From Arthrobacter sp. QXT-31 (GTDB lineage: Bacteria; Actinomycetota; Actinomycetes; Actinomycetales; Micrococcaceae): a DNA stretch of 64,000 nt. This document shows positions 1 through 64,000 of the stretch, piece by piece. Where the stretch lies: the NCBI RefSeq assembly GCF_001969265.1, contig NZ_CP019304.1:4712001-4776000 (forward strand), read 5' to 3'. The notes beneath the pieces were generated by a model. It saw nothing but the letters and a program-made list of their open reading frames with translations. It was not told where the DNA came from and searched no databases. The translations under genes were made by a program, and so were the position numbers. How positions within the stretch are numbered: the first letter of the stretch is position 1; each line of letters opens with the position of its first letter.

Positions 1-6
1 CCTCCA

Positions 7-477
7 TTGCAGCCCGCACCCGATTGTGGACGTTCGCAAATGCCTCACTCAGCAGATACGTCCACGTGGGATAAGCGCTGGAAAACGACGTGGAACCAAG
101 CATTGAGTTGGTATGAGATCGAAGAGAGGGAACATCACCCCACGCCTGCCGAGATGCGCGATTCCCAGGATCCAAGTCAGGGCTTGAACCCGTTCATCCC
201 GCCCTTCTGGACGCAGCAGTACGAATGGGAGGGCCTTGACCGAGACGCTTACCAGGCTTGGGAACAACGCCTGATGCCCAATTTTCCGCAAGATGCCGAA
301 CGCAGGAGTCTTCAAGCACTTATCCCTGCATGGAAGAGCGGGATCGATACCATTATCGTCCTGCCATACCGCGGCTATTTTGCCCATCGCCTCAGCCACC
401 AGCACCTCGTCGTGTCTGCGGACACCAGGAACAACGAAGCCGACTACAGCCGGGCCTTGAGGGAAAGCACGCTGTAG
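7..477 (+). CDS. Hypothetical protein, possibly 5'-truncated by the window edge
   Basis: I do not recognise this protein. It is about 156 residues from a TTG at 7, or about 145 from an ATG at 40; the frame stays open to the window edge, so the true start could lie outside. It is rich in Trp and other aromatic residues (WDKRW, FWTQQYEWEG) and acidic residues, with no signal peptide or membrane segment, so it is probably cytosolic. The amino-acid composition looks like a real protein rather than a shadow frame. It is convergent with the M16 peptidase gene that ends at 538. Confidence 0.5.
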   Translation: MQPAPDCGRSQMPHSADTSTWDKRWKTTWNQALSWYEIEEREHHPTPAEMRDSQDPSQGLNPFIPPFWTQQYEWEGLDRDAYQAWEQRLMPNFPQDAERRSLQALIPAWKSGIDTIIVLPYRGYFAHRLSHQHLVVSADTRNNEADYSRALRESTL

Positions 478-537
478 ATGTGCCACCTGGGGTTCCTTCC
501 AGGCATCGTTCACGTCACACGGGATGTCCCTGATGCC

Positions 538-2025
538 TTACTCTTCGGGGAATTTCCTGACGATTTCAGTCGGAAAGACGCCGAGCAATTTGCGTCGGAG
601 TTTCTTGCTTTTCTTCCAGTCGTCGGTGTGGATTTCGGTGCTTCTTCCGCGCCGGTCCAGCAATGACACGCAGCCGCAGCTGCGGTCACCCGCGAGGACG
701 ATGTCGGCAAGCTTGATGGACTTAGTTTTGCCTGATTCCAGCTTCAGTAGGTGGGTTTCTGTCAGTTCAAGGGCTGCCTTGGATGTCTTGTTTAACCACC
801 TGCTCTGCCCATCGGGGGAACTTTGCGGCTTTGGATCTCCGTTGTTGTTGTGTCGCTGCCAGATGTCGTAGGGGTCCAGGGTCAGTCCCAGTGCGGAGGC
901 GTCCGCGTGGCGGATTTTGGTGCTCTTGTCCACAGCGACGATGAGCGATGCCAAGCCCGCTGCCAGGGTTGCTGTCAGCTCAGGGGAAGTTATCGCCATG
1001 GCGCGATCTAGGACTGTCTGCCTGGTTGGAGTGGTTCGTCCGAGCAGGCCGTTGACTGCTATTTGATCGACGTAATCGGAAGCGTGGCTGTCGTCCCATG
1101 TGAGTGCAGCCTGCAGGGTGCGGATCGCGGCCTGCATCGCGTCCTGCCTGAATCCAGTTGCCGCCACGTCCCTGACAGCGGTAACACTGGCGTGCAATGC
1201 CTTGGTGATGTTCGCCTCGAGTGGGTCAAGAACGAGGTCGAGCTGGCAGCACTGGTTATCGATTTCGGTCGTGAAGATCACGACCGAGTAGATGAGGCCG
1301 CTGGTGTGCCGGAGTCTCGTGAGGAGCTCATATCGCAGCGCCTCTCCGAGGAAGGTCGAATTCCTCAACGGAACGAGGAGAGACAGTGCTATCCCCTCCT
1401 TCTGGGATCTGATCAGGGTGGGCGTGGTGATGACGGGAGCCGAGTGGTGCCGCGTGACGCTGTTGCCCGCCGGCAGGCAGATATTCAACGAGTCGGGTAC
1501 GGGGCCGGTAAATGTTATGGCCGCGTTTTCTGCCGTAAACCATTGCCTGGCCCATTTAATCGCTTCGTCACGGCTCAGACTTGTGATTGTTGGAGAACCA
1601 AGGTGCCCTGCGCCAAGCCCGTTCGTTCCAAACCGGTTGGTCAGCAATCCACTGGAAATTGCAGTGAATCCTCGAGGGTCTTCTGCTGCGATGATCGATT
1701 TCTCCAGTGCGAGATCTTCCTCGGTAACAGCCGAAAAACCTGAGACGGCGGCTGCGATGGCGTTGAGGTATTCGGCAACGTCGTCGGGATCGCCTGAGGC
1801 ATAGAACTCGACGGAGTCCATTTGGACCGCGCCGCCGTGGGACATGGTAACCGGTTGCACCATGCGGAGAATGGCATGTTCGACCAGGTGAGTAATGCCC
1901 GCCAGCGTCACCGGCTCATTGCGAAAGCCGACGCCGAACACCAGAGTCCCCGTGCTAACCCCGCCCGTGTCCACGGAATGCGTCGGAATGCCATTGTGCG
2001 AACTCGTGGTCACCTTGGGCCTCAT
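538..2025 (-). CDS. M16-family (insulinase/pitrilysin-like) zinc metallopeptidase
   Basis: A 495-residue protein with the inverted zinc motif HxxEH of family M16 at residues 46-50 (HLVEH) and a downstream acidic segment (ALEKSIIAAE, about 106-115) where the third zinc ligand, a Glu, is expected. The N-terminal half fits the M16 catalytic domain and the middle resembles the M16 C-terminal domain. The last roughly 100 residues are not recognised. There is no signal peptide, so it is probably cytosolic. Family members degrade or process peptides. It stands alone and is not next to the usual actinobacterial pnp/M16 pair, so the substrate is unknown. Start is an ATG with only a weak ribosome binding site. 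Confidence 0.75.
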   Translation of the reverse strand: MRPKVTTSSHNGIPTHSVDTGGVSTGTLVFGVGFRNEPVTLAGITHLVEHAILRMVQPVTMSHGGAVQMDSVEFYASGDPDDVAEYLNAIAAAVSGFSAVTEEDLALEKSIIAAEDPRGFTAISSGLLTNRFGTNGLGAGHLGSPTITSLSRDEAIKWARQWFTAENAAITFTGPVPDSLNICLPAGNSVTRHHSAPVITTPTLIRSQKEGIALSLLVPLRNSTFLGEALRYELLTRLRHTSGLIYSVVIFTTEIDNQCCQLDLVLDPLEANITKALHASVTAVRDVAATGFRQDAMQAAIRTLQAALTWDDSHASDYVDQIAVNGLLGRTTPTRQTVLDRAMAITSPELTATLAAGLASLIVAVDKSTKIRHADASALGLTLDPYDIWQRHNNNGDPKPQSSPDGQSRWLNKTSKAALELTETHLLKLESGKTKSIKLADIVLAGDRSCGCVSLLDRRGRSTEIHTDDWKKSKKLRRKLLGVFPTEIVRKFPEE

Positions 2026-2229
2026 GCGTTACAGTCTCGCAGAGATGAACACCGTCCCCCTCCCAACACTCATCAGGCGATGAACGTCATTCAACGGCAC
2101 CTTTACTCGCCCGCGTTCCGTGCATAACCGTTCCCGAATGGGACATGTGGACTAGACCTGACGAACTGTGCCGCGAAGCGTTCGCATTCTGAGATGCCTC
2201 CGTCACGCCCGCGCGAAGATGCCATCCGG

Positions 2230-2925
2230 CTAGCGGGGGAAGTCTCCCGTTCTGGAGAACAGGTCGTTCTCATCACCGGCAACTGTTGCAGGTCTGACAA
2301 TGATGTCTTCGCCGAGAACCTCATGTGCCAAAGCGGCCTTCTCCTCGGTGTAGTCCCGCAGGGAGATCCCCACCGTGTTGTTTTTCTCGTCCGGGCCCCA
2401 TTCCAGCAAATCCAGGCCATGCGTCTTGAGCGTTTCCATTTGTCCTGAAATTGAGTTCACGTGTGACACAAGGTCTTTGTAGGAGAATTCGACTTCATCG
2501 AGCACGTGTTCTCCCTTTGGGCGTTCCTCGAGGGCTTTTGCGAAGTCCCGGGTCTTCCCGTGCTGCACGGCAACGTGGGTTATGCCTGCTTCATCCACCC
2601 AAATTCCGCCGAATCCTGGCATCTCTGAGACGATCGCCGCGATGGCATCCGATTCCTCATTCGCTCTGTTTTCCTCATTCGTCGTAGGATCGGGCAACGT
2701 GACCGCCGATCCAGTGGGCGACTTCGTTGGGAGGCTAATATTCGGATCCGAAGTGGCGTCCTGTATGCCCGGCAGGGCGGCAGCAGCAGTAAAGCCTTGA
2801 GAAGTGAGCAGAGACGGCGACTGAGCGAAAGCTGGTGTTTGGGCGGTGCTTGACGGGGTGCTGAGCCCCGTCAGAACGACGGCGGAAAGAACCAGACCTG
2901 ACAGAAGAAACCGATAGCCAGCCAC
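2230..2925 (-). CDS. Secreted protein with protease-prodomain-like repeats
   Basis: 231 residues from a GTG start. Residues 1-35 form a signal peptide with a hydrophobic core (LLSGLVLSAVVLTGL) and a probable cleavage after AFA. A Ser/Thr/Pro/Asn-rich linker follows, then a segment around 'GFGGIWVDEAG' and a second 'NTVGISLRDYTEEKAALAHE' unit. These resemble the alpha/beta prodomain units of secreted actinobacterial S1 proteases, but no protease domain with a His-Asp-Ser triad follows. The prodomain resemblance is inference from memory; that it is exported is well supported. It lies in the same direction as the M16 gene, 204 nt upstream of it. Confidence 0.6.
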   Translation of the reverse strand: MAGYRFLLSGLVLSAVVLTGLSTPSSTAQTPAFAQSPSLLTSQGFTAAAALPGIQDATSDPNISLPTKSPTGSAVTLPDPTTNEENRANEESDAIAAIVSEMPGFGGIWVDEAGITHVAVQHGKTRDFAKALEERPKGEHVLDEVEFSYKDLVSHVNSISGQMETLKTHGLDLLEWGPDEKNNTVGISLRDYTEEKAALAHEVLGEDIIVRPATVAGDENDLFSRTGDFPR

Positions 2926-3160
2926 GCTACGCCCCTAGATCACATGCTCCCAGCGAGCTACTTCGCTCCCCTTGCACACGTGATGATCATCAGACCAGCC
3001 CACTGAATAAACAAGCACCGAACGAAAGAGTTCGTCAGAGCCTGTCGCAGAACCCTAGAATTCTGCGGCTAAATGGACATCCAGCGCACTTCCATTGACC
3101 CCGAGCCGGCCACATGCAGTGGGGCCGGATTCCAGCGGGGCTAAACGACCTAGCGTATCG

Positions 3161-4507
3161 TCAGAGTGCTTCGCTGCCCTGCCGGCCGGTCGCCGGCTTC
3201 CCCGTGTCGGCCGCCTCGAACCAGGCCCGGCCGTGACGGTATCGGTAGGCCGTCCCGTTGTACCCTGCGGGTTGGAGGTCAATCATATCGAGCACGCCCG
3301 CCGCGGGACGTTCCGACTTGTCCCAGTCGGGCACGACCTTCCCCGGCTGCGTTTCGCGTGCCTGCCCGATTTCCGGGAAGGGCGCGTCGATGCAGTCCGC
3401 CCTCGCTTTCAGGGGGATACCGGTGAAGGCATGCCCGGCGAACCCGTACAGCAGCAGACGCCGATTGTCCGGGCCCACCCGTTCAGGCGGACCCGACTGG
3501 GAATCCCACAGCCACGACTCCCCCGCCAGCGCACCAAATTCGCCCGCAGACAAACCATTGATTCTGTCGATCCCGTGGAGCGGGCAATACTCTGAGGCAT
3601 AGATGCTCTCGTCCTCGGGGAGATCGCCATCGGTGTCCGGAAATGCCCGTCTGAATTCGGCCAGGCACACGCACTCAGCGAGGCTGAGGGCGTCGCCTGG
3701 GGCCAGACCGGATTCCCTCATGACGAGGGGCCACTGCGAGGCGAGACCCGCATTCACAGGGATCTCCCACACGAGGCGCGTTCCCACGCGGTGCGTGGCG
3801 TATATGCGCCACATCTGCCGGATGACCCCGGCGAGGCCCGTGACGCTGAGCGCGGCGGCAGCCGTGGCGAACATGGTGGAGGATGATTCCTCGCCCAGTT
3901 CCGCATAAGTCCGGCCCAGTTCGGCGGGTAAAACTGCGAAGGCGGCCGCCCAGGCCACGACCGCTGCCAAGGGCAGGACCAGAGCGGCAACCATGCCGCG
4001 CCGCAGCGCCCGTTGTCTGGCCTGCGCAGCGACGGGACCGACCGCCACTGATCGTCCCGACAGCGAGGATTTGGCCAGGGAATGTACGAGGTGCAGCTCG
4101 TGGCATGACTTCCAGGCCGCGGCCAAAGCCAGCGCGCTCCCGACGGCTGCGGCCGCCCACCACAGCGGCGCCGAGGCGTAGCCGTCCAAGGTATGGGGCA
4201 CGGCGGCAAAGGCCAGGACCAAGGGAGCGGCCGCGACGCTAAACCGTCCGAGCATCCACCCGAAGACAGCGAAGGCGACGGCGAGAAGGATGCTGGCGCC
4301 GCCTATCATGTCGATGAAGCGGTAGCCACCGGTCCAGGCCGGATCATCCATGGCCTCCCATCCGCGGTCCGCAATGAAGGCCCCGACAGTTCCAGACAAT
4401 CCAGTCAGCCAGCTGAAGAGCTGACGCCTGCGGGAGATTTTCCGGTTCCAGACAGCCGCCCACACTTGGACGTCCGGGCGCACTACTGCGCTGGCGGATG
4501 TCATCAA
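3161..4507 (-). CDS. Multi-pass membrane protein of unknown function
   Basis: 448 residues. The N-terminal half has about five hydrophobic segments (roughly residues 66-90, 92-110, 112-132, 172-196 and 214-230), rich in Ala, Leu and Val. The C-terminal roughly 190 residues are hydrophilic with several Cys (ECVCLAEF, YCPLHGID) and probably form a soluble domain. I recognise no family. The tandem ATG codons at 4507 and 4504 are alternative starts. The upstream 229 nt to the next gene (divergent, 4737) would hold both promoters. Confidence 0.6.
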   Translation of the reverse strand: MMTSASAVVRPDVQVWAAVWNRKISRRRQLFSWLTGLSGTVGAFIADRGWEAMDDPAWTGGYRFIDMIGGASILLAVAFAVFGWMLGRFSVAAAPLVLAFAAVPHTLDGYASAPLWWAAAAVGSALALAAAWKSCHELHLVHSLAKSSLSGRSVAVGPVAAQARQRALRRGMVAALVLPLAAVVAWAAAFAVLPAELGRTYAELGEESSSTMFATAAAALSVTGLAGVIRQMWRIYATHRVGTRLVWEIPVNAGLASQWPLVMRESGLAPGDALSLAECVCLAEFRRAFPDTDGDLPEDESIYASEYCPLHGIDRINGLSAGEFGALAGESWLWDSQSGPPERVGPDNRRLLLYGFAGHAFTGIPLKARADCIDAPFPEIGQARETQPGKVVPDWDKSERPAAGVLDMIDLQPAGYNGTAYRYRHGRAWFEAADTGKPATGRQGSEAL

Positions 4508-4736
4508 GCATTCCTTTCCGTCACATGATTCACGGTGTCGATCCTTCCATGCACGCGGAAGATGAGTGGCGCTGGGGATATCGGGATCTTCCGAACCGTC
4601 TTACCACCGGGGTCACGGCCATGAGGGATTCCTCGTGGAGGGTGCAGCGTTGCCAAGCCGTACTGCTTGTACGTCAACCTGCCGCATGCTTAGGTGAATT
4701 AACGGCGGCACCAGCTGCCCGTAGTGGGGGGGAGAA

Positions 4737-5036
4737 ATGGCTAAAACAGGAACTTCCGTGATGTACCGGCGAACGCTGCGGGCAGGAATTATCGTGGGCA
4801 TTGCCGGTATCGTCATCATGCTCTTCACGAATACGTTCATGCAGAATATCGGCACGTTCACCTACAACGGTGCCAACGTCGTCTTTTACGTCATAACGCA
4901 GATTTACTTGCTCGTCCCGGTGGCCTGCATGCCCTTTTCGGCGGGCCTTGTTTCAGCTGCTCTGGTAATGCGTCATTTGGACACCTGGGATGTGGAGCGG
5001 ATCAGGCGGGAACCTGCAGACGAAAACCCGACCTAA
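4737..5036 (+). CDS. Small two-pass membrane protein
   Basis: 99 residues with two hydrophobic segments (about residues 16-35 and 45-75) and a short charged C-terminus (EPADENPT). A purine-rich ribosome binding site (GGGGGGAG) lies directly before the ATG. No family recognised. It sits upstream of the first sigma-factor cassette, in the same direction but 122 nt away, so it is not necessarily in that operon. Confidence 0.6.
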   Translation: MAKTGTSVMYRRTLRAGIIVGIAGIVIMLFTNTFMQNIGTFTYNGANVVFYVITQIYLLVPVACMPFSAGLVSAALVMRHLDTWDVERIRREPADENPT

Positions 5037-5158
5037 GCGGTTGCTGGCGACGGCCCACTGATGAGAGCGGGAACTCTTGGCTCACCCCTGCCAAGTAACT
5101 CTCAGAAGTGCTCAACCATTTGCGACACACTTAGGCAGGTGGCGGACAGGTATAGGGT

Positions 5159-5728
5159 ATGAGTCATTTATCGAGGGCCCATGACAGGGCGGACGCCTTC
5201 CGGTCGCTATACGAATCCTCATACGCCGACCTGCTGAAGTTCGTTCAGCGTCGAACGGAGCCGGCGAATGCTGAGGATGTAGTCGCTGAGGCATTCCTGG
5301 TCGTCTGGAGGCGCTTCTCTGAAGTGCCCGCGGATGAAAACAATGCCCGGGCTTGGGTCTTCGGAATCACGCGGAATCTCATGCTGAACGCTCAGCGTGG
5401 AGAACAACGACGTCAAGCGCTAGGCGTACGGCTCGCTGAAACAACACCGGAATGTTTCAGCACTTCCCATGCTGATCTGGTCAGCAGTCGCATCGATCTA
5501 GGCCGCGCCTGGGCGCTTCTTTCTGAAGTCCATCAAGAAGCCCTGGGACTCGCCGTCTTTGAGAACCTTGCCGCGCCGCAGGCAGCCAAAGTCCTAGGAA
5601 TCTCGCCCGTGGCTTTCCGTCTGCGACTGACCCGAGCAAGACGGGCCTTGCGGCTCCTCCTTGACCACCTCCCTCACCATGCTTCCGACATTCCGGCGGC
5701 GACACCCGAAAAGGCATCAACGCTATGA
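5159..5728 (+). CDS. RNA polymerase sigma factor, ECF (sigma-70) family, cassette 1
   Basis: 189 residues. Region 2 is at about 20-90 (YESSYADLLKFVQRR, then AEDVVAEAFLVVWRR and ARAWVFGITRNLMLN) and region 4 at about 115-170 (ALLSEVHQEALGLAVFENL, then the recognition helix AAKVLGISPVAFRLRLTRARR). This two-domain layout is that of a group IV sigma factor, which directs RNA polymerase to a small regulon. The stop codon overlaps the next gene's ATG (ATGA at 5725-5728), which implies translational coupling to a membrane partner. The signal is unknown. Confidence 0.88.
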   Translation: MSHLSRAHDRADAFRSLYESSYADLLKFVQRRTEPANAEDVVAEAFLVVWRRFSEVPADENNARAWVFGITRNLMLNAQRGEQRRQALGVRLAETTPECFSTSHADLVSSRIDLGRAWALLSEVHQEALGLAVFENLAAPQAAKVLGISPVAFRLRLTRARRALRLLLDHLPHHASDIPAATPEKASTL

Positions 5729-6546
5729 CAAGTGACCAGAACCTCGACACACTGCTCCGCTCGATGGACGCAGCAGAGCAAAGCCCGCCGTCGAACCCTG
5801 CCCGGGCGCAAGCCGACCTGAACCGCATACTGAGCTGCCGGCTAGCTCCCGCTGCATCCAGCAGCGGGTGGGGATTCAGCCGCGAGTTGGCCAAGGCGAA
5901 CCGGCGACGACGGGCTGTCACACTTGGCGGTCTGGCAGCAGCCGCCACCGCCGCGTTACTGGTCATGCCGGCGATCTCAGGAGAAGGTGACCCGGCCTTC
6001 GCCACCTGGACAGCAGTCCCTGGGACACTTATCGGCTCAGAACGTGACAACGCCGTCTCAGACTGCCGCAGATCAACACAACGTGTGGGCGGAGGCATGT
6101 ACTCAGCCGAGCATTCAGCAGCGGAAGTAGCCATTGCCGAGCGGCGGGGAGCCTGGGTGACGGTTCTCCTCAGCGGTCCTGACGGTTTTGAAGCAACATG
6201 TACCACGGACGCCACGGCACCGTGGTTCGAGAAAGGGTCGTTCGGCTCTGTCGGAAAACCAAATAACGTGGCGGCACTGTCTGCACGAGCTATTGCTCCG
6301 ACCCAACTCGGAACCGGAACAATCGCAGACAAGCCCATCTCCCTCGCGTCAGGTCGCGTGGGAGCCGATGTCGCAGCGATTACCTACACCAGCGCTTCCA
6401 AGGAAGAGGTGACCGCAACCGTCGCGAAAGGTCACTTCGCCTTTTGGCTGCCGGGCAACGACCTGCAAAACGCTTCCGATCAGGGAGTGCCAGTCAAAGT
6501 GACCTACAAAAATGGTTCCACCGAAAAACAAATACTCGACTTCTGA
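5725..6546 (+). CDS. Single-pass membrane protein coupled to the ECF sigma factor (putative anti-sigma or sensor)
   Basis: 273 residues: a cytoplasmic N-terminus of about 60 residues ending in a basic patch (KANRRRR), one membrane segment (about 64-84) and an exported domain of about 190 residues with two Cys (SDCRR, ATCTT) that could form a disulfide. It overlaps the sigma gene by 4 nt. No canonical anti-sigma zinc motif (HxxxCxxC) is visible, so an anti-sigma role is inferred only from coupling and topology. It has the same layout as the partner of the second sigma factor at 7259. Confidence 0.65.
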   Translation: MTSDQNLDTLLRSMDAAEQSPPSNPARAQADLNRILSCRLAPAASSSGWGFSRELAKANRRRRAVTLGGLAAAATAALLVMPAISGEGDPAFATWTAVPGTLIGSERDNAVSDCRRSTQRVGGGMYSAEHSAAEVAIAERRGAWVTVLLSGPDGFEATCTTDATAPWFEKGSFGSVGKPNNVAALSARAIAPTQLGTGTIADKPISLASGRVGADVAAITYTSASKEEVTATVAKGHFAFWLPGNDLQNASDQGVPVKVTYKNGSTEKQILDF

Positions 6547-6647
6547 TTGATGTCGGCACGACACTCCCCCGCGTGTGCCGCCAAGCCTTTGGGAAAATTG
6601 GTTCCCCGAATCATGGAACCGAATGCGATGGCCGGACACTATGAGGT

Positions 6648-7262
6648 ATGGGTGGGGAATCGGATGTTTCAGATGAGGTGCTGTGGCGCCAGGTTATCAA
6701 CGGTGATGGTGAAGCTTTCGGGCTCCTTTTCGACCGGCATCATGAACGCGTGGGGCGTCACGCTCTGAAAATCCTGGGCGTTCCCCACTTGGCGGAAGAG
6801 ATAACTGCCGTTGTTTTTTATGAGGCGTGGCGTCGGCGCGCCAACATCCGGATGGTCAGTCACTCGATGCTTCCCTGGCTGTTAGTAACCGCCAACAACA
6901 TCGTGCGTAACCACGTCCGCCAGCAACGGCGCTACAGGCACTTCCTCAGTCAGCTTCCGGCCCCGGAGGACGCGGCCGATATTGCAGACGGCGTGGCGGA
7001 AGCGGATGACGCGAGAATCATGTCTTCTGCCGTTCGGGAAGCCTTCGCGCAGCTCAAACCCCGGGAACGCGATGTGCTGACACTGTGTGTGATTCAGGGC
7101 TTGGGAGCACGGGAAACCGGCGTTGCGCTAGGCGTAGCCGAGGGAACCGTGAAGTCCAGGCTTCATCGGGCGAAATTACGGCTTGGGGCTCTGTTCGGCG
7201 AGATAGTGCGTGAGCAAGAGCCAGAGGCCCAGACAATTCTTGGACGGAGAACACCATCATGA
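6648..7262 (+). CDS. RNA polymerase sigma factor, ECF (sigma-70) family, cassette 2
   Basis: 204 residues. Region 2 is at about 20-90 (AFGLLFDRHHERVGRHA, then AEEITAVVFYEAWRRRANIR and LPWLLVTANNIVRNHVRQQ) and region 4 at about 130-185 (AFAQLKPRERDVLTLCVIQGL, recognition helix ALGVAEGTVKSRLHRAKLRLG). Its stop overlaps the ATG of the next gene (ATGA at 7259-7262). It has the same direction as cassette 1 and lies about 100 nt after it. The two sigma factors share fold and position but differ clearly in sequence, so they are not a recent duplication. Confidence 0.88.
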   Translation: MGGESDVSDEVLWRQVINGDGEAFGLLFDRHHERVGRHALKILGVPHLAEEITAVVFYEAWRRRANIRMVSHSMLPWLLVTANNIVRNHVRQQRRYRHFLSQLPAPEDAADIADGVAEADDARIMSSAVREAFAQLKPRERDVLTLCVIQGLGARETGVALGVAEGTVKSRLHRAKLRLGALFGEIVREQEPEAQTILGRRTPS

Positions 7263-8254
7263 ACACTTTCCGGTTCCAAACAGACCGTCAGGAAGCCCTG
7301 CGCCAGCAGCTCGTCGAGCTGCCAACCCTCGCCGGCGCTGAAGACCCTGCCAGATACAGGCCACACAGAGAGCCGCACCCCCTGTCCAGGAGCCGCGAGT
7401 CGAGCACTGCGCCCACGGACCATGCACGTGCCCGTGCCCGGCTGCCCCGGCGTATCCTGCTCACGGCAGCTGCGGCCGCTATCGGCTCCATGGTCGTCGG
7501 TCACACCGCCGTGATCGCCCAGAGCGCCCATGCGGCTGGCGTTTTGCGGGACGCTGCCGAACGGACGATTAGCTTTGTCGACCCGAAACCGAAACCAGGG
7601 CAGTACCTCATGGTCCGCACGCATGCGAACTGGCTCGTCTCCGGGATTGACGCGGCGGGAAACCAGACAAACTCGATGAACGTCCAGACCATCGACGTCT
7701 ACGTTCCCGGAAACCGTGCCGAGGAATGGGTGCTCCGGCGCGACTGGGGCGACGCCGGCCCCGTGCCGACGGACATAGAAGTCATCAAAAGCAGGGACGG
7801 GAATTTCTATGGAGGAGGTCCCTGGTCGCTGCTCTCCGCGGAGGAGATCGCCGCATTACCCAGGGACGGCCAAGCCCTCTACGACCACTTCAACTCCCGA
7901 TACACAGGAGGGTCGGCCTCCCGGGACGAAGACAACTTCGTCCGGATTACCGACCTTCTGAGGACAGGACTCATTCCCGCTGACCTGCGCGCCGGCCTCT
8001 ACAAAGCCTTGGCGCTCATCCCCGGTGTCAACACCAGCGAGCAAACCAACTTCGACGGCAAAACGGGCATCGCCATCGGACGAGCAGAAGCGCTTCGCGC
8101 CGGACAAAGAGCAGAAATCATTATCGACCCCAGCACGGGCCTGGTCATCGGTGAACGAACCATCATGACCTATGCAGCCTTCGGTTTCGGAGCCAACGAA
8201 ATCGTCGGGCACACCGCCGTCGACTACACGATCGTTAACTCAGCCCCAAAGTAG
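7259..8254 (+). CDS. CU044_5270-like membrane protein coupled to ECF sigma factor
   Basis: 331 residues: a cytoplasmic N-terminus of about 60 residues with a basic stretch (ARARARLPRR), one membrane segment at about 63-85, and an exported domain beginning with a QYLMVRTHANWLVS strand. The domain ends with segments such as KTGIAIGR and STGLVIGERTI. This layout matches the family annotated as CU044_5270, which often follows ECF sigma genes in actinobacteria. Overlap with the sigma gene implies coupled translation and a likely role in controlling it, but no biochemical function is established from sequence. It is convergent with psuG, 25 nt away. Confidence 0.7.
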   Translation: MNTFRFQTDRQEALRQQLVELPTLAGAEDPARYRPHREPHPLSRSRESSTAPTDHARARARLPRRILLTAAAAAIGSMVVGHTAVIAQSAHAAGVLRDAAERTISFVDPKPKPGQYLMVRTHANWLVSGIDAAGNQTNSMNVQTIDVYVPGNRAEEWVLRRDWGDAGPVPTDIEVIKSRDGNFYGGGPWSLLSAEEIAALPRDGQALYDHFNSRYTGGSASRDEDNFVRITDLLRTGLIPADLRAGLYKALALIPGVNTSEQTNFDGKTGIAIGRAEALRAGQRAEIIIDPSTGLVIGERTIMTYAAFGFGANEIVGHTAVDYTIVNSAPK

Positions 8255-8279
8255 ACGGAACCCGAACTGCTTCTTCCAG

Positions 8280-9203
8280 TTACCGCGTCAGCGCCATGGC
8301 GACTTCGCCACCGAGGGCCACGTTGCCGCGGTAGACATCGACATTGACATTCAGGCTGCGCCCGTTCGTAGCGCGCTGAATAAAGTCCAGAAGGAGCGGT
8401 GTGGTGTCCTTGCCGTTGATCCCCTTCTCCTCTGCCTGTGCCCACGCCCGGGAGAGAACGACGTCGAGCTCGGCCGGAGGGAACTGCTTATCCTCTGCGA
8501 TCGGGTTTGCCAAGAGAATGGCCGCTTCAAGGCGCAGGTCATCGCGTGCCCTGCATATTGCCGCAACCTCCTCAGGAGTTTCGACCGCATACTCGATCTC
8601 AAACCCCGAGTCGGCAACATAGAAGCCGGGGTACTTCTTGGTCCTGTAGCCGACGACGGGGATGTTGAGCGTTTCAAACCGTTCCAGGGTGGCCGCTACG
8701 TCCAGGACGGACTTCACGCCGGCGCTGACGACGACGATCGGGGTACGGGCCAGCGTCGTCATGTCGGCAGACTCGTCGAAAGATGTTGCCGCACCGTGGT
8801 GAACTCCACCCAAGCCGCCGGTTGAAAACACTTTGATGCCGGCCCGGTGGGCCAGAAACGCCGTCGCTGCTACCGTGGTGCCGCCGTGGAGCTGAAGAGC
8901 AGCAGCGACAGGAAGATCCCGGAGGCTGACTTTCCTCACTCCCCCGTCATGGGAAAGCGACGAGATCTGCTCGTGGCTGAGCCCCACCGTCGGAACGCCG
9001 TCGAAAACACCGATCGTTGCAGGAACGACTCCCTGGCTACGGAGGCGATCCTCCGCCTCGACAGCAACGTCGAGATTGCGTGGACGGGGAAGGCCGTGGG
9101 TGAAAATGGTCGATTCCAAAGCGACGACAGGACGCCCTCCGGCAACGGCTGCGGCCACTTCCTCCGCTACATGGATGGCGGCGTTGCTGCGGGCCGATGA
9201 CAT
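8280..9203 (-). CDS. psuG: Pseudouridine-5'-phosphate glycosidase
   Basis: 307 residues from the ATG at 9203, chosen because AGGGAG lies about 8 nt upstream; an in-frame upstream start at 9305 would overlap the next gene. The sequence has the family's conserved 'ALESTIFTHGLP' near the N-terminus, the 'PATIGVFDGVPTVGLS' strand and 'VFSTGGLGGVH'. The enzyme reversibly cleaves the C-glycosidic bond of pseudouridine 5'-phosphate to uracil and ribose 5-phosphate, in the cytosol. No pseudouridine kinase (PsuK) gene is adjacent, which is the usual partner, so the kinase must be elsewhere or absent. Confidence 0.88.
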   Translation of the reverse strand: MSSARSNAAIHVAEEVAAAVAGGRPVVALESTIFTHGLPRPRNLDVAVEAEDRLRSQGVVPATIGVFDGVPTVGLSHEQISSLSHDGGVRKVSLRDLPVAAALQLHGGTTVAATAFLAHRAGIKVFSTGGLGGVHHGAATSFDESADMTTLARTPIVVVSAGVKSVLDVAATLERFETLNIPVVGYRTKKYPGFYVADSGFEIEYAVETPEEVAAICRARDDLRLEAAILLANPIAEDKQFPPAELDVVLSRAWAQAEEKGINGKDTTPLLLDFIQRATNGRSLNVNVDVYRGNVALGGEVAMALTR

Positions 9204-9276
9204 AGCTGGTCTCCCTGTGGCTACTGATGACTCGATCTTCTGCTCGCTCACTGGACTCCCCACTGCGCCCGCCCGG

Positions 9277-10227
9277 TTATTCCTGCGGCGCACGCCGTCC
9301 ATCAAGCAACGCGCTGGTGCTGCTCTGCGGTACCAGGATGTGCACGGCGTTGCGCTGGATGGTGAAGTCGGTCGGCGTGGCAGTCGCCAGCTCGCCGTCG
9401 AGGTTCACCGGCAGGGAGGGTTCCGTGGCCACCCGGACACTTCGGGTGGTCAGGTGGTGTACCCGGTCATTGTTGATGAAGCTTCCGTCCTTGAGCATCC
9501 GCGCGATCTTCAGATGCTCCCACGGCGGTGCCGCCTCGATGGCGTAGATGTCGAGAGTGTGGTCGTCTATCCCTGCCGTCGGCGAGACCATACTGCCGCC
9601 CCCGTAGTGCCTGCCGTTGCCGACGGCCACCTGCAGCAGGTTATCGAGCTCCAACGGCTCGCGGTCCCCCTCGGGGAACTCGAGCCGGGCCCGGAACGGC
9701 CGGTGACGGCCGTAGGCGCGCAGGGTGGCGACGCCGTATGCCAGCGGCCCCATGCGCTTTTTCAGGGCGGGACTGAGAGCCTGGGTAACACCGGCCGACA
9801 AGCCAACGGAGGCGACGTTAAGAAACGGCCGACCGTTCGCCCGGCCCAGGTCGATATCGACCACCTTTCCGTCTGAGACGGCCGAGCATGCCCCAGCCAG
9901 GTCATTCGGTATCTCCAGCGTGCGGGCGAGGTCGTTGGCGGTGCCCAGCGGTAGGACGGCGAGCGTGACATCGGTGCCGGCAACCCGACCAGCGGCGCAA
10001 CTCACCGTCCCGTCGCCGCCACCGACCACGATCAGGTCGTGGCCATCGTCAACCACGCGATCGAGCGTCTCGGCCAGCTCCGCCCCCGACACCACCTGAT
10101 GCACGGAACTGATCGGCACTCCTGCTTTTTGCATCCTGTCCACCGCGGGTCCGTGCACAGCCGCGCCCCGGCGTGATCCGGCATTAATCACCACGGCAGC
10201 AGAGCGCGCGTCTCGGGCAACCTTCAT
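9277..10227 (-). CDS. Diacylglycerol/sphingosine kinase-like (YegS/LCB5 family) protein
   Basis: 316 residues from the ATG at 10227. The nucleotide-binding signature GGGDGT (in LIVVGGGDGTVSCAAG) and the following 'LAVLPLGTANDLARTLEIP' are typical of diacylglycerol kinase catalytic domains. The C-terminal beta-rich half ends in 'VNLDGELATATP', also family-typical. Members phosphorylate lipid substrates at the membrane face; the exact lipid cannot be read from sequence. A longer in-frame start at 10371 would overlap the lipoprotein gene. It lies 73 nt upstream of psuG in the same direction and may be cotranscribed. Confidence 0.85.
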   Translation of the reverse strand: MKVARDARSAAVVINAGSRRGAAVHGPAVDRMQKAGVPISSVHQVVSGAELAETLDRVVDDGHDLIVVGGGDGTVSCAAGRVAGTDVTLAVLPLGTANDLARTLEIPNDLAGACSAVSDGKVVDIDLGRANGRPFLNVASVGLSAGVTQALSPALKKRMGPLAYGVATLRAYGRHRPFRARLEFPEGDREPLELDNLLQVAVGNGRHYGGGSMVSPTAGIDDHTLDIYAIEAAPPWEHLKIARMLKDGSFINNDRVHHLTTRSVRVATEPSLPVNLDGELATATPTDFTIQRNAVHILVPQSSTSALLDGRRAPQE

Positions 10228-10301
10228 GCCGGATATGTTAGACCGCCCAACTGAGAAGTCCCTGCGAGCGTCGAGCAACTTCTGCGAGGCCTTCGAGAGA
10301 A

Positions 10302-10751
10302 CTACCGGAAGGGAGGCTCTTTCCCCGGCGGGAGAGGTAAGACTCCTTGGGCAGGCGTCATGGTGAACCACCCATTGTCCCGCTGGGTCGCAAAAATGAT
10401 GACCCGTTGATCGGTTTGAAGCGGGTCGCCTTCCGGATATGACTCGCCACCAGTGCAGGTCTGTGGAGTGGATGAGATGCTGAGGCGTCCGTCTCCAGGG
10501 TCGCCTTTGAGGACCCGCTCAACTTCTATGAGGTGGGTCGTGGCCTCGTAACCGTAAATGCTCGTTTCGCCAACCTCGCCCACGGAACTGCCGATCAGCA
10601 CCATGGTGGCGTTGTCGTATTGTGCTTGCGGGGTCTCAAACCAAACCCAGTCAACGCACGTTTCGGCACCACTGACTGGAATGAGATCGCACCCGGTTCC
10701 AAGCACACCCGCCACGAGCACTGCCGTCGCCAGCGATGTAACTTTCCCCAT
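10302..10751 (-). CDS. Small putative lipoprotein
   Basis: 149 residues with a lipoprotein signal peptide: a short basic start, a hydrophobic core (SLATAVLVAGVL) and lipobox LGTGC with Cys21. The mature part has two further Cys (ETCVDW, QTCTGG) and a pattern (TTHLIEVERVLKGDPGDG ... VIIFATQ) like small extracellular beta-domain proteins that mention 'tissue inhibitor'-like folds in other actinobacteria; I would not assign a function. It is divergent from the VOC gene at 10915. Confidence 0.65.
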   Translation of the reverse strand: MGKVTSLATAVLVAGVLGTGCDLIPVSGAETCVDWVWFETPQAQYDNATMVLIGSSVGEVGETSIYGYEATTHLIEVERVLKGDPGDGRLSISSTPQTCTGGESYPEGDPLQTDQRVIIFATQRDNGWFTMTPAQGVLPLPPGKEPPFR

Positions 10752-10914
10752 GGCTATGAAGCTACGCGCAGTCGGACAACCGCACTACTGAGTTCGCCCA
10801 GTTGCAATTGAAGCGAGACCGACCTGCAGGGAATGAACACCATCCTGTGATGCAACGCTTGACCGGGTCCCTGCCCTATGGACCAACAGTGCTCGCCTCG
10901 GTAGCGTGCAACCC

Positions 10915-11352
10915 ATGACCATCAGACTTGAGAACGTCGGCATCGCCGTTCGCGATCTCGAAGCGACCATCGCCTTTTTCACCGACCTCGGTCTCACCGT
11001 TGTCGGCCGTGACACCGTGAGTGGTGAATGGACCGACACCGCCGTCGGCCTTGACGGCAATCACGCCAAAATTGCCATGCTCCAGACGCCTGACGGCCAT
11101 GGCCGCCTTGAGCTCTTCGAGTACATCCACCCGGAAGCGATCGAGACCGAGCCCACTCGTCCCAACGAGATCGGCATGCACCGCGTGGCGTTCTCAGTCG
11201 ATGACATCGACAAAGCCCTGGAGATAGCCGCCAGGCACGGCTGCCATGCGCTTCGCGGCGTGGCGACCTACAAGGATTTCTACAAGCTCACGTACGTCCG
11301 CGGACCTAGCGGCATCCTCGTGATGCTCGCCCAGGAACTGAAGAAGAACTGA
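10915..11352 (+). CDS. VOC (glyoxalase/bleomycin-resistance fold) family protein
   Basis: 145 residues. The N-terminal half begins 'IRLENVGIAVRDLEATIAFFTDLGL', the typical first beta-alpha-beta of the vicinal oxygen chelate fold, and the second half repeats the module at 'GMHRVAFSVDDIDKALEIAARHGC'. These are metal-dependent enzymes acting on small molecules, or binding proteins; the substrate is not evident. The ATG at 10915 is preferred over a GTG at 10906, because a -10-like TAGCGT sits 7 nt upstream of it and suggests leaderless translation. Confidence 0.82.
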   Translation: MTIRLENVGIAVRDLEATIAFFTDLGLTVVGRDTVSGEWTDTAVGLDGNHAKIAMLQTPDGHGRLELFEYIHPEAIETEPTRPNEIGMHRVAFSVDDIDKALEIAARHGCHALRGVATYKDFYKLTYVRGPSGILVMLAQELKKN

Positions 11353-11425
11353 TGGCAGGATCGCGCCACCAACGGCATCCCACGGCCGAGGCATAGCGCC
11401 AGTTGGTTCGGGCGCGCATCATTGG

Positions 11426-11914
11426 ATGGTGCGGATCGTCGACTACACGCCGGAGTATCGGGAAGAAGTGCTCGCGCTTTCATTGCGGGCCTGGGAGCCG
11501 GTATTTCCTTTGGTTCGCAATGCTGTACCCGGCTTTGTCTATGAGGCCTTTTATCCGAACGGGTGGAAGGAACGCCAGTACCGCGACATGGCAGCTGTGC
11601 TCGATACTGAGCCGGAGAATATAGCGATCGCTCTTGAGGGGAACCAGCTGCTGGGTTGGGTTTGTACCCGGCTGCACCCGGAGGACAGCATGAGTGAGGT
11701 GCATGTCCTGGCGGTGGATCCCGCTCACCAGCGGAAGGGAGTTGGCCAGGCCCTCATGGAGCATTCTTTCGATGCAGGCCGCAGGGCCGGCATGAGCATG
11801 GTGCTCGTAGAGACGGGTGATGATCCTGGCCATAAACCTGCCCGGCGCGCCTATGAAGCAGCCGGTTTCGAGCGATGGCCGGTAGCACGCTACTTCAAGA
11901 ATCTTGCCGAATGA
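11426..11914 (+). CDS. GNAT-family N-acetyltransferase
   Basis: 162 residues. The acetyl-CoA-binding motif A is clear at about 92-110 (VLAVDPAHQRKGVGQALM), followed by a C-terminal 'ARRAYEAAGFERWPVARYFK', the common end of the GNAT fold. These cytosolic enzymes transfer an acetyl group from acetyl-CoA to an amine; the acceptor is not predictable. It lies 73 nt after the VOC gene in the same direction. Confidence 0.88.
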   Translation: MVRIVDYTPEYREEVLALSLRAWEPVFPLVRNAVPGFVYEAFYPNGWKERQYRDMAAVLDTEPENIAIALEGNQLLGWVCTRLHPEDSMSEVHVLAVDPAHQRKGVGQALMEHSFDAGRRAGMSMVLVETGDDPGHKPARRAYEAAGFERWPVARYFKNLAE

Positions 11915-11992
11915 CGTCAATCGGCGCTTAGTGGACTGAAGAACCACTCCACGCCAAACAATAAATCGCCCCGTATCCCGAGGAGGCATCCG

Positions 11993-12556
11993 TTGAACGA
12001 ACAGGCTGGTCAGCCCGACCAACCAGACCCCGAACCGCCACTGGCCGGCGACGAGACCGCTACCCTGTTGGGATTTCTGGAGCGGCAGCGGGCGACCTTC
12101 GCCTGGAAGACCAGAGGGCTCGACGCCGCCGGTCTGCGGGCTACCCTCGGCCGTTCCTCGCTGACGCTGGGCGGCCTGCTCAAACACCTGGCCCGCTTCG
12201 AGGACGACATGTCCACCGAATGGCTGCATGGCCGCAGGCAGCTCCCGCCATGGAACGCCGTGGACTGGGACGCCGACCCCGACTGGGACTTGAACTCGGC
12301 CAGCGAAGACTCGCCCGAACAACTCTATGAAAGGTGGCGCGACGCGGTGACCCGCTCCCGCGCCCTGTTCGCGGAGGCACTGATGGAGGGCGGCCCGGGA
12401 CGTCAGGGCACGGTTGCCTCCAACCCCAGCATCGAGCTTCCCAGCCTGCGCTACATCCTGCTCAACATGATCGAGGAATACGCCCGCCACAACGGCCACG
12501 CCGACCTCATCCGCGAGTCGGTGGACGGCCTCGTGGGACAGGACCCGCCGGGTTGA
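11993..12556 (+). CDS. DinB-fold (DUF664) protein
   Basis: 187 residues. A perfect AGGAGG at 11981-11986, 6 nt before the TTG at 11993, fixes the start. 'LTLGGLLKHLARFEDDMSTEWL' and the late 'NMIEEYARHNGHADLIRE' supply the widely spaced His residues that bind metal in the four-helix DinB/DUF664 fold. Such proteins include thiol-dependent transferases using bacillithiol or mycothiol. The name DinB-fold is unrelated to the DNA polymerase at 14495. It is convergent with the ProC-like gene. Confidence 0.8.
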   Translation: MNEQAGQPDQPDPEPPLAGDETATLLGFLERQRATFAWKTRGLDAAGLRATLGRSSLTLGGLLKHLARFEDDMSTEWLHGRRQLPPWNAVDWDADPDWDLNSASEDSPEQLYERWRDAVTRSRALFAEALMEGGPGRQGTVASNPSIELPSLRYILLNMIEEYARHNGHADLIRESVDGLVGQDPPG

Positions 12557-12610
12557 ATGTGTCCACCGTGGTGCCGGGTGAAGGCCGGTCCCGCCACCGA
12601 CCATTGATTG

Positions 12611-13381
12611 CTACCTCCGAGTGATCCTTGCCAGCACCGCATCCAGGCCGGTCTGCACAGCATCGTAGGTTCCCGCCGCTTCGAGGTGGCGTGCGAACTG
12701 CTCGTTGAGCCCGCCGGGTGTGGTGTGTGCCTGCGCCAGGGCTGCGAAGTCGGCCCCGGGTGACTCGAGCTCGCCGGACAGTGCGGCGAAGGTGTCGGCG
12801 ACGTAGCGGCGTGCGGCTGCTGACGGGACGCCCCGGTCGGACAGCCAGCCTGCGATCGTTCCGAGGTAACGAAAGTATGCCGCGACCGTGCCCGATGCTG
12901 CCGAGACCGATTCAAATGCCAGCTCGTCGTCGATCTCCATGCTCCCGCCAAGCCGGTCGTAAAGCCCCGTTGCCGCGGGCGTTGCAGGGTGTACCGGTGT
13001 CAGGCTTCCGCGGGTGGCCACGGCGGGGAGCGGGATGCTTCGTGCGATGTCCGTCGCTGGATCAACCAGACCGGCCAGCTGCCCGACGGGGAAGCCTGCT
13101 ATCGCACTGACGACGGCGTGGTCAGCGCGGAACTGCAGTCCAGCCAGTACCTCCGCGGCGTGGTTGGGCAACAGGCAGACCACCACCACGTCGCTGCGGT
13201 CCACGACCTGCTGGTTATCCGTCGCCACCCGCACCGAGGGGAACCGGGCCGCGAGTTCAGCCGCACGTTCGGCGTTCCTGGGGGAAAGCATGATCGACGG
13301 CGGCTCGGCCGCTCCGTCGCAAAGTCCGGTGACGATCGCCGTCGCGATTGATCCAACTCCAAGTACGCCATATGAGGTCAC
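12611..13381 (-). CDS. Pyrroline-5-carboxylate reductase-like (ProC family) oxidoreductase
   Basis: 256 residues from a GTG. The N-terminal Rossmann motif (YGVLGVGSIATAIVTGL) and 'SDVVVVCLLPNHAAEVL' match NAD(P)H-binding in the ProC family, and the C-terminal helical domain contains 'AQAHTTPGGLNEQFARHLEA', close to the ProC signature where a TPGG loop precedes the dimer helix. ProC reduces pyrroline-5-carboxylate to proline. Sequence divergence and isolation from proline genes mean it may be a paralogue with another imine substrate. Confidence 0.75.
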   Translation of the reverse strand: MTSYGVLGVGSIATAIVTGLCDGAAEPPSIMLSPRNAERAAELAARFPSVRVATDNQQVVDRSDVVVVCLLPNHAAEVLAGLQFRADHAVVSAIAGFPVGQLAGLVDPATDIARSIPLPAVATRGSLTPVHPATPAATGLYDRLGGSMEIDDELAFESVSAASGTVAAYFRYLGTIAGWLSDRGVPSAAARRYVADTFAALSGELESPGADFAALAQAHTTPGGLNEQFARHLEAAGTYDAVQTGLDAVLARITRR

Positions 13382-13446
13382 CGGATGACCTTACCCCAGG
13401 ACCAATGACGGCGGCACGGTCCTAAATTTGAAGCTCAACGGCACAG

Positions 13447-14052
13447 TCAGCGGACACGGCGATAGCGGATGTGGGTGGCGAGCGGTGAGTGAAGCACTTC
13501 GGCGGGTTCGAACCCGAAGGATTCAACGCCGTCGAAGATGCGTTCACCTGCACCGAGCAGGACCGGTGCGATGTCGAGGGTGAGCTCGTCGATCACGCCG
13601 GCGATAAGAGCCTGCCGGACTGTCGAGGCACCACCGGCGATGTCCACACCCTTGTCCCCGGCGGCCTGGCACGCTGCCGAATAGGCCGCGTCGAAGCCGT
13701 CGGTGACGAAGTGGAAAGTCGTCCCGCCGTCCATCTGAATCGGGTCATGTGCGTGGTGGGTCAGCACGAACACCGGCGCGTGGTACGGCGGTTCGGGGCC
13801 CCACCAGCCCGTCCATTCCTCGTCCCAGTCCCCGCGGATCGGGCCGAACATGTTGCGGCCCATCACATACGCGCCCCGCGGGCGCATGAGCCACTCGTTC
13901 GCGAGATTGTCCGCATCGTTCGCCCGCGGGTCGCCGATGTGCCAGGCGTGCAACTCCAGTCCCCGCTTGCCCAGGGGGTTGTCGCGGCTCTGGTCCGGCC
14001 CGGCGACGAAGCCGTCCAGCGAGATCGACATGTGGCAGGTAGTATCCGGCAC
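13447..14052 (-). CDS. Dihydrofolate reductase-family (RibD C-terminal-like) protein
   Basis: 201 residues. The start is the GTG at 14052, fixed by AGGAGG 6 nt upstream; the longer in-frame start at 14193 would run into upstream sequence with no ribosome binding site. 'CHMSISLDGFVAGPD' at the N-terminus and 'VDIAGGASTVRQALIAGVIDELTLDIAPVLLG' near the C-terminus are typical of the RibD_C/DHFR-like family of NADPH-dependent reductases. The substrate is unknown, and such stand-alone copies are common in actinobacteria. Confidence 0.83.
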   Translation of the reverse strand: MPDTTCHMSISLDGFVAGPDQSRDNPLGKRGLELHAWHIGDPRANDADNLANEWLMRPRGAYVMGRNMFGPIRGDWDEEWTGWWGPEPPYHAPVFVLTHHAHDPIQMDGGTTFHFVTDGFDAAYSAACQAAGDKGVDIAGGASTVRQALIAGVIDELTLDIAPVLLGAGERIFDGVESFGFEPAEVLHSPLATHIRYRRVR

Positions 14053-14117
14053 CGCAAACCTCCTGATGAATGCGCGACATTGCATCGGTCGTGAAGGGAT
14101 TCTGGGGAGTTTAGCAG

Positions 14118-14459
14118 TTAACTGGCGGGATCGTATTGGAAGGCCCGCACCTCCTGCGCGCAGCGGCAGGCCGCGGCGATCTTCGCGGCCCATTCCAGGG
14201 CCGCGTCGTACGAGGGCAGCTCCAGAACGGAGTAGCCGCCCTCCAGTTCCGCCGTCTGAGGGTAGGTGCCGTTCTTCACCGTTCCATCGGCGTCCACCAG
14301 CACAGGCGGGATGCTCTCATCGATGCCTCCGCCGAACACCCAGACGCCGGCGTCCTTCGCTTCCTGAACCACCGCGTGCGCCGCATCCGAAACTGCCGGC
14401 AGCTCTTCGTCCGGGACGATCATGGCGGCACTCGGAAACGAGATCAGGTACTTCGTCAT
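14118..14459 (-). CDS. YCII-family protein
   Basis: 113 residues from the ATG at 14459, with AAGGAG about 8 nt upstream. The ferredoxin-like YCII fold is suggested by 'TKYLISFPSAA', 'VWVFGGGIDES' and 'YSVLELPSYDAALEWAAKIAAAC'. The family has no general function; several members lie next to sigma factors, but this one sits between a DHFR-like gene and a DNA polymerase. A longer in-frame start at 14501 would overlap the polymerase gene's end. Confidence 0.78.
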   Translation of the reverse strand: MTKYLISFPSAAMIVPDEELPAVSDAAHAVVQEAKDAGVWVFGGGIDESIPPVLVDADGTVKNGTYPQTAELEGGYSVLELPSYDAALEWAAKIAAACRCAQEVRAFQYDPAS

Positions 14460-14494
14460 GGCGTCGACTCCTTCTTCATGGCAGGCGGTTGGAT

Positions 14495-15568
14495 TCACCA
14501 ACCGCCGCGGGTTGGCGTGTGTCCCTTTCGGGCGTCGTCGGGCATGGTCATTTCGGCCCGCAGGCCCAGCAGCCGGATCGGACGGCCCGCCTCGATTCCG
14601 CCAGCCAGGTCCAGGGCCCGTGCGAGGATCTCGTCCCGGTCGAAGGTCTCGGGAATCTTCCTCGCATGGGTCTTGGTGAGGAACGGCGCGTACCGGACCT
14701 TCAGGGTCAGCCCAACCACAGGCCGCCCTTCAGCCACAACGTCCTCAAGTACGCGCGCTGTGAGTTCCCGGACGGCGTCGTCCACCTGGGCAGGTTCGGT
14801 CAGGTCGCGCTGGAAGGTGGTCTCGCGGCTATGCCCGCGAGCAACCCACGGGGTGTCGTCCACAACGCTGGCGCCATCCCCGCGCCCCAGCTCCGCATAC
14901 CAGGGACCCATCTTGGGACCGAACTCCGGGACCAGGTCCTGGGGGTTGCATGCGGCGAGCTCGGCGACCGTCTTGATGCCGAGTTTGGCCAGCCTCCCCG
15001 ACACCTTGGTTCCGACGCCCCACAGGTCCTTGGTGGGCCGGGTGCCCATGACGTCGAGCCAGTTCCCGGAGGTCAGACGGAAGACGCCGGCCGGCTTGCC
15101 GAAACCAGTGGCGACCTTGGCCCGCACAAGGGTGTCGCCGATGCCCACGCTGCAATGCAGCTGCGTTCGCTCCAGGACGGCGGCCTGCACCCGCCGGGCA
15201 TAGGCTTCCGGATCCTCCGTCTCAGTGCCTACAAAGGCTTCATCCCAACCCAGCACCTGCACGGTGGCACCGGGCTGCTCGCGTAGGGTGGTCATCACCG
15301 TTTCGGACGCCGCAAAGTAAGCCTCGTGATCGACGGGCAGGATCACAGCGTCGGGCACCTTCCGGGCCGCGACGCGCAAAGGCATCCCGGAACCCACGCC
15401 GAAGGCCCTGGCTTCATAGGACGCGGTGGACACCACCGCCCGTTCGGTTGGGTCGCCTCGGCCGCCGACGATGATCGGCTTGCCCGCAAGCTCCGGCCGC
15501 CGCAGCACCTCGACCGCCGCGATGAACTGGTCGAGATCGACGTGCAGCACCCACCGGTTTCCGCCCAC
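14495..15568 (-). CDS. dinB: Y-family translesion DNA polymerase IV, DinB2/DinP type
   Basis: 357 residues. Catalytic acids are D11 in 'LHVDLDQF' and D109/E110 in 'LGWDEAFVG'. The nucleotide-binding 'TASYEARAFGVGSGMPL' and the helix-hairpin-helix segment 'LWGVGTKVSGRLAKLGIKTVAELA' are present, with a little-finger domain after about residue 230. It resembles mycobacterial DinB2 and, like it, shows no evident C-terminal beta-clamp binding motif. The steric-gate position is Ile16 rather than Tyr or Phe. The enzyme would copy damaged templates in the cytosol. No LexA box was seen upstream. Confidence 0.9.
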   Translation of the reverse strand: MGGNRWVLHVDLDQFIAAVEVLRRPELAGKPIIVGGRGDPTERAVVSTASYEARAFGVGSGMPLRVAARKVPDAVILPVDHEAYFAASETVMTTLREQPGATVQVLGWDEAFVGTETEDPEAYARRVQAAVLERTQLHCSVGIGDTLVRAKVATGFGKPAGVFRLTSGNWLDVMGTRPTKDLWGVGTKVSGRLAKLGIKTVAELAACNPQDLVPEFGPKMGPWYAELGRGDGASVVDDTPWVARGHSRETTFQRDLTEPAQVDDAVRELTARVLEDVVAEGRPVVGLTLKVRYAPFLTKTHARKIPETFDRDEILARALDLAGGIEAGRPIRLLGLRAEMTMPDDARKGHTPTRGGW

Positions 15569-15688
15569 GCCACCAGTCTGCCCCTAAACATCCCCGAAGG
15601 CCCATAGAGACCCGTCGTGGTTTACTGGGAAGACGGCGTTTTGCCCGTCTGGGCTTGGAAACGCCACTCTTAAGTTCTTTGGGGGAAC

Positions 15689-16189
15689 ATGAGATCGCTT
15701 CGGTTGTCCATGTCATTGTTGCTGTTGGCGGGTGCACTGTCAGCATGCACCCCTGCGGGCGCGCCGGAAGGCCAGGGCGGCGCCGCTGCCACCTCCTCCC
15801 CTGCCGCATCGGCGTCAGCAACAGGCCACTGGACAGAGGTCTTCGAAGGCGAATTCGTCTCGCAGGCGGTCACGACCCGCGGCAGGGCGGTCCTCACGGT
15901 CACCCCCGGCAAGGTCGAGTTGAAACTGGCCAACTTTTCAACGGGGGCGGGCGGCAACCTGCATGTGCATCTCAATCGGGGCAAGTTGGGTCCCAAAGCC
16001 GGCGAAATGGGACTGAGTTCCTCAAACACGTTTGTGGTGGCGCCGCTGAAGGCACGGCGTGGCGCCCAGTCCTACGACCTGACCGCCATGTGGAAAGAAC
16101 TGCCGGAGGTCCAGAGCGTCACCATTTATCAGTACAGTGCGCGGGCACGGCGCGCCTACGGTACCGCCAACCTGGTCAGACGGTACTAA
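15689..16189 (+). CDS. DM13-domain-like lipoprotein
   Basis: 166 residues: a lipoprotein signal with lipobox LSAC (Cys20), a Gly/Ala/Ser linker to about 48, then a beta-rich domain 'GEFVSQAVTTRGRAVLTV ... LKLANFSTGAGGNLHVHL ... QSYDLTAM ... VTIYQYSARARRAYGTANL'. The order (GxF, TxG, F-x-T-x-GxxLxVxL, then VxIY and YGxAxL) matches DM13 domains, proposed to act in electron transfer or adhesion outside the cell. The usual conserved Cys of DM13 in the last strands is a Tyr here. GGGGGAAC before the ATG is the likely ribosome binding site. Confidence 0.7.
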   Translation: MRSLRLSMSLLLLAGALSACTPAGAPEGQGGAAATSSPAASASATGHWTEVFEGEFVSQAVTTRGRAVLTVTPGKVELKLANFSTGAGGNLHVHLNRGKLGPKAGEMGLSSSNTFVVAPLKARRGAQSYDLTAMWKELPEVQSVTIYQYSARARRAYGTANLVRRY

Positions 16190-16210
16190 TTTCCGGTTGC
16201 CCGCCGGTAT

Positions 16211-18724
16211 TCACCCGCTGCCCGCGGCGCCGGTGCCCGAAGCCACCACCGTGCCGGCGCTGCCGTCCACAATGACCCGCTGCCCCTCGGCCAGGGTGCC
16301 CGTGCCCGTGCCGGTTCCCATCACCGCCGGAATTCCATATTCCCGGGCAACAATGGCAGCATGCGAGCCGAGCCCTCCCATATCGACGACGACGGCGGCC
16401 GCGCGCTGGAACAGCGGCGTCCAGGAGGGGTTCGTGTAGGGGCAGACAAGAACGTCGCCGCTGCGTAGCCGGCCGAACTCGTCCGGGCCCCTGATGATCC
16501 GCACCGGTCCTTCTGCACGGCCGCGGCTTGCCGGAGTGCCGGCGACCAGAACGCCCGTTGCCCGACGCCGGTCCCTGAACAGGCGGTCCCTGAACAGCAG
16601 CGCCGCATCCAGCAGCGGTACCCCCTCGAGTTCGCGGCGCCTGGCCGCCCTGGCCAGCACGAGCGGCCGGTAGTGCTGCCGGACGGAAGCCGGCAGCGCA
16701 CCGCCGTCGTCCGTTATTGCCTCCAGTTCCTCGAACCGCAGGTGGTAGACGTCCTTAACGCCGTCAATCACCCCGGCGGCAACAAGGCGGCGGCCGAGCT
16801 CGCGGTACGCGCGGCGCATGGGCGGAATGACCTTGGTGGCGTAGAAGTGGCTGTCCTCACGGAACGCCATTCCCGCCCGGGCGGCGTCGACGGCGGCGAG
16901 CACCTGCCGCCGGACGGGCCCGAAGCGGAGGAGGGGGTGGCGCTTCAGCTCAGCCAGTGCGGCGCCGGTCTGGTCTGCCCTGCCTGGCGGCTGGCCCATG
17001 AGCGCCTTCACCAGCCCCAGCACCACCTCGGGGGCATCGGACCAGGTGGGTGAACTGCTCAGCACCGGGCTGACGGTTTCACGGTTCCCATATTCGCGCA
17101 GGAAGCGGTCAAACGCCTCGCGGAAGGCTGCGTGTGCCGGCTCTTCAAGAAGCCGCGGCAAGGCCGCCCCGTCGGATCCATCGAAGGCGCGGGCCAGGCC
17201 CGGATCCTCCCGGACCATCACGGCCAGCTGCTCCAGCGAGCGGTTCGCCTGGCTGGTCCGGGTGTCCGCGCCCGCGATCAGTGCGGAAGCCAGGCCCGTC
17301 CTGCCCAACAGCAGGAGCATCAGGCGCAGCCTCAGCAGGGGAAGGAATATGCCGGGCATGTAGGAGATCCGCAGGTCTGTGATGCCCCGCATCGCGGCAA
17401 AGCAGTCCCGCGCGGCGCCCACAACCTCTGGCCAGCGCAGCGTTTCCAGGTGCCGTCCGTTCAGCCGGTCCACCTGCTCCAGGAAGGCGATGAACCTGGG
17501 GTCGTTCTGCCAGTCGGCCATCCTGTACTGCCTCGCGCGGCGGGCCAGGCTGAGCGGCGCGGCCAGGGCGCGGATCGTCAGCCGCGGGGACGGCGGCACG
17601 AGCTGGACCACCACACCGTCCTCTTCCGGCAGCAGCTCCTCGACGGTGGGGAACCGCGCACCGACGCTGCCGCCCATCCTCTGCAGCATCGCCAGGATCC
17701 CCTGCTTCATCCAGCCGGACACATCCAGCGGGTAGGGCCGCTCCTGGAACATTTCGATGAAGAACGGCACCACCCGCCGCTGCACCATATTGAGCCGCAG
17801 CGGCTGGGGCGGCAGCGCGGTCATGGGCCGCGACTGCAGCACAAACATCCGGCCTCCGGCCAACGCCCACTCCATGTCCTGCGGCCGGCCGAAGTGCTCC
17901 TGAGATTTGCGGCCCAAGCCAGCCAGCCCCCGGAGCTGGTCCGCGGTCAGGGAAGGATCCGGGCTGCGGCTGCCGGGCTGTTCCCTGATTCCGCCCTCCG
18001 CGGCCAGGCCAATCACCACCTCGCCGCCGCCGGGTGTGAAGCTGCGGATCCTGCCCCTCCGGTCCAGCACATAGTGTTCCGGTGTCACCCGGCCGGACAC
18101 CACCGCCTCGCCCAGGCCCGGGCTGGCATCCACTACCGTCTCATTGCGCTCACCTGTGACCGGGTTCGCGGTGAACATGACACCCGCGGTGTCGGCCGGC
18201 ACCATCTTTTGAACGACGACGGCGATCGCCACCTCCCGCGGGTCGATCCCCTGCCGCTCTCCGTAGGCCATGGCCCGGTCGGTCCAGAGGGAGGCCCAGC
18301 AATCGGCAACCGCTTTGGCCAGCGCCGCCTCGCCGATGACATTCAGGAACGTGTCCTGCTGGCCGGCGAAGGCGGCTCCGGGAAGGTCTTCGGCAGTGGC
18401 GCTGGAACGGACAGCCACCGCCCCGCCTCCCAGGGCCGCATAGGCCTCGGCAATCTCCGTCCAGACGGCCGGGGGCACGCCAAGGCGGGCGATCAGCGCG
18501 CGGAGGGCGCCGCCGTCGTGCTTGTTTTGATCAATCGCCTCCAGCGCCGCCCCCAGCTCTGTTCCGGCGAGCAGCGAACGGTAGGCCTCCGTGGTGATAG
18601 TGAACCCCGGAGGCACCGGAAAGCCTTGCCGCACCAGTTCGCCCAGGGCTGCTCCCTTGCCGCCGGCGTCCGCGAGATCTGCCATGCCGAAGTCACCAAG
18701 CGGGCGGACTGTCCTTCGAGTCAT
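16211..18724 (-). CDS. PEP-utilising swivel enzyme, rifampin phosphotransferase (RPH)-like architecture
   Basis: 837 residues from the ATG at 18724 (AGAAGGAG upstream). The N-terminal ATP-grasp domain (GGKGAALGELVRQGFPVPPGF; AVRSSATAEDLPGAAFAGQQDTFLN; MFTANPVTGERNE) spans about 1-310. A helical middle domain of about 400 residues follows, and a phosphohistidine swivel domain with GGLGSHAAIVAREYG (His788) lies at the very end. In PEP synthase the His domain is central and followed by a TIM barrel; here the barrel is absent, which is the RPH order. RPH phosphorylates rifamycins using ATP. The target here is inferred, not shown. A small run of GT dipeptides follows the active site. Confidence 0.8.
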   Translation of the reverse strand: MTRRTVRPLGDFGMADLADAGGKGAALGELVRQGFPVPPGFTITTEAYRSLLAGTELGAALEAIDQNKHDGGALRALIARLGVPPAVWTEIAEAYAALGGGAVAVRSSATAEDLPGAAFAGQQDTFLNVIGEAALAKAVADCWASLWTDRAMAYGERQGIDPREVAIAVVVQKMVPADTAGVMFTANPVTGERNETVVDASPGLGEAVVSGRVTPEHYVLDRRGRIRSFTPGGGEVVIGLAAEGGIREQPGSRSPDPSLTADQLRGLAGLGRKSQEHFGRPQDMEWALAGGRMFVLQSRPMTALPPQPLRLNMVQRRVVPFFIEMFQERPYPLDVSGWMKQGILAMLQRMGGSVGARFPTVEELLPEEDGVVVQLVPPSPRLTIRALAAPLSLARRARQYRMADWQNDPRFIAFLEQVDRLNGRHLETLRWPEVVGAARDCFAAMRGITDLRISYMPGIFLPLLRLRLMLLLLGRTGLASALIAGADTRTSQANRSLEQLAVMVREDPGLARAFDGSDGAALPRLLEEPAHAAFREAFDRFLREYGNRETVSPVLSSSPTWSDAPEVVLGLVKALMGQPPGRADQTGAALAELKRHPLLRFGPVRRQVLAAVDAARAGMAFREDSHFYATKVIPPMRRAYRELGRRLVAAGVIDGVKDVYHLRFEELEAITDDGGALPASVRQHYRPLVLARAARRRELEGVPLLDAALLFRDRLFRDRRRATGVLVAGTPASRGRAEGPVRIIRGPDEFGRLRSGDVLVCPYTNPSWTPLFQRAAAVVVDMGGLGSHAAIVAREYGIPAVMGTGTGTGTLAEGQRVIVDGSAGTVVASGTGAAGSG

Positions 18725-19049
18725 CCGGGACTCCTTCTGGCAGGCATCAGTGTGGTTGGTGCTGTCGCCGCACGTCGGGGCGTGTAAAAAGTACTCCACT
18801 CCCGCGTCCCCGGCATAGTGTTTGGGCACCGAGAAAGCCCTTCCCCGCCGGGTTGCGTGACGTTACGCATGCCTCTTGACCCCTCCCGGCATCGGTACCA
18901 AACTCTTACTGATTACCAATTTAGAGTTTCGTGAATTCCTGTACGTGGGCTGTGTGTTGGGCGGTTTCTGCACGTCGCGCGGCGCCGGGAAATCCAAATC
19001 CGGCTGCCGCAGTCAAGTTATGTAGGGTCTCAAATCCGAGGAGCACCTG
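18725..19049. other. Divergent intergenic region
   Basis: 325 nt between the RPH-like gene (leftward) and a small ORF (rightward). It must hold both promoters. I see a short imperfect palindrome around 18853-18871 (TGCGT, centre GACGTT, ACGCA) that could be an operator, but no convincing -35/-10 pair and no RNA gene. Confidence 0.3.
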
Positions 19050-19289
19050 ATGGGCCAGCGGCCGATTGTTGAGTGGTGGGATGAGCTGGATGAGGTCACG
19101 AAGAAGTGGCTCGTTGATAATCCCGGCTGCGTAGTTCTTCCGCGGACGGTGGCAAACGTGGTTCACCAGGTCTCGGGGGGCAGCGTCGCCCAGGACCAGC
19201 ACGGCGAACACCTGCTGTCAGATGCGGAGCAGTCCTTTATCCGGGCGAAGTGCAAGGCTGCCGCGGGGTCTGCCCGTAAGCATTGGTAG
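19050..19289 (+). CDS. Small hypothetical protein
   Basis: 79 residues. A strong GAGGAG at 19038-19043, 6 nt before the ATG, supports translation. The sequence has a Trp-rich N-terminus (VEWWDELDEVTKKWLVDNPGC) and a basic C-terminus (FIRAKCKAAAGSARKHW), with no signal or membrane segment. I do not recognise a family. The opposite-strand ORF over the same bases lacks such a signal and is taken as a shadow. Confidence 0.65.
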   Translation: MGQRPIVEWWDELDEVTKKWLVDNPGCVVLPRTVANVVHQVSGGSVAQDQHGEHLLSDAEQSFIRAKCKAAAGSARKHW

Positions 19290-19312
19290 GTCCGCAGGAC
19301 CTTCTCCGCCGG

Positions 19313-19618
19313 CTATTCCGCTTCGAAGCCGAGGCGGTCGCGGACAAGCTTCGCCACGACGGCGGCGTGCTGATCCTTGTCTGCGCGGGTCCCTGATTTC
19401 AGCATCGCCAGATATGCGACGTATGCCGCAGTCCGGGTGTCATAGGCCGCGGCGCGCGTCTCGAATGCCAGCGCCAGGGTGGCATGGGCCTGCGCCAGCC
19501 TGATCTGCAGTTCGGCATCAACATCAGCGCCGGAGAGTGCTTGCTCTGCGGCGGAGAGAAGGGACTGTGCGACGTCGGCGTGCTCGTTCGCGGCGCGCTG
19601 GCCAAGGTCCGGCTGCAT
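19313..19618 (-). CDS. Small helical hypothetical protein
   Basis: 101 residues, almost wholly helical: Ala-rich heptads (SLLSAAEQALSGADVDAELQIRLAQAHATLALAFETRAAAYDTRTAAYVAYLAML) suggest a coiled coil or helical bundle. A GAGAGG lies about 9 nt upstream of the ATG. No family recognised. It is convergent with the 79-residue protein 23 nt away. Confidence 0.6.
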   Translation of the reverse strand: MQPDLGQRAANEHADVAQSLLSAAEQALSGADVDAELQIRLAQAHATLALAFETRAAAYDTRTAAYVAYLAMLKSGTRADKDQHAAVVAKLVRDRLGFEAE

Positions 19619-19699
19619 CGGCTCTGCCTCTCTTTGTTCAGCCCGCGACTGGCGGACGCGCGCTGTGGAGTAAAGCCTAAAACAGGTTGCCCACTTCTG

Positions 19700-20656
19700 T
19701 TACGCCTCCCGACCGTCCACCCGGGACAGCCCGTCCGCGATTTCTTCGACCGCGCCGACAAGCGCGGCCCAGCACTGCGGCCCGCCATGCCCTTCGTTCT
19801 CGATGACGGTGAGCCGGCTGCCGTCCCAGCGCTGATGAAGCATCCAGGGCGTGATGACCGGCCCACTTACGTCTTTCCGCCCGTGAATGAGGTAGCCGGG
19901 AACTCCGTTGAGTTGGTGGATTCTTTCCATGATGGTCTGTCCCTCCGGGAGGAAGGCGTCACGGGACCAGTAGTGGGTGACGAGGATGGCCATGGTCATC
20001 CGCTCGCGATCGTCGTCGAACATCGGGCCGGGTTGCCAGAGCGGATCCAGGGAGACGTGCGTCGATTCCCACCGGTCCCATGCCAGGGCTGCGGTTTCGG
20101 CGTCGTCCCGGTCAGTTCCCGCGAGGCGGCGGGCATACGCATCCACCACGCGCTCCCCCGGCCTGCACCTGGCGGACTTCGCGAACTCCGCCCATGCTTC
20201 CGGGAAGATCCGCCCCACGCCCTCGGTGATCCACTCAACCTCCTTGCGGCTCGTCGTTCCCACCGCCATCAGGGCTAGCCCATGCACCCGGTCCCGGTGC
20301 TGCAGGGCATAGGCCAGGGCCAGCGTGCTCCCCCAGGACCCACCCGTGACGATCCACTTCGCAATTCCGAGGTGCCGGCGAACGGCCTCGATGTCCTCGA
20401 TCAGGGCCTGGGTGGTGTTGGCCGGCAGGGAGGGCAGATCGTCCTGGACAGCCGGTTTGCTTCTCCCACAGCCGCGCTGGTCCAGCCCGATGGTCCAGAA
20501 TTTCGAAGCATCGTGGCGGGTCTTGTATCGGGGACCCAGGCCAACACCAGGGCCGCCGTGGAGGTAGAGGACGGGGACCCCGGCCGGGTTGCCCGATGCC
20601 TCCCAATAGATTTCTGACCCGTCGACGTTTACCAGCCCCGCACTCTCGCCCGTCAT
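19700..20656 (-). CDS. pip: Proline iminopeptidase (alpha/beta hydrolase, S33)
   Basis: 318 residues. Family signatures are HGGPG (33-37, oxyanion hole), DQRGCGRS (59-66) and the nucleophile elbow GGSWG with Ser107. The enzyme removes N-terminal proline from peptides in the cytosol. It stands alone between a helical hypothetical protein and azlD. Full length for the family. Confidence 0.92.
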   Translation of the reverse strand: MTGESAGLVNVDGSEIYWEASGNPAGVPVLYLHGGPGVGLGPRYKTRHDASKFWTIGLDQRGCGRSKPAVQDDLPSLPANTTQALIEDIEAVRRHLGIAKWIVTGGSWGSTLALAYALQHRDRVHGLALMAVGTTSRKEVEWITEGVGRIFPEAWAEFAKSARCRPGERVVDAYARRLAGTDRDDAETAALAWDRWESTHVSLDPLWQPGPMFDDDRERMTMAILVTHYWSRDAFLPEGQTIMERIHQLNGVPGYLIHGRKDVSGPVITPWMLHQRWDGSRLTVIENEGHGGPQCWAALVGAVEEIADGLSRVDGREA

Positions 20657-20728
20657 TCAACAAACGCTACGGGACGGGCCCCAGCAGGGGTAGGGTCGCC
20701 GTCGGGATCCCTGCAGTCCCGGCGGCGG

Positions 20729-21073
20729 TCATGCCAGCGCTGAGGTAAGGTCCACGTTGACCAAAACGACGTAGACTGCGGTGCCGACGCCGACGCTCAG
20801 GAGAGTGCGGCGCCCGGCCAGGAGGTGGGTGGCGGCGGTAACAGCCACAGCCAGACATGCCACAGCCGCCGTGTCCGGATCAGCCAGGATGGCGCCGCGC
20901 AGGGTTGAGGCGGCCAGGATGCCGAGGATGCCCACGGGCATCCACACAGCCAGCGCCTTCACCAGGGCGGACTGCCGGAGCGTCTTGAGTGCAGCAAACG
21001 GTAGCGCGCGCAGGCCGAGCGTGATGGCGAACACGACGCCACAGACGGCAAGGATGTAGCCGGTATCAGGCAT
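20729..21073 (-). CDS. azlD: AzlD branched-chain amino acid exporter subunit
   Basis: 114 residues from the ATG at 21073, which overlaps the azlC stop by 8 nt; an in-frame start at 21094 is possible. Three to four membrane segments and the family motif 'TLGLRALPFAALKTLR' identify AzlD. With AzlC it forms a two-subunit exporter of branched-chain amino acids or analogues in the cytoplasmic membrane. The short, very hydrophobic sequence is typical length. Confidence 0.88.
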   Translation of the reverse strand: MPDTGYILAVCGVVFAITLGLRALPFAALKTLRQSALVKALAVWMPVGILGILAASTLRGAILADPDTAAVACLAVAVTAATHLLAGRRTLLSVGVGTAVYVVLVNVDLTSALA

Positions 21074-21806
21074 CGGTGGTGCCCCTTCGATCATGGCCGG
21101 GCCGGAGGACGAAGCGGGCCAGCAGGAGGATCAGAAACAGTGCCAGTGCCGCGAAAAGGGCTTGGGACGGCAGGAGAACCGCGGCGACAGCGAAGCTCAG
21201 TCCTGCCAGCAGGAACGACGGAAGGTGCTGGCGTGTGCGTGCGGCGTCGAGCGTGAGCGTGACGAACAGTGCACACAGTGCGAAGTCGAGCCCTTTAACT
21301 GGCCCGGGCATCAGCGATCCGACCAGTACTCCGGTGAGGCCGCCCCCGAGCCAGTAGCAGTGGAACGCGGCCTGCATGCTGACCAGCCGCCAGGGTGTCC
21401 AAGTGTCGCTGGAGGCGGCCGTGACCGCGTAGGCCTCGTCGATCAGCGCATACACGGAGTAGGCCTTCGCGAACGGGCTCTGCACCACATGAAGGGGGAA
21501 GGAGAACGAATAAAACACGTGGCGGAAGTTCACCATGAACGTGGTCAGGGCGATGGTTGCCAGCGGTGTGGCCGCGACGATCATGCCGACGAGCAGCAGT
21601 TCAAGGGACCCGGCGAAGCCCGCAACCGACAACGCGGGCGCCACCCACCACGGCAGGCCAGCCTGAACAACCAGCAAGCCGAACGCGATGCCCAACGGAT
21701 ACATGCCCAACCCTGCTGCGAAGGAGTCCCGCAAACCCCGGGCGGTCTCACGCCGCGGGGAGTTCGGGGCGGTGTCCGCGGGGACGATTTGTGTCGCATG
21801 TGCCAT
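21066..21806 (-). CDS. azlC: AzlC branched-chain amino acid exporter subunit
   Basis: 246 residues. 'GLRDSFAAGLGMYPLGIAFGLLVVQAGLPWW' near the N-terminus and 'MVNFRHVFYSFSFPLHV' are AzlC signatures, and about six to seven membrane segments are evident. It is the larger exporter subunit, cotranscribed with azlD. The divergent Lrp-type regulator 79 nt away is the likely controller. Confidence 0.9.
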   Translation of the reverse strand: MAHATQIVPADTAPNSPRRETARGLRDSFAAGLGMYPLGIAFGLLVVQAGLPWWVAPALSVAGFAGSLELLLVGMIVAATPLATIALTTFMVNFRHVFYSFSFPLHVVQSPFAKAYSVYALIDEAYAVTAASSDTWTPWRLVSMQAAFHCYWLGGGLTGVLVGSLMPGPVKGLDFALCALFVTLTLDAARTRQHLPSFLLAGLSFAVAAVLLPSQALFAALALFLILLLARFVLRPGHDRRGTTDA

Positions 21807-21844
21807 GACCCAATCGTTTCAGTTTTGGCCTGGCACGCGATTGC

Positions 21845-21888
21845 CAATATTGCAGTTTTGACGCGCTTAAGAGCAACATATTGATATG
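21845..21888. promoter_or_regulatory. Candidate Lrp-type operator between azlC and the regulator
   Basis: The 79-nt divergent region holds the 8-bp palindrome CAATATTG (21845-21852) and a second dyad CATAT-TG-ATATG (21877-21888) that overlaps the regulator's ATG. AT-rich dyads are what Lrp/AsnC proteins bind. The role as an operator is inference. Confidence 0.4.
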
Positions 21889-22320
21889 GATAAGCTCGAT
21901 GCAGCAATAATCGAAGTGCTGGAGCACGACGGGCGGATCTCCAATACGGACCTGGCCGCCGCTGTGGGGCTCACACCGGGACCCTGCCTGCGCCGGGTCC
22001 AGCGGCTGGAATCCACCGGCGTCATCCGCGGATACCGCGCGGAGATCGACCCGAAGGCGGTGGGCCGCGCCTTCGAGGTGATTCTCGACGTCGAGCTCAC
22101 CAACTTCGACCGGAAGAGCGTGGAGCGCTTCGAGAACACCATGGCCGCCTTCGATGAGGTCACCGAAATGCACCGCCTCTTTGGCTCGCCGGACTACTTT
22201 GTGCGCGTCAAAGTCGCCGACCTTCCGGCCTACGAAGCCTTCCTCAGCGACCGCGTTATGACCATCCCGGGCATCCAGAAAGTCAGTTCCCGGTTCACCA
22301 TGAAAACCATCAAGGGCTGA
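21886..22320 (+). CDS. Lrp/AsnC-family transcriptional regulator
   Basis: 144 residues: an N-terminal helix-turn-helix (DKLDAAIIEVLEHDGRISNTDLAAAVG, then PCLRRVQRLESTGVI) and a C-terminal RAM effector domain (about 65-140). Divergent from azlCD, the classic arrangement in which an Lrp-type protein senses a branched-chain or other amino acid and controls the exporter. The ligand is inferred from context. Confidence 0.92.
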   Translation: MDKLDAAIIEVLEHDGRISNTDLAAAVGLTPGPCLRRVQRLESTGVIRGYRAEIDPKAVGRAFEVILDVELTNFDRKSVERFENTMAAFDEVTEMHRLFGSPDYFVRVKVADLPAYEAFLSDRVMTIPGIQKVSSRFTMKTIKG

Positions 22321-22391
22321 ATCCGCAGCTCCGGAAAAAGGCCACGTAGGCTGGAGCCCGATCGTTTACCCCCTTGCCCGAGAGGAACAAC

Positions 22392-22826
22392 ATGGCCCAC
22401 GCTGAAAACGAAGTCACCATCAACAGACCCGCGTCGGAGGTGTACGCATTCCTGGCGGACGGCCTGAACAATCCAAGATGGCGCTCCGGAGTGCAGGGCA
22501 TCGCTCTCAAGGAAGGCTCCGCCGGAGAGCTGGGGGCCATCTACAGCCAAACGCTGACCGGGCCGAAAGGCCGGCCCATCCAGGGCGACTACAGAATCAC
22601 CGATGCTGGGCCAGGAAAGCTTCTGGGCTTTCAGGTGGTGGCAGGTCCGGCACGCCCGACCGGCAGTTACACGCTGACCGAGGAGGGCAACAGCACCCGC
22701 GTCCGTTTCAGCCTGGACCTCAAGCTTCCGCTCCTCATGCGCGTTTTCGACTCCCTGGTGACCAAAACCATGGAATCTGAGGTAGCCCAGCTGACGAAGC
22801 TCAAGGAAGTCATCGAGGCCGGCTAG
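22392..22826 (+). CDS. SRPBCC (START/polyketide cyclase-like) family protein
   Basis: 144 residues from the ATG at 22392, with GAGAGGAAC just upstream. 'ENEVTINRPASEVYAFLADGLNNPRWRSGV' and 'GSYTLTEEGNSTRVRFSLDL' are typical of the hydrophobic-pocket SRPBCC fold. The ligand is unknown. It is in the same direction as the Lrp gene but 71 nt away, and convergent with the thiolase. Confidence 0.82.
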   Translation: MAHAENEVTINRPASEVYAFLADGLNNPRWRSGVQGIALKEGSAGELGAIYSQTLTGPKGRPIQGDYRITDAGPGKLLGFQVVAGPARPTGSYTLTEEGNSTRVRFSLDLKLPLLMRVFDSLVTKTMESEVAQLTKLKEVIEAG

Positions 22827-22865
22827 GTCAATATAGCTAAGCCCGAGCGGCCCGGGCGATCAGGA

Positions 22866-24098
22866 CTACAGCCGGACGTGGCGGAACAGCGCGGCGGTGC
22901 CCATGCCGCCGGCGATGCTGATCATGGCCAGGGCGAGCTTTCCCCGGGCAGTGCGCGCAGGTTCCCGCCTGGCCTGTGCCAGGAGCCGGGTGACCAGCAC
23001 CGCGCCGGATGCGCCGTAAGCATGGCCCAGGGCCAGGGCGCCGCCGTCGGCGTTGGCACGGGCCGCGTCGATCCCCAGATGGTCCAGGCATGCAAGGGTC
23101 TGGGAGGCGAACGCCTCATTGAATTCCACGAAATCCACGTCCCCGGCAGCCACGGAATGCGCCGCCAGCAGCTTGGACGCAGCCGCCGCGGCACCGATGC
23201 CCAGGAGCTGCGGCGCCACGCCGGCGGTCCCCGTGCCGAGGACGGCCAGGCCGTCGCCAGCACCCAGTTCCCGCGCCCTGGTCAGGGACGTAATAACGAC
23301 GGCGGCTGCCCCGTCCGCGTCGAAGCATGAGTTTCCGGCGGTGACAGTCCCGGACTCCACGAACGCCGCGGGGAACCGCGCCATCAGGGCCTCGCCGAGT
23401 TTGGGGCGGGGACCGTCGTCGGACGTCACTGTCGCCTGCACCGCCCCGGGTGCCGCGGGCAGCTCGACCGTTTCCCTGCCAAAGGTCCCGCTGCCCTGCG
23501 CAGCCACGGCCCTGCGGTGGCTGCGCAGGGCGAACTCGTCCTGCCGGTCCCGGCTGATGCCGTACTCCCGCGCAACGTTCTCGGCGGCGACACCCATGTC
23601 CGGATCTCCATGGGTGTGCGGCGCGAACTGGGCGCGGCTGAAAAAGGCGGGTTCGCCGTCGTCGTTCCGGTGCGCGCGCAGCGGCGCAGTACTGATGCTC
23701 TCGACCCCGCCGGCGAGGTAGGTGCCGCCGCCGGCGGCGACGAGCCGCGAGGCGAGGACAATGGCGTCCAGGCCGGAGCCGCACTGCCGGTCCACAGTGA
23801 GCCCGGGAACCGTGACCGGCAGGCCCGCTTCCAGTGCCGCCAGCCGCGCGACGTTGCCGCCCGCACCCACGGCATTGCCGATGACGACGTCCGCCACCTC
23901 GGCCGCCTTCGCACCCGATTCGTGGAGTAAGGCCGCGAAGACCGGTGCCAGCAGTTCGTGGGAGCGCAGGTGCTTCAGCGCACCGTTCGCCCGGCAGATG
24001 GGCGTGCGCAGCGCGGCGATGATCACCGGCTGGCGCTCGTCGGGCAGCACCAGGTCCCCGCTGCCGGCCACAGCGCTGCCGGACCCCGAGCTAGACAA
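22866..24098 (-). CDS. Thiolase-family protein with altered catalytic cysteine
   Basis: 410 residues with a thiolase fold. The nucleophile Cys106 (VDRQCGSGLD), the EFNEAF motif and His359 (GGALALGHAYGASG) are present. The second catalytic Cys, normally in a C-x-GGG-x-G motif near the C-terminus, is Ser394 (MISIAGGMG). Thiolases cleave or condense acyl-CoA; the second Cys acts as the acid/base. The gene overlaps the upstream ligase gene by 8 nt, so they form a two-gene operon. The likely product could be a condensing or degenerate enzyme, which I cannot decide. Confidence 0.85.
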   Translation of the reverse strand: MSSSGSGSAVAGSGDLVLPDERQPVIIAALRTPICRANGALKHLRSHELLAPVFAALLHESGAKAAEVADVVIGNAVGAGGNVARLAALEAGLPVTVPGLTVDRQCGSGLDAIVLASRLVAAGGGTYLAGGVESISTAPLRAHRNDDGEPAFFSRAQFAPHTHGDPDMGVAAENVAREYGISRDRQDEFALRSHRRAVAAQGSGTFGRETVELPAAPGAVQATVTSDDGPRPKLGEALMARFPAAFVESGTVTAGNSCFDADGAAAVVITSLTRARELGAGDGLAVLGTGTAGVAPQLLGIGAAAAASKLLAAHSVAAGDVDFVEFNEAFASQTLACLDHLGIDAARANADGGALALGHAYGASGAVLVTRLLAQARREPARTARGKLALAMISIAGGMGTAALFRHVRL

Positions 24099-25497
24099 GG
24101 TGCCGGACCCGGCTGTCGCGGGCCGCGATCCAGTCGAGGAGCAGGCGCCGGCTGACCTTTCCGCGGTCCGTCACCGGGAGCTCATCGAGCGCGAAGTACT
24201 GCAGCGGCCGCTTGTCCTTGGCGAGGACGTCCTCCAGGCCGGTCTTTAGCTGGGTGGCCGTGACCCCGCCGTGGGAAGGAACGATGCCGGCCACCACGCG
24301 CTGGCCCCTGAGGTCATCATCCATGCCCGCGGCAATCGCCGAGGCAACCCCGGGGACGGACGACAGCGCCAGCTCCACCTCGTGCGGATAGACGTTCTTG
24401 CCTGCGGTGATGATCATGTCGGCGCGCCGGCCGAGGATGTGCAGGACGCCGTCGGCCAGGTAGCCCTGGTCCCCCACGGTGAACCAGCCGTCGAAGCAGC
24501 GCAGCGCCTGCCCGTCGTCGCCCCAGAGGTAGCCGTTGCTCACCATGCCGCTTTTGACGCTGATGTTGCCTGCGGTGCCGTCCGGAAGTTCCGCGCCGGA
24601 ATCGTCCAGGATCCTCACTTCCACGCCGGGGAACGGCCTGCCGATCGCGGTGCTTCCGGCGGCGGAGGGCTCGCCTGCGGCCAGGCCGGCGCCGGAGACG
24701 AAGCTCAGCTCGGACGCGCCGTAGTACTCGAAGATCGTGGCATGCGGTGCCCAGCGGCGGGCGGCCTCCAGCGTGCGCGCATCGAGCTTCGAGCCCGCGC
24801 AGATGATGGTCCGGATGCCGGAGGCATCCACGCAGCCCAGCAGCCCGCGTTCGCTGAGCAGCCGCAGCATGGTGGGCACCAGCACCAGCCGGGTGATGCC
24901 GTCGTGCGCGATGGCGGCGTGGACGTCGCCGACGTCGAACGTCTCCAGCGTGTGGAACTCCGAACCGGCGTAGAGGCACTCGGCCAGGGCGTACAGGTTG
25001 AGGCTGGCGGCCAGCGGTCCGGGCGCCAGGGTCCTGTCGTCCTGGGTGAGTCCGAAGAACTCCATGGACGCGTCGAAGGACTGCTGCCAGGAACGGCGCG
25101 AGCGGGTAAACGCCTTGGGCACGGAGGTGGTGCCCGAGGTCAGGCCGATGAGGAACGAGGCCTCAGGGTCCCCGTCTGCCAACTCAATGCCGGCGCCACC
25201 GGGCACCGGGTCAACGCGGCCGCCCAGCCGCTGGACGATCTCGTCCTGCAGCGCTTCGGGCCAGGTAGGGTCCAGGACCGCGCACTCGCGGTTACCAGCG
25301 ACGGCGGCAGCGAAGTCAACCGCGAACCGGGTGGAGTTAGGCTGGGCGAGCACCGTGACGGGCGCCATGCCGCGGTTTGCCGCATCTTGCGCAGCGTCGC
25401 GCAGTTCTGCCCAGCTGAGCCGTCTTCCGGCGACGACGACGGCGGTGTCGTCGGGGCGTTCATCGGCCCAACGCTGAAGGTTGTTGAGAAAAGGCAT
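24091..25497 (-). CDS. AMP-forming acyl-CoA synthetase/ligase (ANL family)
   Basis: 468 residues. The adenylation motif 'LIGLTSGTTSVPKAF' binds ATP, followed by 'YYGASELSFVSG', the hinge region 'WFTVGDQGYL' and the C-terminal catalytic Lys in 'DRGKVSRRLL'. The enzyme would activate a carboxylic acid to the acyl-AMP and then thioester. It is short for the family because the N-terminal domain is compact. It is translationally coupled to the thiolase, which suggests that its CoA product feeds the thiolase. Confidence 0.87.
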   Translation of the reverse strand: MPFLNNLQRWADERPDDTAVVVAGRRLSWAELRDAAQDAANRGMAPVTVLAQPNSTRFAVDFAAAVAGNRECAVLDPTWPEALQDEIVQRLGGRVDPVPGGAGIELADGDPEASFLIGLTSGTTSVPKAFTRSRRSWQQSFDASMEFFGLTQDDRTLAPGPLAASLNLYALAECLYAGSEFHTLETFDVGDVHAAIAHDGITRLVLVPTMLRLLSERGLLGCVDASGIRTIICAGSKLDARTLEAARRWAPHATIFEYYGASELSFVSGAGLAAGEPSAAGSTAIGRPFPGVEVRILDDSGAELPDGTAGNISVKSGMVSNGYLWGDDGQALRCFDGWFTVGDQGYLADGVLHILGRRADMIITAGKNVYPHEVELALSSVPGVASAIAAGMDDDLRGQRVVAGIVPSHGGVTATQLKTGLEDVLAKDKRPLQYFALDELPVTDRGKVSRRLLLDWIAARDSRVRHLV

Positions 25498-25557
25498 CGG
25501 ACCAACTTTACCGGCCTGAACCCGCCACTGGCGTGCGGCGGCGGCTATTGTGACAAC

Positions 25558-26454
25558 ATGAGCTTCAATGACGGGGTCGAACTGGACCCATCCCAGGTGG
25601 AAGACCGCCGCGGCAGCGGAATTGGCCGCGGCACCAAGATCGGCGGAGGCATCGGGGGCGGCGTTGTGTTGCTCCTGGCGGCCCTGTTCGGCATCAACCC
25701 GCAGCTGCTGGAGGGGCTCGTCGGCACAGGCCAGGAACAGCCTGCCCAGAGCACGGGAACGCCCCTCACCCAGTGCAAGCTCGGCAGCGACGCAGACAGG
25801 GACCTCGACTGCCGGATTGCCGGAACGGTGAACAGCCTCAACGCGTTTTGGCCGGCATATCTTGCCGACTACAGCGTGAAGTACCCGCGGCCGAAGGCTG
25901 TGCTGTTCGAAGGCGCCACCCGCACCGGCTGCGGCACGGCCTCATCAGAGGTGGGTCCGTTCTACTGCCCGGCGGACACCACGGCCTACTTCGATCCCGG
26001 GTTCTTCCAGGACCTCGTGACCCGCTTCGGTTCATCGGGCGGCCCGCTGGCCCAGGAGTATGTGGTGGCCCATGAGTTCGGCCACCATGTGCAGAACGTG
26101 CTCGGCGATCTGGACGAGGCGCAGAAGGATCCGCAGGGTGCGGAGTCCGGCGCCGTCCGCGTGGAATTGCAGGCGGACTGCTATGCCGGCCTTTGGACCC
26201 GCTACGCCACCACCCAGAAGGACCCGAAGACGGGCAAGCCCTTCCTTGAACCGCTCAAGCAGCAGGACCTGAACGATGCGCTTTCGGCCGCCTCAGCCGT
26301 CGGCGATGACCGGATCCAGAAGGCCGCCACAGGACGCGTCTCGCCCGAGGGCTGGACGCACGGGTCCAGCGCCCAGCGGCAGAAGTGGTTCTACCAGGGC
26401 TACAGGACCGGTGACATCAACCAGTGCGACACGTTCAGCGCCACGACGCTGTAA
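25558..26454 (+). CDS. Neutral zinc metallopeptidase (YpfJ family)
   Basis: 298 residues from the ATG at 25558. A -10-like TATTGT lies 6 nt before the ATG, so translation is probably leaderless; the longer open frame upstream is antisense to the ligase gene. There is one membrane segment at about 33-50, then an exported domain with CGxA-type Cys (TGCGTASSEVGPFYCPAD), the zinc motif HEFGHH and downstream 'VELQADCYAGLW', whose Glu/Asp complete the site. Family members are membrane-anchored metallopeptidases of unknown substrate. Confidence 0.9.
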   Translation: MSFNDGVELDPSQVEDRRGSGIGRGTKIGGGIGGGVVLLLAALFGINPQLLEGLVGTGQEQPAQSTGTPLTQCKLGSDADRDLDCRIAGTVNSLNAFWPAYLADYSVKYPRPKAVLFEGATRTGCGTASSEVGPFYCPADTTAYFDPGFFQDLVTRFGSSGGPLAQEYVVAHEFGHHVQNVLGDLDEAQKDPQGAESGAVRVELQADCYAGLWTRYATTQKDPKTGKPFLEPLKQQDLNDALSAASAVGDDRIQKAATGRVSPEGWTHGSSAQRQKWFYQGYRTGDINQCDTFSATTL

Positions 26455-26463
26455 ATCCCCCTC

Positions 26464-26518
26464 GATTGCTCCGTAGACGCCCTTTTGACTGATGAAAAGG
26501 GCACCTTTGGAGCAGTCG
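26464..26518. terminator. Hairpin after the zinc peptidase gene
   Basis: Perfect 8-bp stem GCCCTTTT (26479-26486) and AAAAGGGC (26495-26502), extended by an outer imperfect arm pair (26464-26473 with 26509-26518). It follows the zinc peptidase stop at 26454. Confidence 0.6.
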
Positions 26519-26527
26519 ATGGTGGGA

Positions 26528-26576
26528 ACGACGACGGCCGGTCACCTTCGCTGGGAAGGTGACCGGCCGTCGTCGT
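26528..26576. terminator. Long perfect inverted repeat, bidirectional terminator
   Basis: A perfect 22-bp stem (arms 26528-26549 and 26555-26576) with a 5-nt loop, between the convergent 3' ends of the zinc peptidase and sufT. It would fold in transcripts of either strand. Confidence 0.75.
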
Positions 26577-26585
26577 ACTTGTGTG

Positions 26586-26918
26586 TCAGATGTTGAAGCC
26601 GAGGGCCCGCATCTGGTCCTTGCCGTCGTCGGTGATCCGCTCCGGACCCCATGGCGGCATCCATACCCAGTTCAGGCGCCACTCGTCCACGACGCCGTCA
26701 AGCGCTTTGCCCACCTGCTCCTCGAGCACGTCGGTCAGCGGACAGGCGGCGGTGGTGAGGGTCATGTCGATCAGCAGGGCGCCGTCTTCATCCGAGTACC
26801 GCAGGCCGTAGAGCAGGCCCAGGTCCACGACGTTGACCCCGAGTTCGGGGTCGATGACGTCCTTGAGCGCCTCTTCGACATCCTCCAGGGCGGTGCGCCC
26901 TGCGTCGATTTCGGTCAT
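26586..26918 (-). CDS. sufT: SufT/MIP18-family Fe-S assembly factor
   Basis: 110 residues. 'IDPELGVNVVDLGLLYGL' and the conserved Cys in 'TTAACPLTDVLEE' identify the DUF59/MIP18 family, which helps mature iron-sulfur proteins in the cytosol. It is the last gene of the SUF operon, 16 nt after sufC. It may also be annotated as metal-sulfur cluster biosynthetic enzyme. Confidence 0.93.
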   Translation of the reverse strand: MTEIDAGRTALEDVEEALKDVIDPELGVNVVDLGLLYGLRYSDEDGALLIDMTLTTAACPLTDVLEEQVGKALDGVVDEWRLNWVWMPPWGPERITDDGKDQMRALGFNI

Positions 26919-26934
26919 GGTCAGTCAGTCCTAA

Positions 26935-27720
26935 CTAGGCCTGGACCGCAGCCGCCGTGGCGGTTCCGGCAGCACCGGCGTAGCGGTCGTAACCTTCTTC
27001 TTCCAGACGGTCGGCGAGTTCCGGGCCGCCCTCTTCCACAACCTGGCCGTTCACGAAGACGTGGACGAAGTCAGGCTTGATGTAGCGCAGGATCCGAGTG
27101 TAGTGCGTGATGAGCAGCGTGCCCATGTTGCCGGTGGCGTGTGCGCGGTTGACGCCTTCGGAGACCACCTTGAGGGCGTCAACGTCGAGGCCGGAGTCGG
27201 TCTCGTCCAGGACGGCGAACTTCGGCTTGAAGAGTTCCAGCTGCAGGATCTCCACGCGCTTCTTCTCACCGCCGGAGAAGCCTTCGTTGACGTTGCGCTG
27301 GGCGAAGTCGGCGTCGATGCGCAGCTGCTGCATCGCGGCCTTGACGTCCTTGGTCCAGGTGCGCAGGGCCGGGGCTTCGCCGTCGATGGCGGTCTTGGCG
27401 GTCCGCAGGAAGTTGGTCATGGTGACGCCGGGAACCTCCACCGGGTACTGCATGGCGAGGAAGACGCCGGCGCGGGCGCGCTCGTCAACGCTCATGGCCA
27501 GCACGTCTTCGCCGTCCAGCGTGATGGAACCGCCGGTGACGTTGTAGCGCGGGTGGCCGGCGATGGTGGAGGCCAGGGTGGACTTGCCGGAGCCGTTGGG
27601 GCCCATGATGGCGTGGGTCTCACCGGTGCGGATGGTCAGGCTGACGCCCTTCAGGATTTCCTTGGTGCCCTGCTCGGTGTCGATGCTGACGTGCAGGTCC
27701 TTGATCTCAAGAGTAGACAT
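26935..27720 (-). CDS. sufC: SufC, ATPase of the SufBCD iron-sulfur scaffold
   Basis: 261 residues from the ATG at 27720 (GAGGAG upstream). Walker A GPNGSGKST, signature FSGGEKKR and Walker B FAVLDETDSGLD are intact. SufC drives Fe-S assembly on SufB/SufD in the cytosol. Placed between the Rieske gene and sufT. The C-terminal tail of Ala-rich residues is unremarkable. Confidence 0.96.
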   Translation of the reverse strand: MSTLEIKDLHVSIDTEQGTKEILKGVSLTIRTGETHAIMGPNGSGKSTLASTIAGHPRYNVTGGSITLDGEDVLAMSVDERARAGVFLAMQYPVEVPGVTMTNFLRTAKTAIDGEAPALRTWTKDVKAAMQQLRIDADFAQRNVNEGFSGGEKKRVEILQLELFKPKFAVLDETDSGLDVDALKVVSEGVNRAHATGNMGTLLITHYTRILRYIKPDFVHVFVNGQVVEEGGPELADRLEEEGYDRYAGAAGTATAAAVQA

Positions 27721-27829
27721 GTGTCTTGTTCTCCTCTGCACCGTGCCGTTCTGTCGGCGGTGCGGTCTCTGGTCTGGAAGTTGTTAGGTTCTGGGACAGG
27801 CCCGGCTGGCTTCTGCGGCCGTTGCCGGA

Positions 27830-28189
27830 TCAGTTGAAGTTCGGCGTTTCGGCGCCGTTCAGGACGTTGGTGAAGTCCACGTAGACGTCGTCCCCGTGGA
27901 TCTCCACCGCGAACACCGGAACGGGGTCGTAGGCCGGCAGCTGCAGGGGTTCGCCGGTGCGCAAATCGAACTGGGAGCCGTGCCCCCAGCACTCGATGGT
28001 GCAGCCTTCCACGTCGCCCTCGGAGAGCGAGATGTCGGCGTGCGAGCACGTGTCACCGATTGCGTGGATTTCTCCCATGGAGTCCTTGACGATCGCGACG
28101 GGGTAGTCGTCGATCAGGATCCGCAGGGCCTGCTTGAGCTGGATCTCGTGTGCCTTGCAGACGAGTTCGCCCTTGGGCTGTTCAGTCAT
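27830..28189 (-). CDS. Rieske 2Fe-2S ferredoxin of the SUF operon
   Basis: 119 residues. The cluster ligands are C48 and H50 (TCSH) and C67 and H70 (CWGH), the standard Rieske pattern. It is a small soluble ferredoxin like those of dioxygenase systems. Its position between sufD and sufC suggests that it delivers electrons or is itself a client of the SUF scaffold; the former is inference. Confidence 0.92.
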   Translation of the reverse strand: MTEQPKGELVCKAHEIQLKQALRILIDDYPVAIVKDSMGEIHAIGDTCSHADISLSEGDVEGCTIECWGHGSQFDLRTGEPLQLPAYDPVPVFAVEIHGDDVYVDFTNVLNGAETPNFN

Positions 28190-28243
28190 CCGTTGTCCTG
28201 TGCTGTAGTTCCGGCCGGTTGGGCCGGGCCTGTTTCCGTACGG

Positions 28244-29485
28244 TCAGTTCTCGTTGGCGGCGAGCTCGCGCTCGACTTCCTCGGTCAGGCGCTCTTCGAG
28301 GGCCGGAACCTTGATCTGCTGGATGATCTCGTTGAGGAAGCCGCGCACCACGAGCCGGCGGGCCACGTCTTCGGGAATGCCGCGGGCCATCAGGTAGAAC
28401 AGGTGCTCGTCGTCAAAGCGTCCCGTGGAGCTGGCGTGGCCGGCACCCTCGATGAGGCCCGTCTCGATTTCGAGGTTGGGCACGGAGTCTGCCCGGCAGC
28501 CGTCGGTGAGCACCAGGTTCTGGTTCTTCTCGTACGAGTCGGTTCCCAGCGCCTGCTTCTGGATCAGGACGTCGCCAACCCAGACGGTGTGCGCGTTCTT
28601 GCCCTGCAGGGCGCCCTTGTAGAGCACGTTGGACTTGCAGTTGGCCACGTTGTGGTCAACGAAGGACCGGTGCTCCAGGTGCTGGCCGGCGTCGGCGAAG
28701 TACAGGCCCAGCAGCTCGGCCTCGGCGCCCTCGCCGGAGAAGCGGACGTTGGAGTTCAGGCGCACCACGGAACCGCCGAGGGAAACGGCGATGTGCTTGT
28801 AGACGGCGTCCTTGCCCACCTGGGCGTCGTGCTGGCCCAGGTGGCGGGCGTCGTCTTCCCAGAGCTGCACGGAGATCACGGTCAGCTGCGCGCCCTCGCC
28901 AACAATCACTTCCAGGTTTCCGTTGTGGTCGGCGGCACCGGTGTGCTCCACGATGACCACGCTGCGGGAGTTGGCACCCGCCTCCAGCACGAAGTGTGCG
29001 TTGGAGCGGCGGCCTGCGCCCGCCCCGTTGACCAGGATGCGGACCGGCTCAGCCGGCTCTGCCTCGGCCGGGATGACCACGTGCAGGGCCTCATCCGTGT
29101 TGGCGGAGGCGACGACGGCGGCCCGGTCGGCCGGGGTCAGGACCGAGCCGCGCGGGGCGGCACCCTGTGCGAGGGTTCCGCGGACGTAGCCTTCGGGAGC
29201 TTCCACGGTGAACGCTGCAGCGTCGCCGTCCGTTGCGGCGTCGGACAGCAGGTTGGCCAGTCCGCGGACCGGGGTGAAGCGCCATTCCTCTTCGCGGCCC
29301 GTGGGCAGCGCGAAGTCGGCGACGTCGAAGCTCGTGAGCCGCTCGGCGCGCGAGGACATGACGGTGACGCCGTGGTTGTGGCTGTGGTCCACCTTCGCGG
29401 GGACCAGCGCCTCGCCTTCCTCCGTGAACCCGGCGATGGAAGGAGCTCCGATGCGGGCCTTTTCAGTAGTAATTTCGGCAGTCAT
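28244..29485 (-). CDS. sufD: SufD, Fe-S scaffold subunit
   Basis: 413 residues with the SufBD beta-helix core (HAHFVLEAGANSRSVVIVEHTG and 'LYFADAGQHLEHRSFVDH') and the C-terminal 'ARGIPEDVARRLVVRGFLNEII'. It assembles with SufB and SufC. Its ATG overlaps the sufB stop by one base (TAATG). Confidence 0.95.
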   Translation of the reverse strand: MTAEITTEKARIGAPSIAGFTEEGEALVPAKVDHSHNHGVTVMSSRAERLTSFDVADFALPTGREEEWRFTPVRGLANLLSDAATDGDAAAFTVEAPEGYVRGTLAQGAAPRGSVLTPADRAAVVASANTDEALHVVIPAEAEPAEPVRILVNGAGAGRRSNAHFVLEAGANSRSVVIVEHTGAADHNGNLEVIVGEGAQLTVISVQLWEDDARHLGQHDAQVGKDAVYKHIAVSLGGSVVRLNSNVRFSGEGAEAELLGLYFADAGQHLEHRSFVDHNVANCKSNVLYKGALQGKNAHTVWVGDVLIQKQALGTDSYEKNQNLVLTDGCRADSVPNLEIETGLIEGAGHASSTGRFDDEHLFYLMARGIPEDVARRLVVRGFLNEIIQQIKVPALEERLTEEVERELAANEN

Positions 29486-30948
29486 TAACCGACGGATCCT
29501 TCCATCTGGAGTTCAATGAGGCGGTTCAGCTCGAGGGCGTATTCCATCGGCAGCTCGCGGGCGATCGGCTCGATGAAGCCGCGCACGATCATGGCCATGG
29601 CTTCGTCTTCGCGCATGCCGCGGGACATGAGGTAGAAGAGCTGCTCTTCGGAAACGCGCGAGACGGTGGCCTCGTGCCCCAGCTGCACATCATCCTCGCG
29701 GATGTCGATGTACGGGTAGGTGTCCGAGCGGCTGATGGTGTCCACCAGCAGAGCGTCACAGCGGACCGTGTTCGCCGAGTGCTTGGCACCCTCGCGGACC
29801 TGGACCAGGCCGCGGTAGGCCGCGCGTCCGCCGCCACGGGCAACGGACTTGGAGATGATGGAGCTCTTGGTGTTCGGCGCGATGTGCACCATCTTGGAAC
29901 CGGTGTCCTGGTGCTGGCCTTCGCCGGCGAACGCGATGGACAGGGTCTCGCCCTTGGCGTGCTCACCCGTGAGGTAAACGGCCGGGTACTTCATGGTGAC
30001 CTTGGAGCCGATGTTGCCATCGATCCACTCCATGGTGCCGCCCTCTTCGCAGATGGCGCGCTTGGTCACGAGGTTGTACACGTTGTTGGACCAGTTCTGG
30101 ATGGTGGTGTAGCGGACGCGGGCGCCCTTCTTGACCACGATCTCGACGACGGCGGAGTGCAGCGAGTCCGAGGTGTAGATCGGCGCGGTGCAGCCTTCGA
30201 TGTAGTGGACGTAGGAGTCCTCGTCGGCGATGATCAGCGTGCGCTCGAACTGGCCCATGTTTTCCGTGTTGATGCGGAAGTAGGCCTGCAGCGGGATGTC
30301 GACGTGCACGCCCTTGGGCACGTACACGAAGGAACCGCCGGACCATACGGCCGTGTTCAGCGAGGCGAACTTGTTGTCGCCCACCGGAATGATGGTGCCG
30401 AAGTACTCCTGGAAGATCTCCGGGTGCTCGCGCAGCGCGGTGTCGGTGTCAAGGAAGATGACACCCTGGCTCTCGAGGTCCTCGCGGATCTGGTGGTAGA
30501 CAACCTCGGACTCGTACTGGGCGGCGACGCCGGCCACGAGGCGGGCACGCTCGGCTTCCGGGATGCCCAGCTTCTCGTACGTGTTGCGGATGTCCTCGGG
30601 CAGGTCCTCCCAGGAAGCGGCCTGCTTCTCGGTGGAACGCACGAAGTACTTGATGTTGTCGAAGTCGATGCCCGACAGGTCCGCGCCCCAGGTGGGCATG
30701 GGCTTGCGGTCGAAGTACTTCAGACCCTTCAGGCGGAGGTCGAGCATCCATTCCGGCTCGTTCTTCTTGGCCGAGATGTCGCGGACCACGTCCTCGTCGA
30801 GGCCGCGGCGGGCGTTAGCGCCGACGTCGTTCTTGTCGGCCCAGCCGTACTCATAGTTGCCGATGCCGTGCAGCTCGGGATTCTTTTCCAGAATCTCAGC
30901 GATAACACCAGGCTCGGCAACCTTCTTCTCTGATAGTTGGTCCGTCAT
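29485..30948 (-). CDS. sufB: SufB, Fe-S scaffold subunit
   Basis: 487 residues from the ATG at 30948; a GTG lies one codon upstream but AAAGG spacing favours the ATG. Typical signatures are '[22 protein letters not shown]', '[18 protein letters not shown]' and '[20 protein letters not shown]'. SufB is the main scaffold on which clusters are built. The sufR stop overlaps the ATG (TGATG), so sufB is coupled to its regulator. Confidence 0.96.
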
Positions 30949-31793
30949 CACGGCCTTTCTTGCAGATGGTTGGATACTTCGTCCAGGGTGTCCGGCGTGT
31001 CACCGGCGGCCGAAGCCACCGTCAGGGCCGGACGGCCTGTGGGTATGTGGGTGGTGCAGACGTGTCCCCCGCGGGCGAGCGTGGAAAGCCTGCGGACATC
31101 GACACCGACGAGGCGCGAAAACATTTCTGTTTCCGCGTCGCAGAACACGGGAAACTGGGTGGCCAGCTGCTGGATAGGGCAGTGCCCCTGGCACAGCTGG
31201 ACGCTGGACAGCGCCGCGGGCAGCGGAGCCTTCGCTTCAATGGTGGCCGTGGACGCGACGAAGCCGTCCCGCGACAGGGCGGCGGACAGTGCCTGGGCAC
31301 GGGCGGTGATGTCGGTTCCGGCCGCCTCTACCTCGGGGGCGTAGCGGCGCTCCATCTCCGCAAAACGCTCGACGGCGAACCGGCGGACGGCTTCGTCCCC
31401 CGCCACCGCGCCGAGCTGCTTGAGCGCCAGCGTGGCAATGTTCAGGTAGTCATCGCCCAGTGAGGACTGGCCCTGGGAGCTGAGGACGTAGCGGCGGGCG
31501 GGTCGGCCGGCTCCGGCGCCTGCCCGGGCAACACGCTTGACCTCGATCACGCCTGCACGGGAGAGGTGGTCCAGGTGGCGGCGGACGGCGGCCGGAGTGA
31601 ACCCGAGCAGGTCGCCCAGTTCCGCGGCGCTGACCGGCCCGTGTTCCAGGACGGCGCTGAGGACGCGGTCGCGCGTGCGCTCATCCGAGTCGGCTGCGGC
31701 CGGCACCGACGCCAGGGCAGCACGTTTTCCACCGCGCAGCGCACCGGTAGGCGCGCCCTGCCCGGCCAAAGGCGCGGAAGTGGTGCTGGTCAT
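30948..31793 (-). CDS. sufR: SufR-like Fe-S-sensing transcriptional repressor
   Basis: 281 residues from the ATG at 31793; a GTG at 31802 is an alternative. The winged helix-turn-helix is at about 40-100 ([40 protein letters not shown]). The C-terminal half carries Cys suited to bind a cluster: CQGHC, then C twelve residues later, and HVC. SufR-type proteins repress the suf operon when clusters are plentiful. First gene of sufR-sufB-sufD-Rieske-sufC-sufT; the leader holds a matching inverted repeat. Confidence 0.92.
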
Positions 31794-31806
31794 GGAATAC
31801 ACAACA

Positions 31807-31846
31807 CAATAATGTCGTAATTTATTGCGGCCTTCCAGTAAGGCAA
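31807..31846 (-). promoter_or_regulatory. sufR promoter with candidate SufR operator
   Basis: On the minus strand, -35 TTGCCT (complement of 31841-31846) and -10 TAAATT (complement of 31819-31824) are 16 nt apart. An inverted repeat CAATAA (31807-31812) and TTATTG (31822-31827), 9 nt apart, covers the -10 and start region, where a repressor would act. Confidence 0.45.
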
Positions 31847-31897
31847 GGCTGACCTGAGCCCGGCACCCCGGCTCGAGCGTGAGAGTACTACTTCCCG

Positions 31898-31903
31898 TAG
31901 AAT
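31898..31903 (+). promoter_or_regulatory. Likely leaderless promoter -10 box for the ABC ATPase gene
   Basis: TAGAAT lies 6 nt before the GTG start at 31910, consistent with a leaderless transcript. Confidence 0.4.
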
Positions 31904-31909
31904 ACTGGG

Positions 31910-32878
31910 GTGCGATCCCCCAAATCCCCCGTCCTGACCATCGACGGGCTCATCAAGGACGTCGGTCCGCTCCCCGCCCTCGATGGCAAGATGCTCAGGG
32001 TGGTGAGCGACGTCTCACTCGTCGCCGGCCGCGGTGAAGTCACGGCGCTGCTTGGAGCCAACGGTGCCGGCAAGACTACCACCATCGAATGCGCGCAGGG
32101 GCTGCAGAAGCGGACGGGCGGATCCATTACGCTGCTCGGTGCCGACCCCGGCACTGCCAGCGCGGAACTGCGCGCCCGCGTCGGCGTCATGCTCCAGGAC
32201 GGCGGCCTCCCGCCGTCGGCCCGTCCCATTCCCCTGCTCCGGCACATTGCCGGCATGTACCGCAATCCCAGGCCCCTGGACGAACTGGTGCAGCGGCTGG
32301 GCATCGACACTTTCAGCGGGACCAACGTCCGCCGGCTGTCCGGCGGGCAGAAGCAGCGGCTGGCCCTCGCCGCTGCGCTGATCGGCAATCCGGAGGTCCT
32401 GTTCCTGGATGAGCCGAGCGCCGGGCTGGACCCGCAGTCCCGGCAGTTGGTGTTCGACCTGATCGGGGAACTCCGGGACAGCGGCATGGGGATCGTGCTC
32501 ACCACCCACCTCATGGATGACGCGCAGCGGCTGGCCGACTACGTGTACATCATCGACGCCGGCAGGAACGTTGCGGAGGGCACCGTTGCCCAGCTGCTGC
32601 AGCACAGGATGCCGGAAACGCCGCACAAGGACCACATCCGGACGCTGCACTTCGAAGCCCTGCCGGGACTGGATTTCACCGGCGTCCTGCCTGCCGAGGT
32701 CGAGGTCCGCGAGACGCGTTCCGGCAGCTACACCGCCACGGGCGCGCTGACCCCGGAGGACCTTGCCGCGCTGGCCGCATGGTGGGCGCAGCACGGCATC
32801 ATGCCGGGCTCCCTGAGCATGGAGGCCCGGAGCCTCGAAGATGTATTCCTTGACATTTCCGGAAGGGAAATCCGATGA
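31910..32878 (+). CDS. ABC transporter ATP-binding protein
   Basis: 322 residues from a GTG at 31910. Walker A GANGAGKTTT, signature RLSGGQKQRLALA, Walker B VLFLDEPSAGLDPQ and the H-loop TTHLMDD are intact. The C-terminal roughly 90 residues are the regulatory tail seen in ABC-2 exporter ATPases. Its stop overlaps the permease ATG (ATGA). Gene order next to ctaA and suf matches the mycobacterial locus with an ABC-2 transporter at the same place. The exported substrate is unknown. Confidence 0.93.
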   Translation: MRSPKSPVLTIDGLIKDVGPLPALDGKMLRVVSDVSLVAGRGEVTALLGANGAGKTTTIECAQGLQKRTGGSITLLGADPGTASAELRARVGVMLQDGGLPPSARPIPLLRHIAGMYRNPRPLDELVQRLGIDTFSGTNVRRLSGGQKQRLALAAALIGNPEVLFLDEPSAGLDPQSRQLVFDLIGELRDSGMGIVLTTHLMDDAQRLADYVYIIDAGRNVAEGTVAQLLQHRMPETPHKDHIRTLHFEALPGLDFTGVLPAEVEVRETRSGSYTATGALTPEDLAALAAWWAQHGIMPGSLSMEARSLEDVFLDISGREIR

Positions 32879-33633
32879 CGACAGCCACGGGCAGCACCCC
32901 CGCTCCCCTGCTCCGCCGGATCCTGCTGCAGGGCAAATACGAGGCAGCGACCATGCTCCGGAACGGCGAGCAGCTCATCCTGGCCGTTGTCCTGCCGCTC
33001 CTTGCCCTGGTCGGGCTGACGGTTACTCCGCTGCTGGACGGCATCGGGGACAGCCGGATCAACGTTGCCGTTCCGGGCATCCTCGCGCTCTGCGCCATGT
33101 CCACGGCGTTCACGGGCCAGGGCATCGCGACGGGCTTTGACCGGCGGTACGGCGTGCTGCGGTTCCTGTCCACGACGCCGCTGGGCCGGACCGGCCTCAT
33201 CGCCGGAAAGATCCTGGCGGTGCTGGCTGTCCTGGTAATCCAGGTGGTCATCGTCGCCGCCGTCGCCTTCCCGCTCGGCTGGCGGCCGGATCCGCTGGGC
33301 GTGGTTCTCGGCCTGGGCCTGCTTGTCCTGGGCGCGGCGGCGTTCACGGCCCTGGGCCTGCTGGTGGCCGGCACCGTCCGGCCCGAGGCCACACTGGCCA
33401 TCACCAACCTGCTATGGATCCTGCTGGGTGCCCTCGGCGGCATCGTGATCCCCATGCAGCGGCTGCCGGCACTCGCCCAGAGCACTGTCCACCTGCTGCC
33501 GTCCGGGGCCCTTGGTGAAGGGTTGCGGGACGCGTTCCTGCACGGCGCCGTGAACGGCAATGCTGTCCTTGTCCTGCTGATGTGGACGGTCCTCGCCGGC
33601 GCAGCAGCCATCCGCTGGTTCAAATGGAATTGA
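32875..33633 (+). CDS. ABC-2 transporter permease
   Basis: 252 residues with about six membrane segments and the ABC-2 motif 'GVLRFLSTTPLGRTGLIAGKILAVLAVLVIQ'. Translationally coupled to the ATPase at 31910. Probably an exporter; the neighbourhood with heme A synthesis suggests a link to cytochrome oxidase biogenesis, which is inference. Confidence 0.9.
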   Translation: MTTATGSTPAPLLRRILLQGKYEAATMLRNGEQLILAVVLPLLALVGLTVTPLLDGIGDSRINVAVPGILALCAMSTAFTGQGIATGFDRRYGVLRFLSTTPLGRTGLIAGKILAVLAVLVIQVVIVAAVAFPLGWRPDPLGVVLGLGLLVLGAAAFTALGLLVAGTVRPEATLAITNLLWILLGALGGIVIPMQRLPALAQSTVHLLPSGALGEGLRDAFLHGAVNGNAVLVLLMWTVLAGAAAIRWFKWN

Positions 33634-33640
33634 GAATAAA

Positions 33641-34585
33641 GTGAGCACGGCTTCACGCCTCCCCCAGTTCGTCGGCCGCCTGGCATCCAAGCTGCCCGTC
33701 ACCGTCGATTCGACAGTCCGCCGCCTCGCTGTGCTGTCCCTCATCGGGCAGACGGTCCTGGTGGTGACCGGCGGCGCTGTCCGGCTGACCGCCTCCGGTC
33801 TGGGCTGCCCGACGTGGCCCCGCTGCACGAACGAGTCCCTCGTGAACACCCCGGAAATGGGCATCCACGGGTTCATCGAGTTCGGCAACCGCCTGCTGAC
33901 GTTCGCCCTCGCCGCCGTCGCCGCACTCATGCTCGTGTACCTGTGGAACCTGCGCAAGGAGCGCAAGGACCTCTTCCTGCTGGCGCTGGGCCTGCTGGCG
34001 AGTATCCCGGCGCAGGCCATCATTGGCGGCATCACCGTGCTGACGCAGCTGAACCCGTGGGTGGTGGGCCTGCATTTCCTGGTCTCGATGGCCCTGGTGG
34101 TCTTCGCCACGCTGCTGGTCAACCGGGCCTACGGGAGGACAGGCAGGTTCCGGACCCACTCCCTGGCCGCGCTGCCGGGCACCCTGCGCCCGGTGATGAC
34201 CGCCGTCGCGCTTTTCTCCGCCGTGGCCGTGATGCTGGGCGTCGTGGTGACCGGAGCCGGACCGCACGCCGGCGATGCCGACGCGCCGCGCAACAACCTC
34301 GACTGGGACCTCTTCTCGCACATCCATGCCGTGCCCGCGTACCTCGTCACTGCCGGCACGCTGGTCGCCGTGTACTTCGTGTTCCGGCGCGGAATTGCGG
34401 GGATCTTCCGGACGGCTGTGCTGATGCTCCTCGGCGTCACCGTGCTCCAGGCCGCCATCGGCTTCACGCAGTACTACAACGGCATTCCGGCGCTCCTCGT
34501 CGGGGCGCACATGCTGGGCGCGGCCCTGCTGATGAGTGCGGCAACCAACGCAGCCGACATCGCCCGCTCCAGCCCCGTCAGCTAG
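33641..34585 (+). CDS. ctaA: Heme A synthase (COX15/CtaA)
   Basis: 314 residues from a GTG at 33641, seven nt after the permease stop. Eight membrane segments are evident. 'LVVTGGAVRLTASGLGCPTWPRC' and the His-bearing 'GIHGFIEFGNRLLTF' are CtaA signatures. It oxidises the methyl group of heme O to the formyl of heme A in the membrane, for aa3-type cytochrome oxidase. The partner ctaB is convergent to its right. Confidence 0.94.
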   Translation: MSTASRLPQFVGRLASKLPVTVDSTVRRLAVLSLIGQTVLVVTGGAVRLTASGLGCPTWPRCTNESLVNTPEMGIHGFIEFGNRLLTFALAAVAALMLVYLWNLRKERKDLFLLALGLLASIPAQAIIGGITVLTQLNPWVVGLHFLVSMALVVFATLLVNRAYGRTGRFRTHSLAALPGTLRPVMTAVALFSAVAVMLGVVVTGAGPHAGDADAPRNNLDWDLFSHIHAVPAYLVTAGTLVAVYFVFRRGIAGIFRTAVLMLLGVTVLQAAIGFTQYYNGIPALLVGAHMLGAALLMSAATNAADIARSSPVS

Positions 34586-34590
34586 CCTTC

Positions 34591-34718
34591 ACGCCCGCTC
34601 ATTCCCTGCCGCTTCTTCCCCGACGCTCTATCACTTCCTGTCGCCTCTTTCCCGACGCTCTATCAGTTCCTCTCGGGGTCTTTTCAACGCTCTATCAGTT
34701 CCGCGTCCCCAGGTCCTG
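34591..34718 (+). repeat. Array A: four degenerate 32-bp tandem repeats
   Basis: Units start at 34591, 34623, 34655 and 34687, exactly 32 bp apart. The core is ACGCTCTATCA, followed by a TTCCT(G) block and a C/T-rich tail (CTCTTTCCCG in unit 2). Unit 1 is more divergent (ACGCCCGCTCA). A further weak copy may start near 34732. Confidence 0.8.
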
Positions 34719-35039
34719 CGGGAATTCTCGAGACGTTTGATCACTGTCGCCGCCATGAGTGGCGGGCTCTCTCCCGCAAAGAGACCGCACGACGTCGTTG
34801 GCGCTGGGCGACCGGCGATGGTGTTTGTCCACGTTCTGCGGTCCGAACCGCCAGCCAGCTTCGGGGAGGGTGCCTCGATCTGAACTGGTCCCATGATGCT
34901 CCACACGGTCTACGAGCGCTTACCGTTGCAGGAGTTGGCGGTCCTGGACAGGCCGCGTCGTGCATTTCCTCTGGCGCCAGGCAGCACCGCGCGGCGCGCC
35001 TTGGTGGACCCACGGCATTCAGACACTTCGTATGCGACG

Positions 35040-35075
35040 AGTAATGCTCCCTGACATTGGTCAGGGAGCATTACT
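35040..35075. terminator. Perfect 15-bp hairpin between the repeat arrays
   Basis: Arms AGTAATGCTCCCTGA (35040-35054) and TCAGGGAGCATTACT (35061-35075) are perfectly complementary with a 6-nt loop (CATTGG). It can terminate transcription from ctaA or ctaB, or be the end of a small mobile repeat. Confidence 0.6.
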
Positions 35076-35084
35076 GTCTTCAGT

Positions 35085-35263
35085 GCAGGATCTGATGGGG
35101 CGGCGGGGGAAAAGCCTGCAGGATCTGATGGGGCGTTGGGGGAAAGCCTGCAGGATCTGATGGGGCGTTGGGGGAAAGCCTGCAGGATCTGATGGGGCGT
35201 CGGGGGAAAGCCTGCAGGATCTGATGGGGCGTTGGGGGAAAGCCTGCAGGATGTGAGGACGCG
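35085..35263 (-). repeat. Array B: five to six 32-bp tandem repeats, inverted relative to array A
   Basis: Units begin at 35085 (33 bp), 35118, 35150, 35182 and 35214 (32 bp each), with a partial sixth at 35246-35263. Copies are nearly identical (GCAGGATCTGATGGGGCG core). The reverse complement (ACGCCCCATCAGATCCTGC) aligns with array A units at about 21 of 32 positions and has the same period, so the two arrays belong to one family. Confidence 0.85.
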
Positions 35264-35265
35264 TT

Positions 35266-36213
35266 TTAGCCCATGATCGGCGTGCCGACGAACGGGTCGA
35301 CGGCCAGCGCGATGAAGAGCAGCGTCAGGTAGCTGATGGAGCCGTGGAAGACCTTCATCGCGCCCTTGTCCGAAAGGTCGCCGCCCTGCGCCCGGTTGTA
35401 CAGGGCGTGGGACTCGTAGAGGAACCAGGCGCCGGCCAGCACGGCCACCGAGGTGTAGACCCAGCCCGCGCTGCCCGCGGGGATCATCAGCAACGAGCAC
35501 GCGACCATGGCCCAGGCGTACAGAACCACCTGCACGGAAACGACCCTGGCGCCGGCGATGGCACCGAGCATCGGCACGTTGGCGTTGCGGTAGTCCTCGC
35601 CGTAGCGCATGGACAGCGGCCAGTAGTGCGGCGGGGTCCACAGGAAGATCACCATGAACAGCACGAGGGCCGGCCACTCGACAGTGTTGGTGACGGCGGA
35701 CCACGCAATCAGCACTGGGAAGCAGCCCGCAGCGCCGCCCCAGACGATGTTCTGGGCAGTGCGCCGCTTGAGGATCATCGTGTAGATGACGACGTAGAAG
35801 ACGATGGCACCGAGTCCAAGCCATGCGGAGAGCGGGTTGGCGCCGAACCATAGGATGGCTATGGCCGCCGCGCCCAGCAGCCACGCAAACACCAGCGCCT
35901 CGCGTGGCGTCACCTCACCGGTAACGAGGGGGCGGTTCTCCGTACGGTGCATCAGCTTGTCGATGTCACGGTCGATGTAGCAGTTGAATGCACCGGCGCT
36001 GCCGGCGGCAAAGGCGCCACCGACAAGGGTTGCCATGATGAGCCCCAGGGACGGGAAGCCGCGCTGCGCGTAGATCATGGTGGGCAGGGTGCTGACCAGC
36101 AGGAGTTCGATGACCCTGGGCTTGGTGAGTGCAAGGTACGCCTTCGCCTTGCGGGCTAGTCCGGCTCTTCCGTGGACCCGGGAAGAGGTCAGCGGCGTAT
36201 CTGTTGTGCTCAC
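35266..36213 (-). CDS. ctaB: Protoheme IX farnesyltransferase (heme O synthase)
   Basis: 315 residues from the GTG at 36213 ([12 protein letters not shown]); upstream in-frame ATGs at 36312 and 36441 are less likely. UbiA-family signatures are '[25 protein letters not shown]', the Asp-rich '[21 protein letters not shown]' and a second '[29 protein letters not shown]'. It attaches a farnesyl group to heme B, making heme O, the substrate of ctaA. Membrane protein with about eight to nine segments. Confidence 0.94.
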
Positions 36214-36721
36214 GTGGCAGTCACTCTGTTTCTGTCTGGCTGTTCGTCTGACCAGTCCGTCTGGACGTATGGTCCGGACTGATCCCTCAACGGCGGTCGG
36301 CAGGGCTGTCATGTGGGCGCTTGAGCCCGCCCTGTCCGCCGGTGGCCTCCCGATATCATACCGCGGTCCCGCATGGATCGCTGGCATCGGCGTGTGACGG
36401 CAAATCACTGAAAATGATTCGTTCGAGCGTGCTTCGATCACATTAACGCAGCCTCACGGCACGAAAGATTCATAAAAGAGAAATTGCGTCCAACTGGTGA
36501 GATTTTGACCGCTCGAAGTGTGGAATAGAGCTAAGCTGTCTGCAGATCAGCGCACGCTGGAAGACGGGCGAGAAACCGCATTCCATCCCGTCGGGCGACT
36601 GAATGAAGATCAACGTTTCAATGGTGAACGGCTGGTACACCTAAATGCAGCGGGCACCAATTATGCCCTGCCGCTGTGTGCCATTACCGTCTGCCGTTAA
36701 CACAGAGAGGGGCCCGGTTAC
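36214..36721. other. Divergent region between ctaB and tkt
   Basis: 508 nt. It must contain both promoters. I see an inverted repeat CAGTCCG (36253-36259) and CGGACTG (36275-36281) in the ctaB leader, a dyad AATCA...TGATT (36403-36419), and a -35-like TTGACC (36505-36510) without a well-spaced -10. A 60-codon ORF at 36518-36700 has no ribosome binding site and is not called. Confidence 0.35.
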
Positions 36722-38848
36722 GTGGCACATTTGACAGAGCAGGAACTGACCTGGACCGACCTCGACAAGCGCGCCGTTGACACTGTGCGTGTCCTGGCCG
36801 CCGACGCCGTGGAAAAGGTGGGCAACGGCCACCCCGGCACCGCGATGAGCCTGGCTCCCGCCGCATACCTTCTCTTCCAGAAGCTCATGCGCCATGACCC
36901 GAAGAACCCGGACTGGATCGGCCGTGACCGCTTCATCCTGTCCCCGGGCCACTCCTCGCTGACCCTGTACATCCAGCTGTTCCTCTCCGGCTACGGCCTG
37001 GAACTGAAGGATCTCGAAGCACTGCGCACCTGGGGCTCCTTGACCCCGGGCCACCCCGAGTACAAGCACACCGCCGGTGTTGAAATCACCACCGGCCCGC
37101 TGGGCCAGGGCCTGGCCTCCTCGGTCGGCTTCGCCTACTCCCAGCGCCGCCAGCGCGGCCTGTTCGACGCCGATGCTCCCGCCGGCGAGAGCCCGTTCGA
37201 CCACACCATCTGGGTCATCGCCTCCGACGGCGACCTCCAGGAAGGCGTCACCTCCGAGGCTTCCTCCCTCGCCGGGCACCAGGAACTGGGCAACCTCGTG
37301 GTCATCTACGACGAGAACCACATCTCCATCGAGGACGACACAGACATCGCCTTCACCGAAGACGTCCTGAAGCGCTACGAGTCCTACGGCTGGCATACCC
37401 AGCGCGTTGACTGGACCAAGACCGGCGACTACGTCGAAGACATCCAGGAGCTCTACTCCGCACTGCTGGCGGCCAAGGCGGAGACCTCCAAGCCGTCCAT
37501 CATCTCCCTGCGCACGATCATCGGCTACCCGGCCCCCAAGAAGCAGAACACCGGCAAGATCCACGGCTCCGCCCTCGGATCCGAAGAAGTGGCAGCACTG
37601 AAGAACGTCCTGGGCTTCGACCCGGAGAAGTCCTTCGAGGTTGACCAGGAAGTCCTGGCCCACGCCCGCCAGGTGGTGGACCGCGGTGCCCACGCCCGCA
37701 AGGAATGGGAAGAGTCCTTCTCCGCCTGGCAGTCCGCCAACGCGGAAGCTGCCGCCCTGCTGGAGCGCATTGAAACCCGCCAGCTGCCCGCCGAGCTCGA
37801 CGGCGCCCTCCCCGTTTTCCCGGCCGGCAAGGACGTTTCCACCCGTGCCGCCTCCGGCAAGGTCCTGAACGCGATCGGCCCGGTCATGCCGGAACTCTGG
37901 GGCGGTTCCGCTGACCTCGCCGAGTCCAACAACACCACGATCGAGGGCTCGCCGTCGTTCATCCCGGCATCCCGCTCCACGGAAGCGTGGAAGGGCAACC
38001 CCTACGGCCGCGTCCTGCACTTCGGTATCCGCGAGCACGCTGCCGCGTCGATCGTGAACGGCATCAGCCTGCACGGCAAGACCCGCGCGTTCTCCGGCAC
38101 GTTCCTGATCTTCAGCGACTACCAGCGTCCCGCCATCCGCCTCTCTGCCCTCATGGGCGTGCCGTCCCTGTACGTCTGGACGCACGACTCCATCGGCCTC
38201 GGCGAAGACGGCCCCACCCACCAGCCGGTGGAACAGCTCGCCTCGCTGCGTGCCATCCCCGGCCTTGACGTCGTCCGCCCGGGTGACGCCAACGAGGTGG
38301 CCGTAGCGTGGAAGACCATGCTCGAGAACCACGAGAACCCGGCCGGCATCGTCCTCACCCGCCAGAACATCCCCACCTACGAGCGTGGCGAGGGTGCAGC
38401 CGAAGGTGACACCTTCGCGTCGACCGCCGGCGTCGCCAAGGGCGGCTACGTGCTGGCCGAGGCATCCAAGGACGGCAAGAGCGTCGACCCGCAGGTCATC
38501 CTGATCGGCACCGGTTCCGAAGTCCAGCTCGCCGTCCAAGCCCGCGAGGCACTGCAGGCCGAAGGCATCGCGGCCCGCGTGGTCTCCATGCCGTGCGTCG
38601 AGTGGTTCAACAAGCAGGACGCCGCCTACCGCGAGGCTGTCCTGCCCGCAGCCATCAAGGCCCGCGTTTCCGTTGAGGCTGGCCTGTCGCAGGGCTGGCG
38701 CGAGTTCGTCGGCGACGCCGGCCGCTCCATCAGCCTCGAGCACTACGGCGCATCCGCCGACTACAAGCGTCTGTTCCAGGAATTTGGCATCACGGCAGAA
38801 GCAGTTACCGCCGCCGCCAAGGAATCCCTCGCCGGACTCCAGTCCTGA
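36722..38848 (+). CDS. tkt: Transketolase
   Basis: 708 residues from a GTG. Signatures are 'KVGNGHPGTAMSLAPAAYLLF' and 'GHPEYKHTAGVEITTGPLGQGLASSVG' (thiamine diphosphate binding includes 'SDGDLQEGVTSEASSLAGH'), and 'DSIGLGEDGPTHQPVEQLASLRAIPGL'. The enzyme moves two-carbon ketol units between sugar phosphates in the pentose phosphate pathway. First gene of tkt-tal-pgi-zwf-opcA-pgl. Confidence 0.96.
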   Translation: MAHLTEQELTWTDLDKRAVDTVRVLAADAVEKVGNGHPGTAMSLAPAAYLLFQKLMRHDPKNPDWIGRDRFILSPGHSSLTLYIQLFLSGYGLELKDLEALRTWGSLTPGHPEYKHTAGVEITTGPLGQGLASSVGFAYSQRRQRGLFDADAPAGESPFDHTIWVIASDGDLQEGVTSEASSLAGHQELGNLVVIYDENHISIEDDTDIAFTEDVLKRYESYGWHTQRVDWTKTGDYVEDIQELYSALLAAKAETSKPSIISLRTIIGYPAPKKQNTGKIHGSALGSEEVAALKNVLGFDPEKSFEVDQEVLAHARQVVDRGAHARKEWEESFSAWQSANAEAAALLERIETRQLPAELDGALPVFPAGKDVSTRAASGKVLNAIGPVMPELWGGSADLAESNNTTIEGSPSFIPASRSTEAWKGNPYGRVLHFGIREHAAASIVNGISLHGKTRAFSGTFLIFSDYQRPAIRLSALMGVPSLYVWTHDSIGLGEDGPTHQPVEQLASLRAIPGLDVVRPGDANEVAVAWKTMLENHENPAGIVLTRQNIPTYERGEGAAEGDTFASTAGVAKGGYVLAEASKDGKSVDPQVILIGTGSEVQLAVQAREALQAEGIAARVVSMPCVEWFNKQDAAYREAVLPAAIKARVSVEAGLSQGWREFVGDAGRSISLEHYGASADYKRLFQEFGITAEAVTAAAKESLAGLQS

Positions 38849-38878
38849 CAGCACCCCCACAGTTCAAGGAGATTAGAA

Positions 38879-39997
38879 ATGACTAGCACTCCCACCCAGC
38901 AGCTCTCCGACGCCGGTGTTTCCATCTGGCTCGATGACCTCTCCCGCGGCCGCCTGAAGACCGGCACGCTGCAGAAGCTGATCGAAGAAAAGAACGTTGT
39001 TGGTGTCACCACCAACCCGTCCATCTTCCACGCGGCCATCACCACCGGCCACGACTACGACGCCGTCATCGCCAAGGAGGCCGCCGCCGGCGCCTCCATC
39101 GAAGACACCATCTTCGAAATCACGACGACGGACGTCGCCGACGCCTGCGACCTCTTCGCTCCGATCGCCGCCGCCACCAACGGCGTCGACGGCCGCGTCT
39201 CCATCGAGGTGGATCCCCGCCTGGCCTGGGACACCGCCGGCACGATCGCCGAAGCGAAGCACCTGTACAAGAAGGTCAACCGCGACAACGTCCTGATCAA
39301 GATCCCGGCCACCCTTGAGGGCCTGGAAGCGATCACGGCTACCCTGGCCGAGGGCATCAGCGTCAACGTGACCCTGATCTTCTCGCTGGAGCGCTACCGG
39401 GCTGTCATCAACGCCTTCCAGTCCGGCCTGGAGCAGGCCAAGGAAAACGGCCACGACCTGTCCAAGATCCACTCCGTTGCCTCGTTCTTCGTCTCCCGAG
39501 TGGACACCGAAATCGACAAGCGCCTGGACAAGATCGGCACGGACGAAGCCAAGGCCCTCAAGGGCAAGGCCGGCGTGGCCAACGCCCGCCTGGCCTACCA
39601 GGTCTACGAGGAACTTTTCTCCACCGAACGCTGGGCAGTCCTCGCCAAAGCCGGCGCCCGTCCCCAGCGCCCGCTGTGGGCCTCCACCGGCGTGAAGGAC
39701 CCGGCCTACCCGGACACCCTCTACGTCACCGAGCTCGTCGCCCCCGGCGTCGTGAACACCATGCCGGAGAAGACCCTGGACGCCACGTTCGACCACGGCG
39801 TGGTCACCGGCGACACCGTCACCGGCGGTTACGATGAAGCCAACGCCACCCTTAACGCCCTTGATGCCCTCGGTGTCTCCTACAACGAGGTCGTCGCCCT
39901 CCTGGAATCCGAAGGCCTCGACAAGTTTGTTGCCAGCTGGAAGGAACTGCTGGCTGACGTTGAAGGCGCTCTCGCCACTGCACGGAAGGCTTCCTAG
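38879..39997 (+). CDS. tal: Transaldolase
   Basis: 372 residues; AAGGAG at 38866-38871, 7 nt before the ATG. The Schiff-base Lys is in '[16 protein letters not shown]', and '[11 protein letters not shown]' near the N-terminus is typical of the long actinobacterial/cyanobacterial transaldolase type. It transfers dihydroxyacetone units from sedoheptulose 7-phosphate to glyceraldehyde 3-phosphate. Confidence 0.95.
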
Positions 39998-40003
39998 TCC
40001 ACA

Positions 40004-41638
40004 ATGAACACACTCAGCTACGACGCCACCGGTGCCGCCCGGAAGGCTCTTGAGCAGCACCTGTCCGCCCTCGTTGAAGACCGGGTTGCCACCCGTATTT
40101 TCGCGAAGGACCACACTTTGTGGGGTCCGGATGCGGAGTCCGAGTCGGCTATCCGCCTGGGCTGGGTCGAGGCGGCTACTGTCTCCCGGTCCCTGGTGGA
40201 CGGCATCCTGGAGCTCCGGGATGCCCTGAAGGCCGAAGGGGTGACCCGGATTGTGCTGTGCGGCATGGGCGGGTCCTCGCTGGCTCCTGAGGTCATCGCC
40301 GGCACCGCAGGCGTCGAGCTGACTGTGCTGGACAGCACCGACCCCGAACAGGTCGGCGCTGCCCTGGCGGACCGTCTTGCGGAGACCGCGATCGTGGTGT
40401 CCTCGAAGTCGGGTTCAACCCTGGAGACCGATTCGCAGCGCCGGATCTTCGAGCAGGCCTTCACCGATGCCGGCATCGATGCCCGGAGCCGGATCATCGT
40501 GGTGACCGATCCGGGTTCCCCGCTGGATAAGGCGTCCCGTGACGCCGGGTACCGGGCGGTGTTCAACGCGGACCCGAACGTCGGTGGCCGGTACTCGGCG
40601 CTGACCGCTTTCGGGCTTGTCCCCTCCGGCTTGGCCGGGGTGGACATCGCGGCCCTGCTGGACGAGGCGGAGGAAGCCGCCGAGGTCCTGAACGAGGACG
40701 CACCGGAGAACATTGGCCTGGTCCTGGGGGCCGCGCTGGGCGGCACGAGCCCGCTGCGGAACAAGATCGTCATTGCGGAGGACGGCTCCGGCATTGTCGG
40801 TTTTGCTGACTGGGCCGAACAGCTCATCGCCGAATCCACGGGCAAGCTCGGCACAGGCGTCCTGCCGGTGGTCGCCGGACCGAACGCCCCGGAAGTTACC
40901 TCCGGCGCTGAAGACGTCCTGGTGGTCCGGCTGGTCAGCACGGACGCCGACGTCGAACTTGGCGAGAACGAGATGGCCATCGCCGGCGGGCTCGCCTCGC
41001 AGCTGCTGGTGTGGGAGTTCGCCACGGCCGTGGCCGGGCGCCTGCTGGGCATCAACCCGTTCGACCAGCCCGACGTCGAGGCCGCGAAGGTCGCTGCCCG
41101 CGGGCTGCTGGACGCGCAGCCGGAACCGACGCCGGCCAACTTCACCGACGGGGCGATCGAGGTCCGCGGCGGGGAATGGCTGGGTGACGCGGCGACCGCG
41201 GCCGACGCTGTTGCGGCGCTGCTGGGACAGCTGGGTGCCGACGGGTACCTGAGCGTGCAGGCGTACTTCGACCGACTGGCGTTCTCCCAGCTTGAAGGTG
41301 TCCGGGACGAACTGGCCGCCGTGAGCGGCCGTCCGGTCACGTTCGGCTGGGGTCCCCGGTTCCTGCACTCCACCGGGCAGTTCCACAAGGGCGGCCCCGC
41401 GATCGGCGTGTTCCTGCAGGTCACCGCGGCGTCCGCCACGGACCTGGCCATCCCGGAGCGCCCGTTCACCTTCGGTGAGCTGATCGCGGCGCAGGCCGCC
41501 GGCGACGCCCAGGTGCTCAGCGAGCACGGCCGGCCCGTCCTGCGCCTGCACCTGACCGACCGTGCGGCGGGCGTGGCCCAGCTGCAGGAGATTGTTTCGT
41601 CGCTGGCCAGCAAGGCAGCATCCGCCACTGAGAGCTAA
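40004..41638 (+). CDS. pgi: Glucose-6-phosphate isomerase
   Basis: 544 residues. The sugar-isomerase domain shows 'IVLCGMGGSSLAPEVIAGT' and 'IVVSSKSGSTLETDSQR', and the C-terminus ends with 'GPRFLHSTGQFHKGGP'. It belongs to the actinobacterial type related to the transaldolase-fused Pgi enzymes. Six nt separate it from tal. It interconverts glucose 6-phosphate and fructose 6-phosphate, linking glycolysis to this operon. Confidence 0.94.
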   Translation: MNTLSYDATGAARKALEQHLSALVEDRVATRIFAKDHTLWGPDAESESAIRLGWVEAATVSRSLVDGILELRDALKAEGVTRIVLCGMGGSSLAPEVIAGTAGVELTVLDSTDPEQVGAALADRLAETAIVVSSKSGSTLETDSQRRIFEQAFTDAGIDARSRIIVVTDPGSPLDKASRDAGYRAVFNADPNVGGRYSALTAFGLVPSGLAGVDIAALLDEAEEAAEVLNEDAPENIGLVLGAALGGTSPLRNKIVIAEDGSGIVGFADWAEQLIAESTGKLGTGVLPVVAGPNAPEVTSGAEDVLVVRLVSTDADVELGENEMAIAGGLASQLLVWEFATAVAGRLLGINPFDQPDVEAAKVAARGLLDAQPEPTPANFTDGAIEVRGGEWLGDAATAADAVAALLGQLGADGYLSVQAYFDRLAFSQLEGVRDELAAVSGRPVTFGWGPRFLHSTGQFHKGGPAIGVFLQVTAASATDLAIPERPFTFGELIAAQAAGDAQVLSEHGRPVLRLHLTDRAAGVAQLQEIVSSLASKAASATES

Positions 41639-41653
41639 GGCACCGATATCACC

Positions 41654-43225
41654 ATGCCAGATACTTTGAACGGCAAGAGGCCAGCGGGCCGGTCCGGGAA
41701 CCCGTTGCGGGATCCGCGGGACCGGCGGCTGAACCGGATTGCCGGACCGTCCTCGCTTGTGCTCTTCGGAGTCACGGGGGACCTTGCCCGTAAAAAGCTC
41801 ATGCCTGCCGTGTATGACCTCGCCAACCGTGGCCTGCTGCCGCCCAGCTTTGCGCTGGTGGGTTTCGGGCGGCGGGACTGGGACAACGAGGACTTCGCCG
41901 CTGAGGTGAAGGACGCGGTGACGTCCTACGCACGCACGCCGTTTGACGAGGCGGTCTGGAACCAGCTGTCCGAGGGCATCCGGTTCGTGCAGGGCGCGTT
42001 CGACGACGACGCCGCGTTTGAGCGGCTCGGCGAGACAATCAAGGAACTCGACGAGAACCGCGGCACGCGCGGGAACCACGCGTTCTACCTCTCGATCCCG
42101 CCGAAGGCTTTCGAGCAGGTCTGCCGGCAGCTGTCCAAGCACGGGCTGGCGCAGGCCGAGGGCGAGAAGTGGCGGCGCGTGGTGATCGAGAAGCCGTTCG
42201 GCCATGACCTCGAATCGGCCCGGCAGCTCAACGACATTGTCGAGTCGGTGTTCCCGCAGGATGCGGTGTTCCGGATCGACCACTACCTGGGCAAGGAAAC
42301 GGTCCAAAACATCCTGGCGCTGCGTTTCGTCAACCAGCTGTTCGAACCGCTCTGGAACGCGAAGTACGTGGACCACGTCCAGATCACCATGGCCGAGGAC
42401 ATCGGCACCGGCGGCCGTGCGGATACTACGACGGCGTGGGCGCGGCCCGCGACGTGATCCAGAACCACCTGCTGCAGCTGCTCGCCCTGACCGCGATGGA
42501 GGAACCCATCTCCTTCAACGCCGATGACCTGCGCGCGGAAAAGGAAAAGGTCCTCGCCGCGTCGGGCTGCCGGAGGACCTCTCCACCCACTCGGCCCGCG
42601 GGCAGTTCGCCGGCGGCTGGCAAGGCGGGGAACAGGTGCAGGGGTACCTGGAGGAGGAAGGCATCCCGGCCGACTCCACCACCGAAACCTACGCGGCGAT
42701 CCGCGTGGACATCAACACCCGCGCTGGTCCGGAGTGCCGTTCTACCTGCGCGCGGGCAAGCGGCTGGGCCGGCGGGTCACCGAAATCGCGGTCGTGTTCA
42801 AGCGTGCACCGAACCTGCTGTTCCAGACTCCGGGGACCGTTGACCACGCCGGTGACGATTTCGGGCAGAACGCGGTGGTGATCCGGGTCCAGCCCGATGA
42901 GGGCGCCACCATCCGCTTTGGCTCCAAGGTCCCTGGCACCCAGATGGAAGTCCGGGACGTGACCATGGACTTCGGCTACGGGCATTCCTTCACGGAGTCC
43001 AGTCCCGAGGCGTACGAGCGGCTGATCCTGGACGTGCTCCTGGGCGAGCCGCCGCTGTTCCCGCGGCACGAGGAAGTGGAGCTGTCCTGGAAGATCCTGG
43101 ATCCCTTCGAAGAGTACTGGGCCAGCCTGGGCGAACAGCCCGAGCCCTATGCGCCCGGCAGCTGGGGCCCTGCCTCCGCTGATGAGCTGCTAGCCCGCGA
43201 CGGACGCACCTGGAGAAGGCCATGA
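41654..43225 (+). pseudogene. zwf: Glucose-6-phosphate dehydrogenase with three single-base deletions
   Basis: The full reading covers about 524 residues and starts 'LVLFGVTGDLARKKLMPAVYDLANRG', with the catalytic '[20 protein letters not shown]'. Frame 0 breaks at about 42419-42423 (GCGGATAC instead of an expected GCGGGATAC), the next frame at about 42562-42566, and the third at about 42720-42724. The three one-base losses sum to three, so frame 0 resumes and the C-terminus ending 'ELLARDGRTWRRP' is intact. As written it would make a 267-residue fragment. This is either a true pseudogene or base-calling errors in GC-rich runs; flanking genes are intact. Confidence 0.85.
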
Positions 43226-44163
43226 TCGTAGACCTGCCCAACACCACCACCTCGAACGTCTCGAAAAAGATCCAGTCCCTGCGCGAGCAGGGCGGCGTGA
43301 TCGCGCTCGGCCGGGTGCTCACCCTCGTGGTGGTCACCAAGTCCGGGCTCGAGGAAGAAGCGATCGAGGCTGCCAACGAGGCCAGCCGCGAACACCCCTG
43401 CCGGATCATCGTGCTCGCCGACGCCGGATCGTCCGCGCCGAACCGGCTCGACGCCCAGATCCGGGTCGGCGGGGACGCCGGCGCGTCCGAGGTCATCGTG
43501 CTGCGCGGCTACGGCGAACTCGCCGAGGAAAGCGAATCCCTCGTCGCAGCGCTGCTGCTGCCCGACGCCCCGATCGTGGCCTGGTGGCCGCACGGCGCAC
43601 CGAAAAACGCCTGCGAAACCTCGATCGGACGCATCGCCCACCGGCGCATCACCGACTCGGCCAACGAAGCCGAACCGCAGGTCGCGCTGGAAAACATCCG
43701 GAACACCTACAAAGCCGGCGACACCGACCTCGCCTGGACCCGCCTGACCAACTGGCGGATCCAGCTCGCCGCCGTCCTGGACCAGGTGGACTCCTCACCC
43801 GTCACCGCCGTCGCCGTCGAGGGCGCCTCGGACTCCCCCAGCACCATCCTCCTCGCGGCCTGGCTGACCCTGACCCTGGACGCCCCGGTCACGATCGTGG
43901 CCGACCCCGCCGGAACCGGCATCCGCCGCGTCCGGCTCACCCGCGCCAGCGGAGACGTCCAGCTCTTCCGTCCCGGACTCTCCGTTGCCGAGCTGACCCA
44001 GCCCGGGCAGCCCGCACAGCGGATCTCGCTCCCGCGACGCAGCCTCCGCGACTGCCTCGCCGAGGAACTCCGCCGCCTCGACCCCGACGAAGTCTTCGGC
44101 GAAGTGATTACTATTGGACTGCCACGTACCAATCTAAGGAGTGTCCGTCCCAGTGAGCGCTGA
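43222..44163 (+). CDS. opcA: OpcA, glucose-6-phosphate dehydrogenase assembly protein
   Basis: 313 residues. 'TTTSNVSKKIQSLREQGGVIALGRVLTLVVV' and 'APIVAWWPHGAPKNACETSIGRIAHRRITDS' are OpcA family signatures. OpcA is required for active G6PDH in actinobacteria and cyanobacteria. Its ATG overlaps the zwf stop (ATGA), so translation is coupled to the broken zwf. Retention of an intact opcA argues that zwf function is still needed. Confidence 0.95.
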   Translation: MIVDLPNTTTSNVSKKIQSLREQGGVIALGRVLTLVVVTKSGLEEEAIEAANEASREHPCRIIVLADAGSSAPNRLDAQIRVGGDAGASEVIVLRGYGELAEESESLVAALLLPDAPIVAWWPHGAPKNACETSIGRIAHRRITDSANEAEPQVALENIRNTYKAGDTDLAWTRLTNWRIQLAAVLDQVDSSPVTAVAVEGASDSPSTILLAAWLTLTLDAPVTIVADPAGTGIRRVRLTRASGDVQLFRPGLSVAELTQPGQPAQRISLPRRSLRDCLAEELRRLDPDEVFGEVITIGLPRTNLRSVRPSER

Positions 44164-44971
44164 GCCCAGAGTAAGCATCCATCCTGACTCTTCCGTACTC
44201 ATGGCCGCCATTGCGGCCCGCCTGATCACCAAGCTCGTGGATGTGCAGGACCGATTCGGTGAAGCAACGGTGGTGCTGACCGGAGGCACGGTGGGCATCG
44301 GCACGCTCAAGGCGGTGGCCGATTCGCCCGCCGCCCCCGCGGTGGACTGGGGCAAGGTCAATTTCTGGTGGGGTGACGAGCGCTTCGTCGGTGCCCAGGA
44401 CCCGGACCGCAATGCAGTTCAGGCGCATGAAGCGCTGCTGAAGCACATCGACGTCGATCCTGCGCGGGTCCATGTTCCCGGGTCCACGGATGACTTCGAG
44501 ACACCGGAACAGGCCGCAGAGGATTACGCACGCCGCCTCAGCGAGGCTGCGGCGGCCGAGCACGCCGCTGACGCTTCGGATGACCGTCCCGAGGAGCCGG
44601 GCCGGCTCCCCCGGTTCGACGTCGTTCTGCTGGGTGTGGGTCCGGACGCGCACGTGGCGTCGCTGTTCCCCGAGCAGGGCGGTATCCGCGAGAAGCAGCT
44701 GACTGTTGTGGGGGTCCGCAACTCCCCGAAGCCGCCGCCCGAGCGCATCTCCCTGACGCTGCCGGCGATCAACACTTCCGCTGAGGTGTGGATGGTGGTC
44801 GCAGGCGAGGATAAAGCCGGTGCCGTGGGCCTGGCCCTGGCCGGGGCGAACCCGGTGCAGGTGCCCGCGTCCGGTCCGGCGGGCCGGTCCCGGACGCTGT
44901 GGCTGATCGACGAGAACGCAGCCTCGCGCGTTCCTGAGCAGCTAGTCAGGAAGGCGCCGGCCGGCTCTTAG
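44153..44971 (+). CDS. pgl: 6-phosphogluconolactonase
   Basis: 272 residues from the GTG at 44153, 11 nt after AAGGAG (44136-44141); the in-frame GTG at 44141 is too close to that site. Signatures are 'VVLTGGTVGIGTL', 'VNFWWGDERFVGAQDPDRN' and 'DVVLLGVGPDAHVASLFPEQ'. It hydrolyses 6-phosphogluconolactone. It overlaps the opcA end by 11 nt and its 3' end overlaps that of rbpA on the other strand. Confidence 0.95.
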   Translation: MSAEPRVSIHPDSSVLMAAIAARLITKLVDVQDRFGEATVVLTGGTVGIGTLKAVADSPAAPAVDWGKVNFWWGDERFVGAQDPDRNAVQAHEALLKHIDVDPARVHVPGSTDDFETPEQAAEDYARRLSEAAAAEHAADASDDRPEEPGRLPRFDVVLLGVGPDAHVASLFPEQGGIREKQLTVVGVRNSPKPPPERISLTLPAINTSAEVWMVVAGEDKAGAVGLALAGANPVQVPASGPAGRSRTLWLIDENAASRVPEQLVRKAPAGS

Positions 44972-45319
44972 CCGCTGCAGCGCTCCAGCCAGAACGTCCT
45001 CGGCGTCCTGGCTGGAGCGTCTTTCTTTAACGTATTCCAGGTGGGTCTTGAAGCCTTCTTCCGGCGCTGCAACGGGCAGTCCGGCACCAGGATTGCGGGA
45101 AGCCGGGCGACCGCAGTGGCGGCAGTCCCAGATCTCCGGAATCTCGTTGTCCGGCAGCTTAAGAAAAACAGGCCGCGTCTCATGCCCCATGGCGCACCAA
45201 TAGGAGACACAAATACGCGGCAGGGGCTCCCCTAGAGGATCATCGCCCTGGTTCTTCAATCCGGCTCCCTGAATGACACCCACGCGGGTGCCACGGAATC
45301 CTGAAGAGGAATGCACCAT
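44942..45319 (-). CDS. rbpA: RNA polymerase-binding protein RbpA
   Basis: 125 residues; GAGGAG lies 6 nt before the ATG. The N-terminus 'GFRGTRVGV', the zinc-like Cys cluster 'CAMGH ... WDCRHCG' and 'FKTHLEYVKERRS' match RbpA, which binds the primary sigma factor and stabilises open complexes. The 3' end overlaps pgl convergently by 30 nt (44942-44971). Confidence 0.93.
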   Translation of the reverse strand: MVHSSSGFRGTRVGVIQGAGLKNQGDDPLGEPLPRICVSYWCAMGHETRPVFLKLPDNEIPEIWDCRHCGRPASRNPGAGLPVAAPEEGFKTHLEYVKERRSSQDAEDVLAGALQRLRAGRRLPD

Positions 45320-45401
45320 GGGAACTCCTCGCTACTAATGGCGGCGCTGCCGTTAGATCCGATAGCGACAGTTTAGTGCGGAGTTCCTCCTGGCGGCAGG
45401 G

Positions 45402-45448
45402 AAAAGCCCGGCCCAATCAGGAACGGATCCTGACCGGGCCGGGCTTTT
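45402..45448 (-). terminator. Strong hairpin terminator of the gap-pgk-tpiA-secG operon
   Basis: Outer stem AAAAGCCCGGCCC (45402-45414) with GGGCCGGGCTTTT (45436-45448); inner stem TCAGGA (45417-45422) with TCCTGA (45428-45433). Located 24 nt after secG. Confidence 0.85.
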
Positions 45449-45471
45449 TGGGCTCGGAGCGTGGGCCGGCG

Positions 45472-45729
45472 TTAGGAGTCGGACGCGCCCATGAAGCGCA
45501 TCAAAAGGCCCAGGGCGATGATCACGAGGCCCCACGTGACACCGAGGATGACGGTGAACCTGTTGAGGTTGCGCTCGGCAACACCGGAGGACGCCAGCCC
45601 CGAGCTCATGCCGCCGCCGAACATGTCCGACAGGCCGCCGCCGCGTCCCTTGTGGAGCAGGATGAGCAGGGTCAGCAGAAGGCTGGTAATGCCCAGCAGG
45701 ATCTGCAGAATCACATGAAGAACGTCCAC
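45472..45729 (-). CDS. secG: SecG, protein translocase subunit
   Basis: 85 residues from the GTG at 45729 (GGAAAGG upstream); the longer open frame is a shadow. Two membrane segments (about 4-26 and 57-77) flank the Gly-rich loop 'HKGRGGGLSDMFGGGM', typical of SecG. It joins SecYE in the membrane. Placement after tpiA is conserved in actinobacteria. Confidence 0.94.
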   Translation of the reverse strand: MDVLHVILQILLGITSLLLTLLILLHKGRGGGLSDMFGGGMSSGLASSGVAERNLNRFTVILGVTWGLVIIALGLLMRFMGASDS

Positions 45730-45778
45730 GACGGCCTTTCCAAAGTTGGTGGATACGGGAGCGTGCCAGTTGAACGGA

Positions 45779-46594
45779 TTAGTCCGTGACGAGGTGGCTC
45801 TCGAACTTGACAATATTAGCAAACTCGGCGGGATCGAGGCTGGCACCGCCCACCAGGACGCCGTCGACGTCGCGTTCCTTGAGGATCGCGGCAGCGTTGC
45901 TGGCCTTGACTGAACCGCCGTAGAGCAGGCGTGCCTTGGCGGCCACGTCGGCGTCGAAGAGTTTGGTGAGTTCGGCACGGATGGCCGCGCACATTTCCTG
46001 GGCGTCCTCCGGACCCGCAACCTCACCGGTGCCGATGGCCCAGACGGGCTCGTAAGCGACGACGAGTTCGGCTGCCTGCTCCGCAGACAGGCCTTCAACG
46101 TCGGCGCGGAGCTGGTCCAGCGTGTGCTCAACGTGGGTTCCGGCCTGGCGGATTTCCAGGCCCTCGCCGATGCAGAGAACGGGGATCAGGTTGTGGCGGT
46201 AGGCAGCCTTGACCTTGGCATTGAGGACTTCGTCCGACTCGCCATGGACAGTGCGGCGTTCGCTGTGTCCCACGAGGACGTACTTGCAGCCGAGCTTGTT
46301 GAGGAACTGGCCGGAGATGTCGCCGGTATACGCGCCGGAGTCGAACTGGGACAGGTCCTGGCCGCCGTAGGCAATCTCGAGTTCGTCGCCCTGGACGAGG
46401 GTCTGCACACCGCGGAGGTCCGTGAAGGGCGGGAAGACGGCGGCTTCCACGCGGTTGTAGTCGTGCTTGGCGTCGGACAGTGTCCAGGCCAGCTTCTGCA
46501 GCAGGGTGATGCCCTGGACGTGGTCCATGTTCATCTTCCAGTTGCCTGCGATCAAAGGCGTGCGGTCAAAGGTGCCGTTGGTTGACGTTGTCAC
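45779..46594 (-). CDS. tpiA: Triose-phosphate isomerase
   Basis: 271 residues from the GTG at 46594 (GGAGAAC 6 nt upstream). '[12 protein letters not shown]', '[11 protein letters not shown]' (catalytic His) and '[13 protein letters not shown]' (catalytic Glu) are intact. It interconverts dihydroxyacetone phosphate and glyceraldehyde 3-phosphate. Confidence 0.96.
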
Positions 46595-46710
46595 GTGTTC
46601 TCCAAAAGTGCCGGTCAAAGGTGCTGATGATGTGAGCAGCCGGCAGGGCGCCTCCCCCGTACGTCCAAGTGAAGCACGGTGCGGAAGGTACCCTGCCGGC
46701 TGGTGTCCTG

Positions 46711-47937
46711 TTAGCGGTCCAGAACGCTCAGGCCGGGAAGTTCCTTGCCTTCAAGGTATTCCAGGCTGGCGCCGCCGCCGGTGGAAATGTGGCCGAACTG
46801 GTCATCGGCGAAGCCGAGGGTCCGGACGGCAGCCGCGGAATCGCCGCCGCCGACGACGGTGAACGCGTCCGTCTCCGTCAGCGCCTGGGCGATGGCCCGG
46901 GTGCCTGCGGAGAACGCCTCGAACTCGAACACGCCCATTGGTCCGTTCCAGAACACGGTCTTGGCGCCCTTGATCTGCTTCGCAAACGCCGCGGCGGATT
47001 CAGGTCCGATGTCCAGGCCGATGCCCTGCGTGCCGAAGCTGCTGCTTTCGATGGCGTCGGCGCTGACCGTTTCATGGTCGGCGTCGGCCGCGAACTTGGC
47101 GGCGACCACCACATCCGTGGGGATCACGAAGTCCGTGCCGGCGTCCGCTGCGCGCTTGAGGTAGTCCTGGACGACCGGGATCTGGTCCTCTTCCAGCAGG
47201 CTGCCGGCCACCTTGTGGCCCGCCGCTGCCAGGAACGTGAACAGCATGCCGCCGCCCACCAGGATGGTGTCAGCCTTGCCGAGCAGGTTGTCGATGACAG
47301 CGAGCTTGTCCGATACCTTCGACCCGCCCAGGACCACGACGTAGGGACGCTGGGTGTCTGCGGTCAGCTTGCGGAGGACTTCCACTTCGGTTCCCACAAG
47401 GTCGCCGAGGTAGGACGGCAGCCGGGTGGCGACGTCGTAAACGCTGGCGTGCTTGCGGTGCACGGCGCCGAAGGCGTCGTTTACAAACGCGCCGTTGCTG
47501 CCGGTGAGTCCCACCAGCTCGTCCGCGAAGGCGCCGCGCTCGGCCTCGTCCTTGCTGGTCTCGCGTGCGTCGAACCGCACGTTCTCGAGCACCAGGACCT
47601 GGCCGTCCTGCAGCGATGCTGCCTGCTCCTTGGCCGAGGGTCCCACCGTGTCCTCCGCGAGGGAGACCGGGAAGGAGGCCAGCTCGGCCAGGCGGGTCAC
47701 CGCCGGCTTGAGGGAGTACTTGTCTTCAGGGGCGCCCTTGGGGCGGCCAAGGTGGGCTGTAACCAGCACGCGGGCACCGGCGTCCGTGAGCTTTCCCAGC
47801 ACTGGCAGTGAGGCCCGGATGCGGCCGTCGTCAGTCACTGTAGAGCCGTCGAGCGGCACATTCAGGTCACTTCGAACCAGAATGTACCGCCCGCGGACAC
47901 CTTCAGCGATCAGTTCGTTGAGGGTGTGAGATGTCAT
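46711..47937 (-). CDS. pgk: Phosphoglycerate kinase
   Basis: 408 residues from the ATG at 47937. '[16 protein letters not shown]', '[16 protein letters not shown]' and '[21 protein letters not shown]' are signatures, with the C-terminal GGGDS motif. It makes ATP and 3-phosphoglycerate. It follows gap by 10 nt. Confidence 0.96.
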
Positions 47938-47947
47938 GTAGCTAACC

Positions 47948-48961
<1,014 letters not shown>

Positions 48962-48971
48962 TCAATCTCCT

Positions 48972-49017
48972 TTGTGCTTGGGAAGCACAACTAGTTGAGC
49001 GGGCTAAAAGCCAACTA
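48972..49017 (-). promoter_or_regulatory. Stacked hairpins in the gap leader
   Basis: Perfect TTGTGCTT (48972-48979) and AAGCACAA (48983-48990) with a 3-nt loop, its arm ending at the ribosome binding site, and a second dyad TAGTTG (48992-48997) with CAACTA (49012-49017). Could tune translation or mRNA stability. Confidence 0.5.
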
Positions 49018-49121
49018 ACAGATCCCGCACGCCATTGGGCAAGATATTTTTCAGATCGGAGGGCGACCAGCCTCATTGCTGAAGGCTAACCGCCTTCCGT
49101 GATCTATCTTACGTTTAAGTT

Positions 49122-49151
49122 GGTCCGCCCCCGCAAGTGCGGGGGCGGACC
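49122..49151. terminator. Hairpin terminator after sodA
   Basis: Perfect 13-bp stem, GGTCCGCCCCCGC (49122-49134) and GCGGGGGCGGACC (49139-49151), 4-nt loop, 83 nt beyond the sodA stop. Confidence 0.75.
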
Positions 49152-49234
49152 GTCCATGATTTGAGCCTAATGACGCCGAATGTGAGATTTGTTACTGCAA
49201 TATGTACTTCGGGTCACACATTCGGGTATCGCGC

Positions 49235-49858
49235 TTAAAGCGTGATGAGGCCGGTTGCGTTGGCGCGGGCCGCGGCGAAACGGGCCGAGACGTCTGCCCA
49301 GTTGACGATGTTCCAGAACGCCTTGACGTAGTCGGCCTTGACGTTGACGTAGTCCAGGTAGAAGGCGTGCTCCCACATGTCCAGCATCAGCAGCGGCGTG
49401 GTGCCCAGCGCGACGTTGCCCTGCTGGTCGTAGAGCTGCTCGATGACGAGGTTGCCGCCGATGGGCTCGTAGGCCAGGAAACCCCAGCCCGAACCCTGCA
49501 GGCCGAGGGCGGCTGCGGAGAACTGGGCGCGGAAGGCATCGAACGAACCGAAGGCGTCGTCGATGGCGGCGGCGAGCTCACCTTCAGGCTTGTCGCCTCC
49601 GTCCGGGGAGAGGTTGTTCCAGAACACGGAGTGGTTGACGTGGCCGCCGGTGTGGAAGGCCAGGTCCTTGGAAAGACGGTTGATGTTGGCGAAGTCGCCC
49701 TTTTCGCGCGCCTCGGCCAGCTGGGCCAGCGCGTTGTTGGCGCCCGTCACGTACGCGGCGTGGTGCTTGCTGTGGTGCAGCTCCATGATCCGTGCAGAGA
49801 TGTGGGGCTCGAGCGCTGCGTAGTCGTAGCTGAGTTCGGGCAGAACGTACTCGGTCAC
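49235..49858 (-). CDS. sodA: Superoxide dismutase (Mn/Fe)
   Basis: 207 residues from the GTG at 49858 (GGAGGA upstream); the longer frame is not used. '[17 protein letters not shown]', '[13 protein letters not shown]' and '[15 protein letters not shown]' carry metal-binding His and Asp residues. It detoxifies superoxide in the cytosol. It is a separate unit between gap and whiA. Confidence 0.95.
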
Positions 49859-49994
49859 AAAATCCTCCAATGTCGTGGACAGGTTGTCCGGTTTTGCTAA
49901 CTCTCGGATTGTGCATCCCGGATGACGGGTCATCCGGAAAACTCCGGTGGCGGCAGCGATGTCCCCCACCTGGTCTTGATTCTATGGGCGCCGT

Positions 49995-50975
49995 TTACTC
50001 GTCCAGCATTTCCGGCGTCACATTGGCATCCGTGCCAGGGATGCCGAGATCCGCGGCGCGTTTGTCCGCCATCGCCAGCAGCCGGCGGATGCGTCCGGCG
50101 ATGGCGTCCTTGGTCATGGGCGGGTCGGCGAGCCGGCCAAGTTCGTCAAGGCTGGCCTGTTTGTGGGCCACCCGGAGCTCGCCGGCGTACTTGAGGTGGT
50201 CCGGGACGTCGTCGCCGAGGATTTCTAGGGCCCGGTCCACGCGGGCGCCGGCTGCCACGGCGGCCTGCGCGGAGCGGCGGAGGTTGGCGTCGTCAAAGTT
50301 GGCGAGCCGGTTCGCGGTGGCCCGGACTTCCTTGCGCATGCGCCGCTCTTCCCAGACCATGAGGGCGTCGTGAGCGCCCATCCGGGTGAGCAGCGCGGCG
50401 ATTGTATCGCCGTCGCGGATCACCACGCGGTCCACTCCCCTGACCTCACGGGCCTTGGCCTGGATCCCGAGGCGGCGCGCCGCGCCGACCAGCGCGAGGG
50501 CCGATTCCGGCCCGGGGCAGGTGACCTCCATGGACGAGGACCGCCCGGGTTCGGTCAGGGAGCCGTGCGCCAGGAAGGCGCCGCGCCACACCGCTTCGGC
50601 GTCGGCGGCTGAACCATTGACGACGACGGACGGCAGCCCGCGCACGGGCCGGCCCCTGCCGTCCAGAAGGCCGGTCTGCCGGGCCAGCGCCTCGCCGTCG
50701 CGGACGACGCGGACCACGTAGCGGCTGCCGCGCCGCAGCCCGCTGCCGGACACGACGATGATCTCGCTCTGGTGGCCGTAGACCTCGGCGATCGCGGCGC
50801 GCAGGCGCCGGGCGGTGGAGGCCAGGTCCACCTCGGCTTCGATGACGATCCGGCCCGAGATGATGTGCAGTCCCCCGGCGAAGCGGAGCATGGCCGAGAC
50901 CTCAGCCTTGCGGACTGATGACTTCTTGATATCCAGGCGGGAGAGTTCTTCCTTGACTGATGCTGTCAGTGCCAT
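49995..50975 (-). CDS. whiA: WhiA DNA-binding regulator
   Basis: 326 residues. N-terminal LAGLIDADG-like region ([30 protein letters not shown]) and a C-terminal helix-turn-helix ending '[26 protein letters not shown]'. WhiA controls sporulation or division genes in actinobacteria; in non-sporulating genera the role is cell-cycle related. Last gene of uvrC-rapZ-yvcK-whiA. Confidence 0.95.
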
Positions 50976-50985
50976 GGCACCTTTC

Positions 50986-51999
50986 CTAACTGTTCCCGAA
51001 AATATCCTGGTAGGCCGTAGCCAGCCGCAAGGGATCGTGGACCGGACCCCGGCCCGAAGCCCCTACTCTACCCAAGACAACCTCGGCGCCGATCATCCCG
51101 GCGGCCCGCTCGAACTCGGCCAGGTCCGAAACCGAGGCCGGGTCCGCAAGCACCACGTCCGCATTGAATTCCGGGGCATACTCGCGCAGGACGTGAAGGT
51201 GGTCCGCGGCGGACATGCCGGAGGTTTCCTTGGTGTCCATGGCGAGGTTCATGGTGAGGCAGCGCTTGGCCGGCGTATCGCAGAGCGCCTGCCGCATTTC
51301 CGGCAGCAGCAGGTGCGGAAGCACGGAGGTGTACCAGGAGCCCGGGCCGAGCACCACCCAGTCGGCGAGCTCGATCGCGGTCAGGGCCTCAACGCAGGCG
51401 GGGGCCTGGCCCGGCAGCAGACGGACGCTTTCCAGCGACCCCGCCACGGCACAGCGTGCCTGCCCCGTGATGGTGGTGACTGTGCTGGTGCCATCCGGGG
51501 CTGTTACGCGCACATCGCCTTCGATGGTGAGCGGAACGGTGGACATGGGCAGCACCTGGCCGCGGGCGCCGAGCAGGGCACCGGCCCACTTCAGGCCGGC
51601 CACCGCGTCCCCGAGAAGCTCCCAGAGCGTGACGATGAGCAGGTTGCCCATGGCGTGCTCGTCGAGGGAGGCGCCGCCGCGGGCGGACTGGAAGCGGTGC
51701 TGCATGACGTCGCGCCAGGTGCGTCCCCAGTCGGTGTCGTCGCACAGGGCGGACAGGGCCATCCGGAGATCACCGGGCGGAAGGACGCCGTACTCCTCGC
51801 GCAGGCGGCCGGAGGAACCGCCGTCGTCCGCCACGGTGACCACCGCCGTCAGTTCGGAGGTCAGCAGCCGCAGCGCCGAGAGGGAGGCCGACAGGCCGTG
51901 GCCGCCGCCGAGCGCGACGACGGTGGGTCCCTTGGCCTGTTGGGAACCGGTCAGGCCGGCCGGTGGAATCAGGGGCAGCGGGCCGGTAAGAACACCCAT
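50986..51999 (-). CDS. yvcK: YvcK/CofD-like gluconeogenesis factor
   Basis: 337 residues. The nucleotide-sugar-binding '[19 protein letters not shown]' and '[32 protein letters not shown]' are hallmarks. YvcK homologues bind UDP-GlcNAc and affect cell-wall and carbon balance. Its ATG overlaps the rapZ stop (TAATG). Confidence 0.94.
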
Positions 52000-52937
52000 T
52001 ACTCGCGGCCCAGGTCCCGGTGCGTCGTGGTCACGGTCACCCGCGGATATTGCGCGAGCCGCTTGGAGAGCTCCATGGCCACCGCCACCGAGCGGTGTTT
52101 TCCGCCCGTGCAGCCGACGGCGATCGTGGCGTAGTGCTTGTTCTCCCGCCGGTACCCCTCCAGGACGGGTTCCAGGGCATGGACGTAGCGTTCCACGAAG
52201 TTGGGCACGCCTTCGGCGCCCAGGACGTAGTCGCTGACGTCCTGGTCCAGGCCGGTGTGCGGCCGGAGTGCCGGCACCCAGTGCGGGTTCGGGATGAACC
52301 GGACATCGGCGACGTAGTTCGCGTCCACCGGGAGGCCGTACTTGAAGCCGAAGCTCATGATGTTCAGGCGAATCGCGATGGGGCCGGTCTCGGTGAACAG
52401 CTCGGTGATCGCCGTGGCGAGCCCATGCACGTTCAGGGCTGAGGTGTCCAGGACCAGGTCCGAGGAGTCGCGGAGCTCCTTGAGGACCTCACGCTCCGCG
52501 GCGATGCCGTCAAGGATCCGGCCACCGGCCTGCAGCGGATGCGGGCGCCGGCCCTGCTCGAAGCGGCGCACCAGGACGTCGTCGCTGGCATCGAGGAACA
52601 GGACCCGGAAAGTGACGCCGCTGGCTTCGAGGGCGCGCAGTGCCGCCCGGATGTCCGCGAACAGGGCCTTGCTGCGCACGTCCATGACCACGGCGAGTTT
52701 GGGTATGGACTGCGGGGCGTGGGAGACGAGTTCGGCGAGGGTTCCCAGCATCTGCGGCGGCAGGTTCTCGACGACGTACCAGCCGTGGTCCTCCAGCGCA
52801 TCGGAGGCGGTGCTGCGGCCGGCGCCGGACATTCCGGTCACGATGAGCAGTTCCGCTTCGGCGGGCTTGACCGGTGTCAGGCCGTCCTCTTCCGTGCTGG
52901 ACTCCGCCGTCGACTCTGCCATTGATTCCAGCCTCAT
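51999..52937 (-). CDS. rapZ: RapZ, nucleotide-binding RNase adapter
   Basis: 312 residues from the ATG at 52937 (GGGAGG upstream; a further ATG at 52922 is possible). The P-loop is '[12 protein letters not shown]' with Arg replacing Lys, as in actinobacterial homologues. '[23 protein letters not shown]' and '[19 protein letters not shown]' follow. Known in Gram-negatives as an RNase E adapter; the actinobacterial role is less clear. Confidence 0.93.
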
Positions 52938-53034
52938 TCCTGCTGTTGCCTCCCGCGTGCAGTTCCTGCGCGGTTGCTGTTTGCGGCACACGCCGATTTC
53001 CCGTACTTACCCTAACCAAGTTTCCGGGTGCGGG

Positions 53035-55074
53035 CTAAGTTTCCAGCACTTCACCGGTGGTCATGTTGATCGCCGGAACGGCGTCTTCAGGTGCACCGCC
53101 GGCTCCTGCGGGACTGAAGTGCGTGACGATGGCCGCGGCCAGAGCCGGCCCGACGCCCTTGGCAGCCGTCAGCTCCTCTGCCGTTGCGGCCTTGATCTTC
53201 TTGACGGAACCAAAATGCGCGAGCAGGGCCTTCCGCTTGGAATCGCCCAGCCCGGGTACGCCGTCGAGGGCGGAGACGGTCATCGCCTTGCCGCGCTTTT
53301 GCCGGTGGAACGAGATGGCGAACCGGTGGGCCTCGTCGCGGATGCGCTGGAGCATGTAGAGGCCCTGCGAAGAGCGCGGCAGAATGACGGGGAAGTCGCT
53401 GTCCGGCAGCCAGACCTCCTCAAGGCGCTTGGCGAGGCCAACGACGTAGACGTCGTCGATGCCCAGAGCTTCGAGGGCCCGGGCGGCTGCGTTGACCTGG
53501 GGCTTGCCGCCGTCGACCACCACGAGGTTGGGCGGGTAGGCGAACTTGGCTTTGGGTGCGGGTGTGGTGGTATCAGCCAGCGCAGCGTCCGCGGCGGCCC
53601 CGGAAGCCGAGGCCGAGCCGTTGGCCCCGGCCGCCGGGGTGGCCACCAGTTCGGCAGTCTCAACCTGGGCGGTCTTGTCCACGAGGTAGTGCCGGAAGCG
53701 CCGGGTCAGCACGTCATGCATCGCAGCCGTGTCATCCGTGGCAGCGGCCCCGGTGATGGAAAACTTCCGGTAGTCGGACTTCTTGGGCAGCCCGTCCTCC
53801 ACCACCACCATGGACGCCACCACGTTGGTGCCTTGGACATGGGAGACGTCGAAGCACTCGATGCGCAGCAGCGGGACGGGCAGTTCCAGCGCTTCCTGCA
53901 GTTCCTGCAGCGCCTGCGACCGGACCGTCAGGTCACCTGCCCGGCGGGTCTTGTGGAGCCGGAGCGCGTGCTCGGCGTTATCCCGGACCGTGGACATGAG
54001 CGCGGCCTTGTCACCGCGCTGCGGAACGCGGATGTCCACCTTGGCGCCGCGGATTCCGCCGAGCCACGCCGCAAGATCCTGTGCGTTGCTCGGCTCAACG
54101 GGCACCAGGACTTCGCGCGGAAGCCGGCCCTGGATCTCGGCGTCCTCGCCGTAAACCTGCTGGAGGAGGTGTTCGACGAGGTCGGGGGTGGTGAAGTCCT
54201 CCACCTTCTCGACAACCCAGCCGCGCTGGCCGCGGACCCGGCCGCCCCGGACATGGAACACCTGGACGGCCGCTTCGAGTTCGTCCTCGTGCAGGGCGAA
54301 AACGTCGGCGTCGGTGTCTTCGGCGAGCACCACGGCGTTCCGTTCGAAGACCTTCTTGAGGGCGGTGATGTCATCCCGCAGGCGGGCGGCGCGTTCGTAG
54401 TCAAGGATGGCGACGGCGGCCCCCATCTCCTTTTCGAGCCGCGCGATGAACCGCTTGGCCTCGCCTCCCATGAAGGCGCAGAAGTCCTCGGCCAGGGCGC
54501 GGTGTTCCTCGGGCGTGACGCGGCCGACGCAGGGGGCCGAGCATTTGTCGATGTAGCCCAGCAGGCAGGGCCGGCCGCTGGCCTGCGCCCGTTTCAGTAC
54601 TCCCGCGCTGCAGCTGCGCACGGGAAAGACCCGCAGCAGGGTGTCCATGGTTTCCCGGATGGCACCGGCCGTGTAGGGGCCGAAGTAGCGGGTGCCCTTG
54701 CGCCGCTCGCCGCGCATGACCTGCACGCGCGGCAGCTTCTCGCCCATGGTGACGGCAAGGTAGGGGTAGGTCTTGTCGTCCCGGAACACCACGTTGAACC
54801 GCGGCTTGAATTCCTTGATCCAGGTGTATTCCAGCTGCAGGGATTCCAGCTCGCTGCCCACCACGGTCCACTCGACGCTGCTGGCCGCGTACACCATGGC
54901 ATGGGTCTTGGGAAGCAGCCCGGCCGGGTTCGCGAAGTACGAGTTCAGCCGCGACCGGAGGTTCTTGGCCTTGCCGACGTAGATGACCCGCCCGTGGGGA
55001 TCCCTGAACCTGTAAACACCCGGATTGGTCGGAATCTCACCCGTCTGGGGCCTATAACTCGATGGATCTGCCAC
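53035..55074 (-). CDS. uvrC: Excinuclease ABC subunit C
   Basis: 679 residues: GIY-YIG nuclease domain ([21 protein letters not shown]), Cys-rich segment ([15 protein letters not shown]), UVR motif, RNase-H-like nuclease ([14 protein letters not shown]) and C-terminal helix-hairpin-helix. It makes both incisions in nucleotide excision repair with UvrA and UvrB. An Ala/Ser/Thr-rich stretch of about 45 residues before the second nuclease centre is longer than usual and probably a linker. Confidence 0.96.
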
Positions 55075-55130
55075 GTTTCCAGTCTACTGAGCCGGGGAGG
55101 TGCCAATTGCCGCCGGCAGGTCGCCAGCGC

Positions 55131-55799
55131 CTACTCGATGACCTTGCTCTGGTTGTAGCTGGTGGAGCGCTGCTGGCCGCTGAGCTCGGCGATGGCATCC
55201 ATGATCTTGTCGGTGACCTGGCGCCGCGCGGGGAGGGAGTGGTCGGGGCCGGTCCTGTCGAAGTAGAGCGGCTCCCCCACCTTCATGGTGAAGTGCTGGG
55301 GCGAGACGGCGTTGCGGCCGGCGGGCTGCAGCTTTTCGGTGCCGATCAGTCCCACCGGAATGACCGGCGCCCCCGTGGTGAGGGCCAGCCAGCCGACACC
55401 GGTCCGGCCGCGGTACAGGATCCCGTCGCGGGACCGGGTGCCCTCGGGGTAGATGCCGATGCCCCTGCCGTCCTCGAGGATGTCCAGGAGCGTCTTGAGG
55501 GCCTGCACGCTCGCCGCCTGCTCGCCGCGTTCGACGGGAATGGAACCGACGGCGGTGAAGAAGGACTTCATCACGCGCCCTTTGAGGCCCTTGGTGGTGA
55601 AGTATTCAGCCTTGGCAAAGAACGCCACGGGCCGGGGCATGAGCGCCTGGACGATCACGCTGTCCAGGAAGGACAGGTGGTTCGGCGCCACAATGAACGG
55701 CCCGCTCTTGGGCACATTCTCGAGCCCGATGACGGTGGGCCGGCAGGTGCCGGAGATGAGGGTGCGCGTGGTCCAGCGGACTCCGTCAAACAGCTCCAT
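55131..55799 (-). CDS. 1-acylglycerol-3-phosphate acyltransferase (PlsC family)
   Basis: 222 residues. The acyltransferase motif H-x4-D is 'NHLSFLD', with 'YPEGTRSRDG' for substrate binding and 'GAPVIPVGLIG'. It adds the second acyl chain to lysophosphatidic acid at the membrane. The ATG overlaps the stop of the HAD gene by 14 nt, so the two are cotranscribed. Confidence 0.92.
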   Translation of the reverse strand: MELFDGVRWTTRTLISGTCRPTVIGLENVPKSGPFIVAPNHLSFLDSVIVQALMPRPVAFFAKAEYFTTKGLKGRVMKSFFTAVGSIPVERGEQAASVQALKTLLDILEDGRGIGIYPEGTRSRDGILYRGRTGVGWLALTTGAPVIPVGLIGTEKLQPAGRNAVSPQHFTMKVGEPLYFDRTGPDHSLPARRQVTDKIMDAIAELSGQQRSTSYNQSKVIE

Positions 55800-56502
55800 C
55801 GTTGCGCACCTCGCTCATGGCTGCGGTACGGACGTTCTCCAGTTCCTCGACCTTGGCGCGCAGGCTGTCGGTGCTGTGCACGACGGCCACGGCTCCCGCT
55901 TCCTCCAGTTCGCCGTCGGGCGCAAAACCCCAGCTCACGCCGATGCAGTCGAGTCCGTTGGCCAGTGCTCCTGCCACGTCCTGGGCACGGTCGCCCACCA
56001 TCACGGCGTGCTGCGTGTGGAGGGACGCCATGGCAGCGGCGATGATGCCGGTCTTGCCAACCGGGCCGGCTGCCGCTGCGGTCTCGTCCGCGGCCGAGCC
56101 CCTGATAGCGAGGAACTGGCGTGCGATCCTGTGGTGCTCAAGCACGATGTTCGCGAGACCTTCAGGCTTTTGCGTCGCCACTGCCACGGGGCGTCCCGCT
56201 TCCACGTACTCGTCCAGCAGCTCAATGATGCCCGGGTACAGGCGGCTCTGGGCGATGCCGACGTCAAGGTAGTGCATCCGGTAGGTCCGGATGACCGCCT
56301 TGAGCATGGCCGGCGGAACAGCCGCCACGTTCAGCAGGGAGTCGCTCAGCTTGGGGCCTACCATGGCATCCAGCAGGTCCTGACTCGGAACGGGAAGACC
56401 ATGTTCTGTGAGGGCCGCGGCAATTCCGCCTGTAATCCCGCCGGCCGGATCGACAAGAGTGCCGTCCAGGTCGAAGATCACGGGCACTGTTGTTGAAGTC
56501 AC
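55786..56502 (-). CDS. HAD-family phosphatase (phosphoglycolate-phosphatase-like)
   Basis: 238 residues. Motif I 'VIFDLDGTLVD' with the two Asp, motif II 'VAVATQKPEGL', and 'AVMVGDRAQDVAGALANGL' (motif IV) place it in the Gph-like subfamily. It probably dephosphorylates a small phosphoester; the substrate is not assigned. Confidence 0.9.
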   Translation of the reverse strand: MTSTTVPVIFDLDGTLVDPAGGITGGIAAALTEHGLPVPSQDLLDAMVGPKLSDSLLNVAAVPPAMLKAVIRTYRMHYLDVGIAQSRLYPGIIELLDEYVEAGRPVAVATQKPEGLANIVLEHHRIARQFLAIRGSAADETAAAAGPVGKTGIIAAAMASLHTQHAVMVGDRAQDVAGALANGLDCIGVSWGFAPDGELEEAGAVAVVHSTDSLRAKVEELENVRTAAMSEVRNDGAV

Positions 56503-56609
56503 CGGCTTAGTTTCTCATGGCGGCACGCCTGCTCAAACTCGTATGCCATCCAAGGCATACTTCCGCCGCTGATGAAGAGTTTCGGAGAACGACGGCGGGA
56601 CCCGGGAAA

Positions 56610-56647
56610 CAGCGATGGCCCGCCAGTCGATCTGGCGGCCATCGCTG
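56610..56647 (-). terminator. Hairpin terminator of uvrA
   Basis: Arms 56610-56626 and 56632-56647 form a 16-bp stem with one bulged C and a 5-nt loop, 25 nt past the uvrA stop. Confidence 0.75.
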
Positions 56648-56671
56648 TGGCTGGAGCGCCCGACGCGCGCC

Positions 56672-59596
56672 TTAGCCGAGGATCTCGGCCAGGAACTTGG
56701 CGGTGTGGCTTTCGGACGACTTGGAAACCTGCTCGGGCGTACCGGAGGCCACGATGCGGCCGCCGCCGGAGCCGCCGTCGGGGCCCAGGTCCACGATCCA
56801 GTCGGCGCTCTTGATGACGTCGAGGTTGTGCTCGATGGTGATGACCGTGTTGCCCTTGTCCACGAGCCCCTGCAGCACCATGAGCAGCTTGCGGATGTCC
56901 TCGAAGTGGAGCCCGGTGGTGGGCTCGTCCAGGACGTAGACGCTGCGCCCGTTGGACCGTTTCTGGAGTTCGGCTGCCAGCTTGACGCGCTGCGCCTCAC
57001 CGCCGGACAGCGTGGTGGCGGGCTGGCCCAGCCGGACGTATCCGAGGCCGACGTCCACGAGCGTCTTGAGGTGGCGCGCGATCGGGGAGAAAGCCGCGAA
57101 GAACTCGGCACCCTCCTCGATGGGCATGTTCAGCACGTCCGCGATGGTCTTGCCCTTGTAGTGCACCTCGAGGGTTTCGCGGTTGTACCGGGCGCCGTGG
57201 CAGACCTCGCAGGGAACGTAGACGTCCGGCAGGAAGTTCATCTCGATCTTCAGGGTGCCGTCACCGGAGCAGGCTTCGCAGCGGCCGCCCTTGACGTTGA
57301 AGGAGAACCGTCCGGGAAGGTAGCCGCGGACTTTGGCCTCGGTGGTCTCGGCGAAGAGCTTCCGGATGTGGTCGAACACGCCCGTGTACGTGGCCGGGTT
57401 GGACCGCGGGGTGCGGCCGATCGGGCTCTGGTCCACGTGGACCACCTTGTCGAGGTGCTCGAGGCCCTGAACGGTGCGGTGGCGGCCGGCCACCTGCTTG
57501 GCGCCGTTGAGCTTGTTGGCGAGCACCTTGTACAGGATCTCGTTGACCAGGGTGGATTTGCCGGAGCCGCTGACGCCGGTCACGGCGGTGAACAGGCCCA
57601 GGGGGAAGGCGGCATCGACGTTGACGAGGTTGTTTTCGCGCGCGCCGACCACCTTCAGTTCGCGCTTCTTGTCGTACTTGCGCCGCTTCTTGGGGACGTC
57701 GATGCTCTTCCGGCCGGAGAGGTAGTCGCCGGTGAGGGACTTCGTGTTCTCCAGGAGTTCCTTGTAGGACCCGGAATGGACCACCTGTCCGCCGTGCTCG
57801 CCGGCGCCCGGGCCGATGTCCACGATCCAGTCCGCTTCGTGGATGGTGTCCTCGTCGTGCTCGACCACGATGAGCGTGTTGCCCAGGTCCCGCAGCCGGG
57901 TGAGGGTTTCGATCAGGCGCCGGTTGTCCCGCTGGTGGAGTCCGATGGAGGGCTCGTCCAGGACGTAGAGGACGCCCACGAGGCCCGAGCCGATCTGGGT
58001 GGCCAAGCGGATGCGCTGGGCTTCACCGCCGGAGAGCGTGCCGGAGGGGCGTTCCAGGTTCAGGTACTCCAGGCCCACGTCCAGCAGGAAGGTCAGGCGG
58101 GCCTGGATCTCCTTGAGGACCTGGTGCGCAATCTGCGCCTCCCGGCCGGTCAGCACGAGGTTGTCCAGGAATGCTGCGCATTCACGCATGGGCAGTCGTG
58201 CGACGTCGGCAATGGACTTGCCATTGATGAGAACCGAGAGCGACGCCGGGTTCAGCCGCGCACCGTCGCAGGCGGGGCAGGGGATCTGCCGCATGTATTC
58301 CTCGTACCGGTCCCGGGCGTAGTCGGACTCGGTTTCGGTGTGCTTGCGGTGCACATACTGCACCACGCCCTCGAAGCCGGTGCTGTACTTGCGCTCCCGG
58401 CCGAAGCGGTTGCGGTACTGCACTACAACCTTGTGGTCTTTGCCGTGCAGGACGGTCTGCCGGACGTCCTTGGGCAGGTCCTGCCACGGCGTGCTCATGG
58501 AGAACCCGAGCTCCAGGGCGAGTCCGCCGAGCAGCCGGTTCCAGTATTCGGTGGTCGCGGTGCCGAGGGACCACGGGGCGATCGCTCCGTCCTCCAGCGC
58601 GAGCTCCGGGTTGGGAATGATGAGTTCCTCATCCACTTCCAGCCGGGTGCCGATGCCGCTGCAGACCGAGCAGGCGCCGAAGGGGTTGTTGAATGAGAAC
58701 GACCGGGGCTCGATCTCGTCGATGGCCAGCGGGTGCTCGTTGGGGCAGGCCAGGTTCTCCGAGAAGGCACGCGTGCGGTGGGGATCGTCGGCGTCGAGAT
58801 CCACGAAGTCAGCCAGGACGCGTCCCTCGGCGAGGCCCAGCGCTGTCTCGATGGAATCCGTCAGTCGCTGGCGGATGCCTTCCTTGACCACGAGCCGGTC
58901 CACCACCACCTCGATGGTGTGCTTGAACTGCTTGCCAAGCTTGGGCGGATCGCTCAGCTGGATGAGGTCGCCGTCCACCCGGGCGCGCGAATAGCCCTTG
59001 GCGGTCAGTTCCTTGAAGAGGTCCACGAACTCACCCTTGCGCCCGCGCACAACCGGGGCGAGGATCTGGAAACGGGTGCCGGCCTCCAGCTCGAGCAGCT
59101 GGTCCACGATCTGCTGCGGGGTCTGCTTGATCACGGGCTCGCCGCACACCGGGCAGTGCGGCCGGCCTACGCGTGCCCACAGGAGACGCATGTAGTCGTA
59201 AATTTCAGTGATGGTGCCCACGGTGGAGCGCGGGTTCTTGCTGGTGGACTTCTGGTCGATCGAGACCGCCGGAGACAGGCCCTCGATGAAGTCGACGTCG
59301 GGCTTGTCCACCTGGCCCAGGAACTGCCGGGCGTAGGCCGAGAGCGATTCGACGTAGCGGCGCTGGCCCTCGGCGAAGATGGTATCGAAGGCCAGGGAGG
59401 ACTTGCCGGAGCCGGACAGGCCCGTAAAGACGATCATGGCATCGCGCGGCAGGTCGAGGTCGACGTTGCGCAGGTTGTGCTCGCGTGCGCCCTTGACCAC
59501 CAGCCGGGAAAGGTCCGGGCGCGCCGGTTTGGCGGGGCTTAAGGGGACGACGGCGGAGGGGGCGACAGCGGTTTCTTCAGCTACGGCTTTAGGCAC
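56672..59596 (-). CDS. uvrA: Excinuclease ABC subunit A
   Basis: 974 residues from a GTG. Two ABC modules, each with Walker A ([20 protein letters not shown]) and signatures ([24 protein letters not shown]), with zinc-binding Cys pairs ([16 protein letters not shown]). It scans DNA for damage with UvrB. The upstream region has a LexA-like box. Confidence 0.97.
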
Positions 59597-59609
59597 CCAC
59601 TAATGCTAG

Positions 59610-59625
59610 TCGAAAACTTCTTCGA
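59610..59625 (-). promoter_or_regulatory. LexA (SOS) box upstream of uvrA
   Basis: TCGAAAACTTCTTCGA has the 16-bp layout of the actinobacterial SOS box (TCGAAC-N4-GTTCGA), matching 10 of 12 fixed positions. It lies 13 nt before the GTG of uvrA. Confidence 0.7.
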
Positions 59626-59656
59626 ATATCCACGCGGGTGTGCTACGCCACGTCCG

Positions 59657-60037
59657 CTAGTCGGCGTCGTAGGCGGCCGCCAGCAGATGTACTGCCTGCG
59701 CGAACGTGGCTCCCTGTGATTTTGCCGCTGCCGCATATTCTGCTGCGGCCTCGGACAACGCCCCCCACCGTTCGTCGCGGGCGCAGACAACCGTTCCGTT
59801 ACGGCCCTTCGTGGCGACGACTCCCGCTGCTTCGAGTTCCTTGTACGCCCGGGCCACGGTGTGGGGTGCGACGCCGAGGGTCCCGGCCAGGGTCCGCACT
59901 GCGGGCAGCCTGGTGCCCGGGGCGAGCTTGCCCTGGTCCGCCTGTTCGATCACGTAGAGCCGCAGCTGCTCAAAGAGTGCCACGGAGCTGCCGGTGTTCG
60001 GCTTCCACTGCCCGGGGAAGGCATCTCCGCCGGTCAC
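59657..60037 (-). CDS. GntR-family transcriptional regulator (YtrA-like)
   Basis: 126 residues from a GTG. A winged helix-turn-helix spans about 17-88 ('VALFEQLRLYVIEQADQGKLAPGTRLPAVRTLAGTLGVAPHTVARAYKELEAAGVV'). The short C-terminus is the YtrA type, often linked to ABC transporters. It overlaps the ABC gene upstream by 4 nt (GTGA), so it is cotranscribed with the exporter that it probably controls. Confidence 0.9.
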   Translation of the reverse strand: MTGGDAFPGQWKPNTGSSVALFEQLRLYVIEQADQGKLAPGTRLPAVRTLAGTLGVAPHTVARAYKELEAAGVVATKGRNGTVVCARDERWGALSEAAAEYAAAAKSQGATFAQAVHLLAAAYDAD

Positions 60038-61956
60038 AGGCCCAGCTCCCGGTAGCGCTGCTGGCCGGCGGCGTGCCGGCCGCGGGGCCGGCGGATTGCC
60101 CCGAGTTCGCGGTCCACCCCCCGGAACTGGGCTTCGTACAGGTGCCTGTAGTGGCCGTCCACGGACAGCAGGCTGCTGTGCGTCCCCTGTTCAACAATGC
60201 GTCCGTGATCCATGACGAGAATTAGATCAGCGTCGCGCACGGTGGACAACCTGTGGGCAATGATGAAGCTCGTCCGGCCCTGCCTCAGCCGGTTCATGGC
60301 AAGTTTGATCTGCACCTCGGTGCGGGTGTCCACCGAGCTTGTTGCCTCGTCCAGGATGAGGACGCTGCGGTCGGCGAGCCGGGCCCGGGCGATGGTGATC
60401 AGCTGCCGCTGGCCCTGGCTCAGCGAATCGCCGTCGTCGCCCAGGACCGTTGCGTAGCCGGCGGGCAGCGACCGCACGAAGTGGTCCACATGGCTGGCCT
60501 CGGCCGCTGCCAGGATGCGGTCGTCGTCCGCGCCCGGCCAGCCATACTCGATGTTTTCGCGCACGGTGCCGCTGAACAGCCACACGTCCTGCATGACCAC
60601 GGCGAAATTGGACCGCAGTGAGTCCACCGGCACGGTGGCGATGTCCGTGCCGTCGATGGTGATGCGCCCCGAATCCGGTTCGTAGAAGCGCATGAGGAGG
60701 TTAACCACCGTGGTCTTGCCGGCACCGGTGTGTCCCACGATGGCCACGGTCTGTCCCGGGAGGACGGAGAAGGACAGCCCGCTGACCGCCGGAGCCCCGG
60801 GGGTGTAGGCAAAGGTCACGTCCTCGAACTCAATCCGGCCGCGCAGGCTCCCTTGGGCGGACAGGTTCCCCTGGCCGGATGGGGGCACCTGGCCGGCCGG
60901 AACGCCGTCCTCGCGCGGGATCTCGGGCTCGTCAAGCAGGGCGAACACACGCTCGGCCGAGGCGGCGCAGGACTGCATCAGGGTGAGCATGCCGCCGATT
61001 TGCCCCATGGGCTGGGTGAACAGGCGGCTGAACTGGATGAAGGCCTGGATGCCGCCGATCGTCATGGCTCCCGCCGCCACCTGCAGGGCGCCGACGACGG
61101 CCACCGCCACGTAGTTGATATTGGCGACGAAGACCATGAGCGGCTGCACCGCTCCGGACACGAACTGGGCACGTGCGCTGGTGCGCGCCAGCCGGTCGTT
61201 GCCGCGGCCGAATACGGCCGACGCCGCGTCCTGCTGCCCGAACGCCTTGATGACCTCGTGCCCGGTGATGAATTCCTCGACGTGGGCGTTCAGCTCCCCG
61301 GTGGATGCCCACTGGGCCGCGAAGTAGGTCTGCGACTGGCGGGCCATGTACACCGTTATCAGCGTGGAAACCGGAACCGAGATCAGGGCGATGGCGGCCA
61401 GCAGCGGCGAGATCCACAGCATCATGGCCAGCGAGCCGCACAGCATCAGAACGGACATGATCAGCTGCGTGAGCAATTGGGTGAGCGCCTGGGAGATGTT
61501 GTCGACATCGTTGGTGGCCCGGCTGAGGACATCGCCCCTGGCCTGCTCATGGAAGTGCGACGACGGCAGCCGGTGCAGTTTGTCCTCGACTGCGGCGCGG
61601 AGGCGGAAGACAAGCCGCTGCACCGCCTGTGCGGTCAGGGCTCCCTGGACCCAGTTGAAGATCGAGGTGCCGACATACATCAGCGCGACCACGCCAAGCA
61701 GGGCCGCCAGCTTCCCGGCGTCGAATGTGCCGCGTATGAAACCGTCCACGACGACGTCGGTGGCGTCACCGAGAAGCTTGGGAGCCGTCACGTTGAGGGC
61801 GGCGAAACCGCAGGTGGCCGCGATCGCCACGGTCATCCTGCGCCTTGAGGGGCGCAGGAGTCCCAGGAGGCGTTTGGCCGCCGGCACAAAGCTGCCGGTG
61901 GTGCGCTTGGCTGCGTGCGTGCCCTTCATGGGCGCCCGCTTTTCACGGCTGTTCAT
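60034..61956 (-). CDS. ABC exporter half-transporter, catalytic subunit
   Basis: 640 residues from the ATG at 61956. Six membrane segments (about 40-320) and an NBD with Walker A 'GHTGAGKTT', signature 'LSQGQRQLITIARARL' and Walker B with Glu, 'SVLILDEATSSVD'. Its own signature is degenerate (LSQGQ), which pairs with the partner's non-catalytic site in a heterodimer. It overlaps the partner gene's stop by 14 nt. Confidence 0.93.
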   Translation of the reverse strand: MNSREKRAPMKGTHAAKRTTGSFVPAAKRLLGLLRPSRRRMTVAIAATCGFAALNVTAPKLLGDATDVVVDGFIRGTFDAGKLAALLGVVALMYVGTSIFNWVQGALTAQAVQRLVFRLRAAVEDKLHRLPSSHFHEQARGDVLSRATNDVDNISQALTQLLTQLIMSVLMLCGSLAMMLWISPLLAAIALISVPVSTLITVYMARQSQTYFAAQWASTGELNAHVEEFITGHEVIKAFGQQDAASAVFGRGNDRLARTSARAQFVSGAVQPLMVFVANINYVAVAVVGALQVAAGAMTIGGIQAFIQFSRLFTQPMGQIGGMLTLMQSCAASAERVFALLDEPEIPREDGVPAGQVPPSGQGNLSAQGSLRGRIEFEDVTFAYTPGAPAVSGLSFSVLPGQTVAIVGHTGAGKTTVVNLLMRFYEPDSGRITIDGTDIATVPVDSLRSNFAVVMQDVWLFSGTVRENIEYGWPGADDDRILAAAEASHVDHFVRSLPAGYATVLGDDGDSLSQGQRQLITIARARLADRSVLILDEATSSVDTRTEVQIKLAMNRLRQGRTSFIIAHRLSTVRDADLILVMDHGRIVEQGTHSSLLSVDGHYRHLYEAQFRGVDRELGAIRRPRGRHAAGQQRYRELGL

Positions 61957-63757
61957 CCAGGGCCAGCTGGAATTCTGCGGTTTCCCGGTAGGTGGGCGAC
62001 ACTGCGAGCAGTTCGGCGTGGGTCCCCTGTGCCACCAGCCGACCTTCCTCCAGTACCAGGATCCGGTCCGCGTCCATGATGCTGGGGATGCGTTCGGCCA
62101 CCATGAGCACCGTGGCTGCTTCCAGCCTGGATGCCAGCGCCTGCCGGACCGCGGACTCGGTGGCATAGTCCAGGGCGGAAAAACTGTCGTCAAAAAGGTA
62201 GACGTCCGCACTGCGGAGCACCGCGCGGGCGATGCATAGGCGCTGCCGCTGCCCGCCCGAAAGCCCGGCCCCGCCCTGCGCGACGGCGGCCTGGAGACCG
62301 TCCGGGAACGCGCGGACGAAGTCCTCGGCCTGCGCCAGCTGCAGGGCCTGCCAGAGGTCGTCCTCGGTGGCGTCCGGCGCGGCCATCCGCAGGTTGCTCG
62401 CCACGGTGCCTGCGAACAGGTAGGAGTGCTGCGGCACCGCCGAAATCCGCTGGCGCAGCCGGCCGGGCTGAAGTGTCCGGACATCGGCGCCGCCGAACCG
62501 GACCTCACCGGTTGTGGCGTCGAGGAACCGCGGCAGGAGGTTCAGCAGCGTGGTCTTGCCGCTGCCTGTCTGACCGATGATGGCCGTGGTGGTGCCCGGC
62601 CAGGCTGAAAAGGAGATGTCGGCCAGGACGGGTGACTCGGCCCCGGGGTAGGCGAACCAGACGTGGCTGAACTGGACTCCCCCGCCGGCTGCCGGCTCCG
62701 GCGCTGGCTCCGCCCCGGCGGCCACTGCCGAGCCCGGCACGGCGGAGGAGGCCGGCGCCGCTGCCGAGGCGGGCGGCGCTGCCGCCGCCCCTGTGGCCAC
62801 TGCCAGAGCCGGCGTCACGTCCAGGACGTCCTGGATCCGTTCGGCGCAGACGGCAGCGCGCGGCGCGGTGCTGAACACGTACATGGCCATCATGATGGCC
62901 AGCAGGATCTGCAGGATGTAGGCGATGAAGGCCGTCAGGGCGCCCACTTCCATCCTGCCGCTGCTGATCAGGTGCCCGCCGAACCAGACCACCGCCACGG
63001 ACGAGAGGTTCACCACGATCATGATCATCGGAAGCATGCCCGCGACCAGGAGCGCCGACTGGAGGTTGTTCCGGGTCAGCCGCCGGTTCGCTTCCGCAAA
63101 GCGCGCAACCTCATGCTTTTGCCGGACGAAGCCTCGGATGACGTTCGCGCCGATGATCTGTTCGCGCAGGATCCGGGTGATGTTATCGATGAGTGCCTGG
63201 CCCTGGCGGTAGAGCGGGATGAGGCGGCGCACGATCAGGTACATGATGAGCACCAGCACCGGGACTATGACAATCACGACGGCGGACAGGGCCGCGTTCT
63301 GCTGGACGGCCAGGATGATGCCGCCGATGCCCATGACCGGCGCCGCGGCGAGCATGGTGAACACCAGGACGGCGAAGGTCTGGATTTGCTGGACATCGTT
63401 GGTGGTCCTGGTGACGAGGCTGGGCGTGCCGAACGTCCCGATCTCCTGCGAAGACATGGCCTGGACCTGGGAGAACAACTCCCGCCGCAGGCGGTGGCCG
63501 ATCTTCATGGCGACGCCGGCCCCGAGGTACCCGGCGCCCAGGGCTGCGGCGGCCTGCATGGCGGTCAGCACCAGCATCCAGCCGCCGAGCGCCAGGATCA
63601 CCCCGGGCTGGCCGGCGAGGATCCCGTCGTCGATGATGCTGGCATTCAGGGTCGGCAGCAGCAGGTTTCCCGCTGTCTGCACCACCTGCAGCACGATAAT
63701 CGCCCAAACAGCGGCCCGGTGCTCACCGAGGAGGCGGAGCATTAAGCCAATCAGCAC
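61943..63757 (-). CDS. ABC exporter half-transporter, degenerate-site subunit
   Basis: 604 residues from the GTG at 63757 with GGAGGAGG upstream. Six membrane segments, Walker A 'GQTGSGKTT', canonical signature 'LSGGQRQRLCIARAV' and Walker B 'DVYLFDDSFSALD', where Asp replaces the catalytic Glu. An Ala/Pro-rich linker of about 50 residues joins the membrane and nucleotide domains. This asymmetry is that of TM287/288-type heterodimers. First gene of an operon with 60034-61956 and the GntR gene. Confidence 0.93.
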   Translation of the reverse strand: MLIGLMLRLLGEHRAAVWAIIVLQVVQTAGNLLLPTLNASIIDDGILAGQPGVILALGGWMLVLTAMQAAAALGAGYLGAGVAMKIGHRLRRELFSQVQAMSSQEIGTFGTPSLVTRTTNDVQQIQTFAVLVFTMLAAAPVMGIGGIILAVQQNAALSAVVIVIVPVLVLIMYLIVRRLIPLYRQGQALIDNITRILREQIIGANVIRGFVRQKHEVARFAEANRRLTRNNLQSALLVAGMLPMIMIVVNLSSVAVVWFGGHLISSGRMEVGALTAFIAYILQILLAIMMAMYVFSTAPRAAVCAERIQDVLDVTPALAVATGAAAAPPASAAAPASSAVPGSAVAAGAEPAPEPAAGGGVQFSHVWFAYPGAESPVLADISFSAWPGTTTAIIGQTGSGKTTLLNLLPRFLDATTGEVRFGGADVRTLQPGRLRQRISAVPQHSYLFAGTVASNLRMAAPDATEDDLWQALQLAQAEDFVRAFPDGLQAAVAQGGAGLSGGQRQRLCIARAVLRSADVYLFDDSFSALDYATESAVRQALASRLEAATVLMVAERIPSIMDADRILVLEEGRLVAQGTHAELLAVSPTYRETAEFQLALDEQP

Positions 63758-63842
63758 CGCACCTCCTCCATCGCCAGGGCGTAAGGGAGCCTAGGCCGGT
63801 CCCCAATAACCGCTTGGCCATTGTAAGCCAGATCACATGGGA

Positions 63843-63865
63843 CCGCGCGGGTGTGGCCCGCGCGG
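63843..63865 (-). terminator. Hairpin after the methyltransferase gene
   Basis: CCGCGCGGG (63843-63851) and CCCGCGCGG (63857-63865) with a 5-nt loop, just past the stop at 63880. Confidence 0.65.
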
Positions 63866-63879
63866 CGGGAGCAGCTGCC

Positions 63880-64000
63880 CTAAAGCTTCCGGGCTACCGC
63901 GAAGATCCTGCGGAACGGATATACCGTGCCGTGCGCTGTGGCCGGATAGGCGTCTGCCAGCCGGGCGCCGTATTCGGCCTCGAACCCGGCCACTTCATCC
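63880..64000 (-). CDS. C-terminal end of a methyltransferase, probably trans-aconitate 2-methyltransferase
   Basis: Only 39 residues lie in the window (…FEAEYGARLADAYP…GTVYPFRRIFAVARKL, then TAG). The 'PFRRIFAVA' end is typical of trans-aconitate methyltransferase and related SAM-dependent enzymes. The rest is beyond the window edge, so the assignment is tentative. Confidence 0.6.
   Translation of the reverse strand, partial: DEVAGFEAEYGARLADAYPATAHGTVYPFRRIFAVARKL

Follow-up and report, generated by a model that had tools for sequence, protein, structure and literature searches.

Background

Dispersed repeats at gene ends, for example REP sequences and BIMEs, have been known for decades, and their function is still unsettled. 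In iterons and Lrp-type operator arrays, direct repeats set whole helical turns apart are read as protein sites. BIMEs (pairs or arrays of REP sequences), and especially the gyrase-binding BIME-2 of Escherichia coli, resemble the 32-bp family described here in that they are dispersed and intergenic, follow the 3' ends of genes, occur in convergent gaps, carry motifs repeated in opposite orientation and vary in copy number between genomes. This habit of REP sequences and BIMEs at gene ends is documented in PMC3733652 and PMC2817692. However, the REP unit is a palindrome of 20–40 bp, whereas the unit of the present family is an asymmetric 12-bp head plus a tail, and only the centre of a cluster is palindromic. 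BIME units alternate, whereas here same-orientation runs are found and mixed clusters are nearly always inward; the fixed 32-bp tiling and the helical-turn rule are further differences, and no cognate RAYT is present in the genome of Arthrobacter sp. QXT-31. The non-palindromic units, the lack of a RAYT in QXT-31 and the inward rather than alternating arrangement place the family outside REP/BIME, as a dispersed gene-end repeat that is BIME-like in habit.

The gyrase binding motif of E. coli obtained by Topo-seq consists of phased A/T and G/C at about 10.7 bp, downstream of genes, a phasing that the present family may share; in contrast, this family, which is known from sequence alone, has a conserved base-specific 12-bp head with genome-specific variants. 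Bidirectional intrinsic terminators likewise place a hairpin, readable from both strands, in the middle of a convergent gap, and a stable GC-rich hairpin of this kind is found here; unlike them, the family flanks its hairpin with phased tandem arm-like motifs and often has no T-run. Like iterons and Lrp-type arrays it consists of direct repeats at whole helical turns, but it lies at gene ends and not at origins or promoters, occupies dozens of loci per genome and has an inverted partner array. In the literature searched, which covered few subscription journals, no description of the 32-bp family was found. Arthrobacter livingstonensis is listed in a table of palindromic-element counts in PMC12306157, where the palindromic centres of this species may have been counted.

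The ctaA/ctaB gap of QXT-31

The QXT-31 genome was searched as a single 5.04-Mb contig, and the window is the 64,000-nt stretch at positions 4712001-4776000 of this contig. The features of the ctaA/ctaB region are, in window coordinates:

33641..34585, + strand: ctaA, COX15-CtaA protein (PF02628, Pfam); stop codon TAG at 34583-34585
34591..34702, + strand: array A, four heads (34591, degenerate; 34623; 34655; 34687) with a 32-bp period
34703..35039, strand not applicable: single-copy DNA between array A and the hairpin
35040..35075, strand not applicable: perfect hairpin, 16-bp arms (35040-35055 and 35060-35075) and 4-nt loop
about 35076..35268, - strand: array B, six heads with 5' ends at 35103, 35136, 35168, 35200, 35232 and 35264
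35266..36213, - strand: ctaB, UbiA prenyltransferase (PF01040, Pfam); stop codon TAA at 35266-35268, start codon tentative

An earlier note on this DNA had described two reverse-oriented 32-bp arrays of one family, sharing about 21 of 32 bases, between convergent ctaA and ctaB. Pfam confirms both gene identities, heads were found at all four positions that the note gave for array A (34591, 34623, 34655 and 34687), and an 81-nt inverted match of 70% identity between the arrays agrees with the proposed kinship. The period of 32 given for array B was also recovered by TRF (5.4 copies, 95% matches), its internal spacings being 32 except for one of 33; its copies are near-homogeneous, and array B appears recently expanded, as the note had suggested. 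When the window was searched for the shared core with up to three mismatches, 10 matches were obtained against 0.46 expected, nine of them inside arrays A and B. An Rfam search of the window gave nothing above the gathering score.

The first head of array A lies 5 nt past the ctaA stop codon in sense with ctaA, and its fourth unit degenerates beyond its head. The outermost head of array B lies 1 nt past the ctaB stop codon in sense with ctaB. The two arrays therefore have opposite orientation because each is in sense with its own gene and the genes converge. The two arrays belong to a single family, and each is the gene-end element of its own gene.

Several points of the earlier description had to be changed. 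The hairpin arms, given as 15 bp, measure 16 bp, and the hairpin is not separate from the arrays, since a degenerate head (5' end at 35071) is part of its right arm, exactly 32 bp from the array B head at 35103. The unique DNA to the left of the hairpin, put at about 300 bp, amounts to roughly 330 bp and is single-copy: positions 34715-35040 had no other match in the QXT-31 genome or in 58 relatives. The exclusion of CRISPR holds; CRISPR arrays have unrelated non-self spacers, whereas the array B tails are near-identical and the region gave no phage or plasmid match. The membership at gene 3' ends, the helical spacing rule, the register of the hairpin with array B and the recurrence at the orthologous gap were absent from the earlier note.

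The unit

The unit opens with the 12-bp head ACGCTCNCTCAC; counted from 0, a conserved T follows at +13 and a conserved G at +17, and positions of about +22 to +25 form an A/T tract. In each of the five sequence sets the tract follows the conserved T at a distance of about 10 bp; T is commoner than A and both are used (TTTT in 18 and AAAA in 10 of 47 distinct units from four genomes). This interchange of T and A at a fixed helical position indicates a DNA-level property, since an exchange of A and U would hardly be neutral in a motif read as RNA. The A/T peaks of the tail are about 10 bp apart with the three-turn period, the third being off phase by eye. Tails diverge strongly between species, and heads are related. 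Among the matches listed, the head base N was T,T in 26 of 26 cases in genome G080 and G,G in 24 of 25 in G087; variants were mixed within G101, G318, G111 and G031.

A possible hairpin that would enclose the A/T tract within the tail was considered and rejected: of 15 column pairs analysed, 20-27 was clearly above shuffles (1/500) and 18-29 weakly so (43/500), and several others fell below shuffles. DNA uptake sequences were also discarded, as these are present as single copies in great number, coding DNA included, whereas two head patterns gave no match in 260 kb of control DNA and a looser pattern gave 11, against a shuffled mean of 14.7.

The sense strand of the QXT-31 unit is C-rich and G-poor, array A is unstructured and the units of this genome lie just past stop codons, all of which would suit rut-like sites for the loading of Rho. 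This explanation looked convincing in QXT-31, but the tails of G080/98/99/101 have G in 75% and 80% at two sense positions; the excess of C over G in the sense strand, by which a Rho utilisation site is known, is therefore not conserved in other species. Rho is not known to require a 12-bp motif or a phasing by three turns. Rho loading is thus very improbable as the basis of the family.

Distribution of the family

The ungapped core occurs in 23 exact copies in the QXT-31 genome, against none for the reversed pattern, and in 67 copies with up to three mismatches, against two. A sequence-only model gave at least 139 matches at E≤0.1 in this genome (150 of 2750 candidates scored). A weight matrix applied to fetched QXT-31 stretches, which were chosen because earlier searches matched there, revealed 170 units of at least 14 bits, grouped into 41 clusters; control DNA of 260 kb had no unit at that score. 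The dispersed repeat that the earlier note considered is therefore real, and it extends to other genomes. Model matches at E≤0.001 were present in 23 of 59 genomes, namely QXT-31, 22 of 36 other members of the genus and none of 22 from other families.

A strict two-head pattern was found in 103 of 150 genomes of the genus (0 to 193 matches per genome), whereas the reversed control pattern gave none in all 150. In the family it was present in 22 of 295 genomes, confined to 2 of the 32 genera sampled, and in the order in 6 of 198, five from the same genus and one from another family; the latter match is single, 30-bp-spaced and within a short repeat, and appears unrelated. In the named collection at least 115 stretches matched, and the 80 records listed are Arthrobacter, Pseudarthrobacter or a Micrococcaceae bacterium. 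The strict pattern recovers 3 matches in QXT-31 versus 170 matrix units, and because it misses most units a zero count is no proof of absence in the genus, family and order scans. It was absent from 47 of the 150 genus genomes, which indicates that the element is dispensable there or built on another head.

Some of these results are those expected of a selfish REP/BIME-type repeat that is moved by a putative mobiliser, lands or survives mainly at gene ends and serves the host only secondarily. Among the genera sampled only two carry the strict pattern, the copy number is very uneven (up to the 193 strict matches mentioned), variants are often specific to a genome, and the 3'-end location is like that of REPs in PMC3733652. 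However, no Y1_Tnp (RAYT) domain was found in QXT-31, and only one of 20 array-bearing genomes, QXT-31 included, contained one. The units are non-palindromic, and mobility alone predicts neither strict helical phasing nor inward polarity. A phage or plasmid origin was rejected likewise, within the limited reach of searches that gave no match of the exact strict pattern in viral contigs and no match to phages or plasmids when the letters of the window region were used with a low-complexity filter. We therefore regard a selfish repeat as rather unlikely, and the "mobile remnant" of the earlier note is not supported by the RAYT, phage and plasmid searches.

Spacing of the heads

In the genus scan the gap between the two heads was left free at 5-34 nt. 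Among the matches listed (150, from 10 of the 103 genomes), 146 had a gap of 20 nt, that is a 32-bp period, three of 21 nt and one of 18 nt. In the runs of QXT-31, 93 of 104 spacings were 32, the others being 29, 31, 33 and 36, and 21 of 25 pairs of adjacent units with random-like linkers (identity <0.45) were exactly 32 bp apart. The ctaB loci were compared in 30 loci fetched from the 59 genomes with a ctaB match, QXT-31 included. TRF gave 14 rows of period 32 in 10 of these loci, with tails that differ between species, plus one row of 33 in another locus, two rows of period 64 (multiples) and three of 24; no row of period 32 was present in the 260 kb control. Over all loci, same-strand neighbours were 32 bp apart in 494 cases, 31 in 11, 33 in 18 and 64 in 27, and none lay at 21-22 or 42-43 bp (two or four turns). 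These totals include loci fetched with a 32-bp pattern, and the counts from the 115 named stretches lean to 32 because the pattern used to fetch them fixed one 32-bp pair; the genus and family strict-pattern scans (gap 5-34) and the ctaB loci are free of this bias.

The gap between heads of opposite strand was never part of any search pattern. From a + head to the next - head it clustered at 3-5, 13 and 24 (+32 or +64), with a phase period of 10.67 bp (n=124, nR2 60.5); over 104 clusters nR2 was 48.5 at 10.7 bp. Gaps with dissimilar interiors gave nR2 36.3 at 10.6 bp (n=91), where 2000 Monte Carlo draws reached 11.3 at most, and the gaps of at least 15 bp among them gave 19.9 (n=62) versus a maximum of 13.5. 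Modulo 32, 55 of the 91 fell at 1-7, 15 at 13-16, 13 at 23-25 and 8 elsewhere. Common descent may account for some of the gap classes, since many of the 13-bp interiors resemble one another. The family thus carries an internal ruler, by which direct or inverted sites are almost always whole helical turns apart, and this ruler favours a DNA-level function even when nothing but the sequence is considered.

Arrays of this kind could be docking sites for gyrase, an enzyme needed behind genes and above all between convergent ones. DNA with phased A/T and G/C tracts would wrap around the enzyme, and the arrays would be BIME-2-like with no dedicated protein. The units are three turns long with the A/T tract at a fixed position. 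According to PMC6379681, the E. coli gyrase motif spans 130 bp with a 10.75-bp GC periodicity, gyrase sites are overrepresented behind strongly transcribed operons, and BIMEs are bound and cleaved by the enzyme; positive supercoils accumulate between convergent genes in E. coli and yeast, as reported in PMC8360656. The motif is nevertheless described as degenerate (PMC6379681), to which a base-specific 12-bp head that varies by genome is a poor fit. The clusters are also short, with a median of 3 heads and a span of 101 bp. Because the head is base-specific and has genome-specific variants, a dedicated protein is favoured over gyrase. To our knowledge gyrase is universal, yet the strict pattern is confined to the 2 of 32 genera mentioned. 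Docking of gyrase is therefore an unlikely account of the arrays.

One array departs from the 32-bp rule within a called gene: that at L102 2635-2765 (G000:C1:1562134-1562264) has a period of 33, equal to 11 codons, and reads in frame as an Ala/Pro-rich repeat near the C-terminus.

Genomic context and orientation

Gene context was assigned with a simple codon-usage caller. Among 224 clusters with at least two heads and both neighbours called, 111 lay in convergent, 97 in co-directional and 16 in divergent gaps, so that convergent or co-directional gaps hold 208 of the 224. The control gaps of at least 80 bp (n=140) comprised 15 convergent, 80 co-directional and 45 divergent; they come from QXT-31 only, that is from 13 control stretches and the window, which itself holds the ctaA/ctaB gap. 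The enrichment in convergent gaps (Fisher p 3e-15) is uncorrected for kinship of the genomes, and such p-values overstate independence because the clusters come from related genomes, several per genome. The link to convergent gene ends proposed in the earlier note is evident in these counts.

Lone arrays in co-directional gaps were in sense with the preceding gene in 31 of 42 cases and against it in 11; in convergent gaps the sense gene was the nearest in 40 of 52 and the opposite was true in 12. Sense orientation is a bias. Sense arrays begin a median of 15 bp past the stop codon, and for 154 of the 245 the distance is no more than 25 bp. Mixed clusters (n=124) were inward in 115 cases, outward in 6 and complex in 3, and since inward clusters also prevailed in divergent gaps (9 to 1), the inward polarity is intrinsic to the element. 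The genes flanking the clusters were grouped in search of a candidate protein; recurrent neighbours were housekeeping-like by eye, and no candidate emerged among them.

The central hairpin

A hairpin with arms of at least 12 was present in 97 of 122 inward clusters, versus 2 of 122 control stretches, which were random 60-bp places with coding DNA included. This count is partly built in, because facing heads with a short gap pair by themselves; in many inward clusters, pairing extends past the heads. The RNA fold of the window hairpin reached -33.1 kcal/mol on the + strand (z -7.5) and -32.5 on the - strand (z -8.7), whereas array A, and array B as far as it was folded, were like shuffled RNA (z -0.07 and -1.1). 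No T-run follows the stem of the window hairpin, which was unflagged as a terminator, and hence termination at this site is something that we infer. The "nucleoid or terminator signal" of the earlier note pointed in the right direction. In a by-eye, uncounted view of the tails of other hairpins, many lacked a T-run and some had one.

The arrays might, alternatively, act at the RNA level only, as by-products or spare arms of intrinsic terminators whose stem arms were multiplied by replication slippage. The match of the head with the hairpin arm, the hairpin in 97 of the 122 inward clusters and the near-homogeneity of array B, such as slippage would produce, are consistent with this. The 32-bp period is, however, constant despite unrelated tails, the gaps of facing heads are helically quantised, the folded arrays lack RNA structure and facing arrays show no clear co-variation; long-range pairing between them was discarded, as + and - units of one locus co-vary only at p 0.05-0.06. 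RNA function alone thus fails to explain the spacing and the tract, for which predicted sites on one DNA face do account, and we consider an RNA-only origin of the arrays quite unlikely.

Proposed function

Spacing, head conservation and location point to a reading that we consider the most likely, at about even odds (probability roughly 0.5): the arrays and the hairpin would form one gene-end punctuation element, made of phased sites for a putative architectural or roadblock protein. In this element, as the sequence shows, a central hairpin is flanked by inward tandem sites tiled at 32 bp, equal to three helical turns; a putative sequence-specific DNA-binding protein would fill the sites side by side on one helix face, recognising the head and bending the DNA at the A/T tract or wrapping it. 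The protein patch together with the hairpin could stop RNA polymerase arriving from either gene, and the patch may also, or instead, anchor the positively supercoiled DNA gathered between convergent genes. The hairpin would be the RNA- or cruciform-level part and the arrays the DNA-level part. Within a genome the head variant is often fixed, as would be expected from co-evolution of site and protein.

A wider proposal is more tentative and, in our estimate, doubtful. The family may represent a previously undescribed bacterial gene-end boundary system, with a putative dedicated architectural protein that co-evolves with the head in each species. Its one-faced three-turn patches would flank hairpins behind dozens of genes in each genome and provide a two-sided polymerase block and a torsional or loop boundary between convergent genes, and the system would be roughly a bacterial counterpart of eukaryotic orientation-specific terminator or insulator arrays. 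The arrays offer bait for the putative binding protein, and the strict-match counts from 0 to 193 per genome constitute a natural copy-number series within one genus.

Chromosomal position and related loci

In QXT-31, 38 of the 41 clusters are no farther than 1.45 Mb from dnaA (2292140), a limit set post hoc, and they are sparse near the presumed terminus; 28 of 41 fall within a quarter genome on each side of dnaA (p 0.03). The position of dnaA served as reference, the GC skew of the fetched stretches being uninformative. Five equal-scoring DnaA-domain matches correspond to frames of 289 aa (G000:C1:409115, 852024, 2212171, 4005415 and 4693169), which we take to be probably IstB-like proteins of one insertion sequence; that at 4693169 is about 19 kb left of the window.

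Near-duplicate complex arrays were observed at G000:C1:973677-973994, 1483251-1483632 and 2571960-2572212. The first two adjoin what by eye is an apparent 5S rRNA end, and the third has similar units in reversed order. At G000:C1:2818937 and 3706755, two copies of one gene end (by eye inositol-1-phosphate synthase) are followed by nearly the same array, evidencing that arrays can travel with duplicated genes.

A similar architecture recurs with different tails at the orthologous ctaA/ctaB gap of other species; the gaps are too divergent between species for alignment by eye. In three array-free loci (L265, L266 and L273) another hairpin, AACGCGGGGTCACTTACGG..., was found just after ctaB in all three, and it may belong to a second dispersed gene-end family.
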